A stretch of DNA of 64,000 nt. Source: Kiloniellales bacterium. GTDB taxonomy: Bacteria; Pseudomonadota; Alphaproteobacteria; Kiloniellales; JAKSBE01. How positions within the stretch are numbered: the first letter of the stretch is position 1; each line of letters opens with the position of its first letter. The notes beneath the pieces were generated by a model. That model was not told the origin of the DNA. It was given only the letters and a program-made list of their open reading frames with translations, and made no database searches. Positions 1 through 64,000 of the stretch are shown piece after piece. Location of the stretch: NCBI GenBank assembly GCA_030066685.1, contig JASJBF010000013.1, positions 1 to 64,000 of the forward strand, read 5' to 3'. A program made the translations under genes and the position numbers.

Positions 1-17
1 GCTTTTGCTGTCCGTCT

Positions 18-49
18 CCGGTGGGTGGCGCCCTTCCGCCACCCACCGG
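18..49. terminator. Strong hairpin at the left edge
   Basis: A perfect 13-bp inverted repeat (18-30 with 37-49) flanks a 6-nt loop. It lies about 60 bp before the first gene and is probably a terminator of a gene left of the window. Neither side has a clear T-run, so this could also be a structured leader. Confidence 0.5.
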
Positions 50-112
50 CTCTTCGCTGAAGGTCCATGCCAGGACGTCGGGTAGCAAGCCTGGCGAGAA
101 GGGTAGGAAGAG

Positions 113-466
113 ATGAGCGATAGGTTTGGAGTGTCGTTGGGTCTGGGCATTGGGATCGCCGCCGTCGTCTTGGCGGTCGTTCCGGTCCAGGCCTTCGACG
201 ACCAGGATCCGGGATGGAAAGCCCTTTCCCCGGCGGAGCTCGAGGCCCAAAGAGCAAAGGGCCCTGACGAGCTGCTCGTGGGCCCGCTCACGATCCAGGA
301 CAACACGATTCAGGCCGACGGCTCGATGGGCCTGAACACGATCGACAATTCTGCGTTCAGCGGCGCGATGGGCATGTTCAACGTGCTGCAGAACAACGGG
401 CACGGCGCCATCCTGAGCAACGCAGTCGCCGTTGAGATCACGATGAACCCCGGGCCGGCGCCTTGA
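113..466 (+). CDS. Small exported protein with an Asn/Gln motif, candidate secreted subunit
   Basis: This 117-residue protein has a signal peptide (hydrophobic core about 8-25, likely cleavage after VQA-27). The mature part carries ELEAQRAKG (42-50), related to LDDLRGGF and LEESRGEG in two neighbours, and an Asn/Gln-rich segment (87-103, GMFNVLQNNGHGAILSN). Ten of those 17 positions are identical in the protein at 1265-1783. The ATG at 113 follows a GGAAG-type ribosome binding site. The C39 peptidase begins 62 bp downstream. I do not recognise a named family. Context suggests a substrate or subunit of the downstream peptidase/barrel system, possibly amyloid-like, since curli and Fap subunits also carry regularly spaced Gln, Asn and Gly. 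That role is inference. Confidence 0.7.
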   Translation: MSDRFGVSLGLGIGIAAVVLAVVPVQAFDDQDPGWKALSPAELEAQRAKGPDELLVGPLTIQDNTIQADGSMGLNTIDNSAFSGAMGMFNVLQNNGHGAILSNAVAVEITMNPGPAP

Positions 467-528
467 GGCTCCCTCCCGCCTTCGGTCGGAGATCCGCACA
501 GGCGCAGACGGGCCCAGCGAGCTTGGAC

Positions 529-1239
529 ATGAAGTCGAGCAGAGCTTTCCTCTACACCTTGGTCGCCGTGGCTCTTTGTACTGCTCTGGTCCCGGGCTCT
601 GGGGCAAAGGCCGGTTCCGTTTCCATCGAATCGACCGGCGGCAGCTTCAACGTCAAGGTCGCGAGCGTGCGCGAGGCCCGTTTCAAGAATGTCGTCAAGC
701 AGCAGTACGACTTCAGCTGCGGTGCGGCGGCGGTCGCCACGGTGATGACCTATCACTACGAGCGGCCGATCGAGGAGGCCGAGGTGTTCTCCGCCATGTT
801 CGAGGCCGGGGACAAGGAGAAGATTCAGCAGGTGGGCTTCTCACTTCTGGACATGAAGAACTACCTGGAAACCCAGGGCTACCGCGCCAACGGCTACGAG
901 GTTCCGCTCGACAAGCTGGTCGAGGCGCAGATCCCGGGGATCGCGTTGATCAACACCAGGGGCTATATGCATTTCGTCGTCGTCAAGGGCGTGACGGCGG
1001 ATCACGTGCTGGTGGCGGATCCGGCCATGGGGAACCGTGTCTATCCCCGCGAGGACTTCGAGGCGATGTGGAACGGCATCGTTTTCGTGATCCTCGACGA
1101 CGACGAGATCGCAGCCGCGCACTTCAACCAAGAGCGCGACTGGCGGGTGCGGGCCAAGCCGCCGGTGGACCTGGTTCGGCGGATGCGTGACGAAAGCGGC
1201 TACTTCTCCCTGACCTTGCCGAGGCAGAATTATTTTTGA
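529..1239 (+). CDS. Exported stand-alone C39-family cysteine peptidase (FapD-like)
   Basis: The 236-residue protein has a signal peptide (about 1-28) and one papain-like C39 domain. The expected catalytic set is visible: Gln59, Cys64 in YDFSCGAAA, His148 in GYMHFVVV and Asp164 in VADPAMG. C39 enzymes cut after double-glycine leaders and are usually fused to ABC exporters; this one has no transmembrane or ATPase domain and should act in the periplasm. FapD of the Pseudomonas Fap amyloid system has the same stand-alone form. The frame is open back to 463, but the ATG at 529 gives a proper signal peptide, so I use it. Neighbouring exported proteins with LE/D-x-x-R-G-like motifs are plausible substrates. 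Confidence 0.85.
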   Translation: MKSSRAFLYTLVAVALCTALVPGSGAKAGSVSIESTGGSFNVKVASVREARFKNVVKQQYDFSCGAAAVATVMTYHYERPIEEAEVFSAMFEAGDKEKIQQVGFSLLDMKNYLETQGYRANGYEVPLDKLVEAQIPGIALINTRGYMHFVVVKGVTADHVLVADPAMGNRVYPREDFEAMWNGIVFVILDDDEIAAAHFNQERDWRVRAKPPVDLVRRMRDESGYFSLTLPRQNYF

Positions 1240-1264
1240 GATTTGGCAGCCAGAGGTTCGCAAA

Positions 1265-1783
1265 ATGGTTAGACCTCGTAATCGCAGAAGAGTTCTTTCG
1301 GCTGTTTGCTTTGCCTTGGTCTCCAGCGTGCTGGCGACGAGCGCTTGGGCCGAGGCCGGCACCGAGAGAGTCGGCCCACCCGTGTCGCTCCTTCCTCCGG
1401 CGTTCTTTGGGGGCGCCTTGCCCGTCCCCGATAATCGGCTCGATGACCTGCGAGGGGGCTTCAGGTTCGCCAGCGGTCTCGAAGTCCACTTCGGGCTCGC
1501 GTTCAGGACTCAGTTCAACAACGAAACGCCGGTCATCACCACCTTCACCGAGGCCGATTTGATGAACCATAGCGGGGTCATCAACAGGGTGGTCGACCGG
1601 ACCGTCACGGTGGAGCTCACCAATGCCGCAAGCGGCCTGATGAACGTGATCCAGAACAACCTGGACGGCGCATCGATCTCAAACATGGCGACCCTGTCGA
1701 TCGATCTCTACAATGTCACCCAAGCGGCCCGGACCATGAACATGGGTCGCTCGTTCGATGCAAGGTCGCTGCTTGGGTACTAG
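1265..1783 (+). CDS. Exported protein with double-glycine-like motif and Asn/Gln motif
   Basis: The 172-residue protein has a signal peptide (likely cleavage after AWA-29). A segment LPVPDNRLDDLRGGF (52-66) looks like a double-glycine processing site, with Gly64-Gly65. The distal part has beta-prone sequence and a segment (124-140, GLMNVIQNNLDGASISN) matching the protein at 113-466. The ATG at 1265 is preceded by an AGAGG ribosome binding site about 8 nt away, and the gene starts 25 bp after the C39 peptidase. No named family was recognised. It is the best candidate in the cluster for a precursor cut by the C39 enzyme, which is an inference from motif and position. Confidence 0.7.
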   Translation: MVRPRNRRRVLSAVCFALVSSVLATSAWAEAGTERVGPPVSLLPPAFFGGALPVPDNRLDDLRGGFRFASGLEVHFGLAFRTQFNNETPVITTFTEADLMNHSGVINRVVDRTVTVELTNAASGLMNVIQNNLDGASISNMATLSIDLYNVTQAARTMNMGRSFDARSLLGY

Positions 1784-1791
1784 CATGCTCG

Positions 1792-1810
1792 GCAAGTGAA
1801 ACCCACTTGC
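1792..1810 (+). other. Short intergenic hairpin
   Basis: A perfect 7-bp inverted repeat (GCAAGTG/CACTTGC) with a 5-nt loop lies between the genes ending at 1783 and starting at 1861. There is no T-run. It may attenuate transcription or stabilise mRNA inside the operon. Confidence 0.35.
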
Positions 1811-1860
1811 TTCACGCGACAAGGGGGAAGGTCAAACCCGACGCTGAGGTGAAAAGCCCG

Positions 1861-2214
1861 ATGTCTTACCGGCGAACACAGCAAAGAATGGCTGCGGGTC
1901 TTCTGTGGCCAAGTGTTTTTGTCTGCCTGATCGCTACGATCGTATCACTCGTGGGAGGAAGGCTGGCGCTGGCCGAGGAACCCCTTCGTGTGGCGGCCGC
2001 TAAGACCTCCGCGGTTTTCGACATGCCGCCGGTGACGGCCCGAGAACTGGAAGAGTCCCGGGGCGAGGGTCTCGAAGGCTCTAACGCCGGCAACATGGAT
2101 ACGGCCGTCATTCTCTGGGACGAAGTAAGATCCGGGCGACGGACGGGCGTCTCATCTCAAAGTCAGGGCACGAGCACGAACGTGCACAGCACGGTGTCCG
2201 GACAGCTCTTCTGA
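1861..2214 (+). CDS. Small exported protein with LEESRGEG motif
   Basis: The 117-residue protein has a long signal peptide (hydrophobic 14-33, likely cleavage after ALA-38). The segment PPVTARELEESRGEG (56-70) aligns with the double-glycine-like motif of the 1265-1783 protein. The rest is Ser/Thr/Gly-rich and of low complexity, and lacks the Asn/Gln segment of the other two. A GAGGTGA ribosome binding site sits 8 nt before the ATG at 1861; an upstream TTG at 1807 would add an unlikely extension. It is last in the + strand group. The function is unknown; it may be another C39 substrate. Confidence 0.6.
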   Translation: MSYRRTQQRMAAGLLWPSVFVCLIATIVSLVGGRLALAEEPLRVAAAKTSAVFDMPPVTARELEESRGEGLEGSNAGNMDTAVILWDEVRSGRRTGVSSQSQGTSTNVHSTVSGQLF

Positions 2215-2650
2215 TCCCGGGTACTTGCGGGAAATCGATACCGTCAGCTCGTGTTCAATTCGGCCGCCGCTCAGGCGGAGGCTCCCCGAGAAGCCTCGGC
2301 CGTCAGCCTATCTTTGGAAGCTTGGCGCGGACGCGCCGAGAGATTGCGGGCTGCCAGAGCATTTGGCTCAGGACGAACAGCGGTCTCCCGCGGTGCAACG
2401 CCGAATGCCTCGAGCACCCTCGGCACCGGATCCTTCGTCCGCCGGCACGGGAAAGCGCCATTGTCCTATCGGCGTCATCGGACGCCTTCGAAAGCCGGCG
2501 AAGCGCCGAACCGCTGTGGTTCTCCGAAGACGCCATCGCTGACCCATAGCCAACCCGTCATCGTTTGCCGGGAAGAAACACATCTCGCGCCTTTCGGGCT
2601 TGCCAAGAAAAGGCGCCTTCCTCCGCGCTCACTCAGACAAGCCAGAAAGA
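2215..2650. other. Intergenic region, no supported gene
   Basis: This is the 436-bp space between the convergent small exported-protein gene and the outer-membrane barrel gene. Open frames here look like chance frames: low-complexity basic translations, no ribosome binding sites and no recognisable domain. No clear terminator hairpin was found. Confidence 0.5.
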
Positions 2651-4375
2651 TCAGAACCACCCGCCGCTGAGCAGGGTCATCGACATGGGCATACGGAGTA
2701 GCACCCGGGCGTCTGGCGCATCATCGGTCAGGCCAGCATTCACTTGCAGGTTCAACGATGTCGAATCGTTGACGCGATAGGAACCGCTGAGCAAAAGCGA
2801 GCCGAGCTGAAGATCCGAGTTCTGGACCTTAGTTCCGTCCTGCTTCGTTTTGAGCACGTAGTCGTGCTGGTAGCCAAGGCCAAACGAGGTCTTCTCGTTG
2901 AGCGCAACACCCATGCCCACACTGAAGCGGAGCGCATCGCCTGGGTCGATGTCCACATTTTCGCCGGTGGACTTGATATTCTTGCTCTCCTCGATGTTCC
3001 AAAGGTAGCCCGCTGTCCCCCAGAGCACGACCGGATCCGTGGGGTAGAGCATCGTGAGACTGGGTTCGATGCCCCAGAATCCGGAACCGGTCGGCAACTC
3101 ATTCTCAAGCCCAGTGTTTTCGTCCAAATCGACGTCGAAGGGATCCTTGCCGGTCGGTGCCCTGGCGCTTAGATTGCCAATGAAAAAAGGCCAGCCGCCG
3201 GCGCCGCTGTTGAGCTGTAGATGGCCGGCAAACTGGATATCCCCCAGACCGTTTCCGTCCAAGTTGTCCGTTCTTTCCTCTTCGCTCCCCGTCCCAACGG
3301 GCCGCGCCGTCGTGTCCTGCTCCCGGTAAACGAAGGGGACATTGACGTCCACCTCGAACCTGTCGGTTATGCCCAGCCGCGCAGTGGTCGACCCGATCAA
3401 CGTATCCCGGTCAACCTGCCGTATATCGATGTTGCCTACCGAGATAGCTGGGATGACGGTGAAACCTTCCAGAAGGACCCGGTTGCGCTGATCGTTGACG
3501 TACTCGAAACGGGGTTCCAGCACGAAATTGCCTGCCGGGGTCAATGCCCCGCTTTGGTCTTCGATGGCCTGGACCGCCGGCTGCACTTGCTCCCGCTCTA
3601 TCCGCTTGCGCTGCTCCTCTAGCGGCGTCGGCTCTTTTTGTGCTTGCTCCGGCTCGGTATCGCGTTCAGCGATTTCTCTCCGCGCCGGTCGTTTGGGCTC
3701 TTGGCTCGTTGGCACCGAATTGGCCCCGTCAGGCGGAGAATTCACCGTGTAGACGGCAGGCTGTGTCGACCTTTGCAGGCCCGACTCCAAGGCATCGAGG
3801 CGCTGCTGCAGCTTCTTGAGCAGTCTTGTCTGCTCCAGATAGGCAGCCCGCAGCTGTCGGATTTCCTCGGTCCTGGGGTCGGGCTCGTGCCCGGCAGTTG
3901 CCATGGCCATGGATTTGGACTCGAGCTTGGCGTAGGTCTGCGCGGCAGCCCCGGCGACGGCTGTGACGGCAGGTTTTGCCGCGCTACTCGAGACCTTGAC
4001 CACAAAGCATTCGAGGCCGCGGTTCTTGAGTTCCGAGCAGAGCTTATCGCTTGCTGCGAAGCTGGCCAGGGGCCCGGCACGCAGTCGGTAGACGACATCC
4101 TTTTCTTGGCCAAAGCCCGCGCTGACCACTTCGTGCGACAGGTCGCCCAGCAAGTTCTTGGCTGATGCCTCTACCGCCTTCCACCCGTGCTCGGCATCCT
4201 TCTCGCTCGAAAATGCGCCAAACTGCACTCGATAGGTGTTGCCCGTGCTTGGGGAATTTTCGGCTTTCACTTGTCCTGTGCGAGACCGGTCCTCGGCGCT
4301 CGACGTCTGGGCCACGCTCACGATTGACGCGATAACAGCGGCGGCCACAGAGCCGAAAATGTTTGCCATTCTCAT
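2651..4375 (-). CDS. SPOR/coiled-coil outer-membrane beta-barrel protein (FapF-like transporter)
   Basis: The 574-residue protein has four parts: signal peptide (1-28), SPOR-like domain (about 46-128), predicted coiled coil (about 168-202), then a Pro/Glu-rich linker. A C-terminal barrel of about 300 residues begins near 275 and ends in Phe, as outer-membrane proteins do. The barrel start (LTPAGNFVLEP, then a stretch with VIPAISVGNIDIRQV) resembles the Phenol_MetA_deg/FapF-type barrels I know. FapF is a trimeric secretion pore with an N-terminal coiled coil. SPOR domains bind denuded peptidoglycan and are not part of FapF. The start chosen is the ATG at 4375, behind an AAGGGGG site. It is convergent to the exported-protein genes. 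Confidence 0.75.
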   Translation of the reverse strand: MRMANIFGSVAAAVIASIVSVAQTSSAEDRSRTGQVKAENSPSTGNTYRVQFGAFSSEKDAEHGWKAVEASAKNLLGDLSHEVVSAGFGQEKDVVYRLRAGPLASFAASDKLCSELKNRGLECFVVKVSSSAAKPAVTAVAGAAAQTYAKLESKSMAMATAGHEPDPRTEEIRQLRAAYLEQTRLLKKLQQRLDALESGLQRSTQPAVYTVNSPPDGANSVPTSQEPKRPARREIAERDTEPEQAQKEPTPLEEQRKRIEREQVQPAVQAIEDQSGALTPAGNFVLEPRFEYVNDQRNRVLLEGFTVIPAISVGNIDIRQVDRDTLIGSTTARLGITDRFEVDVNVPFVYREQDTTARPVGTGSEEERTDNLDGNGLGDIQFAGHLQLNSGAGGWPFFIGNLSARAPTGKDPFDVDLDENTGLENELPTGSGFWGIEPSLTMLYPTDPVVLWGTAGYLWNIEESKNIKSTGENVDIDPGDALRFSVGMGVALNEKTSFGLGYQHDYVLKTKQDGTKVQNSDLQLGSLLLSGSYRVNDSTSLNLQVNAGLTDDAPDARVLLRMPMSMTLLSGGWF

Positions 4376-4465
4376 CGTCGTTCCCCCTTGTGAAGTTGGG
4401 CGCCAAGTCGTTTGAGCTGACATGACTTGTCACCCGAATGCAGATCGAGGCGATTTCCCTGTGAT

Positions 4466-4509
4466 CTTTGGCTGTTTCAACGCTTTCCTGTTTCGAGCTT
4501 TGCTGTTTC
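4466..4509. repeat. Three direct repeats, candidate activator sites
   Basis: CTGTTTC occurs at 4472, 4488 and 4503, each preceded by CTTT at the same or nearly the same distance, giving a 15-16-bp period. On the minus strand these lie about 90-135 bp upstream of the barrel gene and just past the stop of the sigma-54 activator. Spaced copies at that distance fit enhancer sites for such an activator. No convincing -24/-12 promoter was found. Confidence 0.45.
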
Positions 4510-4521
4510 GCATTGGACCGC

Positions 4522-5724
4522 TTACGTGTGCCGCGACGTGCGAATGTTGTGCTTGCGCAAGTGGCGGTACAGCGTGACCCTGGAAACGCCCAGGTGCTTG
4601 GCTGTGTGGCTGACGTTGTGGTGATTTTTCTCTAACGCTTCGCGAATCACGCCGGCGTCAAGGATCCGCCGAGCCCGCGACCCGGCCCGCGATAGTCGCA
4701 GCGGATCGCCGTTTGCAATCGTCTCAAGTGTCGCGTCCAAGGCCGGCACGGGCGTCTGAGACCCCGGTTCGCCGGTTTGCCTTGCAAGACCGAGGTCGGC
4801 GGCTGAGATCCGATCGTCCTCGGCCATGACCAAGGCGCGCCGGATACTGCTGATCAGTTCCCGAACGTTGCCCGGCCAGGTGTGATTGTTTATCGCCCGG
4901 AGCGCGTCCGGTTCGAACTGCAGAGGCGGCAGGTTCATTTCGCGGCTGAGCCTTTGGAGGAAGTACCGGCTTAGAAGCGCCAGGTCTTCACCCCGATCGC
5001 GTAGTGCCGGCATCTCGATCGACAGGACGTTGAGACGGTAGAAAAGATCGGCGCGAAACCGGTCGGCACCGATGAGTCTCTCCAAGTTCTCATGGGTTGC
5101 GGAGATGACCCGGACATCGAGCTTGAGCGACTGATGTCCCCCAACACGCTCGATAGTCTTCTCCTGGAGAAAGCGAAGAAGGTGGGGTTGCAGCTCCACA
5201 GGCAGGTCGCCGATCTCATCCAAGAAAAGGGTGCCACCGTGGGCCGCTTCGATCCGGCCGATTCGGCGCTGGTGCGCTCCAGTGAAGGCGCCCTTTTCGT
5301 GACCGAAGAGTTCGGAGGCTATGAGCGTTGGAGGGACACCTGCGCAGTTAATCGCTACGAAAGGGCCGGTCCCGTATTTGGAGCGCTCGTGAAGCGCCAG
5401 CGCCGCCAGTTCCTTTCCTGTACCGCTCTCTCCTGTGATCAGGACAGGCGCATCCGTTGCTGCAAACCGCCGTATCGACTCAAAAATCTCTTGCATTGGC
5501 GGGCTAGCGCCAACCATGTGGGGCTCATCACCATCGTCCTCGGTCTTGGCCCAGGTGGATTTTCCTGTCGGGATGGCCTGTTCCAAGCGCTTGCTCAGCG
5601 CTTTGTTCGTCTTACTTTCCTCAAAGAGAATGTCCGCCAGGTGCTCGGCGCCAAGAGCTACTAGCTGGCTGCGGCAAAGGCCTGTTTCGCTTGCTTTGAG
5701 TTGCCCGCTTCCACGCCCGCTCAA
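4522..5724 (-). CDS. Sigma-54-dependent transcriptional activator
   Basis: The protein has an AAA+ core with Walker A GESGTGKE (98-105), the sigma-54-contacting GAFTGA loop (145-150), Walker B TLFLDE (165-170), and a C-terminal Fis-type helix-turn-helix (about 370-393). The N-terminal 70 residues contain no recognisable receiver, GAF or PAS domain, so the trigger is unknown. The start is uncertain: the frame stays open to a stop at 5785 with no ATG or GTG, and TTG at 5724 is used here. A 13-codon ATG frame (5721-5762, minus strand) ends overlapping that TTG, which would allow translational coupling. Position next to the barrel gene suggests it controls the exported-protein/barrel cluster. Confidence 0.85.
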   Translation of the reverse strand: MSGRGSGQLKASETGLCRSQLVALGAEHLADILFEESKTNKALSKRLEQAIPTGKSTWAKTEDDGDEPHMVGASPPMQEIFESIRRFAATDAPVLITGESGTGKELAALALHERSKYGTGPFVAINCAGVPPTLIASELFGHEKGAFTGAHQRRIGRIEAAHGGTLFLDEIGDLPVELQPHLLRFLQEKTIERVGGHQSLKLDVRVISATHENLERLIGADRFRADLFYRLNVLSIEMPALRDRGEDLALLSRYFLQRLSREMNLPPLQFEPDALRAINNHTWPGNVRELISSIRRALVMAEDDRISAADLGLARQTGEPGSQTPVPALDATLETIANGDPLRLSRAGSRARRILDAGVIREALEKNHHNVSHTAKHLGVSRVTLYRHLRKHNIRTSRHT

Positions 5725-6763
5725 TCGAATGCCTCCCAGCTCAATGCCAAGCGCTCGACCATCACCTTCGAATGCACGGCCTGATCAATCGAACTTGGTC
5801 CAAACGCTCTTATGTCATGCCAGTTATTCTTCTCTATCAGGTCCGATGACAGTACGAGCCGTGTGCTTTAACCGACCATTTAATCTCGACCCTCAACGCG
5901 GATGTCGTGGGCTGAAGTCGAGAGGCACAGCAAATTCGGGGAAAATTTCTCTGCTCACTCGTCCGACGCGGAGAGCGACTGCAATCTTCCGATTCCCCAA
6001 TTCGACTTAAACTTTGCCCTTGAGCGTGCGACGCAGCTATTGCCGCGGGATTTCGAACTAGATTTCGCCTGCCGCCTTGGCGAGCAGAGACGGGATCTCA
6101 TCAGCAGCTCAACGATCGTGAGCCGTCCATGACCTATTCAGATCGCGCTAAAGGGCCGTCTATGCTGTAAGCATCATGTCTTTTGGTCGTGCCTCCCCTT
6201 CTTGAAAAAGACTCTCAATTCCTTGCTTTGCACGGAATGATAAGAATCGATTTCACCGCCCCCAAGACCTTGGAGTCTTCACAGGAATCACTCATTGCCC
6301 GATCTTCAAGACCTTTACATTATGGCCAGCGGAGCGGGCTCGGCATTAAAGAATCTTAAGTTTTAGGAAAAAATTAGTTTTCGAAGCCTGCGACCTGGCG
6401 AGATCCCAATCGTCACCTGCGGCTACTGGAGAAGCGCGGACGCGGGGATGGGTGGAGCAATCACCATGGTGTCTGGCAACCGGGCGCTGGGAGGCCCGGA
6501 TCAAACGGTCAATAGCGTTTCCGCCGCGTCGATTGCCGGTCTCGAATAGCGGTGCCGCAACACAGGGAAGAGGCGACGGCGCTTGAAGCACGACAAGGAG
6601 CAATAGGCAGATCCGGGCTTGGCATAGCGGACACGATCCACCGAACCGGGAATGCAAACCGCATGAGATGAGAGGTTTGGCGTAAGAGTCTGCACTGCAC
6701 GGTGAGCTTGTACTTCGAAGCCTCGGACAATATTGTAAAGAAAATAAGAGCAACGGGGCAGCC
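5725..6763. other. Long non-coding or degraded region
   Basis: About 1 kb has no supported gene. Open frames are short, lack ribosome binding sites and have no recognisable domain. Local composition is less GC-rich than the flanks. A 10-bp palindrome ACAATATTGT (6727-6736) lies just before the next gene and may belong to its promoter. Confidence 0.5.
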
Positions 6764-7003
6764 ATGACGAGCATAAAGGTACCCGGTTCCGAGGTGCGCC
6801 TTGACCCGGACAAAATCACACGTATCGAGATCTCAGCAAAGAACAGCCCGAATGCGTTCCTCAAGATATCACTTCGAGGCCGGGCAGGCTCCACGGTCGT
6901 GATGTTCGCCAGCAGAAAGGAGGCAATTGAGTTCTACGAAGCTATCTGGAAACAAAGGCACTCAAGTGCAGAGCAGATCGTCAAGGTCGGTGAGTTTGGC
7001 TAG
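6764..7003 (+). CDS. Small hypothetical protein, possible PH-like fold
   Basis: The 79-residue protein has alternating charged and hydrophobic strands, including a conserved-looking stretch ITRIEISAKNSPNAFLKISL, and ends in a helix rich in Glu, Tyr and Trp. There is no signal peptide or membrane segment. The pattern suggests a small beta-sandwich closed by a helix, as in bacterial PH-like proteins, but I do not recognise a named family. Its 3' end overlaps the convergent FNR-type regulator gene by 42 bp. The upstream stretch is AT-rich and promoter-like. Codon and residue patterns favour a real gene. Confidence 0.55.
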   Translation: MTSIKVPGSEVRLDPDKITRIEISAKNSPNAFLKISLRGRAGSTVVMFASRKEAIEFYEAIWKQRHSSAEQIVKVGEFG

Positions 7004-7732
7004 GCCTTCGAAGTCGAGAATCCTGAGCCGGCCGCGCCTAAATAGAAGCAGCTCTTGCTCCCTGAGCTGCTTCAGCGTTTGACTAACGTAGACGCTGGTC
7101 AAACCCAACGCTTCGGCGATGTGGTGTTGGGTCAAGGGGATCTCGACCTCCCGGTCGCCGACCGCAGGGCCTGGGGGACGAAGGCGCAAGCTCAATTCGA
7201 GCAGCAGGTGGCAAATTTTGCCACTGGCGGTGCGGGACCCGACATTCGTCAAGTGATCACGCGCGATGGCAACGTCCTGCGCGATCATCCGAACCAGTCG
7301 GGCCGACAGACACGGGTTCTTCTCGACCAGCTCGCTGAACTGCTGGCGGGGGAAGACACACACCGCCACGTCGGTGACGCATTCCGCGCCATGGAGCATT
7401 GGCGCAAGCAATTGAGCCTGATAGCCGAGGAAAGAGCCCGGTAAGCAGAAATCGAGAATCTGGCGACGTCCAGATTCGGTGATTCGGTACAGGCTCACCC
7501 AGCCGTCTAGCAGATTAAAGAGCTCTGTGCAGATTTCGCCCGGGCGATAGAGGTGACTGCCCGCGGGGAGAACGCAATCCCCCTGCTTAAACCGCTCGAC
7601 GATCTCCAGACGGTCGCCCTCGAGAGGCTGACAAATGGTCTTTGTCCTGATGTGACATTCCTGGCAACCCACCGGAACCGCAGGTGGGCGGATTCTCCGC
7701 TGTGCCACGACCCCCCCAATTTGGATAATCAA
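6962..7732 (-). CDS. Crp/Fnr-family transcriptional regulator
   Basis: The protein has an N-terminal Cys cluster (Cys23, Cys26, Cys34 in CQECHIRTKTIC), a cyclic-nucleotide-binding-type beta-roll (about 45-150), and a Crp-type winged helix (LTQHHIAEALGLTSVYVSQ, recognition helix near 205-225). The Cys cluster resembles the FNR iron-sulfur ligand region, and further cysteines lie in the beta-roll (Cys96, Cys118, Cys125), so oxygen or redox sensing is plausible. The start is TTG at 7732; GTG at 7708 behind a G-rich stretch is an alternative. The likely target is unknown, although the small convergent gene may be related in function. Confidence 0.8.
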   Translation of the reverse strand: MIIQIGGVVAQRRIRPPAVPVGCQECHIRTKTICQPLEGDRLEIVERFKQGDCVLPAGSHLYRPGEICTELFNLLDGWVSLYRITESGRRQILDFCLPGSFLGYQAQLLAPMLHGAECVTDVAVCVFPRQQFSELVEKNPCLSARLVRMIAQDVAIARDHLTNVGSRTASGKICHLLLELSLRLRPPGPAVGDREVEIPLTQHHIAEALGLTSVYVSQTLKQLREQELLLFRRGRLRILDFEGLAKLTDLDDLLCT

Positions 7733-7936
7733 TCAATGCCACCTTCGGTGGAAACCTAAGCATAGGAAGGGGCGAAGTCCCAAGGGCTTTCGCGACATTC
7801 AGCGCCTTCGCTTTGCTCCCGATTTCCTTTAGATTTCCCGGCGAAACGCTGGTCAGAAGGGGTTTTAAGGGGATGTTTGGCAGCTTTGGTGGCGGACTTG
7901 TGTGTTTTCTGTGACAGGCTGTCATCTGGCTGTGGT

Positions 7937-8217
7937 TCACGGCGCGATGATGGTTGCGCAGCGCCGGTTGTAGACGGTGGGCGAGACGACGAGGTCGGCG
8001 GCATTGCGCGACGGGCCGTAGCATAGGGCGCACGCTTGCCGTAGATGCATTTCATGGCGAACAACACCGCCTCGACCGGCGCGCGGCAGCGCGCGATAAG
8101 GTCGTTGCGGCGGTTCTGCCAACGCGGCAGCTTGGGCAGGCGCTTGTGGCGCCGATGCATGACGTGGTCCCTGATGCCGACTGCCCCTCGCGTTGCGCGC
8201 CGCTCCTTCCACTTGTT
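7937..8217 (-). pseudogene. IS5-type transposase remnant, frameshifted
   Basis: On the minus strand one frame (about 8217-8034) reads GIRDHVMHRRHKRLPKLP, then WQNRRNDLIARCRAPVE, then a KCIYGK stretch. This matches the C-terminal catalytic region of IS5-family DDE transposases. After a frameshift near 8030, a second frame continues with YGPSRNAADLVVSPTVYNRR, matching the family's usual C-terminus. The N-terminal two thirds of the transposase is absent and no terminal inverted repeats were identified. It is a dead relic and a sign of past insertion. Confidence 0.7.
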
Positions 8218-8501
8218 GGGCATGATCACCATGAGCCATGCTGTCGAGAATTGCATTCTGCGGGTCTGGAGCATGGGCGTGAAGTTGCAATTCTCATGGT
8301 CCAGCAACCCAAGCGCCAATGCGCTCGTGGGTCTCTCAACGGCAAGATCCAAGCGGAGTGCATGGATCAAACCAAGCGTTCGAATTCAGAAACGGGTTTA
8401 GCTTGGCGCCTTCATGGATAGGACGGAGCACTTCAGGACCTGGGTGCAGATCGGCCGACACAGACGCAGCTTCGGGCAATCGCGCTCCCAGGTTTGGAGT
8501 T

Positions 8502-8561
8502 GGCTAGTTCGCCCCGTATTCTGATCTGCTGTGCCCGATCAGAATACGGGGCGAACTAGCC
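8502..8561. repeat. Perfect 25-bp inverted repeat with 10-bp spacer
   Basis: The arms 8502-8526 and 8537-8561 are exact reverse complements, beginning GGCTAGTTCGCCCCG and ending TTCTGATC on the left arm. The 60-bp structure would form a very stable hairpin. It sits about 285 bp from the IS5-type relic in a gene-poor region. It could be two abutted transposon ends, a recombination site or a terminator; there is no T-run. Confidence 0.8.
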
Positions 8562-9597
8562 ATGATTGGACATTAGCGTTGTCTAGATACGTCAATCGGG
8601 ATCATCGACAACGAATAGTGATTGGCCAAGACTGCCATCCTCGGAAACCTAGAAAACACTGAAGGAACTTGCGGCGAGATTTGCAAAAGATGGGAACATC
8701 CGAGACACCAACTCCAAGGCGGGCATGAAAGAATAAGGGACACCATCAAAGCGTCACTTCGTCCTTCCTAAGCTCATTTTATATCGATAGATTGCAGGGG
8801 TCGGTTGTGTGAGAAAGAACACCAATAGAAAGCGTGAACTAAGGACCTAAAGACCCTTGGTCCGAATAATAACTGACATTGCACCAGGCAAACTCCTATT
8901 TCAGGTGCCTACTACGTCAGTCATTCAAATTTAGAGAAGTCCAAAGTCAAAGTTGGTGACGGAAGTGCTCGGGTATAGGAGTTTTGGTGTATTCCTAGGT
9001 TATCTGTTCCCCACAAAAGGCCATAAATCAGGTTATTCTAAGCCGGATTGAACGATTCCAAACTTACCACGCCAGAGTCTGAATCTCCGAGCATAGCCTG
9101 AGTGCTTTGAGTGCCGTCGGACCACGGATCAAAACAATTTGCTCAATCATCCGCAGAGCTCCGCAGCAGAAGCCACCTTGCGCGGGGGCTTCAACCGTTG
9201 CGTTCACGAAAGTGACAGGACCAAATATCAGTCCGGTTGTTCGTCCTGAGGATCGAACGGGTTCCAAAGGCATCAGTGGAACACCTGGATCACCGGCCGC
9301 AGACGCCCCGGTTCTTTCAGTGCCAATATCTCGGTGACTTCCCGACGTTTCCTGTGGTGTGCTTTCAACTTTCGTCGCATCGACCGGATTTATTGGTGCT
9401 GTGCAGTTTGCTGCAGCGTGTCCCGATACTCATCCGTTTCCAGACTGCCGAGGATCGTCACCCAACCCTGGGTGCCACACAGCTTCACCAAGTGGGGCGA
9501 GGGCACAACCATCTGAGAATTGGGCACAATGCGAATTCGTCACAAACACTGAACCGCTCCGGATTTGCCGGAGGCTCCCACTCTTGAGAGGATGGAG
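8562..9597. other. Gene-poor, AT-richer region with no supported gene
   Basis: About 1 kb has visibly lower GC than the rest and no credible coding frame. One short in-frame stretch near 8665-8735 reads like protein (ELAARFAKDGNIRDTNSKAG) but is closed by stops on both sides, so it may be a gene fragment. The composition fits a decayed mobile region. Confidence 0.5.
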
Positions 9598-9753
9598 CGA
9601 TGGAGAAACGAGGCAACGCTGATCCACAGGCGAACTGGAAACCTTCGGGCGGTCCAGCTGCTGCTGGGGCATCCCAAAATCGATAGCACCGTCAGGTATC
9701 TCGTCATCGAGGTCGATAATACTCTCACCATCGCCGAGCAGATCGGCGTTTGA
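9598..9753 (+). pseudogene. Tyrosine recombinase (integrase) C-terminal remnant
   Basis: The translation contains RRTGNLRAVQLLLGHPKIDS followed by TVRYLVIEVDNTLTIAEQ. This is the C-terminal catalytic box of phage-type tyrosine integrases: the LLGHxxxxxTxxYL pattern with its nucleophile Tyr. The N-terminal DNA-binding region and the first catalytic Arg are missing upstream, so this is a truncated relic. Together with the tRNA fragment about 630 bp downstream it points to a decayed integrative element. Confidence 0.75.
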
Positions 9754-10384
9754 TCCTGAGGGCAGAGCGGACATGTTCTGCCGGATGGATACTACGGACA
9801 AGACTAGCAAGCGACAGTCACCCGGCATTGTCGTCACCCCATTGAAACCGCCAGCCAGGTTCCAACCGGAACTGGGTTCGAACACAAGCTACTGGTCATA
9901 GCCAGTTGCTCGATGTGACCGCTTTGGCGCGATCACTCTATTGCGTGCCTGCCGAAGGTCATTTTGCTCGAGGATCCGAAGATCGCCCGTGGTCGAAGGT
10001 CAAGGCGCCCCGGCATGCTGCTCTGGCGCGCCCTATTTGCTGCTTTGTGGTCGTGCCTGACCCCGGGATTTGGTGCCCGAACTGATTCCGAAATGCAGGG
10101 AAGGGGCGTGAGAGAAGGTTGAGGCGCTGTTGCCGGCCAGGCTCAAAAGCGCAGATTTCCATATTCTTGATGACGGACAGTGGTCTTTCGTGAAGGCTCT
10201 GATCGGTTTAGCAAACCGCCGCCTTGAGCCACTCAGCAAACCAGCGAGAGAACAAGAAATGAAAATGACTGTGCTCACTTTTGTGCGCGCGCCTCCTCCG
10301 TTTGTTCGGCCTGATCCGGGCTTTTGAGGGGCTGAGACCCCCAGAAGTGCGAGAATCTTGGACTGCTGATGGTCGACGTGGGGA

Positions 10385-10432
10385 GGAATGATAATCCGCC
10401 TGTCGGGGGTTCGAGTCCCTCCCCCGCTACCA
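10385..10432 (+). other. tRNA-Met 3' fragment, probable attachment site
   Basis: This is the 3' portion of an elongator tRNA-Met-like gene: anticodon loop and 3' half-stem (10388-10399), 5-nt variable loop, intact T-arm (10405-10421), acceptor 3' strand (10422-10428), discriminator A and encoded CCA (10430-10432). The 5' half is absent, and the anticodon position reads GAT, not CAT. Such 3' fragments are left where an integrase has inserted an element into a tRNA gene. The intact copy would lie left of this window. Confidence 0.7.
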
Positions 10433-10936
10433 ATATCCTCAAAAGCTTGGCAACAGAGCGCGGTTCCTCGGCTCAGCCGCGGCCAGCCTTGGAGTGCGAG
10501 AAGCCTGGACCTGATGTGGCGGTATGCCGTCCGGCGAGCGGCGGGCTCGGATCATCGGGTCCCGAGCCCTTGCTCGAGCCAGACCCCTTCAAGGTCCGAA
10601 GATCGCCGGTCCGCGCGGGTTTGGGACGGCAGGGCCATATCTGCAGGGAAAGGGCGCCTGGGAACCCTGTCATGCGCTGCGCCGCAGCGCCGCAGCGGGA
10701 CGGTCTCGCCGGGCCCGGTATCCCTTCGGACGGAACGCCGGATTTCCTTCGGCGCATCGCCGCTTCGGATCGGCCCGCAGTCGCGGGAGTGCGATTCCTG
10801 CCCTCAGCCGCCTCGCGACCGGTAATCCGCTCGAGACGCCCTCGAGTCCTTTCCGAACCTCCTGGCGCCAAATGGCAGGCGTGTCCGAGCTATGTCGGCT
10901 AGCCATGCGGGAAGAAGGAACTCGGGAGGATGACCT
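10433..10936. other. GC-rich region without supported gene
   Basis: About 500 bp lies between the tRNA fragment and the AraC-type gene. Open frames exist in several phases but are low-complexity Arg/Pro/Ala translations without domains. A roughly 18-bp imperfect direct repeat (AGTGCGAGAA...TGGAC) occurs at about 10346 and 10493, on either side of the tRNA fragment. Part of this stretch may be the decayed sensor part of the AraC-type regulator. Confidence 0.4.
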
Positions 10937-11290
10937 ATGCGAGCCGACGCTCCGATAGAAGCGCTGCCGCCCCACCTGCGCGATGCGGTCCGCTTCATTA
11001 TGGCCAATCTGGCGGAACCCTTGTCCCTGGACAGCGTCGCCGCCGCGGCGGGAGTCAGCAAGAGAACGCTGAGCCTGTCGTTTCAGATGAACTTAGGCCA
11101 GGCCGTCATGGCCTTCGTCCGTCAACGTCGCCTCGAGCTGGCGAACCAGAAGCTGCTCGCCGCCGATGTGAAGGCGACGACCGTGACCAACATTGCCATG
11201 AACAGTGGGTTCCAGCACCTCGGCCGCTTCTCGTCGGTCTATCGGCAGTGCTTCGGCGAGTATCCCTCGGAATCCCTGCGCCGCCAGTGA
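10937..11290 (+). CDS. AraC-type DNA-binding protein, HTH domain only
   Basis: The 117-residue protein consists almost entirely of an AraC/XylS double helix-turn-helix: a first HTH near LSLDSVAAAAGVSKRTLSLS and a second near VTNIAMNSGFQHLGRFSSVY, ending in the family pattern FGEYPSESLRR. Typical members are about 300 residues with an N-terminal sensor domain, so this is either a stand-alone DNA-binding form or a truncated regulator. A GGGAGG site precedes the ATG at 10937. It is convergent to the epoxide hydrolase gene and may or may not control it. Confidence 0.75.
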   Translation: MRADAPIEALPPHLRDAVRFIMANLAEPLSLDSVAAAAGVSKRTLSLSFQMNLGQAVMAFVRQRRLELANQKLLAADVKATTVTNIAMNSGFQHLGRFSSVYRQCFGEYPSESLRRQ

Positions 11291-11332
11291 AACGACGGCC
11301 GCCCGCCCTTCGACGGACGGCGGAGCGCCATC

Positions 11333-12481
11333 CTACCTGAGCGTCCGGGCGAAGGCGCGGATGTCCTCCACCAGGAGTTCCGGCTCCTCCATGGCGGCGA
11401 AGTGGCCGCCGCGCGGCATCTCGGTCCAGCGGGTCACGTTGTAGACCCGCTCGACGTAGCTGCGCGGCGGCCAGGACAGGAGCTCTTTCGGGAAGAGGGC
11501 GCAGCCGGTCGGCACCTCGACCCGCCGGCCCTCGGGCGAGAGGACGCGGCCGCCTTCCTCGCGCCGGCCGTAGTAGATCCAGCTCGCCGTGTTGAAGGTC
11601 CCGGTGACCAGATAGACCATGATGTTGGTCAGGATCTGGTCCTTGGAGTAGACGCTCTCGATGTCGTCGCCTTCGGTGTCGGACCAGGCGTTCCACTTCT
11701 CGACGATCCAGGCGGCGACGCCGACCGGGCTGTCCATCATCGCGTAGCTCAGGGTCTGTGGCTTGGTCGCCTGCTGGGTGCGGTAGCCCATCTCGGGCGC
11801 CTGCTCTCGCTCGAAGCGCGCGGCCCAGGCCTCTTCCTCCGCGCCACGGGGTCCCTCGGGGTGGCGCATGGTCATGATGTTGAGGTGGATGGCCCGGCAG
11901 GCCGGCGCGTGCTCGTAGCCCAGCCAGCTTGAGATGGCGCCGCCCCAGTCGCCGCCCTGGGCGAGGTAGCCGTCGTAGCCGAGCACCCCGGCCATCAGCT
12001 CGGCGAAAAGGCCGGCCATCGCGCGGGGGCCCAGGGGGCGTCGGGGCTTTCCCGAGAAGCCGAAGCCGGGCAGCGCCGGGGCGACCACGTCGAAGGCATC
12101 CTCCGCGCGGCCCCCGAAGCGCTCGGGATGGGCCAGCGGCTCGATGATCTCTGCGAACTCGAAGACCGATCCGGGCCAGCCGTGGCTGATGATCAGCGGC
12201 AGGGGCGACGGCCCGCTGCCCCTCTCGTGGATGAGGTGGATGTCGAGGCCTTCGACCGGCGCGGTGAACTGCGGCAGGCGGTTCAGCGCGGCCTCCTGCG
12301 CCCGCCAGTCGAAGCCTTCGAGCCAATAGGCGCAGAGTTCCTTCATGTAGTCGAGGTTGGTGCCGTAGGCCCAGCCGCCGTCTTCCGGCATCTCGTGCCA
12401 GGCGTAGCCGGCGACCTTGTCGCGGATCCGCGCCAGGGTCGCCTCGGGCACTTCGATGCGGAAGGGCCGAAGGCCCGTCAT
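11333..12481 (-). CDS. Epoxide hydrolase, alpha/beta-hydrolase fold
   Basis: The 382-residue protein has an N-terminal epoxide hydrolase domain (about 5-110), the oxyanion-hole motif HGWPGS (100-105), the nucleophile Asp178 in QGGDWGG, and the catalytic His360 in RGGHFAAM. These are the usual residues for opening an epoxide through an ester intermediate. Length and architecture match the microsomal/EHN-type bacterial enzymes (and related juvenile-hormone-type hydrolases). It has no signal peptide, so it should be cytosolic. It is a single gene with no partner in an operon, and the substrate cannot be told from sequence. Confidence 0.9.
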   Translation of the reverse strand: MTGLRPFRIEVPEATLARIRDKVAGYAWHEMPEDGGWAYGTNLDYMKELCAYWLEGFDWRAQEAALNRLPQFTAPVEGLDIHLIHERGSGPSPLPLIISHGWPGSVFEFAEIIEPLAHPERFGGRAEDAFDVVAPALPGFGFSGKPRRPLGPRAMAGLFAELMAGVLGYDGYLAQGGDWGGAISSWLGYEHAPACRAIHLNIMTMRHPEGPRGAEEEAWAARFEREQAPEMGYRTQQATKPQTLSYAMMDSPVGVAAWIVEKWNAWSDTEGDDIESVYSKDQILTNIMVYLVTGTFNTASWIYYGRREEGGRVLSPEGRRVEVPTGCALFPKELLSWPPRSYVERVYNVTRWTEMPRGGHFAAMEEPELLVEDIRAFARTLR

Positions 12482-12643
12482 GTCGGTCTCCCGGTTTGTG
12501 TCGCCTCGCCCGGCAAGACTATCACGGTGCTCCGAAGCGGATGACGGGAGCGTGGTGTCGCCGCCTTCGCTCGGGCGCAGCGGAGATCCTTTTTCTACCG
12601 CCGGTTCGTTGTTCGTGTTTTGTTCTTATCATAGCCTCGTGAC

Positions 12644-12847
12644 ATGGTCGAGGTCGATGAGCGGAGATTCAGCCTTTCCTTCGCCGCTTGGAAGGCGAGC
12701 CGCTTCCTGCCGAGGGGCCGCGGCCGCGGCGAGGGCGTCGAGGCATACGACGTCTTCGTCCTGACCTTCGAGAAGGAGATCGAGCTGGCCGGCTATCGGA
12801 TCGTCAAGGCAAAGCCGGCAGCGCGCCCGCATTCGAGCGGGGATTGA
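12644..12847 (+). CDS. Small hypothetical protein
   Basis: This 67-residue frame has codon use like the surrounding genes (strong G/C in third positions) and a plausible fold pattern, including YDVFVLTFEKEIELAGYRIV. There is no signal peptide, domain or convincing ribosome binding site. It could be a real small protein or the remnant of a longer gene. It stands alone between the epoxide hydrolase and the next exported protein. Confidence 0.35.
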   Translation: MVEVDERRFSLSFAAWKASRFLPRGRGRGEGVEAYDVFVLTFEKEIELAGYRIVKAKPAARPHSSGD

Positions 12848-13410
12848 AATCCCACGACACGGAGCGCGACGGCAAGCTCGTCCGGCACCGACGGATCCGG
12901 TCTCCGAGATCACGTCGAGTGAAAAGGCCGGACGAAGGCTTATCGGTCCCGGCCGCCCCATCGCTGTTGAAAATCGATTCTGTGCTGTCTACGGTATTCA
13001 CGCCAAGATGTTACGCCATAAAGTCAAAGACAGCACCGGCGGCCTTTGGGGGGAGAATGACTTGGGTTAGCTCTGATGGCCGGCGAAACTTGCCGACATC
13101 GGCGACCTTGCTTGCTTGCTCGTTGTTCTCTGCCGCCTCTGCGACGACCGCCCTTGAAGGCGTCCGTTCCACCGCCGAGATCGACTGTCCGTCGAGCCAT
13201 CGACGGCCCTTCAGCCTGCCGGGAGGCGGCCTAAGGGCCGCTCGAAGACGCGGAGGGCCGCCTCGCCCTCGAAGCCGCCGGCCCGGGCAAGCCGAAGGCC
13301 GGACGCGTCTCGGCCGGGTTCCCATCCGAAGCGATCAGGAGCATTTGACTACGACCGGCGCGCCCGACGTTCTGGGCGCGTGACCAAAGAGACCGAGGGA
13401 GGAGAAGGAA
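12848..13410. other. Intergenic region, no supported gene
   Basis: This stretch of about 560 bp has open frames in several phases without domains or ribosome binding sites. Its first part is less GC-rich and probably holds the promoter of the exported-protein gene at 13411. No terminator or repeat was recognised. Confidence 0.4.
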
Positions 13411-13926
13411 ATGTGGAGAATGCTGGCCGTCGTTCTGGCGGTCGTGGTGGCGCAGCCGGCTTTGGCCGATCCCGTCGCCAAGGAAATACAGTACTTCCGG
13501 GCGATCGACGTCGTCTTGATGGACAGCGCCAAGGACTGCGGCATCACCGACCCCAAGCTCTTTCAAGACCATCTCCGAACGAAGCTCGGGCAGTTGGGCA
13601 TCAAGGAGAACGCCAACAGGTTCGCCCGCGTGAAGGTCGACGTGGCTGCGCAGACTATCCCCAACACCTCTCTCTGCGCCATCCATACGCTGGTCCGCAT
13701 CAATGGTGCCCTCGGCAAGAAAAACATCGCAACGGAGGATCCCTTGATCAACGCGGCCATGTCGCGCCTGGAAGTTCTGCCGATCACGGTCTGGACCGGC
13801 TCTTCCCTCGTGGTGCGGCGGTACCAGCAGCCGGCGAGCGGAAAGATCACCGATCGTGCGACCAAAAGCGTGCTCGAGCAGCTCGACGCGATCACCGGCC
13901 GCTTGGCCGAAGCCCGGGCTCAGTAG
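13411..13926 (+). CDS. Exported hypothetical protein
   Basis: The 171-residue protein has a signal peptide (likely cleavage after ALA-19). The mature part has two cysteines about 45 residues apart (CGITD and LCAIHT), which could form a disulfide, and mixed alpha/beta character. A strong GGGAGGAGAAGG site precedes the ATG. No family was recognised. The next gene downstream is a lytic transglycosylase, but with almost 290 bp between them there is no strong reason to link them. Confidence 0.65.
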   Translation: MWRMLAVVLAVVVAQPALADPVAKEIQYFRAIDVVLMDSAKDCGITDPKLFQDHLRTKLGQLGIKENANRFARVKVDVAAQTIPNTSLCAIHTLVRINGALGKKNIATEDPLINAAMSRLEVLPITVWTGSSLVVRRYQQPASGKITDRATKSVLEQLDAITGRLAEARAQ

Positions 13927-14214
13927 CCGCCGCCTGCCGGCGATCCTTGTGGTACGAGGCTCGGACTCCGCCGCTCGCCTTGCCGGGCGCCGGGCCCCGA
14001 GCCCTCGGACCCTTAGCGGCCCGCTATATAGGTATTTGTTCCTGTATGCACTCGGGCGGCCGAGCCCTTCAGCTCCAGGAGCCTCCAGGTTTTCGCGGCC
14101 CCGGGAATCTTCGGCTTTTGCCAGCCCGTCCCCTTTGTTTCCGGCCGGCCAGCACCTATTATCCAGAGGTCGCCCGGGCGGCGGGGCGAGGGCGTGTCGA
14201 ATGGCAGGGATCGA

Positions 14215-16182
14215 ATGTCCGGAAGCATGACGCGACGGCTCGCCGCGGCCGTGATCGCGGTTCTGGCGATGACCGGCTCCGCCGGTGCACAGACCGCGCC
14301 CCGGCCCGAGCATCCCCTGTCGCTGGCCCTCGCGGCCGCGGCCCGGGGCGACGAGCGGCGGGCCGATCTCCTGGCCGCCAAGCTTGGCGATCCCCTCGCC
14401 CGCAAGCTGGTCACCTGGCGGTTTCTGACCCGCGACGACGCCGAAGGCCCCTTCGTGCTCGCCGACCGCTTCCTCGAGGACAACCCTGACTGGCCGAGCC
14501 GCGGGGCGGTGCAGTCCGCGGCCGAGCGGGACCTGCCCGCGGACTGGAGCGAGGCCCGGGTCCTGGCCTGGCTCGCGCGCCATCCGCCGGTGACCTACGA
14601 GGGCAAGCTGCGGCGGGTCCGGACGCTCTACACCCAGGGGCGCGGCGAAGAGCTGGTGGCGGCGGTGCGCCGGCTCTGGATCGACGACGATCTGCCCTAC
14701 ATCCAGCAGGGTCCCTTCCTCCAGCGCTTCGGCCGCTTCCTGCGTCCGGTCGACGAGAGGGCGCGCTTTGAGCGCCTGGTCCGGGCCCGGCGCTGGAGCG
14801 ACGCGACTCGACAGGCGGTGCGCCTGGGCGGCGACTATCCGGCCTTCGTCCTGGCCCTGAACCGGCTGGCCGCCGGCCAGATCGACCTGGAGGCCGCGGT
14901 CGCCCAGGTGCCCGCGGCCTTCAAGACCGCGCCGGCGCTGCGCTACGAGGCGGCCCGCCGCCTGCGGCGGGAGAAGCGGCCCTGGGCGGTCTTCACCCTG
15001 CTCGACCACAGCGCCGCCGCGATCCCCCTGTCCAAGCGCTGGTGGCGGCTGCGCCACTGGACAGCGCGCCGGCTGCTCGAGGAGGACGCCCCGGACAAGG
15101 CCTATCGGCTCCTGCTCGCCCACGGCCAGGAGGACGGGCGGGGCTTCGCCGAGGCTGAATGGCTGGCCGGCTGGGTCGCGCTCAGGTCCCTGGAGCGGCC
15201 GGAGGTCGCGCTGGCGCACTTCCGGCGCATGTCGGCCAAGGTCTCGACCCCGGTCAGCGCGGCGCGCGGCGCCTATTGGTCGGCCCGGGCCGCCGCGGCC
15301 GCCGGCCGGCCCCAGGACGCCGAGGTCTACAACCGGGCCGCGGCGCGCCACGGCACGACCTTCTATGGCCAGCTCGCCGCCCGGCAGCTGGGCCGCACAC
15401 CCGAGCTGGGGAGCCCGGCGCGCCGGCCGTCGCCGGTGCGCTCCGCCGCCTTCGAGCAGAGCGAGCTCGCGCGGGCGGCGCGCCTCCTGGCCGGGGCCGG
15501 CCAGCTCGAGCTGGCCCGGGCCTTCGTCGCCGCCCTGGAGCGCAAGGCCGAGGACCTGGAAGACAAGCTCCTGGTCGCCGACCTGGCACGCTCGATCGGC
15601 CGCCCCGACCTGGCGCTGCAGATCGCGCGGCGGCTGCGCAATCAGGGCGTGGTGCTGACCGACCGATTGTTCCCGCGTGGCGGCGGCCTGCCGAAGGTCC
15701 GCCACCGCCTCGATCCCGACCTGGTGCACGCGGTGATCCGCCAGGAGAGTGGCTTCTACACCAGGGCGGTGAGCCATGCCGGCGCCCGCGGCCTGATGCA
15801 GCTGATGCCGGCCACGGCGCGCCAGACCGCGCGGCGCGAGGGTCTGTCCTTCGCGCGCAGCAAGCTGACCAGCCAGCCGGACTACAACATGCGCCTGGGC
15901 ACCGCCTATCTGACCCAGATGCTCGAGCGCTTCGACGGCTCGCTGCCCCTGGCGCTCGCGGCCTACAACGGCGGGCCCCACAACGTCTCGAAATGGATCG
16001 ACCGCTTCGGCCCCCCGGGGCCCACCGAGGCGGAGATGATCGACTGGATCGAAAGCATCCCCTTCGCCGAGACCCGCAACTACGTCCAGCGCATCATCGA
16101 GACCATCGAGGTCTACCGCCTCCTCGACGGCTCGACCCGCCGCAGCGACCTGCTCTCACCGCGCGCCAATTCGGTCAACTAG
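14215..16182 (+). CDS. Soluble lytic murein transglycosylase (Slt family)
   Basis: The roughly 655-residue protein has a signal peptide (to about GAQ-27), a long alpha-helical superhelical region, and a C-terminal SLT domain. The domain shows the catalytic Glu in VIRQESGFYTRAVSHAGARG, then GLMQLMPATA and the AYNGGP motif. The enzyme cleaves peptidoglycan glycan strands to 1,6-anhydromuropeptides in the periplasm. The frame is open from GTG at 14194; ATG at 14215 is favoured by an AGGGA site. Length matches E. coli Slt70. It precedes the efflux genes by about 115 bp and is probably a separate unit. Confidence 0.9.
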   Translation: MSGSMTRRLAAAVIAVLAMTGSAGAQTAPRPEHPLSLALAAAARGDERRADLLAAKLGDPLARKLVTWRFLTRDDAEGPFVLADRFLEDNPDWPSRGAVQSAAERDLPADWSEARVLAWLARHPPVTYEGKLRRVRTLYTQGRGEELVAAVRRLWIDDDLPYIQQGPFLQRFGRFLRPVDERARFERLVRARRWSDATRQAVRLGGDYPAFVLALNRLAAGQIDLEAAVAQVPAAFKTAPALRYEAARRLRREKRPWAVFTLLDHSAAAIPLSKRWWRLRHWTARRLLEEDAPDKAYRLLLAHGQEDGRGFAEAEWLAGWVALRSLERPEVALAHFRRMSAKVSTPVSAARGAYWSARAAAAAGRPQDAEVYNRAAARHGTTFYGQLAARQLGRTPELGSPARRPSPVRSAAFEQSELARAARLLAGAGQLELARAFVAALERKAEDLEDKLLVADLARSIGRPDLALQIARRLRNQGVVLTDRLFPRGGGLPKVRHRLDPDLVHAVIRQESGFYTRAVSHAGARGLMQLMPATARQTARREGLSFARSKLTSQPDYNMRLGTAYLTQMLERFDGSLPLALAAYNGGPHNVSKWIDRFGPPGPTEAEMIDWIESIPFAETRNYVQRIIETIEVYRLLDGSTRRSDLLSPRANSVN

Positions 16183-16297
16183 GGGAACTGCCTCTAGATT
16201 GCCGGAGCAATTGCGGCTTGCGATCACCGCGTTACGATGCCTGTGGCCGCTGGGCAGCCTGGTCGGGCAGTCGTAGGCCGGATAGGGGTCACCGCGT

Positions 16298-18463
16298 TTG
16301 TTGTCGACACGCGTCAAGGAGTCGATCAAGACCGCCCTGGCGATGGTGATTGCCTATGCGATCGCCCTCTATCTCGGCTGGGAGAAGCCCTTCTGGGCCG
16401 GCTTCGCGGTGGCCATGATCAGCCTCGATACGGCGGGTGCGTCGCTCAACAAGGCCGCGATGCGGATGCTCGGCACCCTGGTGGCCGGGGCCGCCGCCCT
16501 GACTTTCATCGCCCTGTTTCCGCAGGAGCGCTGGGCCATGATCGCTGGCCTGTCGCTCTACGTCGGCTTCTGCGTCTACATGCTGACAGGCGATCGCTAC
16601 AGCTACTTCTGGTTCGTCAGCGCCTTCACGACCCTGGTCATTATCATCGATACGACGCCGGCCGACTCGCTGCAGGCCTTCCGGATCACGGTCGCGCGCG
16701 TCGAGGAAACCGGCATGGGGATCCTGGTATACTCGCTGGTTTCCGCCTTTATCTGGCCGCAGGACAGCCGGGGCGCACTCGAAGCGGCCAGCCGCGATCT
16801 AGCCGCGGCCCAGGAGGAACTCTTCCGAAGCTATCGCGCCTTGATGGCCGGCCAGGGCGAGGCGGAGGACAGCCGGCCGCTGCGGCTGCGCGAGGTCCAG
16901 CTCGCGGCCCGCTTCAGACAGGCCCTCGATGCCGCCGAGACGGACAGCTACGAGGTCTGGGAGCTGCGCCGGCAATGGCGGCGCTTGCGGCAGTTGTCGA
17001 GCGAAGTCATGGAAACGCTCGAGCAATGGCGCGAGACCTTTCCCGAGCTTCAGGACGTCGAGCTGAACAGACCTCTGCCGAACCTGGAGGCATTCTGCGC
17101 CGAGCTGGAGGCGCGCTTCCTTGAGATCCGTCGCCTGCTGGCCGGAGAGACGCCGACGCGCTCGTTCGACGCCGTCACCCTGCAAGTTGACCGCGACGAG
17201 GCCCATGCCCTCGGCCATTTTCAAAGGGCAGCAGGGGCGCTCGCCAAGGCCCGCCTCGATCGCCTGGAGACGCTGTCCCGCCACCTGCTCGACACCGTGA
17301 GAGACATGAGGGGCCATGGCAGCCAGGCAAGGGAGCCCTCGGCGGAGGCTCTGCCAGGGAAAGGGATCCAGATCGATCCGGATCGGCTCGGCGCCGCAGC
17401 GACGGTCGTGGCGACGCTTTGGATCGGTTTTCTGATCTGGATCTACGTCGACCCGCCGCAAGGCGCGCTGTTTGTCTTCATGGCGACTCAGTGGACGATG
17501 ATTGCCGCGCTCGCGCGCCAGAGAGTGACCGTGCTGCCGCCCGGTTTCCTTTTTGGCATCCTGTTCGGCGGCGCGCTCTACATCTTCGTCATGCCGCAGC
17601 TCTCGGGCTACACGCAGCTCGGCGCGATGATCTTCTGCGCGACCTTCGCGATCTTCTATCTCTGCTGGGCACCGCACCTGCGGCTCGTCCGCAGCGTCCT
17701 CTTGGCGCTGGTCAATGTCCTGATCGCCATCGACAATCAGCAGAGCTACGACTTCGCGAGCTATCTGAACACCTCGGCGACGATCCTGCTGTCGCTCACG
17801 CTGGCGATTGCGACGTCCTACTTTCCGACGTCGCCGCGACCGGAGAAGGCCTTCCTGCGCCTGTTCCGCCGTTTTCTCCGACAGGCGGACTTCATGCTGT
17901 CGCGCCTCGCCCTCGACAGGGACCAGGCAAGGGGCTGGGCGGTCCGTTGGAAGACGGCGCTCTACAGCCGCGACCTCCTGGCGCTGCCGAGAAAGCTGGA
18001 AGCCCTGGGTCGGCAGATCGACTACGCGCTGTTGCCCAATGACACGCCCGAGAAGGTCCAGGCCTTGGCCCTCAACATGCAGGCGGTCGCCTATCGGATC
18101 GAAGAGCTCTTGCAGGCCCGCGAGCTTCCGCATTCGGAGTCGCTGGTTCGGCAGTTCCAGGAAGAACTGCGGGCTTGGCGCCAAGTCGCCCAGGAGCAGC
18201 TGCGCCTCTGGGCCGACGATCCGGTGGCGGCGACGGCTCAGGAGCTCGACATGGAGGGACGCCTTGCCGCACGCATGGCCAGGCTAGACGCCCGGATCGA
18301 CGAGGCCTACGGCCAGGCCGAGACCGCTGCGCTGAGCGCCCGCGACTTCGAGAACTTCTTCCGCTATCTCGGCGGACTTCGCGGCCTCTCGGAATCCGGC
18401 ATCGGCTTCATCAGGGTCGCCGAGACGGTCGACTGGGCGCGGTGGCGCGAGGCCAGGTTCTGA
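16298..18463 (+). CDS. FUSC-family inner-membrane efflux protein (AaeB-like)
   Basis: The 721-residue protein has two membrane blocks, each of about five to six helices (near 10-150 and 365-510), separated and followed by long soluble helical regions, the typical FUSC/AaeB layout. AaeB exports aromatic carboxylic acids together with the AaeA periplasmic adaptor. The TTG start at 16298 follows an AGGGGT site. It heads a unit with a DUF1656 (AaeX-like) protein and an HlyD-type adaptor, which supports a tripartite or bipartite efflux pump. The substrate is not known. The second membrane block starts with AATVVATLWIGFLIWIYV. Confidence 0.85.
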   Translation: MLSTRVKESIKTALAMVIAYAIALYLGWEKPFWAGFAVAMISLDTAGASLNKAAMRMLGTLVAGAAALTFIALFPQERWAMIAGLSLYVGFCVYMLTGDRYSYFWFVSAFTTLVIIIDTTPADSLQAFRITVARVEETGMGILVYSLVSAFIWPQDSRGALEAASRDLAAAQEELFRSYRALMAGQGEAEDSRPLRLREVQLAARFRQALDAAETDSYEVWELRRQWRRLRQLSSEVMETLEQWRETFPELQDVELNRPLPNLEAFCAELEARFLEIRRLLAGETPTRSFDAVTLQVDRDEAHALGHFQRAAGALAKARLDRLETLSRHLLDTVRDMRGHGSQAREPSAEALPGKGIQIDPDRLGAAATVVATLWIGFLIWIYVDPPQGALFVFMATQWTMIAALARQRVTVLPPGFLFGILFGGALYIFVMPQLSGYTQLGAMIFCATFAIFYLCWAPHLRLVRSVLLALVNVLIAIDNQQSYDFASYLNTSATILLSLTLAIATSYFPTSPRPEKAFLRLFRRFLRQADFMLSRLALDRDQARGWAVRWKTALYSRDLLALPRKLEALGRQIDYALLPNDTPEKVQALALNMQAVAYRIEELLQARELPHSESLVRQFQEELRAWRQVAQEQLRLWADDPVAATAQELDMEGRLAARMARLDARIDEAYGQAETAALSARDFENFFRYLGGLRGLSESGIGFIRVAETVDWARWREARF

Positions 18464-18533
18464 AGCCGGAACCCGGGAGGCGCACTATGGTACCGTGGCG
18501 TGCGAGCCGAGAGAACGAGATGAGAGAGCAGGC

Positions 18534-18746
18534 ATGACCTTCATACCCAGCGAGTTCGCCATCGGCGGCGTCTACTTCCCGCCCCTGCTGATCGCCGGCT
18601 TCCTCGGCGTGGTGGCGGCCGTGCTGACGGCCTACCTGCTCAATCGCTACCGCCTGTCCCGCTTCTTCTTCTATCCGCCCTTGGTCTTCCTCGCGCTGGC
18701 CGTCATATACACCGGCGTCATTGGCACCTATGTGATCCCGTCATGA
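18534..18746 (+). CDS. DUF1656 (AaeX-like) small membrane protein
   Basis: The 70-residue protein has two membrane helices and the family features PSEFAIGGVYFPPLL near the start and a LNRYRLSRFFFYPPL segment between them. DUF1656 proteins occur almost only between FUSC/AaeB and HlyD/AaeA genes. It overlaps the next gene by four bases (ATGA), so the two are translationally coupled. The ATG at 18534 is preceded by a GAGAGAGCA site. Confidence 0.85.
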   Translation: MTFIPSEFAIGGVYFPPLLIAGFLGVVAAVLTAYLLNRYRLSRFFFYPPLVFLALAVIYTGVIGTYVIPS

Positions 18747-19888
18747 AGGCGCTGAGCACCGTTGCGAAAGTTCTGCTCACGAGCGCCGTGGTCCTGGTCG
18801 CGGTCGCCGTGGTCGCCGTCAAGTACTGGGACTACATCGTCAACCCCTGGACCCGCGACGGCCAGGTCCGCGCCCAGGTCGTTCAGATCACCCCGCGGAT
18901 CTCGGGTCCGATCGTCCGGCTGCCGATCGAGGACAACCAGTTCGTCAAGGCGGGCGACCTGCTGTTCGAGATCGACCCGCGGACCTTCGCGGCGGACCTG
19001 GCGCTGGCCAAGGCCAAGCTCGACCGGACGCGCGACCAGATTTCGGCCCTGGAGAAGAACGTCACGGCGGCCGAGGCGACGGTCGAGCAGTACGGCGCGC
19101 TCATCAAGGCGGCCGAGGCGACGATCCGGAAGAACGAGGCCGAAGTCGAACGCACCAAGATCGACGTCGACCGCGCCGAGATACTGCTCAAGCAGGGCAA
19201 CGTCACCAAGCGCCGCCGGGACGAAGCGATCGCGGACTTCGATTCCGCCGTGGGGGCGCGGGACAACGCGGTGGAGAACAGGAACCAGGCGCGCGCCCAG
19301 AAGCTCCAGGCCGAAGCTGATCTCGCCGAGGCCCAGGCCGATCTCGGGGCGCCGGGCGAAGACAACGCGCGCCTGCGCGCGGCCAAGGCGGAGGTCGAGA
19401 CCGCCGAGCTCAACCTGGAGTTCACCAAGGTCGTAGCCCCGGTCGACGGCTACGTCACCAACCTCGACCTGCGCCTCGGCGACCAGGCCGTCACGAACAA
19501 GCCGGCCCTGGCACTGGTCGACGTCGACAGCTTCTGGGTCCACGGCTTCTTCAAGGAGAACTACATCGAGGGCATCCGCGCGGGCGACCGCGCCATCGTC
19601 ACCCTCATGAGCTATCCCGACAAGCCGCTGCAGGGCCGCGTCCACAGCCTCGGCTGGGGCATCGCCCAGGCCGACGGCAGCGCCGGCTACGAGCTGCTGC
19701 CCAACGTCAGCCCGACCTTCGAGTGGATCCGCCTGGCCCAGCGAGTGCCGGTGCGAGTCCACATCGACGAGCTGCCCGAGGGGGTCGACCTGCGGGTGGG
19801 CACCACAGCCTCCGTCCTGGTGATGACCGGGACGGCCGGAACCGACAGCGATGGCTCGGTGCCCGCCGCGCCCAGGCCGTTGCAGTAG
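18743..19888 (+). CDS. HlyD/EmrA-type periplasmic adaptor (AaeA-like)
   Basis: The 381-residue protein has one N-terminal membrane anchor (about 8-27), a lipoyl half-motif, long coiled-coil hairpin helices (about 85-215) and a beta-barrel domain with VVAPVDGYVTNLDL and DSFWVHGFFKENYI. It should sit in the inner membrane and reach through the periplasm, linking the FUSC pump to an outer-membrane channel. No TolC-type channel is encoded nearby. It follows the DUF1656 gene with an ATGA overlap, and a Na+/H+ antiporter starts 30 bp downstream. Confidence 0.9.
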   Translation: MKALSTVAKVLLTSAVVLVAVAVVAVKYWDYIVNPWTRDGQVRAQVVQITPRISGPIVRLPIEDNQFVKAGDLLFEIDPRTFAADLALAKAKLDRTRDQISALEKNVTAAEATVEQYGALIKAAEATIRKNEAEVERTKIDVDRAEILLKQGNVTKRRRDEAIADFDSAVGARDNAVENRNQARAQKLQAEADLAEAQADLGAPGEDNARLRAAKAEVETAELNLEFTKVVAPVDGYVTNLDLRLGDQAVTNKPALALVDVDSFWVHGFFKENYIEGIRAGDRAIVTLMSYPDKPLQGRVHSLGWGIAQADGSAGYELLPNVSPTFEWIRLAQRVPVRVHIDELPEGVDLRVGTTASVLVMTGTAGTDSDGSVPAAPRPLQ

Positions 19889-19918
19889 GGCCGCGGTTCG
19901 AGGGGGAGGCCTGAGCCT

Positions 19919-21172
19919 GTGGATCTCTTCGTCACGCTTGCCGTCCTCCTGGGGCTGACCGCCCTGTTCAGCTTCGTCAACGAGAGGCTTCTCCGTCTGG
20001 AGACCACCATCGGGCTGATGGTCCTGGCGCTGGCGATGTCCTTGACGGTCTGGGTCCTCGACCTCGCCGGCGTCATCGATCTGCTCGACGAGCAACGCGC
20101 GCTGGTCTCGAAGCTCAAGCTCGACGAAACGCTCCTGAACGGCGTCCTCTGCTTCATGCTCTTCGCCGGCAGCGTCAACGTGAAGATAAGACTCCTCGCC
20201 GAGGAGAAATGGCTGATCGGATCGCTCGCGATCGGCGGCACCCTGATCGCCTGGATCCTGACCGGTCTGCTGCTCTGGGGCGTGACGCGCCTCTTCGGCC
20301 TCGAGATTTCGCCAATCTACGCCTTCCTCTTCGGCGCCCTGATCTCGCCGACCGACCCCATCGCCGCGCTGGCCATCCTCGGCAAGGTCGGTTTGCCCGA
20401 GCGGCTCGAGGCGATCATCGGCGGCGAGTCCCTCTTCAACGACGGCGTGGGGGTCGTGCTCTTCACCATGTGCCTGGCGATCGCCGTGAGCCCGGAACAG
20501 CCGACCTTCGCCGATGCGGTGGTCCTATTCCTGCGCGAGGTGCTGGGCGGCGTCGCGCTCGGCCTCGGCGCCGCCGGCCTGATGCGCTGGATGCTGGTGC
20601 GGTCCCGGGACTACGGCACCCATCTCCTGATCACCTTGGGCATCGTCGCCTTGAGCTATGCGCTGGCCGAGGCGGTCGAGGTCTCCGGACCCATCGCCGC
20701 GGTCGTGACCGGCCTGGTGATCGGCAACGTCAGCGAACCCGCCGAGGCCGGGGGCGTGCACCGGCTGGTCCGCGACTTCTGGCACGGCATCGACGAGACC
20801 TTGAACGCCCTGCTCTTCGTGCTCATCGGGCTGACCGTCGTGCTGGTCTATCCGGTCGAGAGCTTTCCAGCCGGTCTCTCCGCGATCCTGGTCTGCCTGA
20901 TCGCGCGCCTGGTGAGCGTCTACCTGCCGGTCAGCATGCTGGCGCGCACCCCGGCACTCCAGGCCGACGCCTGGGGCCTGTCCAAGCTCCTGACCTGGGG
21001 CGGGCTGCGCGGCGGGCTGGCGCTGGCGCTGGCCCTGTCGATCCCGGCGGTGCCGCAGAAGGGTGCGATCGTCTACATGACCTTTGCGGTGGTCGCCTTC
21101 TCCGTCATCGTCCAAGGTCTGACGATCAGCAAGATCTTCAAGCCCGAGGCGCTGAAGCGCCTGATCACGTGA
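19919..21172 (+). CDS. CPA1-family Na+/H+ antiporter (NhaP-like)
   Basis: The 417-residue protein has about twelve membrane helices and CPA1 signatures: ALISPTDPIAALAILGKVGL (the Asp-containing unwound region) and GGESLFNDGVGVVLF. It exchanges sodium (or potassium) for protons across the inner membrane. The GTG start at 19919 has a GGGGGAGG site upstream. It follows the efflux genes closely and probably shares their transcript, which may link proton-motive force or pH balance to the pump. It lacks a C-terminal RCK/TrkA regulatory domain. Confidence 0.9.
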   Translation: MDLFVTLAVLLGLTALFSFVNERLLRLETTIGLMVLALAMSLTVWVLDLAGVIDLLDEQRALVSKLKLDETLLNGVLCFMLFAGSVNVKIRLLAEEKWLIGSLAIGGTLIAWILTGLLLWGVTRLFGLEISPIYAFLFGALISPTDPIAALAILGKVGLPERLEAIIGGESLFNDGVGVVLFTMCLAIAVSPEQPTFADAVVLFLREVLGGVALGLGAAGLMRWMLVRSRDYGTHLLITLGIVALSYALAEAVEVSGPIAAVVTGLVIGNVSEPAEAGGVHRLVRDFWHGIDETLNALLFVLIGLTVVLVYPVESFPAGLSAILVCLIARLVSVYLPVSMLARTPALQADAWGLSKLLTWGGLRGGLALALALSIPAVPQKGAIVYMTFAVVAFSVIVQGLTISKIFKPEALKRLIT

Positions 21173-21187
21173 CGGTGCGGTGAGGTC

Positions 21188-21685
21188 ATGGACAGGATTC
21201 TCGTCAGCGCCTGCCTGCTGGGCCAGCCGGTCCGCTACGACGGCCGCGCGAAGGAGATCCGGGATGCGCTGCTGACGCGATGGAGAGGCGAGGGACGCCT
21301 GGTGCCGATCTGCCCGGAGGTCGGCGCCGGTTTCGGGACCCCGCGGCCGCCCGCCGAGATCATGGCCGGCTTCGACGGCCGGGACGTCCTGGAGGGCAAA
21401 GCCCGCGTCTTGGAGGCAGGCGGCGCGGACGCCACGGCGGCCTTCCTCGAGGGCGCGCGGCTGGCGCTCGAGACCGCGAGGAGAAACGACTGCCGTTTCG
21501 CCCTTCTGACGGATGGAAGCCCGTCCTGCGGTTCGACCTTTATCTACGACGGCGGCTTCGACGGCCGCGCCAAGCCGGGCCCTGGGGTGGTCGCCGCGCT
21601 GCTGTCGGCCGAGGGGATCGCCGTCTTCGCCGAGACGCGGATCGCGGAGCTCGCAAAGGCGCTCGAAGGCGGCGGCGGTTCATAA
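21188..21685 (+). CDS. DUF523 family protein
   Basis: The 165-residue protein has the DUF523 signature: VSACLLGQPVRYDG near the N-terminus, CPEVGAGFGTPRPPAEI, and SPSCGSTFIYDG. Its conserved cysteines (Cys9, Cys41 and the one in SPSCG) suggest a metal or iron-sulfur site. DUF523 appears elsewhere fused to DUF1722, but the function is not settled. It is 15 bp behind the antiporter gene and thus at the end of that unit. Confidence 0.9.
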   Translation: MDRILVSACLLGQPVRYDGRAKEIRDALLTRWRGEGRLVPICPEVGAGFGTPRPPAEIMAGFDGRDVLEGKARVLEAGGADATAAFLEGARLALETARRNDCRFALLTDGSPSCGSTFIYDGGFDGRAKPGPGVVAALLSAEGIAVFAETRIAELAKALEGGGGS

Positions 21686-21734
21686 CCGCGGCGTCCCTGC
21701 CTATACTCCCCGGCAAAGGGACAGGGACGGGACC

Positions 21735-22886
21735 ATGGCGATCGACGCGGAGACCTTCGACCAGCTTCTGGAGACCGTCGGGCGCTTCGTCGAGGAGCGG
21801 CTGCGGCCGGCCGAGGCCGAGGTCGACGCCGAGGACCGGGTGCCCGAGGGCATCGTCGAGGAGATGAAGCGGCTTGGGCTCTTCGGCCTGACCATTCCCG
21901 AGGCCTACGGCGGCCTGGGCCTGGAGGCCGAGGAGGAGGTCCGGGTCGCCCTGCTGCTGGGCCGCAGTTCGCCGGCCTTCCGCTCGGTCTTCGGCACCAA
22001 TATCGGGATCGGCAGCCAGGGCCTGGTGGTCGACGGCACCGAGGCGCAGAAGCGGCACTACCTGCCGGGCATGGCCTCGGGCGAGATCATCGGCTCCTTC
22101 TGCTTGACCGAGCCTGACGCCGGCTCCGACGCCGCGGCCCTGCGCACCACGGCGCTGCGCGACGGCAACGGCTACATCCTCAACGGCACCAAGCGCTACA
22201 TCACCAACGCGCCGCGCGCCGATGTCTTCACCGTCATGGCGCGCAGCGATCCCGAGACGCCCGGCGCGCGCGGCGTCTCGGCCTTCATCGTCGAGGCCGA
22301 CACGCCGGGCATCCGGCTCGGCAAGCCGGAGAAGAAGATGGGCCAGAAGGGCGCCCAGGTCTGCGACGTGGTCTTCGAGGACTGCCGGATTCCGGGCGAC
22401 GCCCTGATCGGCGAGGTCGAGGGGCAGGGCTTCAAGACCGCCATGAAGGTGCTCGACCGTGGCCGCCTGCACATCTCGGCGGTCTGCGTCGGGGTCGCCA
22501 AGCGGCTGATCGAGGAAAGCTTGAGCTATGCGATGGAGCGCAAGCAGTTCGGCAAGGCGATCGCCGACTTCCAGCTGGTCCAGGCGATGCTCGCCGACAG
22601 CGAGACCGAGGCCGCCGCGGCCGAGGCCCTGGTGCTCGACGCCGCGCGCCGGCGCGACGCCGGGGCGGGCATCACCAAGCTGGCCGCCATGTGCAAGTAC
22701 TTCGCCTCCGAGATGGTCGGCCGGGTCGCCGACCGGGCGGTGCAGATCCACGGCGGCGCGGGCTACATCGCCGACTATCCCGTGGAGCGCTTCTACCGCG
22801 ACGTCCGGCTGTTCCGCATCTACGAGGGCACCTCGCAGATCCAGCAGCTGATCATCGCCCGGGAGATGATGAAGGGGGCCGGATGA
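21735..22886 (+). CDS. Acyl-CoA dehydrogenase
   Basis: The 383-residue protein has the full acyl-CoA dehydrogenase layout: N-terminal helical domain, beta-barrel with CLTEPDAGSDAAAL and KRYITNAPRADVF, and C-terminal helices with the FAD-binding RKQFGKAIADFQLV and ending IYEGTSQIQQLIIAREMM. The catalytic Glu is expected in RLFRIYEGTS. It oxidises an acyl-CoA to the enoyl-CoA and passes electrons to ETF. The ATG at 21735 follows an AGGGACGGG stretch. It overlaps the acyl-CoA ligase gene by ATGA, so the two likely activate and then desaturate the same acid. Confidence 0.9.
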   Translation: MAIDAETFDQLLETVGRFVEERLRPAEAEVDAEDRVPEGIVEEMKRLGLFGLTIPEAYGGLGLEAEEEVRVALLLGRSSPAFRSVFGTNIGIGSQGLVVDGTEAQKRHYLPGMASGEIIGSFCLTEPDAGSDAAALRTTALRDGNGYILNGTKRYITNAPRADVFTVMARSDPETPGARGVSAFIVEADTPGIRLGKPEKKMGQKGAQVCDVVFEDCRIPGDALIGEVEGQGFKTAMKVLDRGRLHISAVCVGVAKRLIEESLSYAMERKQFGKAIADFQLVQAMLADSETEAAAAEALVLDAARRRDAGAGITKLAAMCKYFASEMVGRVADRAVQIHGGAGYIADYPVERFYRDVRLFRIYEGTSQIQQLIIAREMMKGAG

Positions 22887-24436
22887 ACCCGGACGCCGAT
22901 CCGCAGGCGGCGGCCCCCGCGCCGGCCCTGCCGCCGGACCGTTTCCGTTGGATCACCGATCCCCTGGACCACTGGGCGGCCGCGGCGCCGGAGCGGATCG
23001 CCGCCGCCGACCCGCTGGCCCTCCGCAGCTACGCCGGCCTGCGGGAAGAGGTCGAGGCCCTCGCGGCGCTGTTCCGGGCCGAGGGCGTCGAGCCCGGCGA
23101 CCGGGTCCTGATCCTGCTGGAGAACAGCCTCGCCGGGGCGGCGGCGATCCTGGCCGCCGCCCGGCTCCGGGCCTGGGCGGTGCCGCTGAATGCTCGGCTC
23201 TCGGCGCGCGAGGTCGACGCCATCCGGGCCCACTGCCGGCCGCGGGTCTCGCTCTACACCGCCGGCGTCTCGCCCGAGGCCGCGGCGCACGCCCGCCGCC
23301 ACGGGGCGGCGACGCGGCCGGCGCTAGAGCCCCTGGGCGCGGTGCTCGCGGCGGGCGGCGAGGCCGCGCCGGAGCCGGTCGCCGAGGACCCGGCGGCGCA
23401 GGTCGCGGCGCTGATCTACACCACCGGGACCACGGGCGCCCCAAAGGGCGTCATGCTGACCCACGACAACCTGATGTTCATCGCCGGGCGCTCCTCCCGG
23501 CAGCGCGGCGTGACCGCCGCCGACCGGGTCTACGACGTGCTGCCGATGAGTCACGTCTTCGGCCTGTCCTCGGTCCTGCTCGGCTCGCTCTACCAGGGCG
23601 CGCGGCTCGACCTCGTGCCCCGCTTCGATCCGGAGGCGGTGGCCCGCGCCCTGGCCGAGGACGGGGTGACGATCTTCCAGGGCGTGCCGCAGATGTACGC
23701 CCGGCTCCTGGCGCGGCTGGAGGCGGGCGCGGGCTTGCCGGCGCCGCGGCTGCGCTACATCTCGGCCGGCGGCGCGCCCCTGGAGCCCGACCTCAAGGCC
23801 CGGGTCGAGGCGCTCTGGTCCCTGCCGCTGCACAACGGCTACGGCCTGACCGAGACCTCGCCGACGATCTCGACCACCGAGCCCGACCGGCCGGCCGCCG
23901 ACGACAGCACCGGGCCGCCGCTGCCCGACGTCGAGGTCCGCATCGCCGGGCCCGAGGGCGAGGCCCTGCCCACCGGGGAGGTCGGCGAGATCCGGATCCG
24001 CGGCCGCCTGGTCATGAAGGGCTACTACCGCGATCCGGAGCAGACCTCGGCGGCGGTGACGTCCGAGGGCTGGTTCCGGACCGGCGACCTCGGTCGGCTG
24101 TCGGCCGAGGGCGAGCTCTACGTGGTCGGCCGCCTCAAGGAGCTGATCATCCGCTCCGGCTTCAACGTCTATCCGCCGGAGGTCGAGGCGGTGGTCGCCA
24201 GCCATCCCCGGGTCGCCCTGGCCGCCGTCCTGGGCCGCAAGGTACCGGGCAACGAGGAGGTCGTGGCCTTCGTCCAGCCGCCGCCCGGCGGCGAGATCGA
24301 TGTGACGGCCCTGCGCGCCTTCGTCGAGCCGCGCCTGGCGCCCTACAAGCGGCCCTCCGACTACGTCGTCATGGCCGAGCTGCCGGCCAGCGCCACCGGC
24401 AAGCTGCTCAAGCACAAGCTGCGCGACCTTCTCTAG
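22883..24436 (+). CDS. AMP-dependent acyl-CoA synthetase/ligase
   Basis: The 517-residue protein is an ANL-superfamily enzyme. Visible motifs are the P-loop-like YTTGTTGAPKGVMLTH, the GYGLTETSPT aromatic/adenine motif, WFRTGDLGRL, GRLKELIIRSGFNVYPPEVE, and the C-terminal lysine in SATGKLLKHKL. It activates a carboxylic acid through an acyl-AMP to acyl-CoA. Coupling to the acyl-CoA dehydrogenase suggests a small catabolic unit for a fatty or aromatic acid. The exact substrate is not predictable. The gene ends just before a large palindromic repeat. Confidence 0.9.
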   Translation: MNPDADPQAAAPAPALPPDRFRWITDPLDHWAAAAPERIAAADPLALRSYAGLREEVEALAALFRAEGVEPGDRVLILLENSLAGAAAILAAARLRAWAVPLNARLSAREVDAIRAHCRPRVSLYTAGVSPEAAAHARRHGAATRPALEPLGAVLAAGGEAAPEPVAEDPAAQVAALIYTTGTTGAPKGVMLTHDNLMFIAGRSSRQRGVTAADRVYDVLPMSHVFGLSSVLLGSLYQGARLDLVPRFDPEAVARALAEDGVTIFQGVPQMYARLLARLEAGAGLPAPRLRYISAGGAPLEPDLKARVEALWSLPLHNGYGLTETSPTISTTEPDRPAADDSTGPPLPDVEVRIAGPEGEALPTGEVGEIRIRGRLVMKGYYRDPEQTSAAVTSEGWFRTGDLGRLSAEGELYVVGRLKELIIRSGFNVYPPEVEAVVASHPRVALAAVLGRKVPGNEEVVAFVQPPPGGEIDVTALRAFVEPRLAPYKRPSDYVVMAELPASATGKLLKHKLRDLL

Positions 24437-24460
24437 AATTCGCTCGCACTTTTCGGAGAG

Positions 24461-24563
24461 TCACCCCCTCCCGACCCTCCCCCATCAAGGGGGAGGGCTT
24501 TGGTGGGCGGAGGCCGTGGCGTCCTCCCTCCCCCTCGATGGGGGAGGGTCGGGGAGGGGGTGA
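24461..24563. repeat. REP-like double hairpin, probable bidirectional terminator
   Basis: Two arms (24461-24486 and 24537-24563) are reverse complements except for one extra base. Each arm also contains or adjoins a short CCCTCCCCC/GGGGGAGGG hairpin. The element lies between the convergent ligase and TRAP permease genes. Such C/G-run palindromes are repeated in many alphaproteobacterial genomes and can end transcription from both sides. Confidence 0.75.
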
Positions 24564-24590
24564 AACGCCGAAGTCTGCAGCAGATCGGGA

Positions 24591-26549
24591 CTAGGCGGCC
24601 TGCGGCCGGGCGCCTTTGGCCCGGATGATCAGCAGGCCCGGCAGGGCCAGGGCCAGGCCGATGCCGGCCATGGCGAGATCGCCGAGGCCCGGCAGCACCC
24701 CGCCGGGGGCGGCGAAGAACAGTCCGCCGGCGACCAGCAGGGCGCGCGGCGCGATCCAGGCCGGGCCCTCGCGGCAACGGCCGAAGCCGGCGACGTAGCC
24801 CTGCAGGCCGCTGCCGATCAGCCAGATCCCGACCACCGCGCCGATCAAGGTGAGGACGATGTCCGGGGCCGGGCCCTCGCCGATCAGGGCCGGGTTGAGG
24901 ACGAAGAAGAAGGGGACGAAGTAGATGATGCTGCCCAGGCGCATGGCCTCGAGCCCGGCGCCCAGCGCGCGGGTGCCGGCCAGGGAGGCGGCGGCGAAGG
25001 CGCCCAGCGCCACCGGCGGGGTGATGTAGGAGACCATGCCCCAGTAGAGGATGAAGAGGTGGACCGCCAGGACGTTGAGCCCGGCCTCGGTCAGCGCCGG
25101 CGCCAGAACCACCGCCAGGAAGATGTAGCAGGCGGTGACGGTCATCCCCATGCCGAAGACGAAGGCGGTGACCGCGCCCATGATCAATAGCATCACGGTC
25201 GAGCCGCCGGCCAGGAAGATCAGGTCGTTGACCAGGGTCCCGGCCAGCCCGGTCGCCGAGAAGGCGCCGACGATCAGGCCGATGCCGAGCAGCACCGCAA
25301 CCAGCTCGGCGAGCGCCCGGCCGACCGCGAAGATCAGGCCGATGAAGCCGTCGAGGGAGAAGCGGTGGCTCGGCGAGAGCTGGTTGATGACCAGGAGCAG
25401 GCCGGTCGCGTAGAAGGGCGCCCAGGTCTCGCGCCGCAGGACCAGCATGAGGACGATCAGCAGGAGGAAGACGAAGAGGTAGTACCAGCCCTCCTTCAGG
25501 GTTCGGCGGAGCGAGGGCAGCTCGGCACGGGTCAGCCCCTTGAGGTCGTGGCGCGCGGCATAGGCGTCGATCTGCACGAAGAGGCCGAAGTAGTAGAGCA
25601 CCGAGGGAATGGCCGCCGCGACGGCGATCTCGATGTAGGGCCGGCCCAGGAAGGAGGCCATGACGAAGGCGGTGGTGCCCATGACCGGCGGCATCAGGAC
25701 CCCGCCGGTCGAGGCGCAGGCCTCGGTCCCGGCGGCGTAGCGGGCCGGGAAGCCGCTGCGCTTCATGGCCGGGATCGAGACCGCGCCGGTGGTCAGCACG
25801 TTGGAGATCACGCTGCCCGACATCGAGCCCATCAGGCCGCTGGCGAAGATCGCGACCTTGGCCGGGCCGCCGCGCAGGTGGCCGACCAGGGCCAGCGCCA
25901 GGTTGTTGAAGAAGGCCCCGCCGCCGGTGTGCTGCAGCGCCGCGCCGAAGACGATGAAGCCGATCACCAGGTTGCCGAAGGCCCGCATCGGGATGCCGAA
26001 GGAGCTCTCCGAGGAGATGATGTGATAGGGAATGGCGTCCCAGAAGGGCTGCGCAAAGCCGGAGATCGGGCCGGGCATACGGTCGGCGAAGACCGGGTAG
26101 AGCGAGAAGAAGACGACGATCGCGAAGATCACCGGCCCGCCGGCGCGCCGGGTCGCCTCGAGGATCAGCAGCCAGAGGACCAGCGAGGCCCAGCGCGCCG
26201 CCTCGGGCGGCGCGTACTCCCAGCCTTCCTCCAGGCTGAGGTCGGCGGTCCAGACGAAGTAGCCGCTGACCGCAAGGGCCAGGACCGCTAGGGCGCCGTC
26301 GAGCCCGAAGCTGGCCCGGCCGGCGCCGCGGTAGGGCGGAAACACGAGAAACCCGAGCGCGAGGAAGAGGCCGGCCAGGAGGAAGAGGTAGCGGCCCTCG
26401 AGGACGACCAGGCCAAAGGCCTGCAGGTTGAAGAGCTGGTTGATCGAGAGGGCGACGGCGAGCGTGGTTGCGATCACGAAGACCAGCCGCAGCCCGCCGG
26501 TCAGCTGGTTGCTCCGGGCGTTCTCCGGCCCGTCCTGGGTCTTGGTCAT
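24591..26549 (-). CDS. TRAP transporter fused permease (TAXI type)
   Basis: The 652-residue membrane protein combines the small (DctQ-like) and large (DctM-like) TRAP permease parts in one chain, as usual in TAXI-type systems. Conserved large-subunit segments are GLMGSMSGSVISNVLTTGAV and GGVLMPPVMGTTAFVMASFL. It imports an organic anion, driven by an ion gradient, from the periplasmic binding protein encoded just upstream on the same strand (60 bp apart). Substrates of TAXI systems are mostly dicarboxylates or amino acids, but this one cannot be assigned. Confidence 0.9.
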   Translation of the reverse strand: MTKTQDGPENARSNQLTGGLRLVFVIATTLAVALSINQLFNLQAFGLVVLEGRYLFLLAGLFLALGFLVFPPYRGAGRASFGLDGALAVLALAVSGYFVWTADLSLEEGWEYAPPEAARWASLVLWLLILEATRRAGGPVIFAIVVFFSLYPVFADRMPGPISGFAQPFWDAIPYHIISSESSFGIPMRAFGNLVIGFIVFGAALQHTGGGAFFNNLALALVGHLRGGPAKVAIFASGLMGSMSGSVISNVLTTGAVSIPAMKRSGFPARYAAGTEACASTGGVLMPPVMGTTAFVMASFLGRPYIEIAVAAAIPSVLYYFGLFVQIDAYAARHDLKGLTRAELPSLRRTLKEGWYYLFVFLLLIVLMLVLRRETWAPFYATGLLLVINQLSPSHRFSLDGFIGLIFAVGRALAELVAVLLGIGLIVGAFSATGLAGTLVNDLIFLAGGSTVMLLIMGAVTAFVFGMGMTVTACYIFLAVVLAPALTEAGLNVLAVHLFILYWGMVSYITPPVALGAFAAASLAGTRALGAGLEAMRLGSIIYFVPFFFVLNPALIGEGPAPDIVLTLIGAVVGIWLIGSGLQGYVAGFGRCREGPAWIAPRALLVAGGLFFAAPGGVLPGLGDLAMAGIGLALALPGLLIIRAKGARPQAA

Positions 26550-26609
26550 GGCGCGGCCCCTGTTCCGGCGCGGGGAAGCGGGGCGGCGCGCGCCGCCCCG
26601 CGGCTCGCG

Positions 26610-27758
26610 TCAGAACACCGGCTCGAAGCCGGCCGCCTCCAGGGCCGCGCGCCGGGCGGTGGCCCATTCCGTCTCCCAGGCGTCGTCGTCGACTCCCTTG
26701 GCGTCGAGCGCCGACCAGGCCTCGGCCAGGACGTCCTGCCGGCGGATCAGGTCGTCGTTGTGAGCCTGCAGCTCGTCGTTCCAGACGCCGATCTCCTTGT
26801 AGTAGGCGATGGCGCCGGGGTGAAAGGGCACCACCCACTTGAAGTTCTGGCGCTCCAGGGCCCAGCCGCCGATCCCCGGCGCCTTGCCGTCGTAGGCCGG
26901 GAAGAGCTCGTACATGGCCTTGGTCATGTTGAGGACCATGTCGTCCTTCTGGTCCTCGTAGGCGATCAGGATCGGGTAGGGATAGGCGCCGCCCTCGTAG
27001 GGCTGCGCCTCGCTGATCCCGGCGCCGACGGTGGCCTTGTTGGGCTGGAAGAAGGGGGCGATCTTGTTGAGCCGCGACCAGCCTTCGCTGTCGTCGGCGG
27101 GCAGCGGCGGCCAGACGATGCCCCGCGGCGAGGCCTCCAGCTCGTAGGCCTTGCCCGAGTTGGTCGAGGCGAAGGCGGCGTCGACCTGGCCGTTGACCAT
27201 GCCCTTCCAGGAGTCGCCGAAGCCGCCGAACTCGACCTTCTCGACGTCGTCCCAGGTCAGCCCGGCGAAGGCCAGGTAGGCGGTGACGTTGACGTTGAGC
27301 GCCGGCGCGCCCTTGACCCAGGCGACCCGCTTGCCCTTGAGGTCCTTGTAGGCCTTGACCCCGGTGTCGGCGGCGACCGCGACGGCCAGGTTGATGCTGC
27401 CGTTATTGGCCATCAGCATGCGGACCCGCTGCGGCCCCCAGCGCTTCTTGCCGAACTCGAAGGCGCCCTCCTGGGCCATGAAGCTGGCGCCGACGCCGGT
27501 CGCCGAGAACTGCACCTTGCGTTGGCGCAGCGGCTCGGTCCGGGAGACGTCGTTCTTGCCCGGCAGCACCCGCAGGTCGATGCCCAGCTCGTTCTTGAGC
27601 GCGCCGCCGATCGCGACCGACTGGTTGTAGCCGGCCGAGCCTGTGCCGTAGGCGGTCCAGGCGAGCTGCTTCGGCAGCTTGATGTCCGCCGCCGCGGCAC
27701 CGCCGGCAGCGAGGATTGCTGTCAGGGCGCCGAGCAGCGCCGCTCTCGTCGATCTCAT
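26610..27758 (-). CDS. TAXI-family TRAP substrate-binding protein
   Basis: The 382-residue protein has a signal peptide (cleavage near AAA-24) and a periplasmic binding fold of the TAXI family, with AYGTGSAGYNQSVAIGGAL near the start and GKRVAWVKGAPALNVNVTAY in the middle. It delivers substrate to the fused permease encoded next. The ATG at 27758 follows a GGAGGAC site; an upstream frame to 27944 has no support. No regulator is adjacent. Confidence 0.9.
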   Translation of the reverse strand: MRSTRAALLGALTAILAAGGAAAADIKLPKQLAWTAYGTGSAGYNQSVAIGGALKNELGIDLRVLPGKNDVSRTEPLRQRKVQFSATGVGASFMAQEGAFEFGKKRWGPQRVRMLMANNGSINLAVAVAADTGVKAYKDLKGKRVAWVKGAPALNVNVTAYLAFAGLTWDDVEKVEFGGFGDSWKGMVNGQVDAAFASTNSGKAYELEASPRGIVWPPLPADDSEGWSRLNKIAPFFQPNKATVGAGISEAQPYEGGAYPYPILIAYEDQKDDMVLNMTKAMYELFPAYDGKAPGIGGWALERQNFKWVVPFHPGAIAYYKEIGVWNDELQAHNDDLIRRQDVLAEAWSALDAKGVDDDAWETEWATARRAALEAAGFEPVF

Positions 27759-27970
27759 AGGCCGTCCTCCCTTGAAGTTCCGATGCTTCTCTCCGGCACC
27801 TTCTTGTCGAAGCCTGCAACTCTCACTCTGCAGCGAGGCTAGTTTCTTCTCCTGCGGGCGACAAGGGTCGCTGGCCCGCACGGGCCGCCTGCGCCCCCTT
27901 GTCATCACCAGGAAGTCAGACCTTTGCCCCTCGCAGGCTGCCATACTTCTTGGGCTGCAGGGAGGTGCCG

Positions 27971-28165
27971 ATGTTCCATCCCGACCAAAGCCGCCGGTTG
28001 CTCGCCCGGATCGCCATGATTGCCGTCGCCGGCCTCATTGCTGCCTGCCAGACCTCGGCCGCGCCGGAGAAGAGCGCCGCCGCCGACACGGAAGCCGAGA
28101 CCTTCGAAGATCGCCGCGGCGACGCCATGGGCGACGGCTCAGGCGGCGGCATGGGCAACTACTGA
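27971..28165 (+). CDS. Small lipoprotein
   Basis: The 64-residue protein has a lipobox LIAAC (Cys26) after a short hydrophobic segment, so it should be acylated. The mature part is short, acidic and Gly-rich, ending SGGGMGNY. A GGAGGTG site sits just before the ATG. No family was recognised. It is divergent from the TAXI protein gene and about 95 bp ahead of the dioxygenase-like gene. Confidence 0.6.
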   Translation: MFHPDQSRRLLARIAMIAVAGLIAACQTSAAPEKSAAADTEAETFEDRRGDAMGDGSGGGMGNY

Positions 28166-28260
28166 GCCCCGGGGGGCCCTCGGTATTCGATTAGGCATTC
28201 TGGCCGGGCGGCCGCTCCGCTAGAATAGGCCCCTTGGACGCTGGGCCGGAGGGGGCTGCG

Positions 28261-28842
28261 ATGGAGCGGAAGGAGGCGCGCGAAGCGGCGGTCGCCGAGA
28301 CCGTCGCCAAGGTGCGACGAATCGAAAACGAGCAGGGCATCACCCGAGAGTCTCTGGCCGAGATCCGCGCGGAACTGCTGCGCCTGGCGGCGCGCCGCGA
28401 GCTCTTCCCGCCCGAGGACTTCCCGGGGCCGGCCGACGGCAAGGACAACCGGCTCTACACCCTCTCGATGGACCCGGACAAGCGCTTCGCGCTCTATCTC
28501 AACCGGGGCAGCGCCCAGAAGGACACGCCGCCGCACAACCACACCACCTGGGCCGTGGTCGTCGGCATCGCCGGCGAGGAACGCAACAAGATCTACCGGC
28601 CCGTCGACGACGAAGACGGCGGTCCCGCGCTCTTGGAGGTGGCGCAGGAAATCATCGTCCGGCCCGGCACCGGGGTCTGCCTGCTGCCCGACGACGTGCA
28701 CTCGATCCACATGCGCGGCGAGGACCCGAAGCTGCACCTGCACATGTACGGCAAGGCGATCAGCGAAATGCGCGAGCGGATGAAGTTCGATCCGGACACC
28801 GGCCGGCGCGAGCACTATCCGCCGCATCCGGACGCCAGGTGA
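28261..28842 (+). CDS. Cysteine-dioxygenase-like cupin
   Basis: The 193-residue protein resembles cysteine dioxygenases. The metal-binding HxH motif is in PPHNHTTWAVVVGIAGEERN, and a second His-containing strand (DDVHSIHM) supplies the third ligand. These enzymes convert a thiol, typically cysteine or 3-mercaptopropionate, to the sulfinate with Fe(II) and oxygen. The frame reaches back to a TTG at 28234; the ATG at 28261 is preferred. It overlaps the rhodanese gene by GTGA, indicating one pathway for organic sulfur oxidation. Which thiol it uses cannot be told here. Confidence 0.8.
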   Translation: MERKEAREAAVAETVAKVRRIENEQGITRESLAEIRAELLRLAARRELFPPEDFPGPADGKDNRLYTLSMDPDKRFALYLNRGSAQKDTPPHNHTTWAVVVGIAGEERNKIYRPVDDEDGGPALLEVAQEIIVRPGTGVCLLPDDVHSIHMRGEDPKLHLHMYGKAISEMRERMKFDPDTGRREHYPPHPDAR

Positions 28843-30425
28843 CGACCGCGACCATCGCGCCGGCCGCCTTGCACGCGGCGCTGCGCGCGGAGGGCGAACT
28901 GGCCCTTCTGGACTTGCGCGAGCAGGGCGTCTTCGGCCGCAGCCACATTCTGCTGGCGACCAACCTGCCGCTCAGCCGACTGGAGCTGCGCCTGCGCGAC
29001 CTGGTGCCGCGCCGGGCGACGCCGGTCGTGCTCTGCGACGGCGGCGAGGGCCTGGCGGTGCGGGCGGCGCCCCTGATGGCCGCGGCCGGCTACGGCGACG
29101 TCAGGATTCTCGAAGGTGGCGTTGCGGCCTGGGGCGCGGCGGGCTTCGAGCTCTTCTCGGGGATCAACGTGCCCTCCAAGGCCTTCGGCGAGGTGGTCGA
29201 GCTTCGCCACGACACGCCGAACATCGGCGCCGAGGAGTTGAAGGCCAGGCTCGACGCCGGCGAGGACCTCGTGATCCTCGACAGCCGGCCCGTCGAGGAA
29301 TACCGGGTGATGAACATCCCCGGCGGCATCGACGTGCCCGGGGCGGAGCTGGTCTACCGGGTCCGCGACCTGGCGCCCGATCCCGAGACCTTGGTGGTGG
29401 TCAACTGCGCCGGCCGCACCCGCTCCATCATCGGCGCCCAGTCTCTGATCAACGCCGGCCTGCCCAACCCCGTGGTGGCACTGCGCAACGGCACCATGGG
29501 CTGGCACCTGGCCGGCTTCGAGCTGGAGCGCGGCGCCGGGCGGCGCTATGGGCCGGTCAGCGGCGATGCGCGCTCCTGGGCCCGGATGGCCGCGGCCCAG
29601 GTCGGCGCGCGCTTCGGCGTCAATTGGATCGATGCCGCGGACCTGCGCGCCTGGCAGGCCGAGGCCGGTGCGCGCAGCCTCTACCTGCTCGACGTGCGCG
29701 ATCCCGAGGAATACGCCGCCGGCCACCTGCCCGGATCGCTCTCGGCACCGGGCGGCCAGTTGGTCCAGGCGACCGACCGGTGGGTCGCGGTGCGTGCGGG
29801 GCGCATCGTCCTGATCGATGACAGCGCGGTGCGCGCGACCATGACCGCCAGCTGGCTCAACCAGATGGGATTTCCCGGCGTCGCGGTGCTTGCGGAGGGC
29901 CTGGAGGGCTGGGAGCTGGAGACTGGACCCGGCGGCGCCGAGGTGCCGGAGCTGGCGGCTGCGGCTGTCGAGGCCGTCACGCCGAAGGCGCTCGACGCGG
30001 AGACCTTCGTCGTCGACCTTGGCAACAGCCTGGCCCACCGCGGCGGCCACATTCCCGGCGCGGCCTGGGCGATCCGTGCCCGGCTGGACGAGGTCACGGA
30101 GGCCCTGGGCCGTCGCCCGAAGCTGGTCTTCACCAGCGAGGACGGACGCCTGGCAAGGCTGGCCGCAGCCGAGCTGGCCGTGCGGTATCCGAAGCTGTCG
30201 CTTGCCGCGCTCGATGGCGGGACGGCGGCCTGGACCGCGGCCGGCCTGCCGCTGACACCAGGTATGGAGACCGCGCTTCATCCGGAAGAGGACGTCTACC
30301 ACCGCCCCTACGACCGCGACAGCGGGGTCGAGGCGGCGATGCAGGCCTACCTCGACTGGGAGGTCGCCCTGGCCGAGCAGATCGAGCGCGACGGGACCCT
30401 GGGAATTCCAGACTTCCCGAGCTGA
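28839..30425 (+). CDS. Four-domain rhodanese (sulfurtransferase) protein
   Basis: The 528-residue protein is built from four rhodanese domains. The first has the active-site position Cys66 (VLCDGGEG) and the second Cys190 in VVNCAGRTRS, the classic loop. The third (LIDDSAVRA) and fourth (FTSEDGRLA) lack the Cys and are probably structural. It should move sulfane sulfur. The GTG start overlaps the stop of the cysteine-dioxygenase-like gene, so sulfur released from a thiol or sulfinate may be handled here. There is no signal peptide, and the protein is probably cytosolic. Confidence 0.85.
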   Translation: MTTATIAPAALHAALRAEGELALLDLREQGVFGRSHILLATNLPLSRLELRLRDLVPRRATPVVLCDGGEGLAVRAAPLMAAAGYGDVRILEGGVAAWGAAGFELFSGINVPSKAFGEVVELRHDTPNIGAEELKARLDAGEDLVILDSRPVEEYRVMNIPGGIDVPGAELVYRVRDLAPDPETLVVVNCAGRTRSIIGAQSLINAGLPNPVVALRNGTMGWHLAGFELERGAGRRYGPVSGDARSWARMAAAQVGARFGVNWIDAADLRAWQAEAGARSLYLLDVRDPEEYAAGHLPGSLSAPGGQLVQATDRWVAVRAGRIVLIDDSAVRATMTASWLNQMGFPGVAVLAEGLEGWELETGPGGAEVPELAAAAVEAVTPKALDAETFVVDLGNSLAHRGGHIPGAAWAIRARLDEVTEALGRRPKLVFTSEDGRLARLAAAELAVRYPKLSLAALDGGTAAWTAAGLPLTPGMETALHPEEDVYHRPYDRDSGVEAAMQAYLDWEVALAEQIERDGTLGIPDFPS

Positions 30426-30459
30426 CGACTTAAATCCGAAGCGAGCATCCCAGGCCGGC

Positions 30460-31290
30460 TCAGTAGATTTCCGGCACGCTGTGCGAGAAAAACAACCTCT
30501 CGGGCGCGTCCTTGCCGCGCTTGCGGCGCTTGGGCACGGGCGGCATCTCGAAAGGGATCTCCTTATAGGGGATCATGCTCAAGAGGTGCGAGATGCAGTT
30601 CAGACGGGCCGAGCGCTTGTCGTCGGCGGCGACCTTGTACCAGGGTGCGTAGTCCGTGTCGGTCGCCCGGATCATGGCGTCGTAGGCCTTGGTGTAGTCC
30701 CACCAGCGCGCCCAGGACTCCACGTCCATCGGGCTCAGCTTCCAGTGCTTGCGGGGGTCCTCGGCCCGGGCGAGGAAGCGCTGTTCCTGGATGTCCTGGC
30801 TGACGTCGAAGAAGTACTTGATCAGGATGATCCCGTCCTCGATCAGCTCGCGCTCGAACAACGGGCAGATCCGCATGAAGCGCTGGTATTCATCCTCGGT
30901 GCAAAAACCCATGACGTGCTCGACGCCGGCCCGGTTGTACCAGCTGCGGTCGAAGAGCATGATTTCGCCTGCGGCCGGGAAGTGGGGTATGTAGCGCTGC
31001 ATGTAGATCTGCGTCTTCTGCCGTTCGGTCGGGGCTGGCAGAGCCACGACCCGGAAGACGCGCGGGCTCACGCGTTCGGTGATGCGTTTAATGACCCCGC
31101 CCTTCCCGGCGGCGTCTCGGCCCTCGAAGACCACCACCACCCTCAGGCCTTCCTTTACGACCCAGGACTGGAGCCGGCAGAGCTCGACCTGGAGCTTTTC
31201 GAGCCTCTTGTCGAACTCCTGCCTCGACATTTTCTTCTTCTTAGGCTGGCCCTTCTCAGTCGCTTCTTTGTTGGACTTCTTCTTCGCCAT
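30460..31290 (-). CDS. ppk2: Polyphosphate kinase 2 (PPK2)
   Basis: The 276-residue protein has the PPK2 core with Walker A GRDAAGKGG (57-65), the lid-like ITERVSPRVFRVVALPAP, and Walker B FDRSWYNRAGVEHVMG (around 113). It transfers phosphate between polyphosphate and nucleoside diphosphates. The N-terminus is Lys-rich. ATG at 31290 is used because a GGAGGTC site fits it; an upstream ATG at 31314 does not. It follows the Pit and DUF47 genes on the same strand, forming a phosphate uptake and polyphosphate unit. Confidence 0.9.
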   Translation of the reverse strand: MAKKKSNKEATEKGQPKKKKMSRQEFDKRLEKLQVELCRLQSWVVKEGLRVVVVFEGRDAAGKGGVIKRITERVSPRVFRVVALPAPTERQKTQIYMQRYIPHFPAAGEIMLFDRSWYNRAGVEHVMGFCTEDEYQRFMRICPLFERELIEDGIILIKYFFDVSQDIQEQRFLARAEDPRKHWKLSPMDVESWARWWDYTKAYDAMIRATDTDYAPWYKVAADDKRSARLNCISHLLSMIPYKEIPFEMPPVPKRRKRGKDAPERLFFSHSVPEIY

Positions 31291-31362
31291 TGCGTCCGAC
31301 CTCCCTCTGTCCAATCGGTTCGTTTCTTCTGCGCGAAACCCTTGGCCTGGGCGTTGCCAAGA

Positions 31363-32856
31363 TCATTCGGCTTCGCGTTGGAAATGGCGGAAGAGATAGT
31401 CGTAGATCTCCTCCAGGTTCTTGTTGAAGTCCTTGGTGAGCGGGCTGGCCTCCTTGGCTTGCCAGGAGTCCGAGCGCGCCGAAAGCGCTTCGGCGAGCTG
31501 CCACTTGTGGTCGAAGTCTTGGCCGGCCAGCGCTTCGACGTCCGCCGTGCGCTCGGGCCCGAGGTAGTCGCGGTCCAGCGACGCGAGGCCCTCGTCGTTC
31601 ACCGCCATCCGGAAGATCTCGGCCGAGGCGATGATCCGCGCCTCGTCGTCTGCCTCCAGCTCGGCGCGGTCCCGCAGAGCGTCTCGGAAGGCGGCCGCCG
31701 AGACGATCTGCCGGTCGCGCAGCTCCTCGAAGGCGTCCATCGCGATCCCGGCTTGGGACAGATGCTCGACCACGGCGCCGGACAGCTGGTACCGGACCTC
31801 CTTGAAGACCTGCTGCTGGAAGACGTTTTGCAGGAAGAACAGGAAGAAGAAGCTGATCGCCGCCGCGATCACCGGCGTCAGGACCCAGCCCGAGCCGATG
31901 TTCCCCAGCACCCGCCACTTGATCTGCCGCGCGCCGGCCAGGCCGTAGGTCAGGCCGATCCCGATCACCGCGCCGATGACCGCCTGGGAACTCGACACCG
32001 GGATCAGAGGATAGGGCGGCAGGCCGAGGCTCACCACGAAGCTCAGCAGCTCGTTCGAGGAGAAGATGAACAGCACCAGGGACTGCGCCAGGACCACGAC
32101 CCAGGCGCCGATCGGGCTGACCGGCATGATGCTGTTGCCCACCGTCATCATGACCGGCTTGGAGTAGAAGACCCCGACCGCGATCGCCAGGCCGCCGACC
32201 AGGAAGAGCTGCTGGATCGAGGTCAGGGTGAAGAGCCCGAAGATGTCGGCGTCCTCGAAGGGCGAGGACGAGACGAAGACGCCCATCACGTTGCCGATGT
32301 TGTTGGCCCCGAGGCTGTAGGCCCCGAAGGCCCCGGTCACCAGAAGGGCGATGCGGGTCAGGGCGTCCAGGCGGACCATGTGGATCTTCGCCCAGTGCAG
32401 GAAGGCGAGGGTCGCCTTGTAGAGCAGGAAGGCGAAGATTGCGCCCAGCACCGGGCAGATCACCCAGGTGCCCACGATCTTCGAAAGGCTGCCCATGTCG
32501 GTGAGGAAGCCGCCGAAGAGGTTCCAGCCGATGATCCCGCCTACCACGGCCTGCGTGGTCGACACCGGCAGGCCCGCCTTGGTCATGCCGTAGACCGTGA
32601 CGGCGGCGGCCAGGGCGACCATGAAGGACCCGGGCAGGGCGTTGACCGCCCCCAGCTTGCCCAGGCCGTGGGCCGCGCCGGCACCGCCGAGGACGGCGCC
32701 GAGGACGACGAAGACGGCGCAGATCACCGCCGCCGTGCCGAAGAGAATCATCCGGCTGCCGACGGCCGTGCCGAAGATGTTGGCGGCGTCGTTGGAGCCG
32801 AGGGACCAGCCCAGGAACAGACCGCTCGACAGGAAGATGAGAACGGTGATCTCCAT
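31363..32856 (-). CDS. pit: Inorganic phosphate transporter (Pit family)
   Basis: The 497-residue protein has about ten to twelve membrane helices and the duplicated Pit signatures: GWSLGSNDAANIFGTAVGSR near the N-terminus and GAYSLGANNIGNVMGVFVSS in the middle. It imports phosphate (as metal phosphate) with protons. The C-terminal 140 residues form a soluble, acidic helical extension not found in all Pit proteins, possibly regulatory. It starts 51 bp behind the DUF47 gene. Confidence 0.9.
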   Translation of the reverse strand: MEITVLIFLSSGLFLGWSLGSNDAANIFGTAVGSRMILFGTAAVICAVFVVLGAVLGGAGAAHGLGKLGAVNALPGSFMVALAAAVTVYGMTKAGLPVSTTQAVVGGIIGWNLFGGFLTDMGSLSKIVGTWVICPVLGAIFAFLLYKATLAFLHWAKIHMVRLDALTRIALLVTGAFGAYSLGANNIGNVMGVFVSSSPFEDADIFGLFTLTSIQQLFLVGGLAIAVGVFYSKPVMMTVGNSIMPVSPIGAWVVVLAQSLVLFIFSSNELLSFVVSLGLPPYPLIPVSSSQAVIGAVIGIGLTYGLAGARQIKWRVLGNIGSGWVLTPVIAAAISFFFLFFLQNVFQQQVFKEVRYQLSGAVVEHLSQAGIAMDAFEELRDRQIVSAAAFRDALRDRAELEADDEARIIASAEIFRMAVNDEGLASLDRDYLGPERTADVEALAGQDFDHKWQLAEALSARSDSWQAKEASPLTKDFNKNLEEIYDYLFRHFQREAE

Positions 32857-32907
32857 GGTGACGCGGCTCTACCTCGCTCGGTCCGTCTTCGAATGACCCT
32901 ACGGGCG

Positions 32908-33561
32908 TCAGAGCGCGCGCTTCACGGCGAAGATCGCCATGCGGTCCCCGGCGTCGTTGGCATGGGAGGCGATGTCCCTGAGCTTCACCACCCAGTCAAA
33001 GAGCTGGCGCTTTCGTTCCAGGGGTAGGTCGGACTCGAAGATCCGCCGACCCAGCTGAAGCCCGGTGGTCGTCGCCTCTTCCTCGTGGAAGTCGATCTTG
33101 TGAACGTGGTTCCGCACGGCCTGGGGGTCCTTGAAATAGCTACGCGCACCGTCGGCCATGGCCTGTCCGGATTTGGCCACCTCGGCGTTGATCTTCTTGA
33201 ATTCCTCCCGTGCGTCCGCCGGCAGTTCAGGGCGCTCGACCGCAAGCCCGATGACCACGTACGCGCAAGCGTCGAGAACGTTGTCGACCTCGTCGAGCAG
33301 GCTGAGGATGTCGCCGCGCGCGTCCGGCATCAGCATTTCCGCATACATCACGTTGGCGATGCTGCGGCGCAGCTCGTCGCCGCGGGCCTCGATGCCCCGG
33401 ATCTGCTGAACCCTATCGTCCAACTGCGACTCCGGCCCCTTGTCGACATAGTCCGCCATCGTCTGCTCGAGAACCATGATGGCCTCGGAGACCTTGTCGA
33501 CGAACTCGTCGATCTCGCTGATCAACAGCCCGGTTCTTTGGAAGGGCAGAATATTGGCCAT
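32908..33561 (-). CDS. DUF47 family protein, Pit accessory (PitR-like)
   Basis: The 217-residue helical protein belongs to DUF47 (TIGR00153, PhoU-like). It shows the family's helical repeats, including IRGIEARGDELRRSI and ILSLLDEVDNVLDAC. DUF47 genes normally sit directly before a Pit transporter and modulate it. The ATG at 33561 follows a GGGGCGA site; an upstream frame to 33627 is not supported. It is the first gene of the phosphate unit. Confidence 0.9.
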   Translation of the reverse strand: MANILPFQRTGLLISEIDEFVDKVSEAIMVLEQTMADYVDKGPESQLDDRVQQIRGIEARGDELRRSIANVMYAEMLMPDARGDILSLLDEVDNVLDACAYVVIGLAVERPELPADAREEFKKINAEVAKSGQAMADGARSYFKDPQAVRNHVHKIDFHEEEATTTGLQLGRRIFESDLPLERKRQLFDWVVKLRDIASHANDAGDRMAIFAVKRAL

Positions 33562-34147
33562 CGTCTCGCCCCCGTGTCGAATGCCCGCCGCTAGCTTCGG
33601 AAGGCGCTTTTGCCTCTGGCCGGGCACGCCCGTGCTTCGCGCTTAGGCACATGTGCTAAGCCAACTAATCAAGGTATTGCGGCTCGAGCCTTCGGTCTAT
33701 CCGCTTCGCGCAATGGCTTCTTTGTTCGATCGCGACTGTCTATGAGCCGACGTTCCCTCACTGGAAACGCTCCAGTGCTTCTCGTTCTAAGACCTGCGCT
33801 CGAACTTGCGGAGTTGATCTGCGCGAATCGGATAGACGGACAGCTGAAGGATCGGTTCTACTCCACATAGTTGCCGCTCGGTCGCTTCCGACCGGTGGCG
33901 TGATGAGCGAAATGTCCGCTGGGTCGGTCGTGAGGCGAAGCGAACATGGGGAACTGAGGCATTGCCCCCTTCACGGATGTTTTGCCACTATGACCGGGAT
34001 GCTATGCGTCGCAGGTGCGGAGGTTTGCGGGTGCAAAGCTTGGTCGGATCAGCAGGCTCACTCAATGAGCCGCTGTTTGAAGCAAATCAACAGGAGGTCG
34101 CCTCTGGCCCCACCGAGGCCAGCGTGCCACCGTCAAGGAGCGATAAC
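33562..34147. other. Divergent intergenic region
   Basis: About 590 bp separates the DUF47 gene from the next + strand gene. Frames at 33610-33870 and 33900-34151 have no domain or ribosome binding site and are not credible. A small hairpin CGGTCG-CTTC-CGACCG lies at 33879-33894. The promoter of the phosphate unit should lie near 33562-33660. Confidence 0.4.
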
Positions 34148-34873
34148 ATGACCCGAAAGATCCGCTGGTGTAATGCGGTGGTTCTGGCAGCAGTCTTCAG
34201 CCTCGCTTCGGCGTCCGCCTCGGCGCAGCAGCTGTCCCAGTCCAGCTTGACCGATGCCGAGATCGATCAGCGGCTGCGCTTCCTGGAGCAGCGCCTGGAC
34301 GACAGCAAGCTGCACGGACAGATCTGGCACTGGTCCTGGCTGACCGTCAACGGCGGCAGCGCGGTGGCGAGCACCGCCATGGCGATAGGCACGAGTGACC
34401 ACGACGACACCGTGTCGCAAAGCGTCCAGGCCGCGCGCGCCACGATCGGCACGGCAAACATGCTCCTTGATCCGCTCGAGGCGCGGCACGGCGCCGACAA
34501 CATCCGCGATCTGCCGGAATCAACCCGTGAGCAAAAGCTGGCCAAGCTGCGTCTGGCCGAGGACCAGCTGAAGCGCAACGCGGACCGGACCGACACGCGC
34601 TACGATTGGAAGCGGTATGCCGGCAATGCCTTCATCAATGCTGCGGCCGGCGGCATCATCGCGGGCCTGGCTGAGGAGGGCGAGGCCTTTCAAGTCGGCA
34701 TCAGCGGCTTCATCGGCGGCCTCGCCATGCTCTGGACCGAGCCTTGGAACCCGAACAACGACTGGGAGGACTACCAGAAGCTGTCGGGCGGCAAGACCAG
34801 CGCGATCGACGTCGATGTCATGGTGGCGGCTCGGCCGGACGGCGGCGGTCTTGCCGTCCGCTTGTCCTGGTGA
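34148..34873 (+). CDS. Exported hypothetical protein
   Basis: The 241-residue protein has a signal peptide (cleavage near ASA-25), a helical region with heptad-like charge (LTDAEIDQRLRFLEQRLDD), and two Gly/Ala-rich hydrophobic segments (about 53-72 and 157-195) that could be membrane-associated helices. The C-terminus is Gly/Val-rich and strand-like, ending in Trp. I do not recognise the family. The AAGGAG site fits the ATG at 34148 and rejects the longer frame from 33962. The RND pump genes follow 400 bp later on the same strand. Confidence 0.6.
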   Translation: MTRKIRWCNAVVLAAVFSLASASASAQQLSQSSLTDAEIDQRLRFLEQRLDDSKLHGQIWHWSWLTVNGGSAVASTAMAIGTSDHDDTVSQSVQAARATIGTANMLLDPLEARHGADNIRDLPESTREQKLAKLRLAEDQLKRNADRTDTRYDWKRYAGNAFINAAAGGIIAGLAEEGEAFQVGISGFIGGLAMLWTEPWNPNNDWEDYQKLSGGKTSAIDVDVMVAARPDGGGLAVRLSW

Positions 34874-35271
34874 GGGATCGGAACCCTCCAGCCGACAATG
34901 GCGGGGCACGATTCGGCCGCCATCGAGCGCTCTCTTGGCCTCGATGCGCGGACCCGCGCGCTTGCCTGTCGAGGTGATCGGACGCAGCGGACACATCCAT
35001 CGCGCCGCTGAGTCGAGAGGCCGCGAAGCGAAGGCACTGGCGGCGTTTGATGCTGTGGACTGGCATTCAATCCCGGTGATCGATCGCAGTTGGACTGCGG
35101 TTTTGGGTGACTGGCTGGCGAGGACGGGCCCTGGGAAGGCCGGTAGCGGAGGCGGCAATCTGCCATTGACGAACACCCTCGGCCAGATGCGCCAACAGTG
35201 AGGATGGTATCCCTGCGCCCGAGGACATCGAGCCTGTGGCGCGGCGGTGCTTGGCGACAAGGATGATGGCG
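34874..35271. other. Intergenic region before the RND genes
   Basis: About 400 bp holds no supported gene. It probably carries the promoter of the RND efflux pair. No operator-like palindrome or regulator gene was seen, so control is unknown. Confidence 0.4.
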
Positions 35272-36942
35272 ATGGCATTCGAATCCAACCTTTGGCGGTC
35301 TCTCGCGCTGCTCTGCCTGATTGGCACGGCAACGGCCGGTTGTGACGAGAAAGACCCGGACGAAGCGGCGAAACCGCTCCCGCGCCCGGTCTCCTTTGTG
35401 GAGCTGGAGCTCACCAATCCGCGGCTCGACACGCTGGTCGCCGGCTCGGTCGAATCCTGGAAGAAGGAGATGATCGGTCTCCGGGTGGCCGGCCGTGTGA
35501 ATTTCGTTCGCGAACCGGGTGAAAACGTCGTCGGCCGCATGTTCGACGAAGACGGCGAGATTCTGGAGCCGGGCACGACGGTCGGCTCGATCGACAACGA
35601 TCGCTACCTCCTGCGCGTCAGGGAAGCGGAGGCGCAGGTCAGGAGCGCCGAGGCCAAGGCCGAGTCGATCCGCGTCGAGTTCGAGAAGACCATCCCCAAC
35701 CTGCTGAGGGAGGAACAGGCGGAATACGACCGTGCGAAGAAAGAAGACGCGCGGCAACAACAGCTGCTGAAGGATGGCGCCGGGACGCCGAAGCAGGCCG
35801 ATGTGGCGCGCGCGCAACTCAGGGAATCCGAGGCCCGGCTCGCCCAGGTGCAGTCTCAGAAATCCGAAGTCGAGAGCCAACTCGCGTCGGCTGAGGCCGA
35901 AATGGTGCAGGCCATGGAGGTGCTGCAGCAGGCCAAGGTCGATCTTGCCGACACCCAGCTCCATGCGCCCTTCAACGGGCAGGTCTCGAAGGTTCATGTG
36001 ATCCCGGGCGGCTACGTCGAAAAGGGACAGCCCGTGGCCACGGTGCAGATGATGGATCCGATCAAGGTCCAGGTTGCCGTCTCGCCGGACACCGACCGCA
36101 GGGTGAACTACAACGATATCCTGAAGGTCTACGCGGAGGGCTCGGAGGAGCCGCTCAGTGGCTGGGTCTGGAACAAGGACGCCGTCGCCGACGCCTCGAC
36201 GCGGACCTTCATGATCACGCTGCTGGTCCGCAACCGCCAGATCGAGGTCGATCCGCCCGAGCAGCTCGGCGCCGCGGATGCCTATCCGACCAGCGACATC
36301 CTGCCCGTCGATTCCGAGCATGACGATGGGCGGCCGCCGTACTTCGTCGACGAGTTGACCTTGCACAAGGACGAGCAGGGTTACTTCGTGTGGAAAGTGG
36401 AAGGCCTGACCGTCGCCGACCTCAAGGGCTCCTTCAACCCCTTGTTCAAGGTGACGAAGCACCGGGTTTCGCCCGGCACCCGGCGGCTGCCGTTTCTTCA
36501 GACCTTCACCTATCGAGAGCTGACGGATATCGGCGAGCTCGAGCCGCATCTGGATCTCATCGCCTCGAACCTGCCGGCCAAGGTCCAGGACGGCGATTCG
36601 GTATATCTCTCGCGGAAGCGCTGGCTCTTGCGGCCGGGAGAGCTGGTCAAGGTCGACTTGCGAAGCGGGCAGATCCCGCCGGGGTTTTACGTGCCGGTGC
36701 AGGCCATCATCAAGGAAGGCGGCGACCACCACGTTTTCGTCGTGGCCGAACAGGCGAACGGCGAAGCGCAGGCGAAAAGAGTTGCCGTGCGCGCCGGCGA
36801 CAGCATCGGAACCTTCCAGGGCATCGAGCCCGTCACCGACGGCGATCTCGCCGAAGGCATGAAGCTGATCGTCGACGGCGCCCACTACCTGCGTGACGGC
36901 GAGGCGGTCAACGCCTTCCTGGAAGTGGAGCAGGCGCTGTGA
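35272..36942 (+). CDS. RND efflux periplasmic adaptor (lipoprotein)
   Basis: The protein of about 556 residues starts with a lipoprotein signal (TATAGC lipobox) and contains the HlyD/MFP layout: lipoyl halves (near GLRVAGRVNFV and LHAPFNGQVSKVHVIPGGYV), a long coiled-coil hairpin between them, then beta-barrel domains. The C-terminal half is longer than in typical 380-residue adaptors, with an inserted region (about 320-440). ATG at 35272 has an AAGGA site 8 nt upstream; 35263 is also possible. It overlaps the RND pump gene by GTGA, so the two are co-made. Confidence 0.85.
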   Translation: MAFESNLWRSLALLCLIGTATAGCDEKDPDEAAKPLPRPVSFVELELTNPRLDTLVAGSVESWKKEMIGLRVAGRVNFVREPGENVVGRMFDEDGEILEPGTTVGSIDNDRYLLRVREAEAQVRSAEAKAESIRVEFEKTIPNLLREEQAEYDRAKKEDARQQQLLKDGAGTPKQADVARAQLRESEARLAQVQSQKSEVESQLASAEAEMVQAMEVLQQAKVDLADTQLHAPFNGQVSKVHVIPGGYVEKGQPVATVQMMDPIKVQVAVSPDTDRRVNYNDILKVYAEGSEEPLSGWVWNKDAVADASTRTFMITLLVRNRQIEVDPPEQLGAADAYPTSDILPVDSEHDDGRPPYFVDELTLHKDEQGYFVWKVEGLTVADLKGSFNPLFKVTKHRVSPGTRRLPFLQTFTYRELTDIGELEPHLDLIASNLPAKVQDGDSVYLSRKRWLLRPGELVKVDLRSGQIPPGFYVPVQAIIKEGGDHHVFVVAEQANGEAQAKRVAVRAGDSIGTFQGIEPVTDGDLAEGMKLIVDGAHYLRDGEAVNAFLEVEQAL

Positions 36943-39900
36943 ACCTTCCGAAGTTCGCGCTCGAGCACAAGCCGATCGTCCTCGGGTTTGCCCTCCTTCT
37001 GCTCATTTGGGGCTTGAACGTCTTTCTGACCGCGCCGCGCCGCGAAGACCCCGAGTTCCTGATCCGGGAAGCGGTGGTGAACACCGAATGGCCGGGTGCG
37101 ACCGCACAACAGGTCGAAGAACTGGTGACCGACAAGGTCGAGGTTGCCGCCGCCAACATCAAGCAGGTGCGGCGGGTGCAGTCGACGAGCTCGGTCGGGA
37201 AGTCCACGGTCCAGGTCACCACCATCGACGACGTCACGGATACCGCGGCGATCTGGGCGAAGCTGCGCGCGGAAATGGCGCTGATCGTTCCGGACCTGCC
37301 GGAAGGCGCTTCGCACCCGGCGGTCGACGACAACTTCGGAGATACCGCCGCCTTGATCCTGGCCATGTATCAGGATCCGGAATCCGCCGAACGGCGGCGC
37401 TACACGCCGAAGGAAATGGAGATCCTGGCGAGGCGGCTGCGCGACCGCCTGATGGACATTCGGCCGACGGAGACGGATTCGGACGGACGCATCGTGCCCA
37501 TCACCACGGCGCCGGCCTATGTTGCGCGTCTCGATCTCTATGGCGTACAGCGTGAAGTCATCTACCTGGAAACCGATGCCGGTGTCTGGAGCCAGCTCCA
37601 GCTGACGACCGACGAGCTGCAGCAGCTCCTCGCCCAGCGCAACGTGATCGCGCCCGCCGGAACCTTCAACACCGCCACCGATCGGGTTCACACCCGGCTC
37701 TCCGGCAACTTCGACGCGGCGCGCGAGATTGACAGCGTGGTCGTCGGCCGGGTTGCCTCGGGCGCCGAAACGCCCGGACGTCAGACCCTTGCCGAGCTGA
37801 AGCGGGACATCGAGGCCGGCGAAGGCGTCGATGCGGGCCGCCCATCGTCCTTCGAAGTGCCGGTCTATCTGGACGACCTGCGGATCAATGTGACCCGCGG
37901 CTACGCGGATCCACCCGAAACCCTGGTGCGCTTCGCCAATAGCGATATCTCGGCCGACGCCATCGCGCTGTCATTTACCATGAAGTCGGGCACCAACATC
38001 ACCTGGCTGGGTGATGAGGTCGCACGACTCCTGGAGACTCAACGCGACACCTTTTTGCCGCCGGACATCGTGGTTCATGTGGTCTCGGATCCGCCCTTCT
38101 TCGTCGAGAAGAAGATCAGCGACGTGGTGAACAACCTGATCGAAGCCGTCGTTCTGGTCCTGCTGATACTGGGCTTGCTGGCCGGTCCGCGGGTCGCCCT
38201 GGTCACCGCCGCTTCGGTTCCCTTGATCATGCTGAGTTCGCTGGCATTGATGCGGATCTGGGATGTCGAGATCGAGCAGATCTCGCTCGCGGCGCTCATC
38301 GTTTCCTTGGGACTGCTGGTCGACAACGCCATCGTCACCTGTGAGAACACCACCCAGTTCCTCAACCGAGGCATGGACCGCGAGCAGGCGGTGATCGAAG
38401 GCTGCAACCAGGTGGGCACCTCGCTGCTGTGGTCCTCGCTGACGACGATCAGCGTCTTCATCCCCATGACCTTCGCGCTGCCTGCCGATATCGGAGAATA
38501 CGTCTTCAGCCTGCCGGTGGTTGTGACCCTGACGCTGACCGTCAGTTGGCTCTGTGCCATGACGGTGACGCCCATCCTCAACTACTATGTGTTGAGGCCC
38601 ACGGACGGCCGCATGCCTCTCGTCGCCCTTTTCGCTTGGATCCGGGGCAAACTGGGTGGCAGCGGCAGCCGAGAAGAAGAAGCGACGAGCGTCTCGGACG
38701 AGGGCGCCGCGAAGCCTGGTGCCTGGTACGTGCCTCTGTGCCGCTTCGCCATGGCCGGCCGCATTCCGACCATCGGCGTCGCCTTCGCCCTGCTGGTCGG
38801 GGCCCTCGCGCTGCCGGTGAAGCCCTCGTTCTTTCCCTTCTCGGACCGTAATCAGTTCACCGTCGACCTCTGGGTGCCGACCACGTCGCCGATCTATCGG
38901 ACCAACGAGGTGGCCAAGCAGGTCGAGACCCTTCTGCAGCGGCTGAGCAGCACGACCTGGCAGGATGGGGAATGGGTTCCCCTCACGGATGAGGACGGCG
39001 AGCCGGTCCAGCGCCTCAACAACATGCTGGTCTACGTCGGCACCGGCGGCGCGCGTTTCTACACCGGCCTCGATCCTGGACCGCAGACGCCCCGCTTCGC
39101 GAACATCATCGTCAACGCCAGGAGCTACGACGATGTCGATCCCTTCGTGGCCGATATCCGCCGGGGGGCCTGGGCCGGCGTCGGGGAGCCGGGCAGCGAG
39201 GACTACCTGCCGCCGATCGCGGGCGCCCGAGTCGTTCCCCGGCAGCTGGTCATGGGCACGCCGGTTCCCTCGCCGATCGAATACCGCCTCCACGGGCCGC
39301 GCCTGGGCAGCGAGAAGGTGTTGCGCTACTACGGCAACCAGATGAAGGACGTGCTCCGTGACAGCGGTTACGTCTGGGACGTGCACGACAGCTGGGGCGA
39401 ACTCGGATTTCAGTATGATGTGAACCTGAAGTCGGCCGAGGCGAATATGGCGGGCGTCACCAACGACACGGTGGCGCACACCTTGAACGCCTACTACAGC
39501 GGCTTCCACCTGACGACCTTTCGGGAGGGCGACCGGCAGCTCCCGGTCATGCTTCGCCTGCCTCCGGAGCAGCGGCGCAAGCTCGAGAACGTCGAGAGCG
39601 CCTTCGTGGAGGGCTACACCGGAAAGGTACCGCTGAACTCGGTGGCCGACTTCGAGCTGACGCGGGTCCCGGTCGAGATCACCCGCTATCAGCGCGAGCG
39701 CGCGATGCGCATCAGGGCGCGGCCGGAACCCGGGCTCCTGGCGCGGGACATTCTGTTGCAACTGAAGCCGCAGATGGACGCGATCGAAGCGGAGCTGCCG
39801 CCCGGCTATCGCATCGAGAACGGCGGAATCGAGGAGGAGGCGCTGAAGGGCGAACGCGGCAACGCGACCTCGCTCATGGTCGGCCTCGTGCTGGTGGTGT

Positions 39901-40463
39901 TCTGCCTGCTGCTGCAATACAACTCGGCGATCAAGCCGTTGCTGGTCCTCCTCACGGTGCCGCTCTCCATCATCGGCGCGATGCTCGGACTTTGGATCCG
40001 CGACATCCCGATGGGCTTCATGGAGACCCTCGGGTTCCTCGCCCTCTTCGGCACGGTTCTGAATGCGGCTATCTTGCTAATCGATTTCACGGAACAGCTG
40101 ATCAGGCAGAAGCTTGCCGACCGCGACGGCATTGCGCCGCCCGGCGAACGCTCCTACTGCGGCCTGACCCGCGAGGCCTTCCGCGCCACCTTGGCCGAGG
40201 CTGGGCGGGCCCGATTGATGCCGATCTTCCTGACGACGGCGACGACCGTCGCGGGCTTGACCTCGCTCATGTTCGGCGGCGGGCCCTTGTTCAAGGGCCT
40301 GGCGACGGCCTTCGCCTCCGGTCTGATCGTGGGCAGCGCGATCACGCTCTTCGTTTTGCCCGCGCTGATGGCCCTCTTCGTCGAGAACTTCCGCTTCCAG
40401 CTGGTGAAGCCGCCGGAACCGGAGGACCTCTCGCCAGAGCCCGCCCCGGCCGCGGCCGAATAG
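36939..40463 (+). CDS. RND-family inner-membrane efflux pump
   Basis: The 1174-residue protein has the twelve-helix RND layout with two large periplasmic loops. The first helix (PIVLGFALLLLIWGLNVFL) is followed by EDPEFLIREAVVNTEWPGAT, and helix 4 carries LLVDNAIVTCENTTQFLNRG. It is longer than AcrB-type pumps (about 1040) because of an inserted cytoplasmic loop near 560-600 and extra periplasmic residues. It exports drugs, dyes or lipids by proton antiport with the adjacent adaptor. No outer-membrane TolC gene is present. A hairpin follows the stop. Confidence 0.9.
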   Translation: MNLPKFALEHKPIVLGFALLLLIWGLNVFLTAPRREDPEFLIREAVVNTEWPGATAQQVEELVTDKVEVAAANIKQVRRVQSTSSVGKSTVQVTTIDDVTDTAAIWAKLRAEMALIVPDLPEGASHPAVDDNFGDTAALILAMYQDPESAERRRYTPKEMEILARRLRDRLMDIRPTETDSDGRIVPITTAPAYVARLDLYGVQREVIYLETDAGVWSQLQLTTDELQQLLAQRNVIAPAGTFNTATDRVHTRLSGNFDAAREIDSVVVGRVASGAETPGRQTLAELKRDIEAGEGVDAGRPSSFEVPVYLDDLRINVTRGYADPPETLVRFANSDISADAIALSFTMKSGTNITWLGDEVARLLETQRDTFLPPDIVVHVVSDPPFFVEKKISDVVNNLIEAVVLVLLILGLLAGPRVALVTAASVPLIMLSSLALMRIWDVEIEQISLAALIVSLGLLVDNAIVTCENTTQFLNRGMDREQAVIEGCNQVGTSLLWSSLTTISVFIPMTFALPADIGEYVFSLPVVVTLTLTVSWLCAMTVTPILNYYVLRPTDGRMPLVALFAWIRGKLGGSGSREEEATSVSDEGAAKPGAWYVPLCRFAMAGRIPTIGVAFALLVGALALPVKPSFFPFSDRNQFTVDLWVPTTSPIYRTNEVAKQVETLLQRLSSTTWQDGEWVPLTDEDGEPVQRLNNMLVYVGTGGARFYTGLDPGPQTPRFANIIVNARSYDDVDPFVADIRRGAWAGVGEPGSEDYLPPIAGARVVPRQLVMGTPVPSPIEYRLHGPRLGSEKVLRYYGNQMKDVLRDSGYVWDVHDSWGELGFQYDVNLKSAEANMAGVTNDTVAHTLNAYYSGFHLTTFREGDRQLPVMLRLPPEQRRKLENVESAFVEGYTGKVPLNSVADFELTRVPVEITRYQRERAMRIRARPEPGLLARDILLQLKPQMDAIEAELPPGYRIENGGIEEEALKGERGNATSLMVGLVLVVFCLLLQYNSAIKPLLVLLTVPLSIIGAMLGLWIRDIPMGFMETLGFLALFGTVLNAAILLIDFTEQLIRQKLADRDGIAPPGERSYCGLTREAFRATLAEAGRARLMPIFLTTATTVAGLTSLMFGGGPLFKGLATAFASGLIVGSAITLFVLPALMALFVENFRFQLVKPPEPEDLSPEPAPAAAE

Positions 40464-40486
40464 GGAAGGCGGGGCGCGGCCTTCCC
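40463..40486 (+). terminator. Hairpin at the end of the RND operon
   Basis: A perfect 8-bp inverted repeat (GGGAAGGC/GCCTTCCC) with an 8-nt G/C-rich loop begins at the last base of the RND pump stop codon. There is no T-run, so it may be a weak or Rho-assisted terminator. Confidence 0.5.
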
Positions 40487-40586
40487 CCGCAATGGGGCTG
40501 GGCCCGGGCTGACGTTGGCGTTTGTGTCGGCCTTCCGGATCGTCGCCGCCGGTGCTCGAAAAGGGTCTCGGGCTCTCTCGTCGTGC

Positions 40587-41765
40587 TCAGAAGAGCGGGA
40601 TCTCGCCGCTGTCGACCCGGGTGAGCAGGTTCTGGATGCGTTTCCAGATCGCCTCGATCTCGAACTTGGCGAGGCCGAGCTGCACGGTGTCGCCGGAGAT
40701 CCGCACGCCTTCGTTGGGATTGAGGTTCTCGCCCGGCGGGACCGAGCGATAGATGCCGCGCCTCCCCTTCTCCAACTGCGCGACGACGCCGAGACGGTCG
40801 AGGTCTTCGCGGCGCAGCTCACGCAAGCGCTCGATCGAGTCCCGACGCAGGGCCGGCACGAAGATGACGTTCCAGCGATCGGCCAAGGGAAGGCGGAAGA
40901 GCTCTTCGAAAGCGATGTCGTTGTCGGGTGCGAAGACCTGCCGCCGCTCGAGCTCCTTCGAGACCAGGAAGTTGCTCGGCGTCGGATCGGCGTAGTCGAT
41001 GAGATAGGTGAAAAGATTGAAGTTCGCGAGGTAGTAGGCGTAGGTCGGGTCCGAGACGAAGCGGGCCTCCTCGTAGAGGCTGTCGTCGAACCCGGTGTCG
41101 AGCAGCCAAATCTGTATCAGCCCGAGCACGCAGTTCGAGCCCGGCAAGGTCGGCTCGGAGGGACCGGCGCCGCCCTGCTCGTAGCGCGCGCGCGAAGCGC
41201 AGAAGGCGAGGGCCGTCGGCACCACGTAGTCCTCCGGGTCCAGAAAGAGCTTCTGGATCTGGTAGGCCGCAATCTGCCGGCGCGGGCTGTCGTTGTGGGC
41301 GTCCAGGGCCGTGGCGTCGAGGGTCGCCTTGCGCGGCATGTCCTTCCACTTGAAGCGAACGACCTTTCGTTCGCCCGGAGCGTCGGGGAACTTCAGCTCG
41401 ATCGAACGCGCGCCGGAGCTTCCGTAGGCGGTGCGCTCGTCCGAAACGACCTCGAACTCCATGGCATCGAGGTCCTTGAGCAATTTGGCCTCGATGACAT
41501 CCGGCGGGTAGGGCCAGTTCGGGAAGGACTTGGCCGCCGCCGGCCGCTCGGCCGATTCGAACTCGAGCGGCATACCGGTGTTCGCCGGGATGTTCACGCA
41601 TCCGACGAGGCAGAGACCGAGCGCGGCACCCGCAGCGGCCGCCGTGAAGCCGGTCGCGCGATCGCGGGCGCTCCTCTGCCAGGATCTCAGCCCAGGGTCG
41701 GGTGCCGCGAAGGACCGCGCACTGTGGGTCGCGCGGCCTTTACAGCTCAGGTTCTCGGACCACAT
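40587..41765 (-). CDS. Lipoprotein with possible atypical kinase-like fold
   Basis: The 392-residue protein has an unusually long N-terminal lead (about 38 residues), then a hydrophobic segment and lipobox LVGC (Cys56). The middle contains a run ending PTPSNFLVSK followed after nine residues by FAPDNDIAFEE. An Asn-containing loop followed closely by DND-A-F is the pattern of the catalytic and metal-binding loops of atypical kinases (HipA/Fam20-like), so a kinase-like fold is possible. The ATP-binding lysine was not identified. The ATG at 41765 follows a GGAAGGTGGAG site. No family name was recognised, and enzymatic activity is speculation. Confidence 0.6.
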   Translation of the reverse strand: MWSENLSCKGRATHSARSFAAPDPGLRSWQRSARDRATGFTAAAAGAALGLCLVGCVNIPANTGMPLEFESAERPAAAKSFPNWPYPPDVIEAKLLKDLDAMEFEVVSDERTAYGSSGARSIELKFPDAPGERKVVRFKWKDMPRKATLDATALDAHNDSPRRQIAAYQIQKLFLDPEDYVVPTALAFCASRARYEQGGAGPSEPTLPGSNCVLGLIQIWLLDTGFDDSLYEEARFVSDPTYAYYLANFNLFTYLIDYADPTPSNFLVSKELERRQVFAPDNDIAFEELFRLPLADRWNVIFVPALRRDSIERLRELRREDLDRLGVVAQLEKGRRGIYRSVPPGENLNPNEGVRISGDTVQLGLAKFEIEAIWKRIQNLLTRVDSGEIPLF

Positions 41766-42036
41766 GGCTCCACCTTCCTTCCTGTTTCGTCCCTTTCCTC
41801 CGGTGAGACCGTCGCTCCCTTTCGGTGAAGGTCATTGAGGCATATGAAAGTCGCTCTCGAAGCCTGCCCTCGATCACACAGCCTAAGTCGTGCCTGACGC
41901 TCCATCTATCCGCTTTGCGCAGGTTTCGCTTGCGGCCCGCGGCCGCGGATTCCGGGTCACCATTGTGCTCTTCGCCACATTGCGGGCGCGCCACACAGGT
42001 TAACTTCGAGGGTCTATACCTGCGCGGAGAAGCTCG

Positions 42037-42933
42037 ATGCGCTGGATCGCCTCGCTTTCGGTCTTCCTCATCCTCGGTGCCGTTTTCGGCACGCCGGTTG
42101 CCGCCCAGGACTGTGCACGTGATCCCGAGCTGGAGACGGCGGGTCGCCAGAGCTTCAGCCTGACGTTCTTGGCGCGAAACAAAATCGACGGGGTCACCCA
42201 GCCTTCGGGTCTGGCCCTTGCGGGCGACTGCGGTGGCCTCTGGACGATCAGCGACAAGAAGAACGAGATCTTCAAGCTCGATCTCGAGGGCGAAGTGATC
42301 GATGACGAGTCCTTTGAAGGCCCGGTCGAGGAATTGGAGGGGATCGCGCTCGATCACAGCGGGGGCTTCCTGCTGGTGGTGGACGAGGACAGCAACGAGA
42401 TCGTCAAGTTCGCGCTCGCCGATCAGGCGGTTGCAGACCGGCGCCGTCTCGATCAGATGGCGGGCTTCGACCAGGTCGCCGCCGCCTTCGCCCAAGGCGA
42501 TCCGAACAAGGGCCTGGAGGGCATCGCGTGGAACGGTGATACCGGCACGGTCTTTGTCCTGAAGGAGGGCGAGCCGGGCCTCCTGCTGGAGATCTCGGCG
42601 GACCTAAGGACGATCCGAAGCCACAGGACCCTGGACGGGCAGAACGGCTTTCGCGACCCCGGTCTGGACGACGACGAGATCGATTTCTCCGGGATCTTCT
42701 ATGATCAGAGCCGGAGGGCCTTCTGGATCGTCAGCGACAAGGCTCAGCGGCTGTTCCTCTACGATTGGGCGGGCAACGCGGTGGTTCAGTCTGCGACCCT
42801 CGGCTACGGCAGGGAGGGCAAGTATCGAGAGATAGAGAAGGCGGAGGGCGTGGCCGTGGACCCGAAGTCGAAGCGTCTCTATGTCGTCAGTGACGACGAA
42901 GAGCGCCTTTACGTCTTCGATATCCGTCCGTGA
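42037..42933 (+). CDS. Exported SdiA-regulated-type beta-propeller protein
   Basis: The 298-residue protein has a signal peptide (cleavage near AAQ-24) and repeated blades of the form QPSGLALAGDCGGLWTISDK, EGIALDHSGGFLLVVDE, EGIAWNGDTGTVFVLKE and EGVAVDPKSKRLYVVSD. This pattern matches the SdiA-regulated/phytase-like propeller family. Its ligand or substrate is unknown; it should be periplasmic. It is divergent from the kinase-like lipoprotein gene (270 bp between the starts), so the two might share a promoter region. Confidence 0.8.
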   Translation: MRWIASLSVFLILGAVFGTPVAAQDCARDPELETAGRQSFSLTFLARNKIDGVTQPSGLALAGDCGGLWTISDKKNEIFKLDLEGEVIDDESFEGPVEELEGIALDHSGGFLLVVDEDSNEIVKFALADQAVADRRRLDQMAGFDQVAAAFAQGDPNKGLEGIAWNGDTGTVFVLKEGEPGLLLEISADLRTIRSHRTLDGQNGFRDPGLDDDEIDFSGIFYDQSRRAFWIVSDKAQRLFLYDWAGNAVVQSATLGYGREGKYREIEKAEGVAVDPKSKRLYVVSDDEERLYVFDIRP

Positions 42934-43057
42934 GCGGACAACGGGACGACCGGAAGACGGCCTCGATCGCTTCTCCGGCCCCGCAAGACCTCCCGGCCGC
43001 AGCGAAGCGGGCCGCGGCCGGCCCGTCTCTGGGATGTGGCGCCCCGTGAGGCCGCCG

Positions 43058-44248
43058 CTATTCCCACAGCAGGAAGTAGCCGTAGGCGACCAGGAGTGCG
43101 GGTAGGGCGCTGTAGAGGGTCGCCAGCAGGGCGGCCTTGGGCGCCAGGGCCAGGGCCGGGAAGAGGGCGTCGCCATCGTTGCTGATCGCGTTGCCGAGCT
43201 GGGCGGAGAGCGGCAGGCTGCCGTTCAGGTAGAGGGTCGTGACCACGATCTGCGGCCCGCAGCCGGGCAGAAAGCCGACCAGGATCGCGGCCAGGGGCAC
43301 CAGAGGCCCCCAGAGCGCGAAGGCCGCTGCCAGGTCGAGGCCGCTGAAGTGCACGCCCAGCTCGTAGGTCAGGAAGGCGAAGACCACCCAGGCGGTGATG
43401 AAGTTGGTGTCGGCGACGATCCGCTCGCCGAGTCCCTCGCGGCAGGTGTCGCCCTGAGCGGCCGACGGGGCCTCGCCGCGGGCCGCCCACATGCCCAGCG
43501 CCAGCAGGCTGCCGGCGAGGCCGATCCAAAGGCCCGGCTCGAAGCCCGCGGGCAGCGGGACCAGGACGCCGGGCTCGACCTGGAAGGCGTCCAGCAGGCC
43601 GAGCGTCAGCCCGGGGACCATCAGCAGCAGCCAGAAGGTGGCCAGGGGATTGCGTCGGGCTGGCTTGGTCGGCGGGGCATTGCAGCGGCCGGAGGCCGCC
43701 TGCTCGGGATGGCGGACCCGCAGGAAGTCCTGGCCGTGCAAGGCGTCGACGATCAGGCCGAAAAGCGTACCCACGACCAAGCCCAGGGCGGCCACGGCGA
43801 GGCCCGTGCGTGGCTCCATGGCCAGCAGCAGGAACATGGCGTCGCCAATGGTTGCGGTCAGGGTCGCGACCAGGGTGCCGAAGCTGACATGGCCCTTGGT
43901 GTACTGGGTGACGATCACGATCGCCCCGCCGCAGCCGGGAAACGCGCCCAGCAGGCCGCCGGCCGCCACCTGCCAGCGCCGCAGCCCGGCGAGGACTTGG
44001 CCGATATCGGCCTTGAAGGCCCGCTCCAGCCCGTAGACCAGGGCCAGGGTGCCGGCGACGAAGACCGCGACGGTGAGGTAGGCCTCGCTCAAGGCTTCGG
44101 CCGCGATCCGCAAGGTCTCCTGGGAGGAGAGCGCGACCGCGGCCAGGACGGCGAGCGCAAGATAGCGGGGCACGGCGCCGGCCGGCCGGGGGCCGAAGGC
44201 CTTGCGGCCCGAAGCACTCAGGTTCAGGGCGGCGACGAGCTGGGACAT
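43058..44248 (-). CDS. Putative manganese (or other metal) transporter, permease
   Basis: The 396-residue protein has about ten membrane helices in two repeats with matching motifs GGLLGAFPGCGGAIVIVTQY and VGFLPGCGPQIVVTTLYL. This is the PF11449-type (ArsP_2, putative manganese transporter) family. The PGCG motifs in each half suggest a two-fold pore with Cys/Gly at the metal site. An iron-control-element-like palindrome lies 37 bp upstream of the ATG at 44248, and the divergent gene is oxyR, so metal and peroxide stress likely both matter. Direction of transport is not settled. Confidence 0.8.
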   Translation of the reverse strand: MSQLVAALNLSASGRKAFGPRPAGAVPRYLALAVLAAVALSSQETLRIAAEALSEAYLTVAVFVAGTLALVYGLERAFKADIGQVLAGLRRWQVAAGGLLGAFPGCGGAIVIVTQYTKGHVSFGTLVATLTATIGDAMFLLLAMEPRTGLAVAALGLVVGTLFGLIVDALHGQDFLRVRHPEQAASGRCNAPPTKPARRNPLATFWLLLMVPGLTLGLLDAFQVEPGVLVPLPAGFEPGLWIGLAGSLLALGMWAARGEAPSAAQGDTCREGLGERIVADTNFITAWVVFAFLTYELGVHFSGLDLAAAFALWGPLVPLAAILVGFLPGCGPQIVVTTLYLNGSLPLSAQLGNAISNDGDALFPALALAPKAALLATLYSALPALLVAYGYFLLWE

Positions 44249-44284
44249 TCGTTGGCCTGCCTTTCCCTCCGGAAGTCATCGCGA

Positions 44285-44301
44285 ATTAGAATTATTCTAG
44301 A
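44285..44301. promoter_or_regulatory. Iron-control-element-like palindrome (Irr-type box)
   Basis: ATTAGAATTATTCTAGA contains a perfect 6-1-6 palindrome TAGAAT-T-ATTCTA and matches the alphaproteobacterial ICE consensus TTTAGAANNNTTCTAAA except at the outer bases. It is positioned to act on the metal transporter gene that starts at 44248. Confidence 0.55.
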
Positions 44302-44321
44302 TATAGGGCCTTGCGTTTTTA

Positions 44322-44339
44322 AGACAATGTCGATTGTCT
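44322..44339. promoter_or_regulatory. 18-bp palindrome in the divergent promoter
   Basis: AGACAAT-GTCG-ATTGTCT has perfect 7-bp arms. It lies midway between the metal transporter and oxyR starts and could bind a regulator of either gene. Confidence 0.4.
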
Positions 44340-44353
44340 GTATTGAAACCATT

Positions 44354-44366
44354 GATAGCTTCTATC
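44354..44366. promoter_or_regulatory. Palindrome just upstream of oxyR
   Basis: GATAG-CTT-CTATC is a perfect 5-3-5 palindrome ending 11 bp before the oxyR start. It contains ATAG and CTAT half-sites as in OxyR operators, but closer together than the 7-bp spacing of the E. coli site. Autoregulation is plausible. Confidence 0.35.
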
Positions 44367-44376
44367 GAAGGCGGGC

Positions 44377-45294
44377 GTGAACCTCAGGGACCTCAGATAT
44401 CTCGTGGCGGTGGCGGAGCAGCGGCATTTCGGCCGCGCCGCCGAGCTTTGCCATGTCAGCCAGCCGACCTTGAGCGCTCAGCTGAAGAAGCTCGAGGCGG
44501 AGCTCGGCGTGACGCTGCTGGAGCGGACCAACAAGTCGGTTGCCGTCACGCCCCTGGGGGCGGCCGTGGTGCAGCGCGCCCGGGCGGCCCTCGAGCAGGC
44601 CGACGCCATCCTCGAGGTCGCCAGAGCCGGCCGCGATCCCATGGCCGGGCCGCTGATCCTGGGCGTCATCCCGACCCTGGGGCCCTACCTGCTGCCCTGG
44701 ATTCTGGCCCCGATCGGGCGCCGTTTTCCGGCGCTGGAGCTGGTGCTGCGCGAGGACCTGACCGACCGCCTTGTCAAACAACTGCGGGCCCACGAGATCG
44801 ACGCTGCGCTGCTGGCGCTGCCGGTGACGGATCCGGAACTCGCCGCCCTGCCGCTCTTCGAGGAGCCCTTCTGGGTCGCCTTCCCGCCCGGCCACCGCTT
44901 CGCCGGCCAGGCCCGGATCGCCGAGAAGGACCTGCGGGCGGAGGATCTCTTGCTGCTCGCGGAGGGCCACTGCCTGCGCGACCAGGCGCTCTCGGTCTGC
45001 GGCCAGCGCGGGACGGCGCCGGCGGACCGGATCGGCAACCTGCAGGCGACCAGCCTGGAGACCCTGCGCCAGATGGTCGCCGCCGGCTACGGCTGCACCT
45101 TGCTGCCGGCCCTGGCGCTTCAGGCGCCACGGGCCCAGCGCAGTCCGGTCGACGCCAAGCAGCTGCGCGCCGCCGCGGCCTCGCGGCGCATCGCCATCGT
45201 GCATCGCCGCTCCTTCCCGCGCGTCGCCGGACTCGAGCAGCTCGCCACCTTCATCCGCGAAAAGCTCCCGAGCTCCGTCCGTGCCATCGACTGA
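44377..45294 (+). CDS. oxyR: OxyR, peroxide-responsive LysR-type regulator
   Basis: The 305-residue LysR protein has an N-terminal winged helix (VSQPTLSAQLKKLEAELG) and a periplasmic-binding-type effector domain. The two redox cysteines are at Cys199 and Cys208 in EGHCLRDQALSVCG, the exact numbering and spacing of E. coli OxyR. Oxidation joins them and switches the protein to activate catalase, peroxidase and metal-handling genes. The GTG start at 44377 is used. It is divergent from a putative manganese transporter, consistent with a manganese-based peroxide defence. Confidence 0.9.
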   Translation: MNLRDLRYLVAVAEQRHFGRAAELCHVSQPTLSAQLKKLEAELGVTLLERTNKSVAVTPLGAAVVQRARAALEQADAILEVARAGRDPMAGPLILGVIPTLGPYLLPWILAPIGRRFPALELVLREDLTDRLVKQLRAHEIDAALLALPVTDPELAALPLFEEPFWVAFPPGHRFAGQARIAEKDLRAEDLLLLAEGHCLRDQALSVCGQRGTAPADRIGNLQATSLETLRQMVAAGYGCTLLPALALQAPRAQRSPVDAKQLRAAAASRRIAIVHRRSFPRVAGLEQLATFIREKLPSSVRAID

Positions 45295-45335
45295 TCCGGC
45301 ATCGGCCGTCGACCCGGCGGCCGCTCTTGCTCAAT

Positions 45336-45351
45336 TACTAAAATTTTAGTA
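45336..45351. promoter_or_regulatory. 16-bp perfect palindrome, probable PadR operator
   Basis: TACTAAAATTTTAGTA is a perfect palindrome about 25 bp before the padR-type gene, in an AT-rich promoter-like stretch. PadR-family proteins commonly bind their own promoter at such sites. Confidence 0.55.
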
Positions 45352-45376
45352 TTTTAGAGCCGAAGGAGGTCCAGTG

Positions 45377-45901
45377 ATGACCCGGCTCCTGATTCTCTGG
45401 CTGCTCGCCGAGGGCCCGCTGCACGGCTACCGGATCCAGAAGATCCTCGGCGATCCCGGCCTGGCCTTCTGGTTCCGGATCGAGGACGCCTCGATCTACG
45501 CCATGCTGCGCAGTCTGGTGAAGCAGGGCCTGGCCCGGATCCAGAGCCAGGAGCGGGAAGGCCAGCGCCCGAGCCGGACGGTCTATCGCATCACGCCGGC
45601 CGGCCGGACGGCGCTGCGCCGGGACCTGGAGGCCGGTTGGCGCGGGTTGGAGCCGAGCCGGGAACTCTTCGCCGCCGCCTTGGCCGCCGCCGACGAGCTG
45701 GAGGCCGAAGAGACCCGGCAGCTGCTGGCTGAGCGCCGGGAAGCGCTGGGCGAGCGGCGCGCCCGGCTCGGCCGGGTGGCGCGCAGTGCGCCTTCGGGCC
45801 TCCTTGCGCGCCGCGAGGCGGCGCTGCTCGACGCTGAGATCGCCTGGCTGGCGCAGGAGATCGAAGGCCCTTTACCGAACCAGGGAGAAACGCTGCCATG
45901 A
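45377..45901 (+). CDS. PadR-family transcriptional regulator
   Basis: The roughly 174-residue protein has a PadR-type winged helix (ILWLLAEGPLHGYRIQKIL, then YAMLRSLVKQGLARIQSQ and RTVYRITPAGRTALR) and a C-terminal helical dimerisation region (about 90-165). PadR regulators repress stress or detoxification genes and respond to small aromatic ligands. An AAGGAGGT site fits ATG at 45377 better than GTG at 45374. It overlaps the Nudix-like gene by ATGA, and an operator-like palindrome lies upstream. Confidence 0.85.
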   Translation: MTRLLILWLLAEGPLHGYRIQKILGDPGLAFWFRIEDASIYAMLRSLVKQGLARIQSQEREGQRPSRTVYRITPAGRTALRRDLEAGWRGLEPSRELFAAALAAADELEAEETRQLLAERREALGERRARLGRVARSAPSGLLARREAALLDAEIAWLAQEIEGPLPNQGETLP

Positions 45902-46299
45902 CTGACGACGCTAAGTCCAAGGACCGGGTCGACATCCAGATCATCGCCAACCTGGTGGTCCGCAACCCCGCGGGCGAGGTGCTTTTCGTCCGCTACGATC
46001 CGGAGAACGAGAAGTGGTGGCTGCCGGGCGGCGACGTCGCGCCCTTCACCCACCCCGACCAGACCCGCGACGAGACCCTGCAGGACTTCGCGACCCTGGA
46101 GGTCAGCGGGAGCCGCCTGAGCTTCGTGGAGTCCTTTCGCGGCCGTCGCGGATGGCACCTGGTCTTCCACTACGACGTGCGGGCCCAGGGCGAGCCGGTC
46201 GGCCTGCGGGAGGCCGCCTGGTTCCCGCCCGAAAGCCTGCCGCGCTCCGTGCACGGCCAGTGGGAGAAGAGCGTGGTCGCGCGGGTGTGCGGCGGTTAG
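45898..46299 (+). CDS. Nudix-fold protein with degenerate Nudix box
   Basis: The 133-residue protein has the Nudix fold pattern: strand IQIIANLVVRNPAGEVLFVR, then EKWWLPGGDVAP, a helix, and the late motif AAWFPPESLP. The Nudix box is degenerate: where GX5EX7REUXEEXGU is expected it reads GGDVAPFTHPDQTRDETLQD, and the catalytic EE pair is not intact. It may bind but not hydrolyse a nucleotide, or use altered residues. It is translationally coupled to the PadR-type regulator, so it may act as a partner or sensor for it. Confidence 0.75.
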   Translation: MTDDAKSKDRVDIQIIANLVVRNPAGEVLFVRYDPENEKWWLPGGDVAPFTHPDQTRDETLQDFATLEVSGSRLSFVESFRGRRGWHLVFHYDVRAQGEPVGLREAAWFPPESLPRSVHGQWEKSVVARVCGG

Positions 46300-46382
46300 G
46301 CGCGGCGGCAGGATCCAGGCTTGCGAGGCGGTGTTCGGGGCGCTAGCACGAAGGTCTGCCGGACCAGCGCGGGAGCCTTGCC

Positions 46383-46922
46383 TTGACCAGCGCCCTGATC
46401 GTCATCGACATGCAGCTCGGGTCCTTTACGCCCCGCAGCGTGAGGCATGACGTCCACAGCGTGGTCTCGCGGATCAACCTGCTGGCCGAAAGGGCGCGCT
46501 CCGGGAAAGGGCTGGTCGTCTTCGTGCAACACGATGGCCCGCCCGGCGATCCGCATCATCCCGATGCGCCGGGCTGGCACCTGTTGCCGGAGCTCAACGT
46601 GCAGGCCGGCGATCGCTTCGTCCGGAAGTCGGCTTGCGACGCCTTCCTCGGTAGCGGTCTCGAGGACCTCCTGCGGTCGGCTTCGGTCCGGCGGCTCGCG
46701 GTCACCGGCTGCGCCACCGACTTCTGCGTCGACACCACGGTCCGAAGCGCTCTGGCGCGCGGCTACCGGACGGTCGTGCCGAAAGACGGGCACACCACGG
46801 CCGACCGACCCTATCTCTCCGCCGAGAAGATCATCGAGCACCACAACGCGGTCTGGGCCGACTTCATTTCGCCGGCAGGTCCGGCAAGAGTCTGCGCGAG
46901 CCGGGAGGTCGCCTTCGACTGA
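46383..46922 (+). CDS. Isochorismatase-family cysteine hydrolase
   Basis: The 179-residue protein has the family fold and catalytic triad: Asp9 in VIDMQ, Lys82 in FVRKSACDAF, and Cys115 in GCATDFCVDTT. Members hydrolyse amide or ester bonds in small molecules such as nicotinamide, N-carbamoyl compounds or isochorismate. The TTG start at 46383 is used. It stands about 85 bp behind the Nudix gene and may share its transcript. The substrate is not predictable. Confidence 0.85.
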   Translation: MTSALIVIDMQLGSFTPRSVRHDVHSVVSRINLLAERARSGKGLVVFVQHDGPPGDPHHPDAPGWHLLPELNVQAGDRFVRKSACDAFLGSGLEDLLRSASVRRLAVTGCATDFCVDTTVRSALARGYRTVVPKDGHTTADRPYLSAEKIIEHHNAVWADFISPAGPARVCASREVAFD

Positions 46923-46953
46923 CGGCGGCCTCCGCCCGGCCTCCAGGCTCAGG

Positions 46954-47919
46954 TCACTTCCAGGTGATGCGGTACTTCACGATCCGGTCGTTGCCGCTGT
47001 CGGCGATCCAGGCGGTGTCGCCGCTCAGCTCGACGCCCTCGGGCGTCCGGAACCAGTTGACGCCCTTGCCCGAGGCGCCGTCGCCAAAGAGGCCGACGAG
47101 CGTGCCCTCTTCATTGCGCGCGCTGTCGCCCTGCCGCGCGGCGCCGACGAGCGCCCCGCCGGCACCGGGGCCCGTGGTGGCCCTGCCGTCGCCGATGACA
47201 CCCAGAAGCCGGCCATCCTCGGCGATGACCTTGACGCTGTGGCTGTACTTGTCGGCCACGACCAGGGTGCCGTCGGGGGCGACGTCCAGGTAGCGCGGGC
47301 CGCTGAAGTCGTAGGGCGCGCCCTCGAGGACCGTCTTGGTCTCGAGGTCCGGGCTCATGCGGACCATCCGGTCGTTGGCCGCGTCGGCGATCCAGAGGTC
47401 GCCGTCGGGCGCGAACTCCAGGTCGTGCGGCGCCGAAAGGCCGCTGGTCTCCTTCTCGACAGCGCCGTCCCGGTAGACCACCAGGTTGCCGGTCCCGGCG
47501 CCGGTGACGTAGACCCGGCCGTCGCGCCCGACCAGCACGCCCTCCGGCTTGCGCAGGCCGCCGGCGATCTCACCGACCAGCTTGCCCTCGGTGCCCTCGA
47601 GCTCGTAGACGGTGACGCGGTGGTTGTGGGTGTCGGCGACGTAGAGCCGGCCCTCGGCGTCGAAGTCGACGTCGTGGGTGCCGTCCTGGTGGTCCGCCCC
47701 GAAGTGGCCGAGCAGTTCCAGGCTCTCGGCGTCGAGGACCACGACGCGGTCGTTGCCGACGTCGGAGACGAAGAGCCGCTTTCCGTCGGGCGAGAGCTTC
47801 ACGTCGTGGGGATTGTCGAGCTCGACCGTGCTGGCCGAAAGGAAGGCCGCCTCGAAGGCGGCCGCGTTCCACGGCAGCGTCCAGAGGCAGAACGCGGCAG
47901 CCAAGACCGGCCATCTCAT
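46954..47919 (-). CDS. Exported NHL-repeat beta-propeller protein
   Basis: The 321-residue protein has a signal peptide (about 1-21) and six to seven NHL-type blades, each of the form PDGKRLFVSDVGNDRVVVLD, LYVADTHNHRVTVYEL, LWIADAANDRMVRMSP and AWIADSGNDRIVKYRI. It is probably periplasmic or surface-exposed. NHL propellers usually bind other proteins or act as lyases or hydrolases; none of these is evident. A GGAGGA site precedes the ATG. It faces the isochorismatase gene and stands alone. Confidence 0.85.
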   Translation of the reverse strand: MRWPVLAAAFCLWTLPWNAAAFEAAFLSASTVELDNPHDVKLSPDGKRLFVSDVGNDRVVVLDAESLELLGHFGADHQDGTHDVDFDAEGRLYVADTHNHRVTVYELEGTEGKLVGEIAGGLRKPEGVLVGRDGRVYVTGAGTGNLVVYRDGAVEKETSGLSAPHDLEFAPDGDLWIADAANDRMVRMSPDLETKTVLEGAPYDFSGPRYLDVAPDGTLVVADKYSHSVKVIAEDGRLLGVIGDGRATTGPGAGGALVGAARQGDSARNEEGTLVGLFGDGASGKGVNWFRTPEGVELSGDTAWIADSGNDRIVKYRITWK

Positions 47920-48007
47920 TCCCGGATCCTCCGTCGGTTTGGTCTTGCAGTCTGAATGTAGGGCCCTGGGTAGAGGATGGAAGGTCCCGAGGCGGCAGGG
48001 TTCGGCG

Positions 48008-48376
48008 CTATCCGGCGATCAGATAGGGGCCGAAGATGAGCCAGGCCATGACCACGGCGCCGAGGGCGCAGATCAGGACGGCGGCCGCGGCGACGTCCTT
48101 GGCGCGCTTGACCGAGGCGTGGAAGTCGGGCGAGACCACGTCGCAGAGGTGCTCGAAGGCCGTGTTCATGGTCTCGGCGAGCCAGACCATCGCGATGGTC
48201 AGAACCAGCCACTTCCAGTCGGCGCCGTCGAGCCCCAGCGCGATGCCGGCGGCGATCGCGAGGAGCGTCGCCACGGCGTGGAGCCAGGCGTTGTGCTGGG
48301 TCCGCAGCATGAAGCCGAGGCCGCTGAAGGCGTGACGGAAGCTGCCCGCCCGCTCCCTGAAGCTGAAGCCTGCCAA
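48008..48376 (-). CDS. dgkA: DgkA, diacylglycerol (or undecaprenol) kinase
   Basis: The 122-residue protein has three membrane helices and the DgkA catalytic signature: WLAETMNTAFEHLCDVVSP followed by VKRAKDVAAAAVLI. It phosphorylates a membrane lipid alcohol with ATP; E. coli DgkA uses diacylglycerol and Gram-positive homologues use undecaprenol. The TTG start at 48376 lies four bases after the stop of the small upstream frame, so translation may be coupled. It belongs to a unit with a linalool-dehydratase-like gene. Confidence 0.9.
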   Translation of the reverse strand: MAGFSFRERAGSFRHAFSGLGFMLRTQHNAWLHAVATLLAIAAGIALGLDGADWKWLVLTIAMVWLAETMNTAFEHLCDVVSPDFHASVKRAKDVAAAAVLICALGAVVMAWLIFGPYLIAG

Positions 48377-48380
48377 GGTC

Positions 48381-48503
48381 CTATCCCTCCCGCTTGTCGT
48401 CCAGTCGCCAGGCCGACGCGCCGTCCCGCGCCCGGCCGGTGAGCCGTCGTAGGACGCCGAAGCCGAGCGCCAGGACGCCGGCGGTCACGATACAGCACAG
48501 CAT
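48381..48503 (-). CDS. 40-residue membrane peptide between LDI-like gene and dgkA
   Basis: A 40-codon frame starts at ATG 48503, one base after the stop of the upstream gene, and ends four bases before dgkA. It encodes one hydrophobic segment (LCCIVTAGVLALGFGVLRRL) and a charged tail WRLDDKREG. Codon use matches the neighbours. The tight packing suggests a real, translationally coupled small membrane protein. Function unknown. Confidence 0.5.
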   Translation of the reverse strand: MLCCIVTAGVLALGFGVLRRLTGRARDGASAWRLDDKREG

Positions 48504-48504
48504 T

Positions 48505-50430
48505 CTAGAAGCGCACCCGGAGCTCCGAGCGTCCGGCGAGCCGGACCGCGATCTTGGCCCTGCCCTCTGCGTCGGCGCGGCCGGATCCGGAGGCGCAGCC
48601 CTCGCAACGGAAGGCGGCCCCGGGGGCAAAGCCGGCCAGGGGCAGGACGAAGGTCCCATCGCCCCGGCCGGGGTAGAGCACGGCCCGCAGGCTGCGGTCC
48701 TGCCAGTGCGCGGCGGCGACCAGGCAGTCGGGATAGGCCTCGGTGTCGATGACCGGACCCGGCGTCGCGGCGGGCGGCCTGTCGAGCAGCCTGGCCAGGC
48801 CCTCGGCACTGCCGAAGCGCGCCATCAGCTCGACCGCATGCGCCCAGACCGAGGCCTTCTCCCGGTGGATGACGCCGCCGTGGGATCGGCCGGGACAGGC
48901 TGCCTCCAGGGCTGCCAGCGCCAGCTCGGCGACCTCCTTGTCGCCCATCTGCACCGCGGCGGCGGCGACCCCGGCATAGCTGGTGGCGCGCGAAAACCGG
49001 TAGTCGCCGGTGTCGATCGTCCAGAAGCGGCGGGTCTTCAGGGCGCCCTCGGCGGTCAGCATGTCCCGCCGGGCCAGGATCCAGAGCCGCAGCGCCTCTT
49101 CCGGCAGGGCCGCGCCGTAGAAGACGCAAGGGAATGCCTCGGCGACCGCGCCGCCGATCTGCGGCGCGGCGATCCCGGTATAGGTCGAGCGGAAGGGCAC
49201 CAGCCGGCCCGCGGGCGTCGTCAGCTCGCGGTGCAGCGCCGCCCGGAAGCGCGGCGCGATCGCCGGCCAGGCCGCACGACCGAACTGCCGGTCGTGGGCC
49301 ATCACCGCCGTGGCGCCGATCCCGTTGCACAGCGGATAGACCCAGTTCGGCTCGCAGGCCATGAGGAGATAGGGCGAGCGGCGCCAGCCCGCCTTGAGGG
49401 CGGCGATCAGGCCGTGGAAGTCGTGGGCGAAGGTTCGGCCGTCGGGATGGCGCAAGGCGAAGGCCCCGGGCTCGGAGAACCGCAGGTCGCCGCTCGCCGC
49501 CTGGTAGTAAGCGATCTGGGCGGCGACGAAGCCGGCGTACATGATGTTGTCCCGCGGCACCGGGTCGGCGCCGGCCCGCAGGTTGCCCCAGAGGTTCTCC
49601 CGGCGCCAGTAGCGCCAGACCCGGTGGTCGCGCTGCTTGTCGATCAGGTTGTGCTGGGCCCGGGCGAGGTAGCCGCGGAAGGCCGGCAGGTACCTGGCCT
49701 GCGCGAATGCCAGGGCGTAGCCGGCAAAGCAGAGCTGATAGCGGACCGCCGAGGTCTGGAACTGCTCGATCCACTGGAAGCCCTCGAAGGCGTCGATGGG
49801 CTGGAGCGCCCGGTCGAGCAGGAAGCGCAGGCGCGCTAGCTCGGCCTGGCTCAGCTCGGCCGGTCCCGGCGCGCGTGCCGCAGCCTTCAGCCGCTCGACC
49901 TGGGCCGGCCGCTGCGCCGCGACGTCGCGCGCGTTCCGGCGTCCGGCCCGCTTTCCCGATGTGCGCAGGACCGCTGCGCCCAAGGTGCCCAGTAGGATGA
50001 AGCCGGCGATGCCGCCGGGCAGCCAGAGGAAGGCGCCGGCTTCGCCCGAAGGCCCGCAGATCGCGGGATGGTTCATGGCCAGGGCGGCCAGGGCGGCGGC
50101 CAGCCAGACCAGCGGCGCGACCATCACGTTCCCGGTCGCGAACCAGATAAACAGGCCGAGCCCGAAACCGACGAAAGTGCCCAGCGTCAAGGCGATGTGG
50201 AGGGCGCTCTCCACCGGACCGCTGCCGGTCCGGGCGAGGAGGCCGCCCCCGGGCAGCATGAGGCCAAGCCCGAAGGCGCGCCAACCCGGCGCCGCCGCGG
50301 TCTGGACCAGCAGCAGCCCGGTGCCGAAGAGGCCGGCATAGACCGCAGCCAGCCGGGCCAGGCGGAAGCGGGTGGCCGGTCCCCAGGCTCCGAGATAGGG
50401 GCCTGGCCCTCGACAGTCATTCGCCGGCAT
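48505..50430 (-). CDS. Membrane-anchored linalool dehydratase/isomerase-like protein
   Basis: The 641-residue protein begins with four or five membrane helices (about 22-155), then an (alpha/alpha)6-type domain resembling linalool dehydratase-isomerase (LDI). Matching features are Asp213 in PIDAFEGFQW, VWRYW near 271, ADPVPRDNIMYAG (289-300), and the paired cysteines Cys359 and Cys368 in CEPNWVYPLCNGIG, spaced as in LDI (CEPDNYFVQCN). In LDI these Cys residues and Asp act on allylic terpene alcohols. The membrane part and a C-terminal beta-rich extension are not in LDI. ATG at 50430 has a GAGGAGCGG site. The likely substrate is a lipid or isoprenoid alcohol; this is inference. Confidence 0.75.
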   Translation of the reverse strand: MPANDCRGPGPYLGAWGPATRFRLARLAAVYAGLFGTGLLLVQTAAAPGWRAFGLGLMLPGGGLLARTGSGPVESALHIALTLGTFVGFGLGLFIWFATGNVMVAPLVWLAAALAALAMNHPAICGPSGEAGAFLWLPGGIAGFILLGTLGAAVLRTSGKRAGRRNARDVAAQRPAQVERLKAAARAPGPAELSQAELARLRFLLDRALQPIDAFEGFQWIEQFQTSAVRYQLCFAGYALAFAQARYLPAFRGYLARAQHNLIDKQRDHRVWRYWRRENLWGNLRAGADPVPRDNIMYAGFVAAQIAYYQAASGDLRFSEPGAFALRHPDGRTFAHDFHGLIAALKAGWRRSPYLLMACEPNWVYPLCNGIGATAVMAHDRQFGRAAWPAIAPRFRAALHRELTTPAGRLVPFRSTYTGIAAPQIGGAVAEAFPCVFYGAALPEEALRLWILARRDMLTAEGALKTRRFWTIDTGDYRFSRATSYAGVAAAAVQMGDKEVAELALAALEAACPGRSHGGVIHREKASVWAHAVELMARFGSAEGLARLLDRPPAATPGPVIDTEAYPDCLVAAAHWQDRSLRAVLYPGRGDGTFVLPLAGFAPGAAFRCEGCASGSGRADAEGRAKIAVRLAGRSELRVRF

Positions 50431-50716
50431 GTGCTCCGCTCCTCGATGACAGGCCGCGCGACAGAGGTGGTGCCATCGGGGACCTTGTTCACGCCAGTGG
50501 TCTCGAAACCCCTTTTGACTGAGAATTGCTGGGCCAGAATTGCGGCCGGTTTCGTCTGGCCGTGAGACCAAGTGTGGCGCTTCTTGGCCTTTTCTTGCTA
50601 CAGCCCGCGGCGTCGAAGGCCTAAACCGTAGCCAGGCTGCGCTTTGCGGCCGCCTCCTGGCGGGGCGGATCGCCGGGAGCCGACGCAGACTGTGATCACG
50701 GTAAGAAATAGGGGTT

Positions 50717-50756
50717 AGAGCAGCCTGCGTTCATTCGAACGCAGATGAGCTGCTCT
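50717..50756. repeat. Stem-loop with two paired 8-bp arms
   Basis: AGAGCAGC pairs with GCTGCTCT and the adjacent CTGCGTTC pairs with GAACGCAG, leaving a 4-nt loop and one bulge. It lies between the divergent LDI-like and chemoreceptor-end regions and may be a second terminator or a structured element. Confidence 0.5.
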
Positions 50757-50781
50757 ATCTATCTGAAATAAATAGAATTAT

Positions 50782-50811
50782 CTGCGCTCAATTGAGTCCA
50801 ATCGAGCGCAG
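50782..50811 (-). terminator. Probable terminator of the chemoreceptor gene
   Basis: CTGCGCTC (50782-50789) pairs with GAGCGCAG (50804-50811) around a 14-nt loop, just beyond the stop of the chemoreceptor gene on the minus strand. An AT-rich stretch follows in the direction of transcription. Confidence 0.5.
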
Positions 50812-50817
50812 TTTGAT

Positions 50818-52797
50818 CTAGGCCGCCTTGACCGACTCCAGGAACGCTTCGATCTCTTGGCGAAGCTTGCTGGCCTGCGCGGACAGATCGGAGGCCAAGC
50901 CAGACACCTTGCCGGCCGCCTTGCTGGTTTCATCCGTCGCCGCGTCGACGTTGGAGATGTTGTCCGTGACTTGGGAGGTCCCGTTGGCGGCGCGCTGAAC
51001 GCTGGTCGAGATTTCCCGAGCCGCGGCGCCTTGCTCCTCGACGGCGCTCGAAATCGCCGTGGCGATCCCGGCCATTTGCTCGATCGTTCCGTTGACGGTT
51101 TCGATCGCGGTCACGGCCTGCTGGGTCGAGCTTTGCATCGCGGAGATCTGCTGGCCGATCTCCTCTGTCGCCTTTGCAGTCTGGTTGGCCAAGGACTTGA
51201 CCTCGCCGGCCACCACGGCGAAGCCCTTGCCGGCATCGCCGGCGCGGGCCGCCTCGATCGTGGCGTTCAGAGCCAGAAGATTGGTCTGCTCGGCGATGTC
51301 CTGGATGAGGCTGACGACCGCGCCGATCTTTTCCGCCGCGTCGGCCAGCTCCCGCATCGTCCCGCTGGTCCGACCGGCTTCGTCCATGGCCTTGCTGGAG
51401 ATATCGGTCGACTGCACGACCTGTCGCCCGATCTCGGCGATCGCGCCTTGCAGCTCCTCGGACGCGGCTGCCACGGTTTGCGTGTTCGAGGACGCCGATT
51501 CGGCCGAACTCGCCGCGGAGCTCGACAGCCTTCGGGTCGCTTCCGCTGCGTCGTTCATCTTCTCCGCCGTTTCCTCGAGTTGCGAGGAGACGGAGGTCAC
51601 CGCGCCGAGGACCTGGCCGACGGTCGTATCGAAGTTGCCGATCATCGCCTCGATGGTGCCAGCCCGAGCTTCCTGGGCCGCGCGCTGTTCGCTGCGCTGT
51701 GCTTCCAGGCTCTCCCGTTCGATTGCGTTCTTCTTGAAGACCAGGACCGCGCGGGCGATGTCGCCGATCTCGTCCTTGCTCCCGACGGACGGTACGTCCT
51801 GATCCGTATCGCCGGCCGCCAGAGCGGTCATGGCTCGGGTCATACTCTTGAGAGGACGGCCGATACTGCGTCCGATCACGAGCGCCAGGGCGAAAGTGAA
51901 GGCGAGCACCAGCAAGCCGGCGGTCAGAAAGACGCTTCGGGTCAGACCGCGTGCCGACGCGAGAGAGGCCTCGGCAGCGACCAATCCCTCGGTCCCGGCC
52001 GCGAAGACATGAACGAAGTCCTCTCCCATGCCGGCGAAGATCTCGCTGAGCGACGCCGTCTCCTTCCGCAGCGCCAGAGAGGCCTTGGCCCAGGCGTGAA
52101 AGCCCTTCTGGTAGTCGTCCATCCGGGCCGACACCTCGTCCTTGAAGGAGGATGGCAAGTCGTTCGCGGCAAGCAGGGCATCGAATTCCTGGCGCCGCTT
52201 GTCTAAGCGGCCGATGTACTTCTCCGCGCCCCTGAGCATGAAATCCTTCTCGTGACGCCGCATCATCAGCATCTTGATGGTCAGCGCATCGAGGTTGGCT
52301 TCCTTAAGCTTCGCCTCCACGGCATGCACGGCGGCCCGGAGAGTCCCTTGCAGGCCGCTCTTCTCGTTGAGGCCGAGCTGCTCATGAAGGCCGACAACCG
52401 TCCGGAACTGATCCGCATGTTCGGAGACGCCTCCGATCAAGCGCTCGACTTCCGCGCCGACCGGCGCGGCGACAGCCATGGTCCTCATTTCCTGGAGCGA
52501 TTCGAGGACCCCTGCGGCTGCCTCTTCGTACTTCTCCGCGTACTCGAGATCGCGCCGGAGGATGAAGTCCTTCTCCCTGCGGCGCATCTGCAAGGCGCCG
52601 ATTTCCACCCGCTGCGCAGCCTGGGCCAGAAGCGCATGCTGGTGCAGGGTTTCGAAGGCTCGCCCGGCACTGACGTCGCCGTAGAGGTAGACGGCACCCA
52701 GGATGGCGACGCAGACGGCGCTCAAGGCGGACAGGAAACCTATTCGAATCGAGATCGGGAAGCGGTCCAGGAAACTTGGCAGGCTCGGCAACGGCAT
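50818..52797 (-). CDS. Methyl-accepting chemotaxis protein with HBM-type sensor
   Basis: The 659-residue protein has an N-terminal membrane helix (about 17-40), a large helical periplasmic sensor (about 41-285), a second membrane helix (about 290-312), HAMP, and a C-terminal signalling domain with the hairpin tip [19 protein letters not shown]. The sensor carries two copies of a motif ([10 protein letters not shown] at 71-80 and [11 protein letters not shown] near 178-188), one per helical bundle, typical of HBM (helical bimodular) domains such as McpS, which bind small organic acids. It should signal to CheA/CheW. No methylesterase or CheW-binding pentapeptide is at the C-terminus. No other che gene is adjacent. 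Confidence 0.9.
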
Positions 52798-52962
52798 GTC
52801 AATCGCCCTACTCTTTGTGATAGATAATTAGTTATATCTAATTGGTTAAGCGCTGCTGAAGCTTCGCCTTATCAAACCGCTCTTCGGGTTTCCCGAAGGC
52901 TGGAGTCCGGGCGGAGAGAGGGTTCCGGTGCCTCACGAGGGACTGTCGACAAGCCGAGCGGC

Positions 52963-52990
52963 TTGACAGGCCGCGCCTGCCGACTAACAA
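52963..52990 (+). promoter_or_regulatory. Sigma-70-type promoter of the ArsR operon
   Basis: TTGACA (52963-52968) and TAACAA (52985-52990) are separated by 16 bp. The expected start of transcription falls at about 52997-52999, at the ATG itself, so the mRNA is probably leaderless. Confidence 0.55.
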
Positions 52991-52992
52991 TA

Positions 52993-53004
52993 AACCAGAT
53001 GGTT
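52993..53004. promoter_or_regulatory. Operator-like palindrome over the start codon
   Basis: AACCA-GA-TGGTT is a perfect palindrome overlapping the ATG of the ArsR-type gene and the predicted transcription start. ArsR repressors commonly bind such sites to block their own promoter. Confidence 0.45.
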
Positions 53005-53367
53005 AAATATCGGCCACAAGACCTCGATGCCGTGTTTTCCGCCCTGGGCGATCCGACCCGGCGGGCGATCCTGGCCCGCCTGGCGCTGGGGGCGGCCAGC
53101 GTCGGCGACTTGGCGGCGCCCCACGAGATGTCGCTGCCGGCGGTCTCCAAGCACCTGCGGGTGCTGGAGACGGCGGGGCTGCTGCGCAAGGAGAAGGACG
53201 GCCGGGTCGTCCGCTGCCGCCTGGAGGCTGCGCCGCTGCGCGACGCCGCCGCCTGGATCGCCGAGTACCGGCGCTTCTGGGAGGCCCGGCTCGACGCCCT
53301 GGCCGACTATCTGGACGGCCTGGACGAGGGCGCCGGCGGCCCAAGCCCCGACAAGAAGAGAGGATGA
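52999..53367 (+). CDS. ArsR-family repressor (SdpR-like)
   Basis: The 122-residue protein has the ArsR winged helix (ALGDPTRRAILARLALGAAS and SLPAVSKHLRVLETAGLLRK). The metal-binding CxC motif of ArsR is absent, so this looks like the SdpR/PagR-type group that senses no metal through that site. It heads a three-gene unit with a DUF899 thioredoxin-like protein (5 bp downstream) and a GFA-type protein. The promoter is immediately upstream and probably self-repressed. Confidence 0.85.
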   Translation: MVKYRPQDLDAVFSALGDPTRRAILARLALGAASVGDLAAPHEMSLPAVSKHLRVLETAGLLRKEKDGRVVRCRLEAAPLRDAAAWIAEYRRFWEARLDALADYLDGLDEGAGGPSPDKKRG

Positions 53368-53371
53368 GACC

Positions 53372-54070
53372 ATGGGACAGTTCCACGAACAGCGCCTGCC
53401 GGGCGAGAGCGACGACTACCGGGCGGCGCGGGACCGGCTGCTGAAGGCCGAGATGGACCTGCGGCGCCAGGTCGAGGCGGTCGCCGCCCAGCGCCGGGAC
53501 CTGCCGCGCGGCGGTGCTCTGAAGGAGGACTACGTCTTCGAGGAGGGCGGTGCCGATCTCGCCGACGGCGAGACGGTGATCCGGACCCGGCTCTCGGAGC
53601 TCTTCGCGCCCGGCATGGACAGCCTGGTCATCTACGGCTTCATGTACGCCCCGGAAGGCCAGCCCTGTCCGATGTGCAACGCCTTCCTCGACAGTCTGAA
53701 CGGCAACGCGGCGCACATCGGCCAGCGGATCAACCTGGCGGTGGTGGCCAAGGCGCCGATCGGGCGGGTCCGCGACTGGGCGCGGCGGCGCGGCTGGCAC
53801 AACCTGCGGCTCCTGTCCTCCGGCGGCTGCAGCTACAACGGCGACTACCTCGCCGAGACCCCGGCGGGCGATCAGCTGCCGATCGTGAACGTCTTCCAGA
53901 AGACCGAGGAGGGCATCTGCCACCGCTACGCCTCGGAGATGTTCTTTGTGCCTGCGGAGCCGGGCCAGAACCCGCGCCACGTCGACCACCTCTGGCCGCT
54001 GTGGAACCTGCTCGACCTGACGCCCGAAGGGCGCGGCAGCGACTGGTATCCGGGCTACGCCTACGACTGA
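53372..54070 (+). CDS. DUF899 family thioredoxin-like protein
   Basis: The 232-residue protein matches the DUF899 family: LPGESDDYRAARDRLLKAE near the start, a thioredoxin-like core with a CPMC motif (EGQPCPMCNAFLD), and WPLWNLLDLTPEGRG near the C-terminus. DUF899 proteins are often found behind ArsR/SdpR-type regulators. They are presumed oxidoreductases; no partner is known. No signal peptide is seen, so a cytosolic place is likely. The gene starts a few bases after the ArsR stop codon. Confidence 0.9.
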   Translation: MGQFHEQRLPGESDDYRAARDRLLKAEMDLRRQVEAVAAQRRDLPRGGALKEDYVFEEGGADLADGETVIRTRLSELFAPGMDSLVIYGFMYAPEGQPCPMCNAFLDSLNGNAAHIGQRINLAVVAKAPIGRVRDWARRRGWHNLRLLSSGGCSYNGDYLAETPAGDQLPIVNVFQKTEEGICHRYASEMFFVPAEPGQNPRHVDHLWPLWNLLDLTPEGRGSDWYPGYAYD

Positions 54071-54087
54071 ACGGAAAGGACCCCAAC

Positions 54088-54507
54088 ATGACCACCACCT
54101 ACGAAGGCGGCTGCCTCTGCGGCGCGGTGCGCTACGCCTGCGAGGCCGAGCCGGTGGCGACGGTGAACTGCCACTGTCGGGATTGCCAGAAGACCTCCGG
54201 CGGCCCCTACATCTCGGGCATGGTCATCCCGGCGGCGGCCTTCAGCTTCACCGGTGAGGTCACCTGGTTCTCGACCACGGCGGACAGCGGCAGGCGCTCT
54301 CAACGAGGCTTCTGCCCGACCTGCGGCAGCAGCCTCTTCGGCCGGCCCGAAGCCGGCGGCCTGGTCTTCGTCCACGCCAGCACCCTGGACGACGCCTCCT
54401 GGTTCAAGCCGGCGATCGACATCTTCACCTCGAGCGCCCAGCCCTGGGACGTCATGGACCCGGCGCTCGCCAAGTTCGAGAAGATGCCGTCGATGGACGA
54501 GGGGTGA
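54088..54507 (+). CDS. GFA-family zinc-binding protein (DUF636)
   Basis: The 139-residue protein has the Gfa fold with cysteine sets GGCLCGAVRY, NCHCRDCQK and CPTCGSSLF, which bind two zinc ions in this family. Family members were first linked to glutathione-formaldehyde adducts (Gfa), but most, including this one, have no established substrate. It is co-transcribed with DUF899, 17 bp behind it. The ATG at 54088 has an AAAGGA site. Confidence 0.9.
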   Translation: MTTTYEGGCLCGAVRYACEAEPVATVNCHCRDCQKTSGGPYISGMVIPAAAFSFTGEVTWFSTTADSGRRSQRGFCPTCGSSLFGRPEAGGLVFVHASTLDDASWFKPAIDIFTSSAQPWDVMDPALAKFEKMPSMDEG

Positions 54508-54590
54508 AGCGGGAGGCGGGACGCCGGCGGCCGCCCCTGCGGTGCCGCCGCGTCCGGCCTTCCGACGGTGCCTTGACAAGCGGCCCGTTT

Positions 54591-54605
54591 GTTCCCTTTA
54601 TGTTC
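54591..54605. promoter_or_regulatory. LexA (SOS) box before dinB
   Basis: GTTC-CCTTTAT-GTTC matches the alphaproteobacterial LexA operator GTTC-N7-GTTC exactly. A TTGACA hexamer at 54573-54578 places it over the expected promoter spacer/-10 region, so LexA would block dinB transcription. Confidence 0.75.
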
Positions 54606-54675
54606 TCATAATGTGGCCGCCGGGCCCGAGCCGCGGCCCAACAGCTTCAGTGACAGGCGTGCTGGAACCCTCGGC

Positions 54676-55923
54676 ATGGCAGAGATCGCCTCCATCCTTC
54701 ACGCGGACCTGGACGCCTTCTACGCCTCGGTCGAGCAGCTGCTCGACCCGTCGTTGCGCGGCCGGCCGATCGCCGTCGGCGGTGGCGTGGTGCTCGCGGC
54801 CTCCTACGAGGCCAAGGCTTTCGGAGTTCGCAGCGGCATGCCAGGGCGCCGGGCGCGTGCGCTTTGTCCGGGACTGCGCTTCGTCAGGGGCCGCTTCGAG
54901 GACTATCAACGCCTGGGCGATGCCGCCATCGGAGTGCTCGGCGATTTCACCCCCCTGGTCGAGCGGATCTCGATCGACGAGGCCTTTGCCGACGTCGCCG
55001 GCTCGGTCCACATCTTCGGTCCTCCGGAGGAGATGGCGAAAACCATCCGAAGCCGCGTGCGGGCGGAAGTCGGACTGCCGATCTCCCTGGGCGTGGCGCA
55101 GACCAAGCACCTCGCGAAAATCGCCTCGCAGGTGGCGAAGCCCGACGGCCTGGTCGTTGTCGCTCCCGGGACGGAGCAGGAGTTCCTGCGCGATCTGCCC
55201 GTCGAGCTGATGTGGGGCGTGGGCCCGGTCGCCAAGGCGCGGCTCGCCGACAGGGGCATCTTCACCATCGGCCAGATGGCGCAGACCTCGGGCCGGTCCC
55301 TGGAGCGTCTGCTGGGCCGGGCGGCGGGAGGCAAGCTGGCGGCCTTGGCGCGGAATCGGGATCCGCGGGAAGTCGTCACCCGCCGTCGGGCGCGCTCGGT
55401 CGGGGCGCAGTCGGCGCTCGGCAGGAAGCCGGCATCGGCGGAGGTCTTCAGGCCCACATTGCTCCATCTCGCCGACCGGGTGGCCTCGCGGCTCCGGACC
55501 AAGGTCCGGGCCGGTCGGACGGTGACGGTGCGGGTCCGCTTCGCCGACCTGCGCGCGGTGACCCGCGCCCTGACCCTGCCCGCGGCCATTTCCTCGACAG
55601 CGACCCTGGCCGAGGTCGCGGAGGAGCTGGTGCGGAGCGCCTTGGCCGATCATCCCGAGGAAAGGACCATCTCGCTGCTCGGGATCTCGGTGTCGGGTCT
55701 CGAGGCGGAGGCGGCGCTGCAGCTGGATCTCCCGCTTCACCTGGCGGACGAAAAGCGCCGGCCCGGATCCGAGAAAGGCGCCGCGCGCTGGGCGGTCGAC
55801 CGTGCCGTCGATGCGGTCCGCGATCGCTTCGGGCGAGAGTCGATCGGCTACGGGTCGGTCGTCCTGGGCGCGCGACACGCCGTCCCCGACGCCTTTCGCG
55901 AACTCGCCGAGAAGGAGCTGTGA
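54676..55923 (+). CDS. dinB: DNA polymerase IV (DinB), Y-family
   Basis: The 415-residue protein has the Y-family catalytic residues Asp11 (ADLDAFYASVE) and Asp101-Glu102 (SIDEAF), a thumb with helix-hairpin-helix segment GVGPVAKARLADRGIFTIG, and a little-finger domain with KVRAGRTVTVRVRFAD. It copies past damaged bases at the cost of fidelity. The LexA box upstream predicts SOS induction. ATG at 54676 is used; a longer frame from 54589 starts inside the operator. The C-terminus ends without an obvious beta-clamp-binding peptide. Confidence 0.9.
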   Translation: MAEIASILHADLDAFYASVEQLLDPSLRGRPIAVGGGVVLAASYEAKAFGVRSGMPGRRARALCPGLRFVRGRFEDYQRLGDAAIGVLGDFTPLVERISIDEAFADVAGSVHIFGPPEEMAKTIRSRVRAEVGLPISLGVAQTKHLAKIASQVAKPDGLVVVAPGTEQEFLRDLPVELMWGVGPVAKARLADRGIFTIGQMAQTSGRSLERLLGRAAGGKLAALARNRDPREVVTRRRARSVGAQSALGRKPASAEVFRPTLLHLADRVASRLRTKVRAGRTVTVRVRFADLRAVTRALTLPAAISSTATLAEVAEELVRSALADHPEERTISLLGISVSGLEAEAALQLDLPLHLADEKRRPGSEKGAARWAVDRAVDAVRDRFGRESIGYGSVVLGARHAVPDAFRELAEKEL

Positions 55924-55969
55924 CCGGATCATCGAAGCGGCGAGGCCGGCGCCTTTGCGAGGGTCGCCG

Positions 55970-57160
55970 TTAAGCTGGAAGGGTGATGCTGGCCAGGTCT
56001 TTGGGCGACCGAGTGATGACCTCCGGCCGCTCGCCGACGACGACCGTGTCGTCGACCCGGAAGCCGCCCAGGCCGTAGACGTAGATGCCGGGCTCGGCCG
56101 AGTAGACCTCGCCGGTCTCGAGCGGGCGCTCGTTGAAGGCCATGTCCTCCGGGTACTCGTGGCCGATCAGGCCGATGCCGTGGCCGGTGCGGTGGCGGAT
56201 GTGGCTGCCGTAGCCGGCCTCCTCGATGACGCCGCGGGCCGCGTCCTCGATGGCCCGCACCGGCCTGCCCGTGACCATCTGGGCGATCGCGGCCTCGTTG
56301 GCGGCCAGGGCGGCGTCGTAAAGCCGGGCCTGCTCGTCGCTGGGCGGGCCGCAGAAGTAGGTGCGCTCGTTCTCGATCACCAGGCCGTTGAGGCGCGGGA
56401 TCACGATGTTGACCAGGCCGTGGCCCTCCTCGATGCGCAGGCCGGTCAGCGCGCCGTTGCCGTGGGGCGAGGCCGAGGCTGGGCCGGTCAGGGTGTAGCC
56501 GCGGACCTCCAGGTGCTCGCCGGGAAAGCGCTGGGCGGCTTCCTCGAAGATCGCGGCGTGCATGGCGGCGTCGAGCTCCTGGACCAGGCGGCCGGGACGG
56601 ATCGCCTCGCGGTAGCGTTCCTGCGCCCAGTCCGAAAGCGCGGCGGCGGCGCGCATCAGCTCCAGCTCCTCGGGATGCTTGCGCCAGCGCAGGGCGCGCA
56701 GCTCGGCGGTTCGGGCCTCGACCGCGAGCTCGGGCAGGTGCTCGGCGACGCTGGCCAGCGGCGCGGTCAAGGCATCTGCGCCGAGGCGTCCGGCCGTCAG
56801 GGCGCGCCGGCGCAGGGCCTCGGCCAGGATCTCGCTCCAGGCCGTGACCAGGCGCTTGGCGTTGGAGCGGCCGATGTGCTCGTCGTAGAAGACCGCCTCC
56901 TCGACCCAGAGCTGGCCGCGCTCTTCCGCCATGCGCCAGTGATGGGTCGAGAGCTCGTTCAGCAGGGCGAAGGGCGCGCCCGCCTGTGGGACCACCAGCG
57001 CGACCGGCCGCTCCCAGGTCTGGACGTCCAGGTTGAAGTTGCTCGCGAACTGGAGGAAGTCGGCCTGGGTAAAGACCAGGCCGTCGAGACCCTCTTCGAT
57101 CATCAGGGCCTGCATGGCTTCGCGCCGCGTCTCGTAGACGGCTCTGCTCAAGAAGGCCAT
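55970..57160 (-). CDS. M24 peptidase-like protein with altered metal ligands
   Basis: The 396-residue protein has the creatinase/prolidase N-domain and a pita-bread M24 domain. The usual five ligands are Asp, Asp, His, Glu, Glu. His327 (RTGHGIGLIGHE) and Glu356 (SAEPGIYV) are present, but the first Asp aligns with Asn251 (LVNIVIP), the second with Glu263 (IENERT), and the last Glu with Asp370 (FRVDDTV). It may bind a different metal, act on a non-peptide C-N bond as creatinase or ectoine hydrolase do, or be inactive. It lies downstream of the atpE-like gene but about 120 bp away. Confidence 0.8.
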   Translation of the reverse strand: MAFLSRAVYETRREAMQALMIEEGLDGLVFTQADFLQFASNFNLDVQTWERPVALVVPQAGAPFALLNELSTHHWRMAEERGQLWVEEAVFYDEHIGRSNAKRLVTAWSEILAEALRRRALTAGRLGADALTAPLASVAEHLPELAVEARTAELRALRWRKHPEELELMRAAAALSDWAQERYREAIRPGRLVQELDAAMHAAIFEEAAQRFPGEHLEVRGYTLTGPASASPHGNGALTGLRIEEGHGLVNIVIPRLNGLVIENERTYFCGPPSDEQARLYDAALAANEAAIAQMVTGRPVRAIEDAARGVIEEAGYGSHIRHRTGHGIGLIGHEYPEDMAFNERPLETGEVYSAEPGIYVYGLGGFRVDDTVVVGERPEVITRSPKDLASITLPA

Positions 57161-57281
57161 GGCTTGCGCTCCCCTGGTTCTTGCCCGAGCGGGGCAGGCT
57201 AGCAGAGCGGTTGCGGGGACAGAAGGCCGCGTGCCGCGGCGCGGACCTGCGAGGGTCCGGCCGCTGGTTTCGTGATGGGGA

Positions 57282-57509
57282 TCAGCCGACGAAGAGGATG
57301 ATGAAGGCGACGATCAGGGCGAAGAGGGCGATGGCCTCGGTGAGCGCGAAGCCCATCAGGCCGACCGGCTGCACCTTATCGCCGGCGACGGGGTTGCGGG
57401 CCACCGAGGATATCCAGTCGCCGAAGATTCTGCCGAGGGCGAGGGCGACGCCGAAAAGCGGCAGCAGGGCAATGGCCGCGGCCAAAAGCCTGATGCTTTG
57501 GTCAGTCAT
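57282..57509 (-). CDS. atpE: F0F1 ATP synthase subunit c
   Basis: The 75-residue protein is a two-helix c subunit. The proton-carrying Glu58 is in FALTEAIALFALI, and the polar loop has ARNPVAGDK. The first helix has GVALALGRIFGDW in place of the strict GxGxGxG run, a mild deviation. The AAGGAGA site fits the ATG at 57509. It follows atpB by 39 bp. No b, b', delta or F1 genes are nearby, so this is a partial F0 set, perhaps a paralogue. Confidence 0.85.
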   Translation of the reverse strand: MTDQSIRLLAAAIALLPLFGVALALGRIFGDWISSVARNPVAGDKVQPVGLMGFALTEAIALFALIVAFIILFVG

Positions 57510-57548
57510 CTCAAGGTCTCCTTTCGTCGATGCGCGAAGTCTTCGCGG

Positions 57549-58316
57549 TCAATGGGCGTGCAGAGAATCGCGGAGGTAGATCGAGGTGATGAGGATGAAG
57601 ATGTAGGACTGGATCACGAAGATCATGATCTCGAAGCCGTAGAGCACGGCCATCATGATCACAGGGAAGACCGAGAGGCCGATCCCCACGCCGCCGAGCG
57701 CCTCGACCATCATCACGCAGAAGTCGGCGAAAAGCTTGATCATGATATGCCCGGCCAGGATATTGGCGAAAATCCGGACACCCAGGGTGATGGGCCGGAA
57801 GAGGTAGGAGATCACCTCCACGGTCACCAGGACCGGCGCGATGTAAATAGGTGTCCCGGCCGGGAGGAAGAGCCGGAAGAATCCCAGGCCCTGGGTTTGC
57901 AGCGCCAGGACGTTGACGTAGATGAAGACCAGTAGCGCCAAGGCGAGCGTGACCACCAGATGGCTGGTGAAGGTGAATTTGACCGGCGTCAGGCCGAAGA
58001 GGCTGCCGAAGAGGATGAAGACGAAGAGCGCAAACACCAGGGGGATCGCCGGCCGCGCCTCCGGCCCGGCGGTCTTGACCACGGTGTTCGCGACGAAGGC
58101 GTAAACCCCCTCGGCGGCCGCCTGCATGCGGCCGGGGACCATGGCCCGCCTGCGGGCGCCGTAGGTTAGGAAGGCGATGACCAGGATCGCCGTCGTCACC
58201 ATCGCCTGCGCCGAGGTGGTGAAGGAGAGGTCCAGCCCGAAGGCTTCGATCGGGATCAGGACGTCCAGCTCGAACTGCCTGATCGCGTAGGGCGCCTCCG
58301 GTTCGTAGCTGGCCAT
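57549..58316 (-). CDS. atpB: F0F1 ATP synthase subunit a
   Basis: The 255-residue protein has the five to six helices of subunit a and the essential Arg181 in LGVRIFANILAGH, plus the late PVIMMAVLYGFEIMIFVIQSY segment. It is close to alphaproteobacterial and mitochondrial a subunits, with a short N-terminus (FELDVLIPIEAFGLDLSFT). With atpE it forms the proton path. The usual atpI gene ahead and the b genes after atpE are missing. A small exported-protein gene precedes it on the same strand. Confidence 0.9.
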   Translation of the reverse strand: MASYEPEAPYAIRQFELDVLIPIEAFGLDLSFTTSAQAMVTTAILVIAFLTYGARRRAMVPGRMQAAAEGVYAFVANTVVKTAGPEARPAIPLVFALFVFILFGSLFGLTPVKFTFTSHLVVTLALALLVFIYVNVLALQTQGLGFFRLFLPAGTPIYIAPVLVTVEVISYLFRPITLGVRIFANILAGHIMIKLFADFCVMMVEALGGVGIGLSVFPVIMMAVLYGFEIMIFVIQSYIFILITSIYLRDSLHAH

Positions 58317-58364
58317 CCGCGCGCTCCCCTCTCAACCCTTCCTCCATCGCTCCGGCCCGGCGCG

Positions 58365-58628
58365 TCACACCAGGGCGCAGTCGCTCTGCGCGCGCGCCTC
58401 GGCGGCATCCCCCTCCAGGCCCGGCCGCCGGTCGCCGGCGGTCGCCTGGATTGCCTCTCTGCCCTGCGTCTGCCGATCGTCGATCTGCCAGGTGCCGGGA
58501 AGCTGGCCGCCTCCTTCGCCCAGGCAAGCGGGCAACCCGCCGTCGCCCGCCGAGAGCGGCCCCGCGATCAGCAGGGAGGTGCCGAGGCAGAATGAGACCG
58601 CAGTGATCGTCCGGTGTGCGCGCATCAT
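58365..58628 (-). CDS. Small exported hypothetical protein
   Basis: The 87-residue protein has a signal peptide (likely cleavage after LSA-27) and a short acidic, Gly- and Gln-rich mature part with two cysteines (ACLGEG and DCALV). No family was recognised. An AGAGGACC site precedes the ATG. It is 48 bp ahead of atpB on the same strand; it does not resemble AtpI, whose position it takes. Confidence 0.45.
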   Translation of the reverse strand: MMRAHRTITAVSFCLGTSLLIAGPLSAGDGGLPACLGEGGGQLPGTWQIDDRQTQGREAIQATAGDRRPGLEGDAAEARAQSDCALV

Positions 58629-58927
58629 AGGGTTGGTCCTCTGCAGCGTGATCCCGCGGTGCCGAGCGCACCGCCATTTCAGGTCGATATAGCGGCGCGC
58701 CGATCGGAAGCCATTCGGGAAGGACGCGGCTGCTGATCGGCCTTTTCTATCGATCCGGCCGCCGGCCCGCGCGACGCGCCTGAAAGGTGGAAACGATCAC
58801 CGCCGGGTCCGACTTCGATTGGCCCGATGGCCGATGCGCGTCCACGTCTCGAGCGTGACGGAAGCAGCGGGGCCGCTGCCCGGGATCAACCACGCGAATT
58901 TTTTTCGGCGCGGCCCAAGGAGCGATG

Positions 58928-59890
58928 ATGAAAAGGTTCAGGAAAATCCTGCTGGTCTGTGATCGCGAGAGCGAGCACGACGAACTGCTGGCGCGGGCCG
59001 TCTCGCTGGCCAAGTCCAACGAGGCTCAGTTGACCCTGATCGATCCCTTGGGTTCGGAGCCGGGCGAGCTCTCGGCCGTCTTCGCCGCGCTGCCGGGCGC
59101 CCGTGGCCAGGAGGTCGAGCACGAGGTGCTGAGCTTCCATCGCGCCCGGCTTTCCGCCATCGGGGCTTCGATCACGGCGCAGGGGGTGGAGGTCCGGACC
59201 CTGGTCCCGCAGGGCATCGCCTTCATCGAGATCATCCGCGAGGTCTTGCGTGGCGGCCACGACTTGGTGATGAAGGGTGCCGAAGGCGGCAGGGCGGACG
59301 GTCCGCAGGTCTTCGGCAGCACGGATCTGCATCTCCTGCGCAAGTGCCCTTGCCCGGTTTGGATCATGAAGAGGGGCGTGGAGCCCAGCTACGCGCGGAT
59401 CCTCGCGGCGATTGACCCGGACCCCGGGAACGACGAGAAATCGGCCCTCGACAGGCTAATCCTCGACCTCGCGACCTCCCTCTCCGAGATCGACGACAGT
59501 GAGCTGCACGTCGTTCACGCCTGGCGACTGGTCGGCGAGGAGTCCTTCCGCCACAGCGCCTTCCTGCGCTCGAGCGAGGCGGAGATCGACCGGCTCCTCG
59601 AAGAGGAGAAAGGACGGCACCGCAGCCGTCTCGATGCTGCGCTCGAAGGCTACCGCATCGAAGATCGCGCGGAGCGGGTCCATCTGCTGAAGGGCGACGC
59701 AGGCTGGTTGATCCCCGAGCTGGCCCGCGACAAAGGCGCGGAGCTGATCGTCATGGGCACCGTCGGCCGGACCGGGCTGAGCGGCTACTTCATCGGCAAC
59801 ACCGCCGAGGCGATCCTCGGCCAGGTCGACTGCTCGGTGCTCGCGGTGAAGCCGCCCGGATTCCGGACCCCCGTGCGTCTGGAGGGCTGA
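58928..59890 (+). CDS. Tandem universal stress protein (UspE-like)
   Basis: The 320-residue protein is two UspA domains in one chain (about 4-146 and 152-315). The second has the ATP-binding signature GTVGRTGLSGYFIGNTAEAI; in the first this loop is degenerate (KGAEGGRADGPQVFGSTDLHLL). The pattern resembles E. coli UspE, a cytosolic stress-resistance protein. ATG at 58928 is better spaced from AAGGAG than the adjacent ATG at 58925. It lies before the Mrp antiporter operon with 150 bp between, so co-regulation is possible but not shown. Confidence 0.85.
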   Translation: MKRFRKILLVCDRESEHDELLARAVSLAKSNEAQLTLIDPLGSEPGELSAVFAALPGARGQEVEHEVLSFHRARLSAIGASITAQGVEVRTLVPQGIAFIEIIREVLRGGHDLVMKGAEGGRADGPQVFGSTDLHLLRKCPCPVWIMKRGVEPSYARILAAIDPDPGNDEKSALDRLILDLATSLSEIDDSELHVVHAWRLVGEESFRHSAFLRSSEAEIDRLLEEEKGRHRSRLDAALEGYRIEDRAERVHLLKGDAGWLIPELARDKGAELIVMGTVGRTGLSGYFIGNTAEAILGQVDCSVLAVKPPGFRTPVRLEG

Positions 59891-60043
59891 GCGGTCCCAC
59901 GCCTCTCGCCGGAAGGGCCGCTGCGGGCTCTCGTTTGATCTTGATTTCCTATCAAGCTGCCGCGTAGCTTCGATTGTGACCATCAAGCCCTCGGACCCAT
60001 ATCCCGGCTCTTAGGAGTTGGAGACGAGAGCTAAGGCGGGATC

Positions 60044-62347
60044 ATGAGGCTTCCGGGGTCGGGCGAGGAGCAGGAGATTTCAGCAAGCGGCCGGGACGCG
60101 CGAGCTGCCTGGGGCGGCCTGCTCCTGGCCGCGCTTCCGGCCGGGCTGGCCTCGCTCTTCGCCATCCAGATTCCCGCAGTGGCCGGCGGCGAGGTGCTAA
60201 GGCTGAGCGCCGACTGGGTGCCGAGTCTGGGAGTCAGCCTGGCCTTCCTGCTCGACGGCTTGAGCCTGACCTTTGCGCTGCTGATCACCGGCATCGGCAG
60301 TGTCGTCCTTCTCTACTCGGGCGCCTATCTCGGCGGTCACCCTCATCTCGGCCGCTACTACCTCTACCTCTTGTCCTTCATGGTGGCGATGCTCGGCCTG
60401 GTCCTCGCCGACAACCTGATTACGCTCTTCGTGTTCTGGGAACTGACGACCATCACCTCCTACCTGCTGGTCGGCTTCGATCACGGCGCGGCCAAATCGC
60501 GGCGGGCCGCCCTGCAGGCCCTTCTGGTAACGGGCGCGGGCGGCCTGGCGCTGTTGGCCGGGCTGATTCTGCTCGGCACGGCGGCGGGCAGCTTCGAGAT
60601 TTCGCAGATCGTCGCCTCGGGCGCGCTGCTCCGGGAGCACGCGCTCTACCTGCCGATCCTGGTCCTGGTCCTCCTGGGCGCCTTCACCAAGTCGGCCCAG
60701 GTGCCCTTCCATTTCTGGCTGCCCAACGCCATGGCAGCGCCGACCCCGGTCAGCGCCTATCTGCACTCCGCGACCATGGTCAAGGCCGGCATCTACCTGC
60801 TGGCGCGCCTGCATCCGGCGCTGAGCGGGACCGAAGCCTGGATTTGGAGCCTGACGGTCTTCGGCGCGGTCACCGCGGTCTGGGCCTCGGTCCTGGCTTT
60901 GCGCCAGACCGACCTCAAGCTGGTGCTGGCCTACACCACGGTCATGGCGCTGGGCACCTTGACGATGTTCCTGGGCGCCGAGGCGACGGTCGCCGTCGCG
61001 GCCGCGATGACCTTCCTGATCGTCCACGCCTTCTACAAGGCGGCCCTCTTCCTGGTCGTCGGCATGGTCGACCACGCCAGCGGGACGCGGGAGGTTCAGC
61101 GGCTGCGCGGCTTGGCCCGGGCGATGCCTTTGACGGCCGCGGCCGCCGCCCTGGCCGCGCTCTCCATGGCCGGCTTTCCGCCCTTCCTCGGCTTCATCGG
61201 CAAGGAGCTGAAGTACGAGGGCGCCCTGGCCATCGCCTCCGAGCCGCTGCTGGTCGCCTCCGCCGCGGTGCTCGCCAACGCCCTGATGGTCGCCGCGGCG
61301 GCGATCGTCGCGCTGCGGCCCTTCTACGGTCCGCCCGCGGCAACGCCGAAGCCGCCGCAGGAGGCCCCCGTCCAGATGTGGATCGGGCCGCTTCTCCTCG
61401 CGACCCTCGGCCTGAGCTTCGGCCTGGCCCCTTCGCTGATCGCCGACGTCTTCGTGCAGCCGGCCGTCACCGCCATCCTCGGCCGGCCGGAGACGGTCAA
61501 GCTGGCGCTCTGGCACGGCATCAACCTGCCGCTCATGCTCAGCCTGCTCACCTTCGCGCTGGGCATCGCGGTCTACGCCGTCCATCGGCGCGTCCGCGCG
61601 GCCTTGTTCGCGGCCGAGGCTCGGCTGCCGGTTACAGCCGACCGGGGCTGGGACCGCCTGCTCGACGGACTCAAAGCGGTCGCCGCCGTACAGACCCGGG
61701 TGCTGCAGAGCGGCCGCTTGACCAGCTACCTCCTGGTCGTCTTCGTGACCCTGACGCTCGCCCTGGGCGGCAGCCTGCTCCTGACCGATGCCCTGCGCCT
61801 GCCCGAGGCGCTGCCGCGCCTGCTCCCACGGGAGTGGGGCCTGCTCGCCCTGGTGGCGGTCGGCGCCGTCCTGGCCGCCGGCACCCGCTCGCGCCTGGCG
61901 GCGATCTGCGCCCTGGGCGTGGTCGGGGTCGGGATCGCCCTGCTCTTCGTCAGCTTCGGTGCGCCCGACCTCGCCATCACCCAGCTGCTGGTCGAGACCC
62001 TGGTCGTGGTCCTGCTGGCCGTGCTGATGGTCCGGCTGCCGGGCTTCGGCGCGATCCGCGAGGCCGCGACCTGGCGCCGCCGCCGGGACGCCTTGGTGGC
62101 GCTGGGTCTGGGCGCGGCGGTCGCCGCCGTCCTGCTGGCGGTGGTCGCGACCCCGCTCGACCGCGAGCTCACCGCCTACTTCGAATCCACCAGCCTGCCC
62201 GAGGCCTTCGGCCGGAACATCGTCAACGTCATCCTGGTCGACTTCCGCGCCCTCGATACCTTCGGCGAGATCGCCGTGGTCGTGGTCGCCGCGCTGGCCG
62301 CCTTCGCGCTGCTCCGCGGCGCCGCCGGCCGGGAGGCGCCGAGATGA
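60044..62347 (+). CDS. mrpA: Mrp Na+/H+ antiporter subunit A
   Basis: The 767-residue membrane protein has the NuoL-like fold. Recognised segments are the region around [20 protein letters not shown] and [20 protein letters not shown], with the lysines and glutamate of the proton pathway. The C-terminal part carries MrpA-specific helices related to MbhD/MbhE ([20 protein letters not shown]). MrpA and MrpD are the proton/sodium-translocating parts of the hetero-oligomeric antiporter. It overlaps mrpB by ATGA and begins a long operon that continues beyond the window. Confidence 0.9.
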
Positions 62348-62763
62348 ACTCCCTGATCCTCGGCGCCGCGACCCGGGTCCTGGTCGCGCTCATGCTGCTG
62401 TTCTCGGTCTACATGCTGCTGCGCGGCCACAACGAGCCCGGCGGCGGCTTCATCGGCGGCCTGATCGCGGCGATCGGCTTCGCTCTCTATGCCATCGCGC
62501 AGGGCACCGCGGCGGCCCGCGCGGCCTTGCGGATCGATCCGCGGGACCTCGGCATGATCGGCCTGGGGCTCGCCCTGCTGGCCGGCCTCTTCGCAGCGGT
62601 CTTCGGCGAGCCGCCTTTCACCGGCCAGTGGTGGTTTTTCGGCGGCACCGGGGACGACAAGGGTTTGCCGCTCAGCAGCGTCCTGGTCTTCGACATCGGT
62701 GTCTACCTTGTGGTCGTCGGCGCGGTCCTGACCCTGGTCTTCGCCCTAGAAGAAGAGGTCTGA
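62344..62763 (+). CDS. mrpB: Mrp antiporter subunit B
   Basis: The 139-residue protein has four membrane helices and the MrpB signature [20 protein letters not shown]. It is part of the Mrp complex in the inner membrane. The ATG overlaps the mrpA stop; the GTG of mrpC follows three bases after the stop. Length is typical for the family. Confidence 0.9.
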
Positions 62764-62766
62764 GCC

Positions 62767-63153
62767 GTGGAGGCGGCGCTCGCGGTCCTGGTCGGCATTC
62801 TGGTGGCGACGAGCGTCTACCTGATGCTCGCCCGCAACGTGCTGAAGTTCCTGATCGGCCTGGTGCTGCTCAGCAACGCCGCCAACCTGACCATCTTCAC
62901 CGCCGGCCGGCTGAACCGGGCGGTGCCGCCGCTGATTCCGGAGGGCCTCGACGCCCCGGCCGGCGTTGTCGCCAACGCCTTGCCGCAGGCCCTGGTCTTG
63001 ACCGCGATCGTGATCGGCTTCGGCCTGCTCGCCTTCGCCCTGGTTCTGGTCTACCGCGGCTACCGAGCGCTGGGCACGCTCGACAGCGACGCGATGCGCG
63101 AGGCCGAGCCGGTCGGCGGGGACGCGAAAGGCGGGGAAGGACCGGCGGCGTGA
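62767..63153 (+). CDS. mrpC: Mrp antiporter subunit C
   Basis: The 128-residue protein has three membrane helices like NuoK, with YLMLARNVLKFLIGLVLLSN and the NALPQALVLTAIVIGFGLLA segment. It uses a GTG start and overlaps mrpD by GTGA. The C-terminal tail is Gly-rich and acidic. Confidence 0.9.
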   Translation: MEAALAVLVGILVATSVYLMLARNVLKFLIGLVLLSNAANLTIFTAGRLNRAVPPLIPEGLDAPAGVVANALPQALVLTAIVIGFGLLAFALVLVYRGYRALGTLDSDAMREAEPVGGDAKGGEGPAA

Positions 63154-64000
63154 GCTGGCTCCTCTCCCTGCCGATCCTGCTGCCCCTCGGGACCGCGATC
63201 CTGACCTTTCTGCTGCGCGGCCGGCGCGCGGCTGCGCGCTGGATCAGCCTCGGCGGCTGCCTGGCCCTGCTCGGCGTCGCGCTCGGGCTGCTGGCCGAGG
63301 TCTGGGCGCAGGGCCTGCTGGCGGCCCAGATGGGCGCCTGGCCGGCGCCCTTCGGCATCACCCTGGTCGCCGACCTGCTGAGCGCGGTCATGGTGCTGAT
63401 CACCGCGGTCACCGGCCTGGCCGTGGCGGTCTACGCCCTGGCCGACATCGACGGCCGCCAGGAGCGGCTGGGCTATCACGCGCTCTTCCACGTCCTGCTC
63501 GCCGGAGTCTGCGGCGCCTTCCTGACCGGCGACCTCTTCAACCTCTACGTCTGGTTCGAGGTCATGCTGATCGCCTCCTTCGGGCTTCTGGTCCTGGGGC
63601 AGAGCAAGGCGCAGCTCGACGGCGGCATCAAGTACGTCGCCCTCAACCTGGTCTCGACCGTGATGCTGCTGACCGGGATCGGGCTGCTCTACGGCCTGAC
63701 CGGCACCTTGAACCTCGCCGATCTGCACCGCGCCGTCGCCGAGGTCGAGAACCAGGGCCTGCTGAGCGTGATCGCGGTCCTCTTCATCGTCGCCTTCGGG
63801 ATCAAGGCCGCGCTCTTCCCGCTGTTCTTCTGGCTGCCGGCCTCCTACCACACGCCGGCGGTGGCGATCTCGGCGGTCTTCGCCGGCCTGCTGACCAAGG
63901 TCGGGGTCTACGCCCTGATCCGCATGTTCACCCTGGTCTTCACCCAGGACCTGGCCTTCACCCACGGCCTGCTGCTGGTGATCGCCGCGCTGACCATGAT
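63150..64000 (+). CDS. mrpD: Mrp antiporter subunit D, cut by window edge
   Basis: The frame starts with GTG at 63150 and runs open to the end of the window (283 residues). It is NuoM/N-like, with LTGDLFNLYVWFEVMLIASF, GIKYVALNLVSTVMLLTGIG and IKAALFPLFFWLPASYHTPA, which contain the conserved Glu and Lys of antiporter subunits. The rest of the gene, and mrpE, F and G, should lie beyond the right edge. Confidence 0.9.
   Translation, partial: MSWLLSLPILLPLGTAILTFLLRGRRAAARWISLGGCLALLGVALGLLAEVWAQGLLAAQMGAWPAPFGITLVADLLSAVMVLITAVTGLAVAVYALADIDGRQERLGYHALFHVLLAGVCGAFLTGDLFNLYVWFEVMLIASFGLLVLGQSKAQLDGGIKYVALNLVSTVMLLTGIGLLYGLTGTLNLADLHRAVAEVENQGLLSVIAVLFIVAFGIKAALFPLFFWLPASYHTPAVAISAVFAGLLTKVGVYALIRMFTLVFTQDLAFTHGLLLVIAALTM

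Follow-up and report, generated by a model that had tools for sequence, protein, structure and literature searches.

A C39-leader-like motif conserved in small exported proteins beside a FapD-like periplasmic peptidase in a Fap-type locus

Three small exported proteins (P0001, P0003 and P0004) encoded beside a FapD-like periplasmic C39 cysteine peptidase (P0002) have one motif in common, and this motif is real, conserved and tied to the peptidase. The genes lie at the start of the window, i.e., the whole stretch of 64,000 nucleotides that was analyzed, from a Kiloniellales bacterium. The motif was kept in both neighbors of fapD in well over a hundred related operons, the Pseudomonas Fap operon included, and, judged from its sequence, it is very probably the recognition element of FapD. 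The two-step maturation itself was already proposed, since the periplasmic C39 peptidase of Fap systems is known to be essential for secretion (PMC5557850). What is new here is the motif, its wide spread and the predicted cut site. The motif was not described in the open-access literature searched, and it might have been reported elsewhere.

The four genes P0001 (113–466), P0002 (529–1239), P0003 (1265–1783) and P0004 (1861–2214) were found on the forward strand, and P0005 (2651–4423) and P0006 (4522–5724) on the reverse strand. P0001 was an exported protein of 117 aa, with a signal peptide (residues 1–27), a C39-type leader and a single Fap-like repeat at its C-terminus (FNVLQNNGHGAILSNAVAVEI). 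P0003 was an exported FapE-like protein with a signal peptide (1–29), a variable linker, the leader motif, a beta-rich domain and an end resembling a Fap repeat. P0004, a small exported protein of the 'VILWDE' family, had a signal peptide (1–38) followed by the leader motif. The signal peptides of the window ORFs were called by a crude in-house rule, not by SignalP. P0005 was a FapF-like outer-membrane barrel with a coiled coil and an N-terminal, peptidoglycan-binding SPOR domain (NCBIfam FapF, E 8e-49; Pfam SPOR, E 8e-13; Phenol_MetA_deg, E 2e-10). The SPOR domain was found in none of the 10 FapF relatives scanned. Judged by the FapD, FilB, C39, FapF and SPOR profile matches together with the C39 fold, the locus is a divergent Fap-type operon for functional-amyloid export, not an ABC-type bacteriocin locus. 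It was named Fap-like because its FapD and FapF scores fell under the curated cut-offs.

P0006 was a sigma-54-dependent activator (Pfam Sigma54_activat, E 3e-69) and is a probable regulator of the cluster. A relative of it was present in 29 loci of our first set, which comprised 58 loci taken from 58 relatives and 398 genomes of the phylum. In addition, a Crp/Fnr-like regulator was recognized by eye at 6962–7732, downstream of the cluster as the sigma-54 activator is; it is a possible cluster regulator too. A perfect 12-bp hairpin (18–49, forward strand) was located 5' of P0001, with a z of −3.8 for bases 1–112. It was located alike in the same-genus locus L021 (3306–3418), with one compensatory T-A to C-G change.

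The contig of the window begins at base 1, and no fapA, fapB or fapC of the Pseudomonas type was in view. In L021 (genome G001), a 1089-aa ORF starting at the contig edge (36–3305) contained 16 units of about 69 aa each. Its unit was SFNN..GV.TVQQNNGD.N, and its gene lay directly 5' of the hairpin and the small first gene. According to the literature, FapB and FapC nearly always have exactly three repeats. The search of the window's own genome gave no match to the 16-repeat protein, perhaps owing to the contig break at this point. The same genome possessed a second FapD-like locus on another contig (C30, L020), with a FapE-like protein carrying LTDEEMSEMRGG/L (here and below, the slash marks the predicted bond) and several exported D/V-rich proteins. 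In another locus (L082), the cassette of repeat protein, small gene, fapD and fapE was duplicated in tandem.

The peptidase P0002 was best matched by the NCBIfam model FapD (E 6e-51), followed by FilB (E 1e-33), and it also matched Pfam PF03412 (E 2e-23). Its score against FapD (NF058616) was 172.8 bits, and the curated cut-off of 330 bits was not reached. By these scores P0002 is a FapD relative, not an equivalog. The preliminary description had placed a periplasmic C39 peptidase next to the small proteins, and this was borne out: P0002 (236 aa) had a Sec signal peptide, no fused ABC transporter and an intact catalytic set (Q58, C64, H148 and D164). These four residues were invariant columns in the peptidase alignment A1, and the catalytic Gln, Cys, His and Asp were present in all 59 peptidases compared, so the FapD-like peptidase looks active from its sequence. 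The best fold matches of its AlphaFold model (pLDDT 86) were the C39 domains of PCAT1, ComA and LahT. A standalone C39 gene occurred in 57 of the 58 first-set loci. Furthermore, as P0002 lies near P0005, a FapF-like gene was found near the C39 gene in 55/57 first-set loci and in 69/76 loci of a second set, several of the exceptions being short contigs. In one locus (L102), whose stretch contained no FapF-like gene, a standalone exported C39 peptidase was neighbored by an exported protein with IDTSEMDEVRGR/F. Peptidase columns separating GG-leader from GR/GK-leader groups were few (e.g., Y60/T and H76/A) and were confounded by ancestry.

The motifs of the three window proteins could be aligned at one spacing: LSPAELEAQRAK/G in P0001 (residues 38–49; 224–259, forward strand), VPDNRLDDLRGG/F in P0003 (residues 54–65; 1424–1459, forward strand) and VTARELEESRGE/G in P0004 (residues 58–69; 2032–2067, forward strand). 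The residues before the bond are numbered −12 to −1. On this alignment, cleavage likely occurs after −1, with predicted cuts at K49/G50, G65/F66 and E69/G70, respectively. The motif began 10–24 residues into the mature part in all three proteins. A hydrophobic residue at −12, L−7, R−3 and G or A at −2 were common to them. P0001 and P0004 carried E−8 in addition, whereas P0003 had V−12 and L−7 but R at −8. Thus, the earlier observation that the exported ORFs at 113, 1265 and 1861 share a motif after signal-peptide-like N-termini was confirmed. Its description as double-glycine-like was right as to the C39-leader spacing, but the residues at −2 and −1 were GG in P0003 only, with AK in P0001 and GE in P0004.

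The training set of a 12-position matrix consisted solely of FapE-slot motifs from other loci, the FapE slot being the gene after the peptidase. This matrix picked exactly these windows, with shuffle p values of 1e-4 to 2e-4 for P0001, 5e-5 for P0003 and 0.0017 to 0.002 for P0004 (Fisher combined p, 7e-9). Among the 48 signal-peptide-like ORFs of the 64-kb window, the three proteins ranked first to third; the top three scores were 20.8, 15.7 and 12.0, and the fourth was only 4.8.

The FapE slot was read in 38 loci, and the motif x-[LMIVF]-x-x-x-[RHT]-G-[GRKT]-[FLYM] was present in 38/38 of the proteins, including P0003 and the true Pseudomonas FapE. Where the search pattern set no constraint, −12 was L, V or I in 35/38 and −8 was E in 22/38. 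Among the choices the pattern allowed, −3 was R in 36/38 and −1 was G in 23, R in 8, K in 6 and T in 1; −2 was G in 38/38. In alignment A2 of this family (449 columns, 15–27% identity to P0003), the only invariant columns were Met1 and the motif Gly, and Arg−3 reached at least 90%. The preliminary description had named homologues lacking the motif as evidence against its idea; the motif proved to be the best-conserved block of the FapE-slot family and was kept in the upstream family. P0003 lies directly 3' of P0002 and aligned with Pseudomonas FapE in A2. The A2 profile, of which P0003 is itself a row, found both proteins. The NCBIfam model FapE matched 15 of the 38 members, and P0003 was not among them. 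All convincing FapE-profile matches in the 398 genomes fell in genomes with FapD; one match in a FapD-less genome (G303, E 9e-4) was an unrelated gene.

With the same matrix, 23 of the 24 upstream-slot proteins of other loci had p < 0.05, and 12% of the other exported proteins of the first-set loci were positive, the strongest being a duplicate fapE. The second set of 76 loci was obtained by a different route and scored with the unchanged matrix. It included Halomonas, Lysobacter, Cupriavidus, Methylobacter, Acidithiobacillus, Magnetospirillum, Geotalea and a Nitrospira MAG. The motif rate was 94% downstream (n = 68), 90% upstream (n = 70) and 6% in controls (n = 49), and these rates are descriptive, not independent trials, because the loci are related by descent to one another and to the training set. 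In the window (1861–2214) and in five other loci (L027, L034, L073, L125 and L148), a family of small exported proteins was observed whose members combine a leader-like block with a conserved [VIL]LWDE. No NCBIfam model fitted the six of them scanned, and P0004 had no Pfam match. A link between P0004 and FapA was considered and had no NCBIfam support.

In the FapE-slot family, the linker from the signal peptide to the motif varied from 7 to 50 residues, and conservation peaked at the motif. The conserved domain began at +1 with F, Y or L. In a weak model of P0003 (pLDDT 67), the motif formed a short helix that directly preceded the first strand, and the fold search with this model gave no match at E ≤ 0.001. 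The upstream family and FapE had only a C-terminal segment in common (hhalign 97%, 29 columns), which resembled one unit of the L021 16-repeat protein. P0001 therefore looks like a leader plus one Fap repeat, and we infer from this likeness that it may be a FapB-like mini-subunit.

The likeness of the motif to C39 leaders was also studied. The consensus of such leaders is L−12, E−8 and L−7 ahead of a double Gly, and in the LahT complex V−4, L−7 and L−12 occupy hydrophobic pockets (PMC6363468). When aligned, the motif has the same spacing as this published consensus. A bacteriocin-leader matrix was built from 14 leaders drawn from general knowledge. With this matrix, the FapE motif was the top-scoring window of its protein in 18/38 members, a figure unaffected by the choice of windows, and it fell within the best 5% in 97%, a figure that was helped by that choice. 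For the window proteins singly, the p values were 0.047 for P0001 and 0.097 for P0003, both peaking elsewhere, and 0.81 for P0004, at the right place. Hence the resemblance to the classic leader suggested earlier holds at the family level but not for the single window proteins with this matrix. The departures from the classic leader were a near-fixed Arg−3 and a relaxed −1.

Taken as a whole, we consider it probable that the FapD-like peptidase has the three small Sec-exported proteins as its clients, docking the leader and then cutting after −1. P0001, P0003 and P0004 would be exported by Sec and cut by signal peptidase. The leader (hydrophobic −12, E−8, L−7, often a hydrophobic −4, R−3, G/A−2 and a variable −1) would then dock in the C39 groove, forming a short helix. 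A second, periplasmic cut after −1 would yield mature proteins starting at F66 (P0003), G50 (P0001) and G70 (P0004). After maturation, the FapE-like protein and the mini-subunit might leave through the FapF-like barrel, and they might start, cap or anchor the fiber. What we infer for this system is the docking and the cut, together with the precise bond and the function of the cleaved proteins. The two-step maturation suggested in the preliminary description was thus supported in part, by the conservation of the motif, its spacing and the peptidase; the Fap-type nature of the system had been missed.

Several findings speak against cleavage at this bond. The −1 residue varies over G, R, K, T, E or M. 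Known C39 enzymes require Gly-Gly, Gly-Ala or Gly-Ser; either the S1 pocket is therefore different or cleavage occurs at another site. The near-invariant R−3 is foreign to the classic leader, and FapA of the Pseudomonas type, with a canonical-looking leader (LSDSDFAGVTSG), was reported as unprocessed by MS. The main rival reading, which we regard as unlikely, is that the C39 domain or the FapF coiled coil binds the motif, as a docking or secretion signal, with no cut at that point; the real cut would lie elsewhere, e.g., in FapF or further along FapE. The variable −1 would suit it, and so would the gap in the MS coverage of FapE of Pseudomonas sp. UK4, which is about 70 residues compared with about 40 predicted by the motif. 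Moreover, catalytically dead C39-like domains act as substrate chaperones, and the FapF linker has been suggested as a cleavage site (both in PMC5557850). However, the catalytic residues were intact in 59/59 peptidases and are required in Pseudomonas, where C38A abolishes the secretion of FapC (PMC5557850). The boundary of the motif was sharp, with an aromatic residue or Leu at +1 in FapE, and G−2 was invariant, as a narrow S2 pocket would demand.

It is very improbable that the motif is unrelated to the peptidase, as a mere structural cap ahead of the beta domain or a trace of common ancestry. The C-terminal segment common to the FapE-slot and upstream-slot proteins suggests that the two families may be distant paralogues. 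However, the profile match is restricted to the C-terminus and leaves the motif outside; the motif greatly exceeds the remainder in conservation, stands at a variable distance from the signal peptide and occurs in the WDE family too, and FapE is found only with FapD. It is still harder to believe that a microcin- or bacteriocin-like peptide system, and not an amyloid system, is encoded here. In the Neisseria Nap island (NapP, NapF), GG peptides do occur together with a FapF homologue and a C39 peptidase, and the latter enzyme is proposed to cut them (PMC11798529). Against this, the P0003 family includes the FapE matches mentioned above, P0001 has a single Fap-like repeat, and the same-genus locus encodes the VQQNNG protein of 16 repeats just upstream.

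Cleavage by the FapD-like peptidase remains our preferred reading, and the motif would fill a gap in the knowledge of Fap systems. Since 2017, Fap amyloid secretion has been known to require FapD, but the target and recognition sequence of this peptidase are unproven. As the block occupies one position both in FapE and in the gene that flanks fapD on its other side, exact bonds can be tested. The motif also suggests additional FapD clients, unnamed in the open-access literature searched. The chances are about even that all FapD/FilB-type systems mature Sec-exported accessory proteins (FapE, single-repeat mini-subunits, WDE/FapA-like proteins and FilA) through a degenerate double-glycine leader, with Arg−3 as a new mark of specificity. 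If so, Sec and a periplasmic C39 peptidase would form a general two-step pathway licensing amyloid export, with the major fiber subunits uncut.

Among the closest known systems is the Pseudomonas Fap operon (fapABCDEF), which likewise has a periplasmic C39 peptidase beside FapE and a FapF barrel. The motif is also present in the true Pseudomonas FapE, one example being LKDAEMAELRGR/Y. The window locus differs in scoring under the NCBIfam FapD and FapF cut-offs, in having FapF, with its SPOR domain, encoded on the opposite strand, and in an extra single-repeat protein ahead of fapD. In a previous study, FapE was the sole Fap protein without N-terminal peptides by MS, the Fap proteins were said to have no canonical C39 sequences, and the target of FapD was called unclear (PMC5557850); FapE is the suspected target in published work. 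In addition, a review of December 2025 stated that FapD is 'thought to process' FapE and FapF (PMC12822426). Fiber-like and other exported proteins of the loci mostly had no motif, in agreement with the finding that FapB and FapC were unprocessed by MS (PMC5557850). Fap-type FapA proteins (L071, L074 and L106) showed an even more canonical leader (LSDSDFAGVTSG and LGDADFARVSGG). The FapE-slot matrix was mostly non-significant on FapA-slot proteins, because R−3 is absent; the bacteriocin-leader matrix found LSDSDFAGVTSG-like blocks in several of them (p 0.0005 to 0.033). FapA is not claimed as a client, since no processing of it was seen by MS in UK4 (PMC5557850).

The Fil system (FilB, FilC) also combines a periplasmic C39 peptidase with a FapF-like barrel, and FilB was more distant from P0002 than FapD was. 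Its upstream exported protein carries L/M-DDxxLxxVTGQ just after the signal peptide; it is a different client, with T−3 and Q−1 in place of R−3 and G−1. In four FilB-type loci (L096, L097, L099 and L100), a leader-like block (MDDSSLSSVTGQ) stood four residues past the signal peptide of this protein. FilA was examined as a client: the block was rightly placed in five FilA-like loci, and p < 0.05 was reached in only two of the six tested. In the Nap island, the clients are small cationic peptides tied to autolysis, and FapE and amyloid repeats go unmentioned in the excerpted text (PMC11798529). The C39 domains of PCAT/AMS proteins (LahT, ComA and PCAT1) have the same fold, catalytic set and leader spacing (−12/−8/−7/−4/−2). 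In contrast to them, the window peptidase has no ABC transporter and would act in the periplasm on Sec-exported proteins, and the motif of the window type has a near-invariant R−3 and a relaxed −1.
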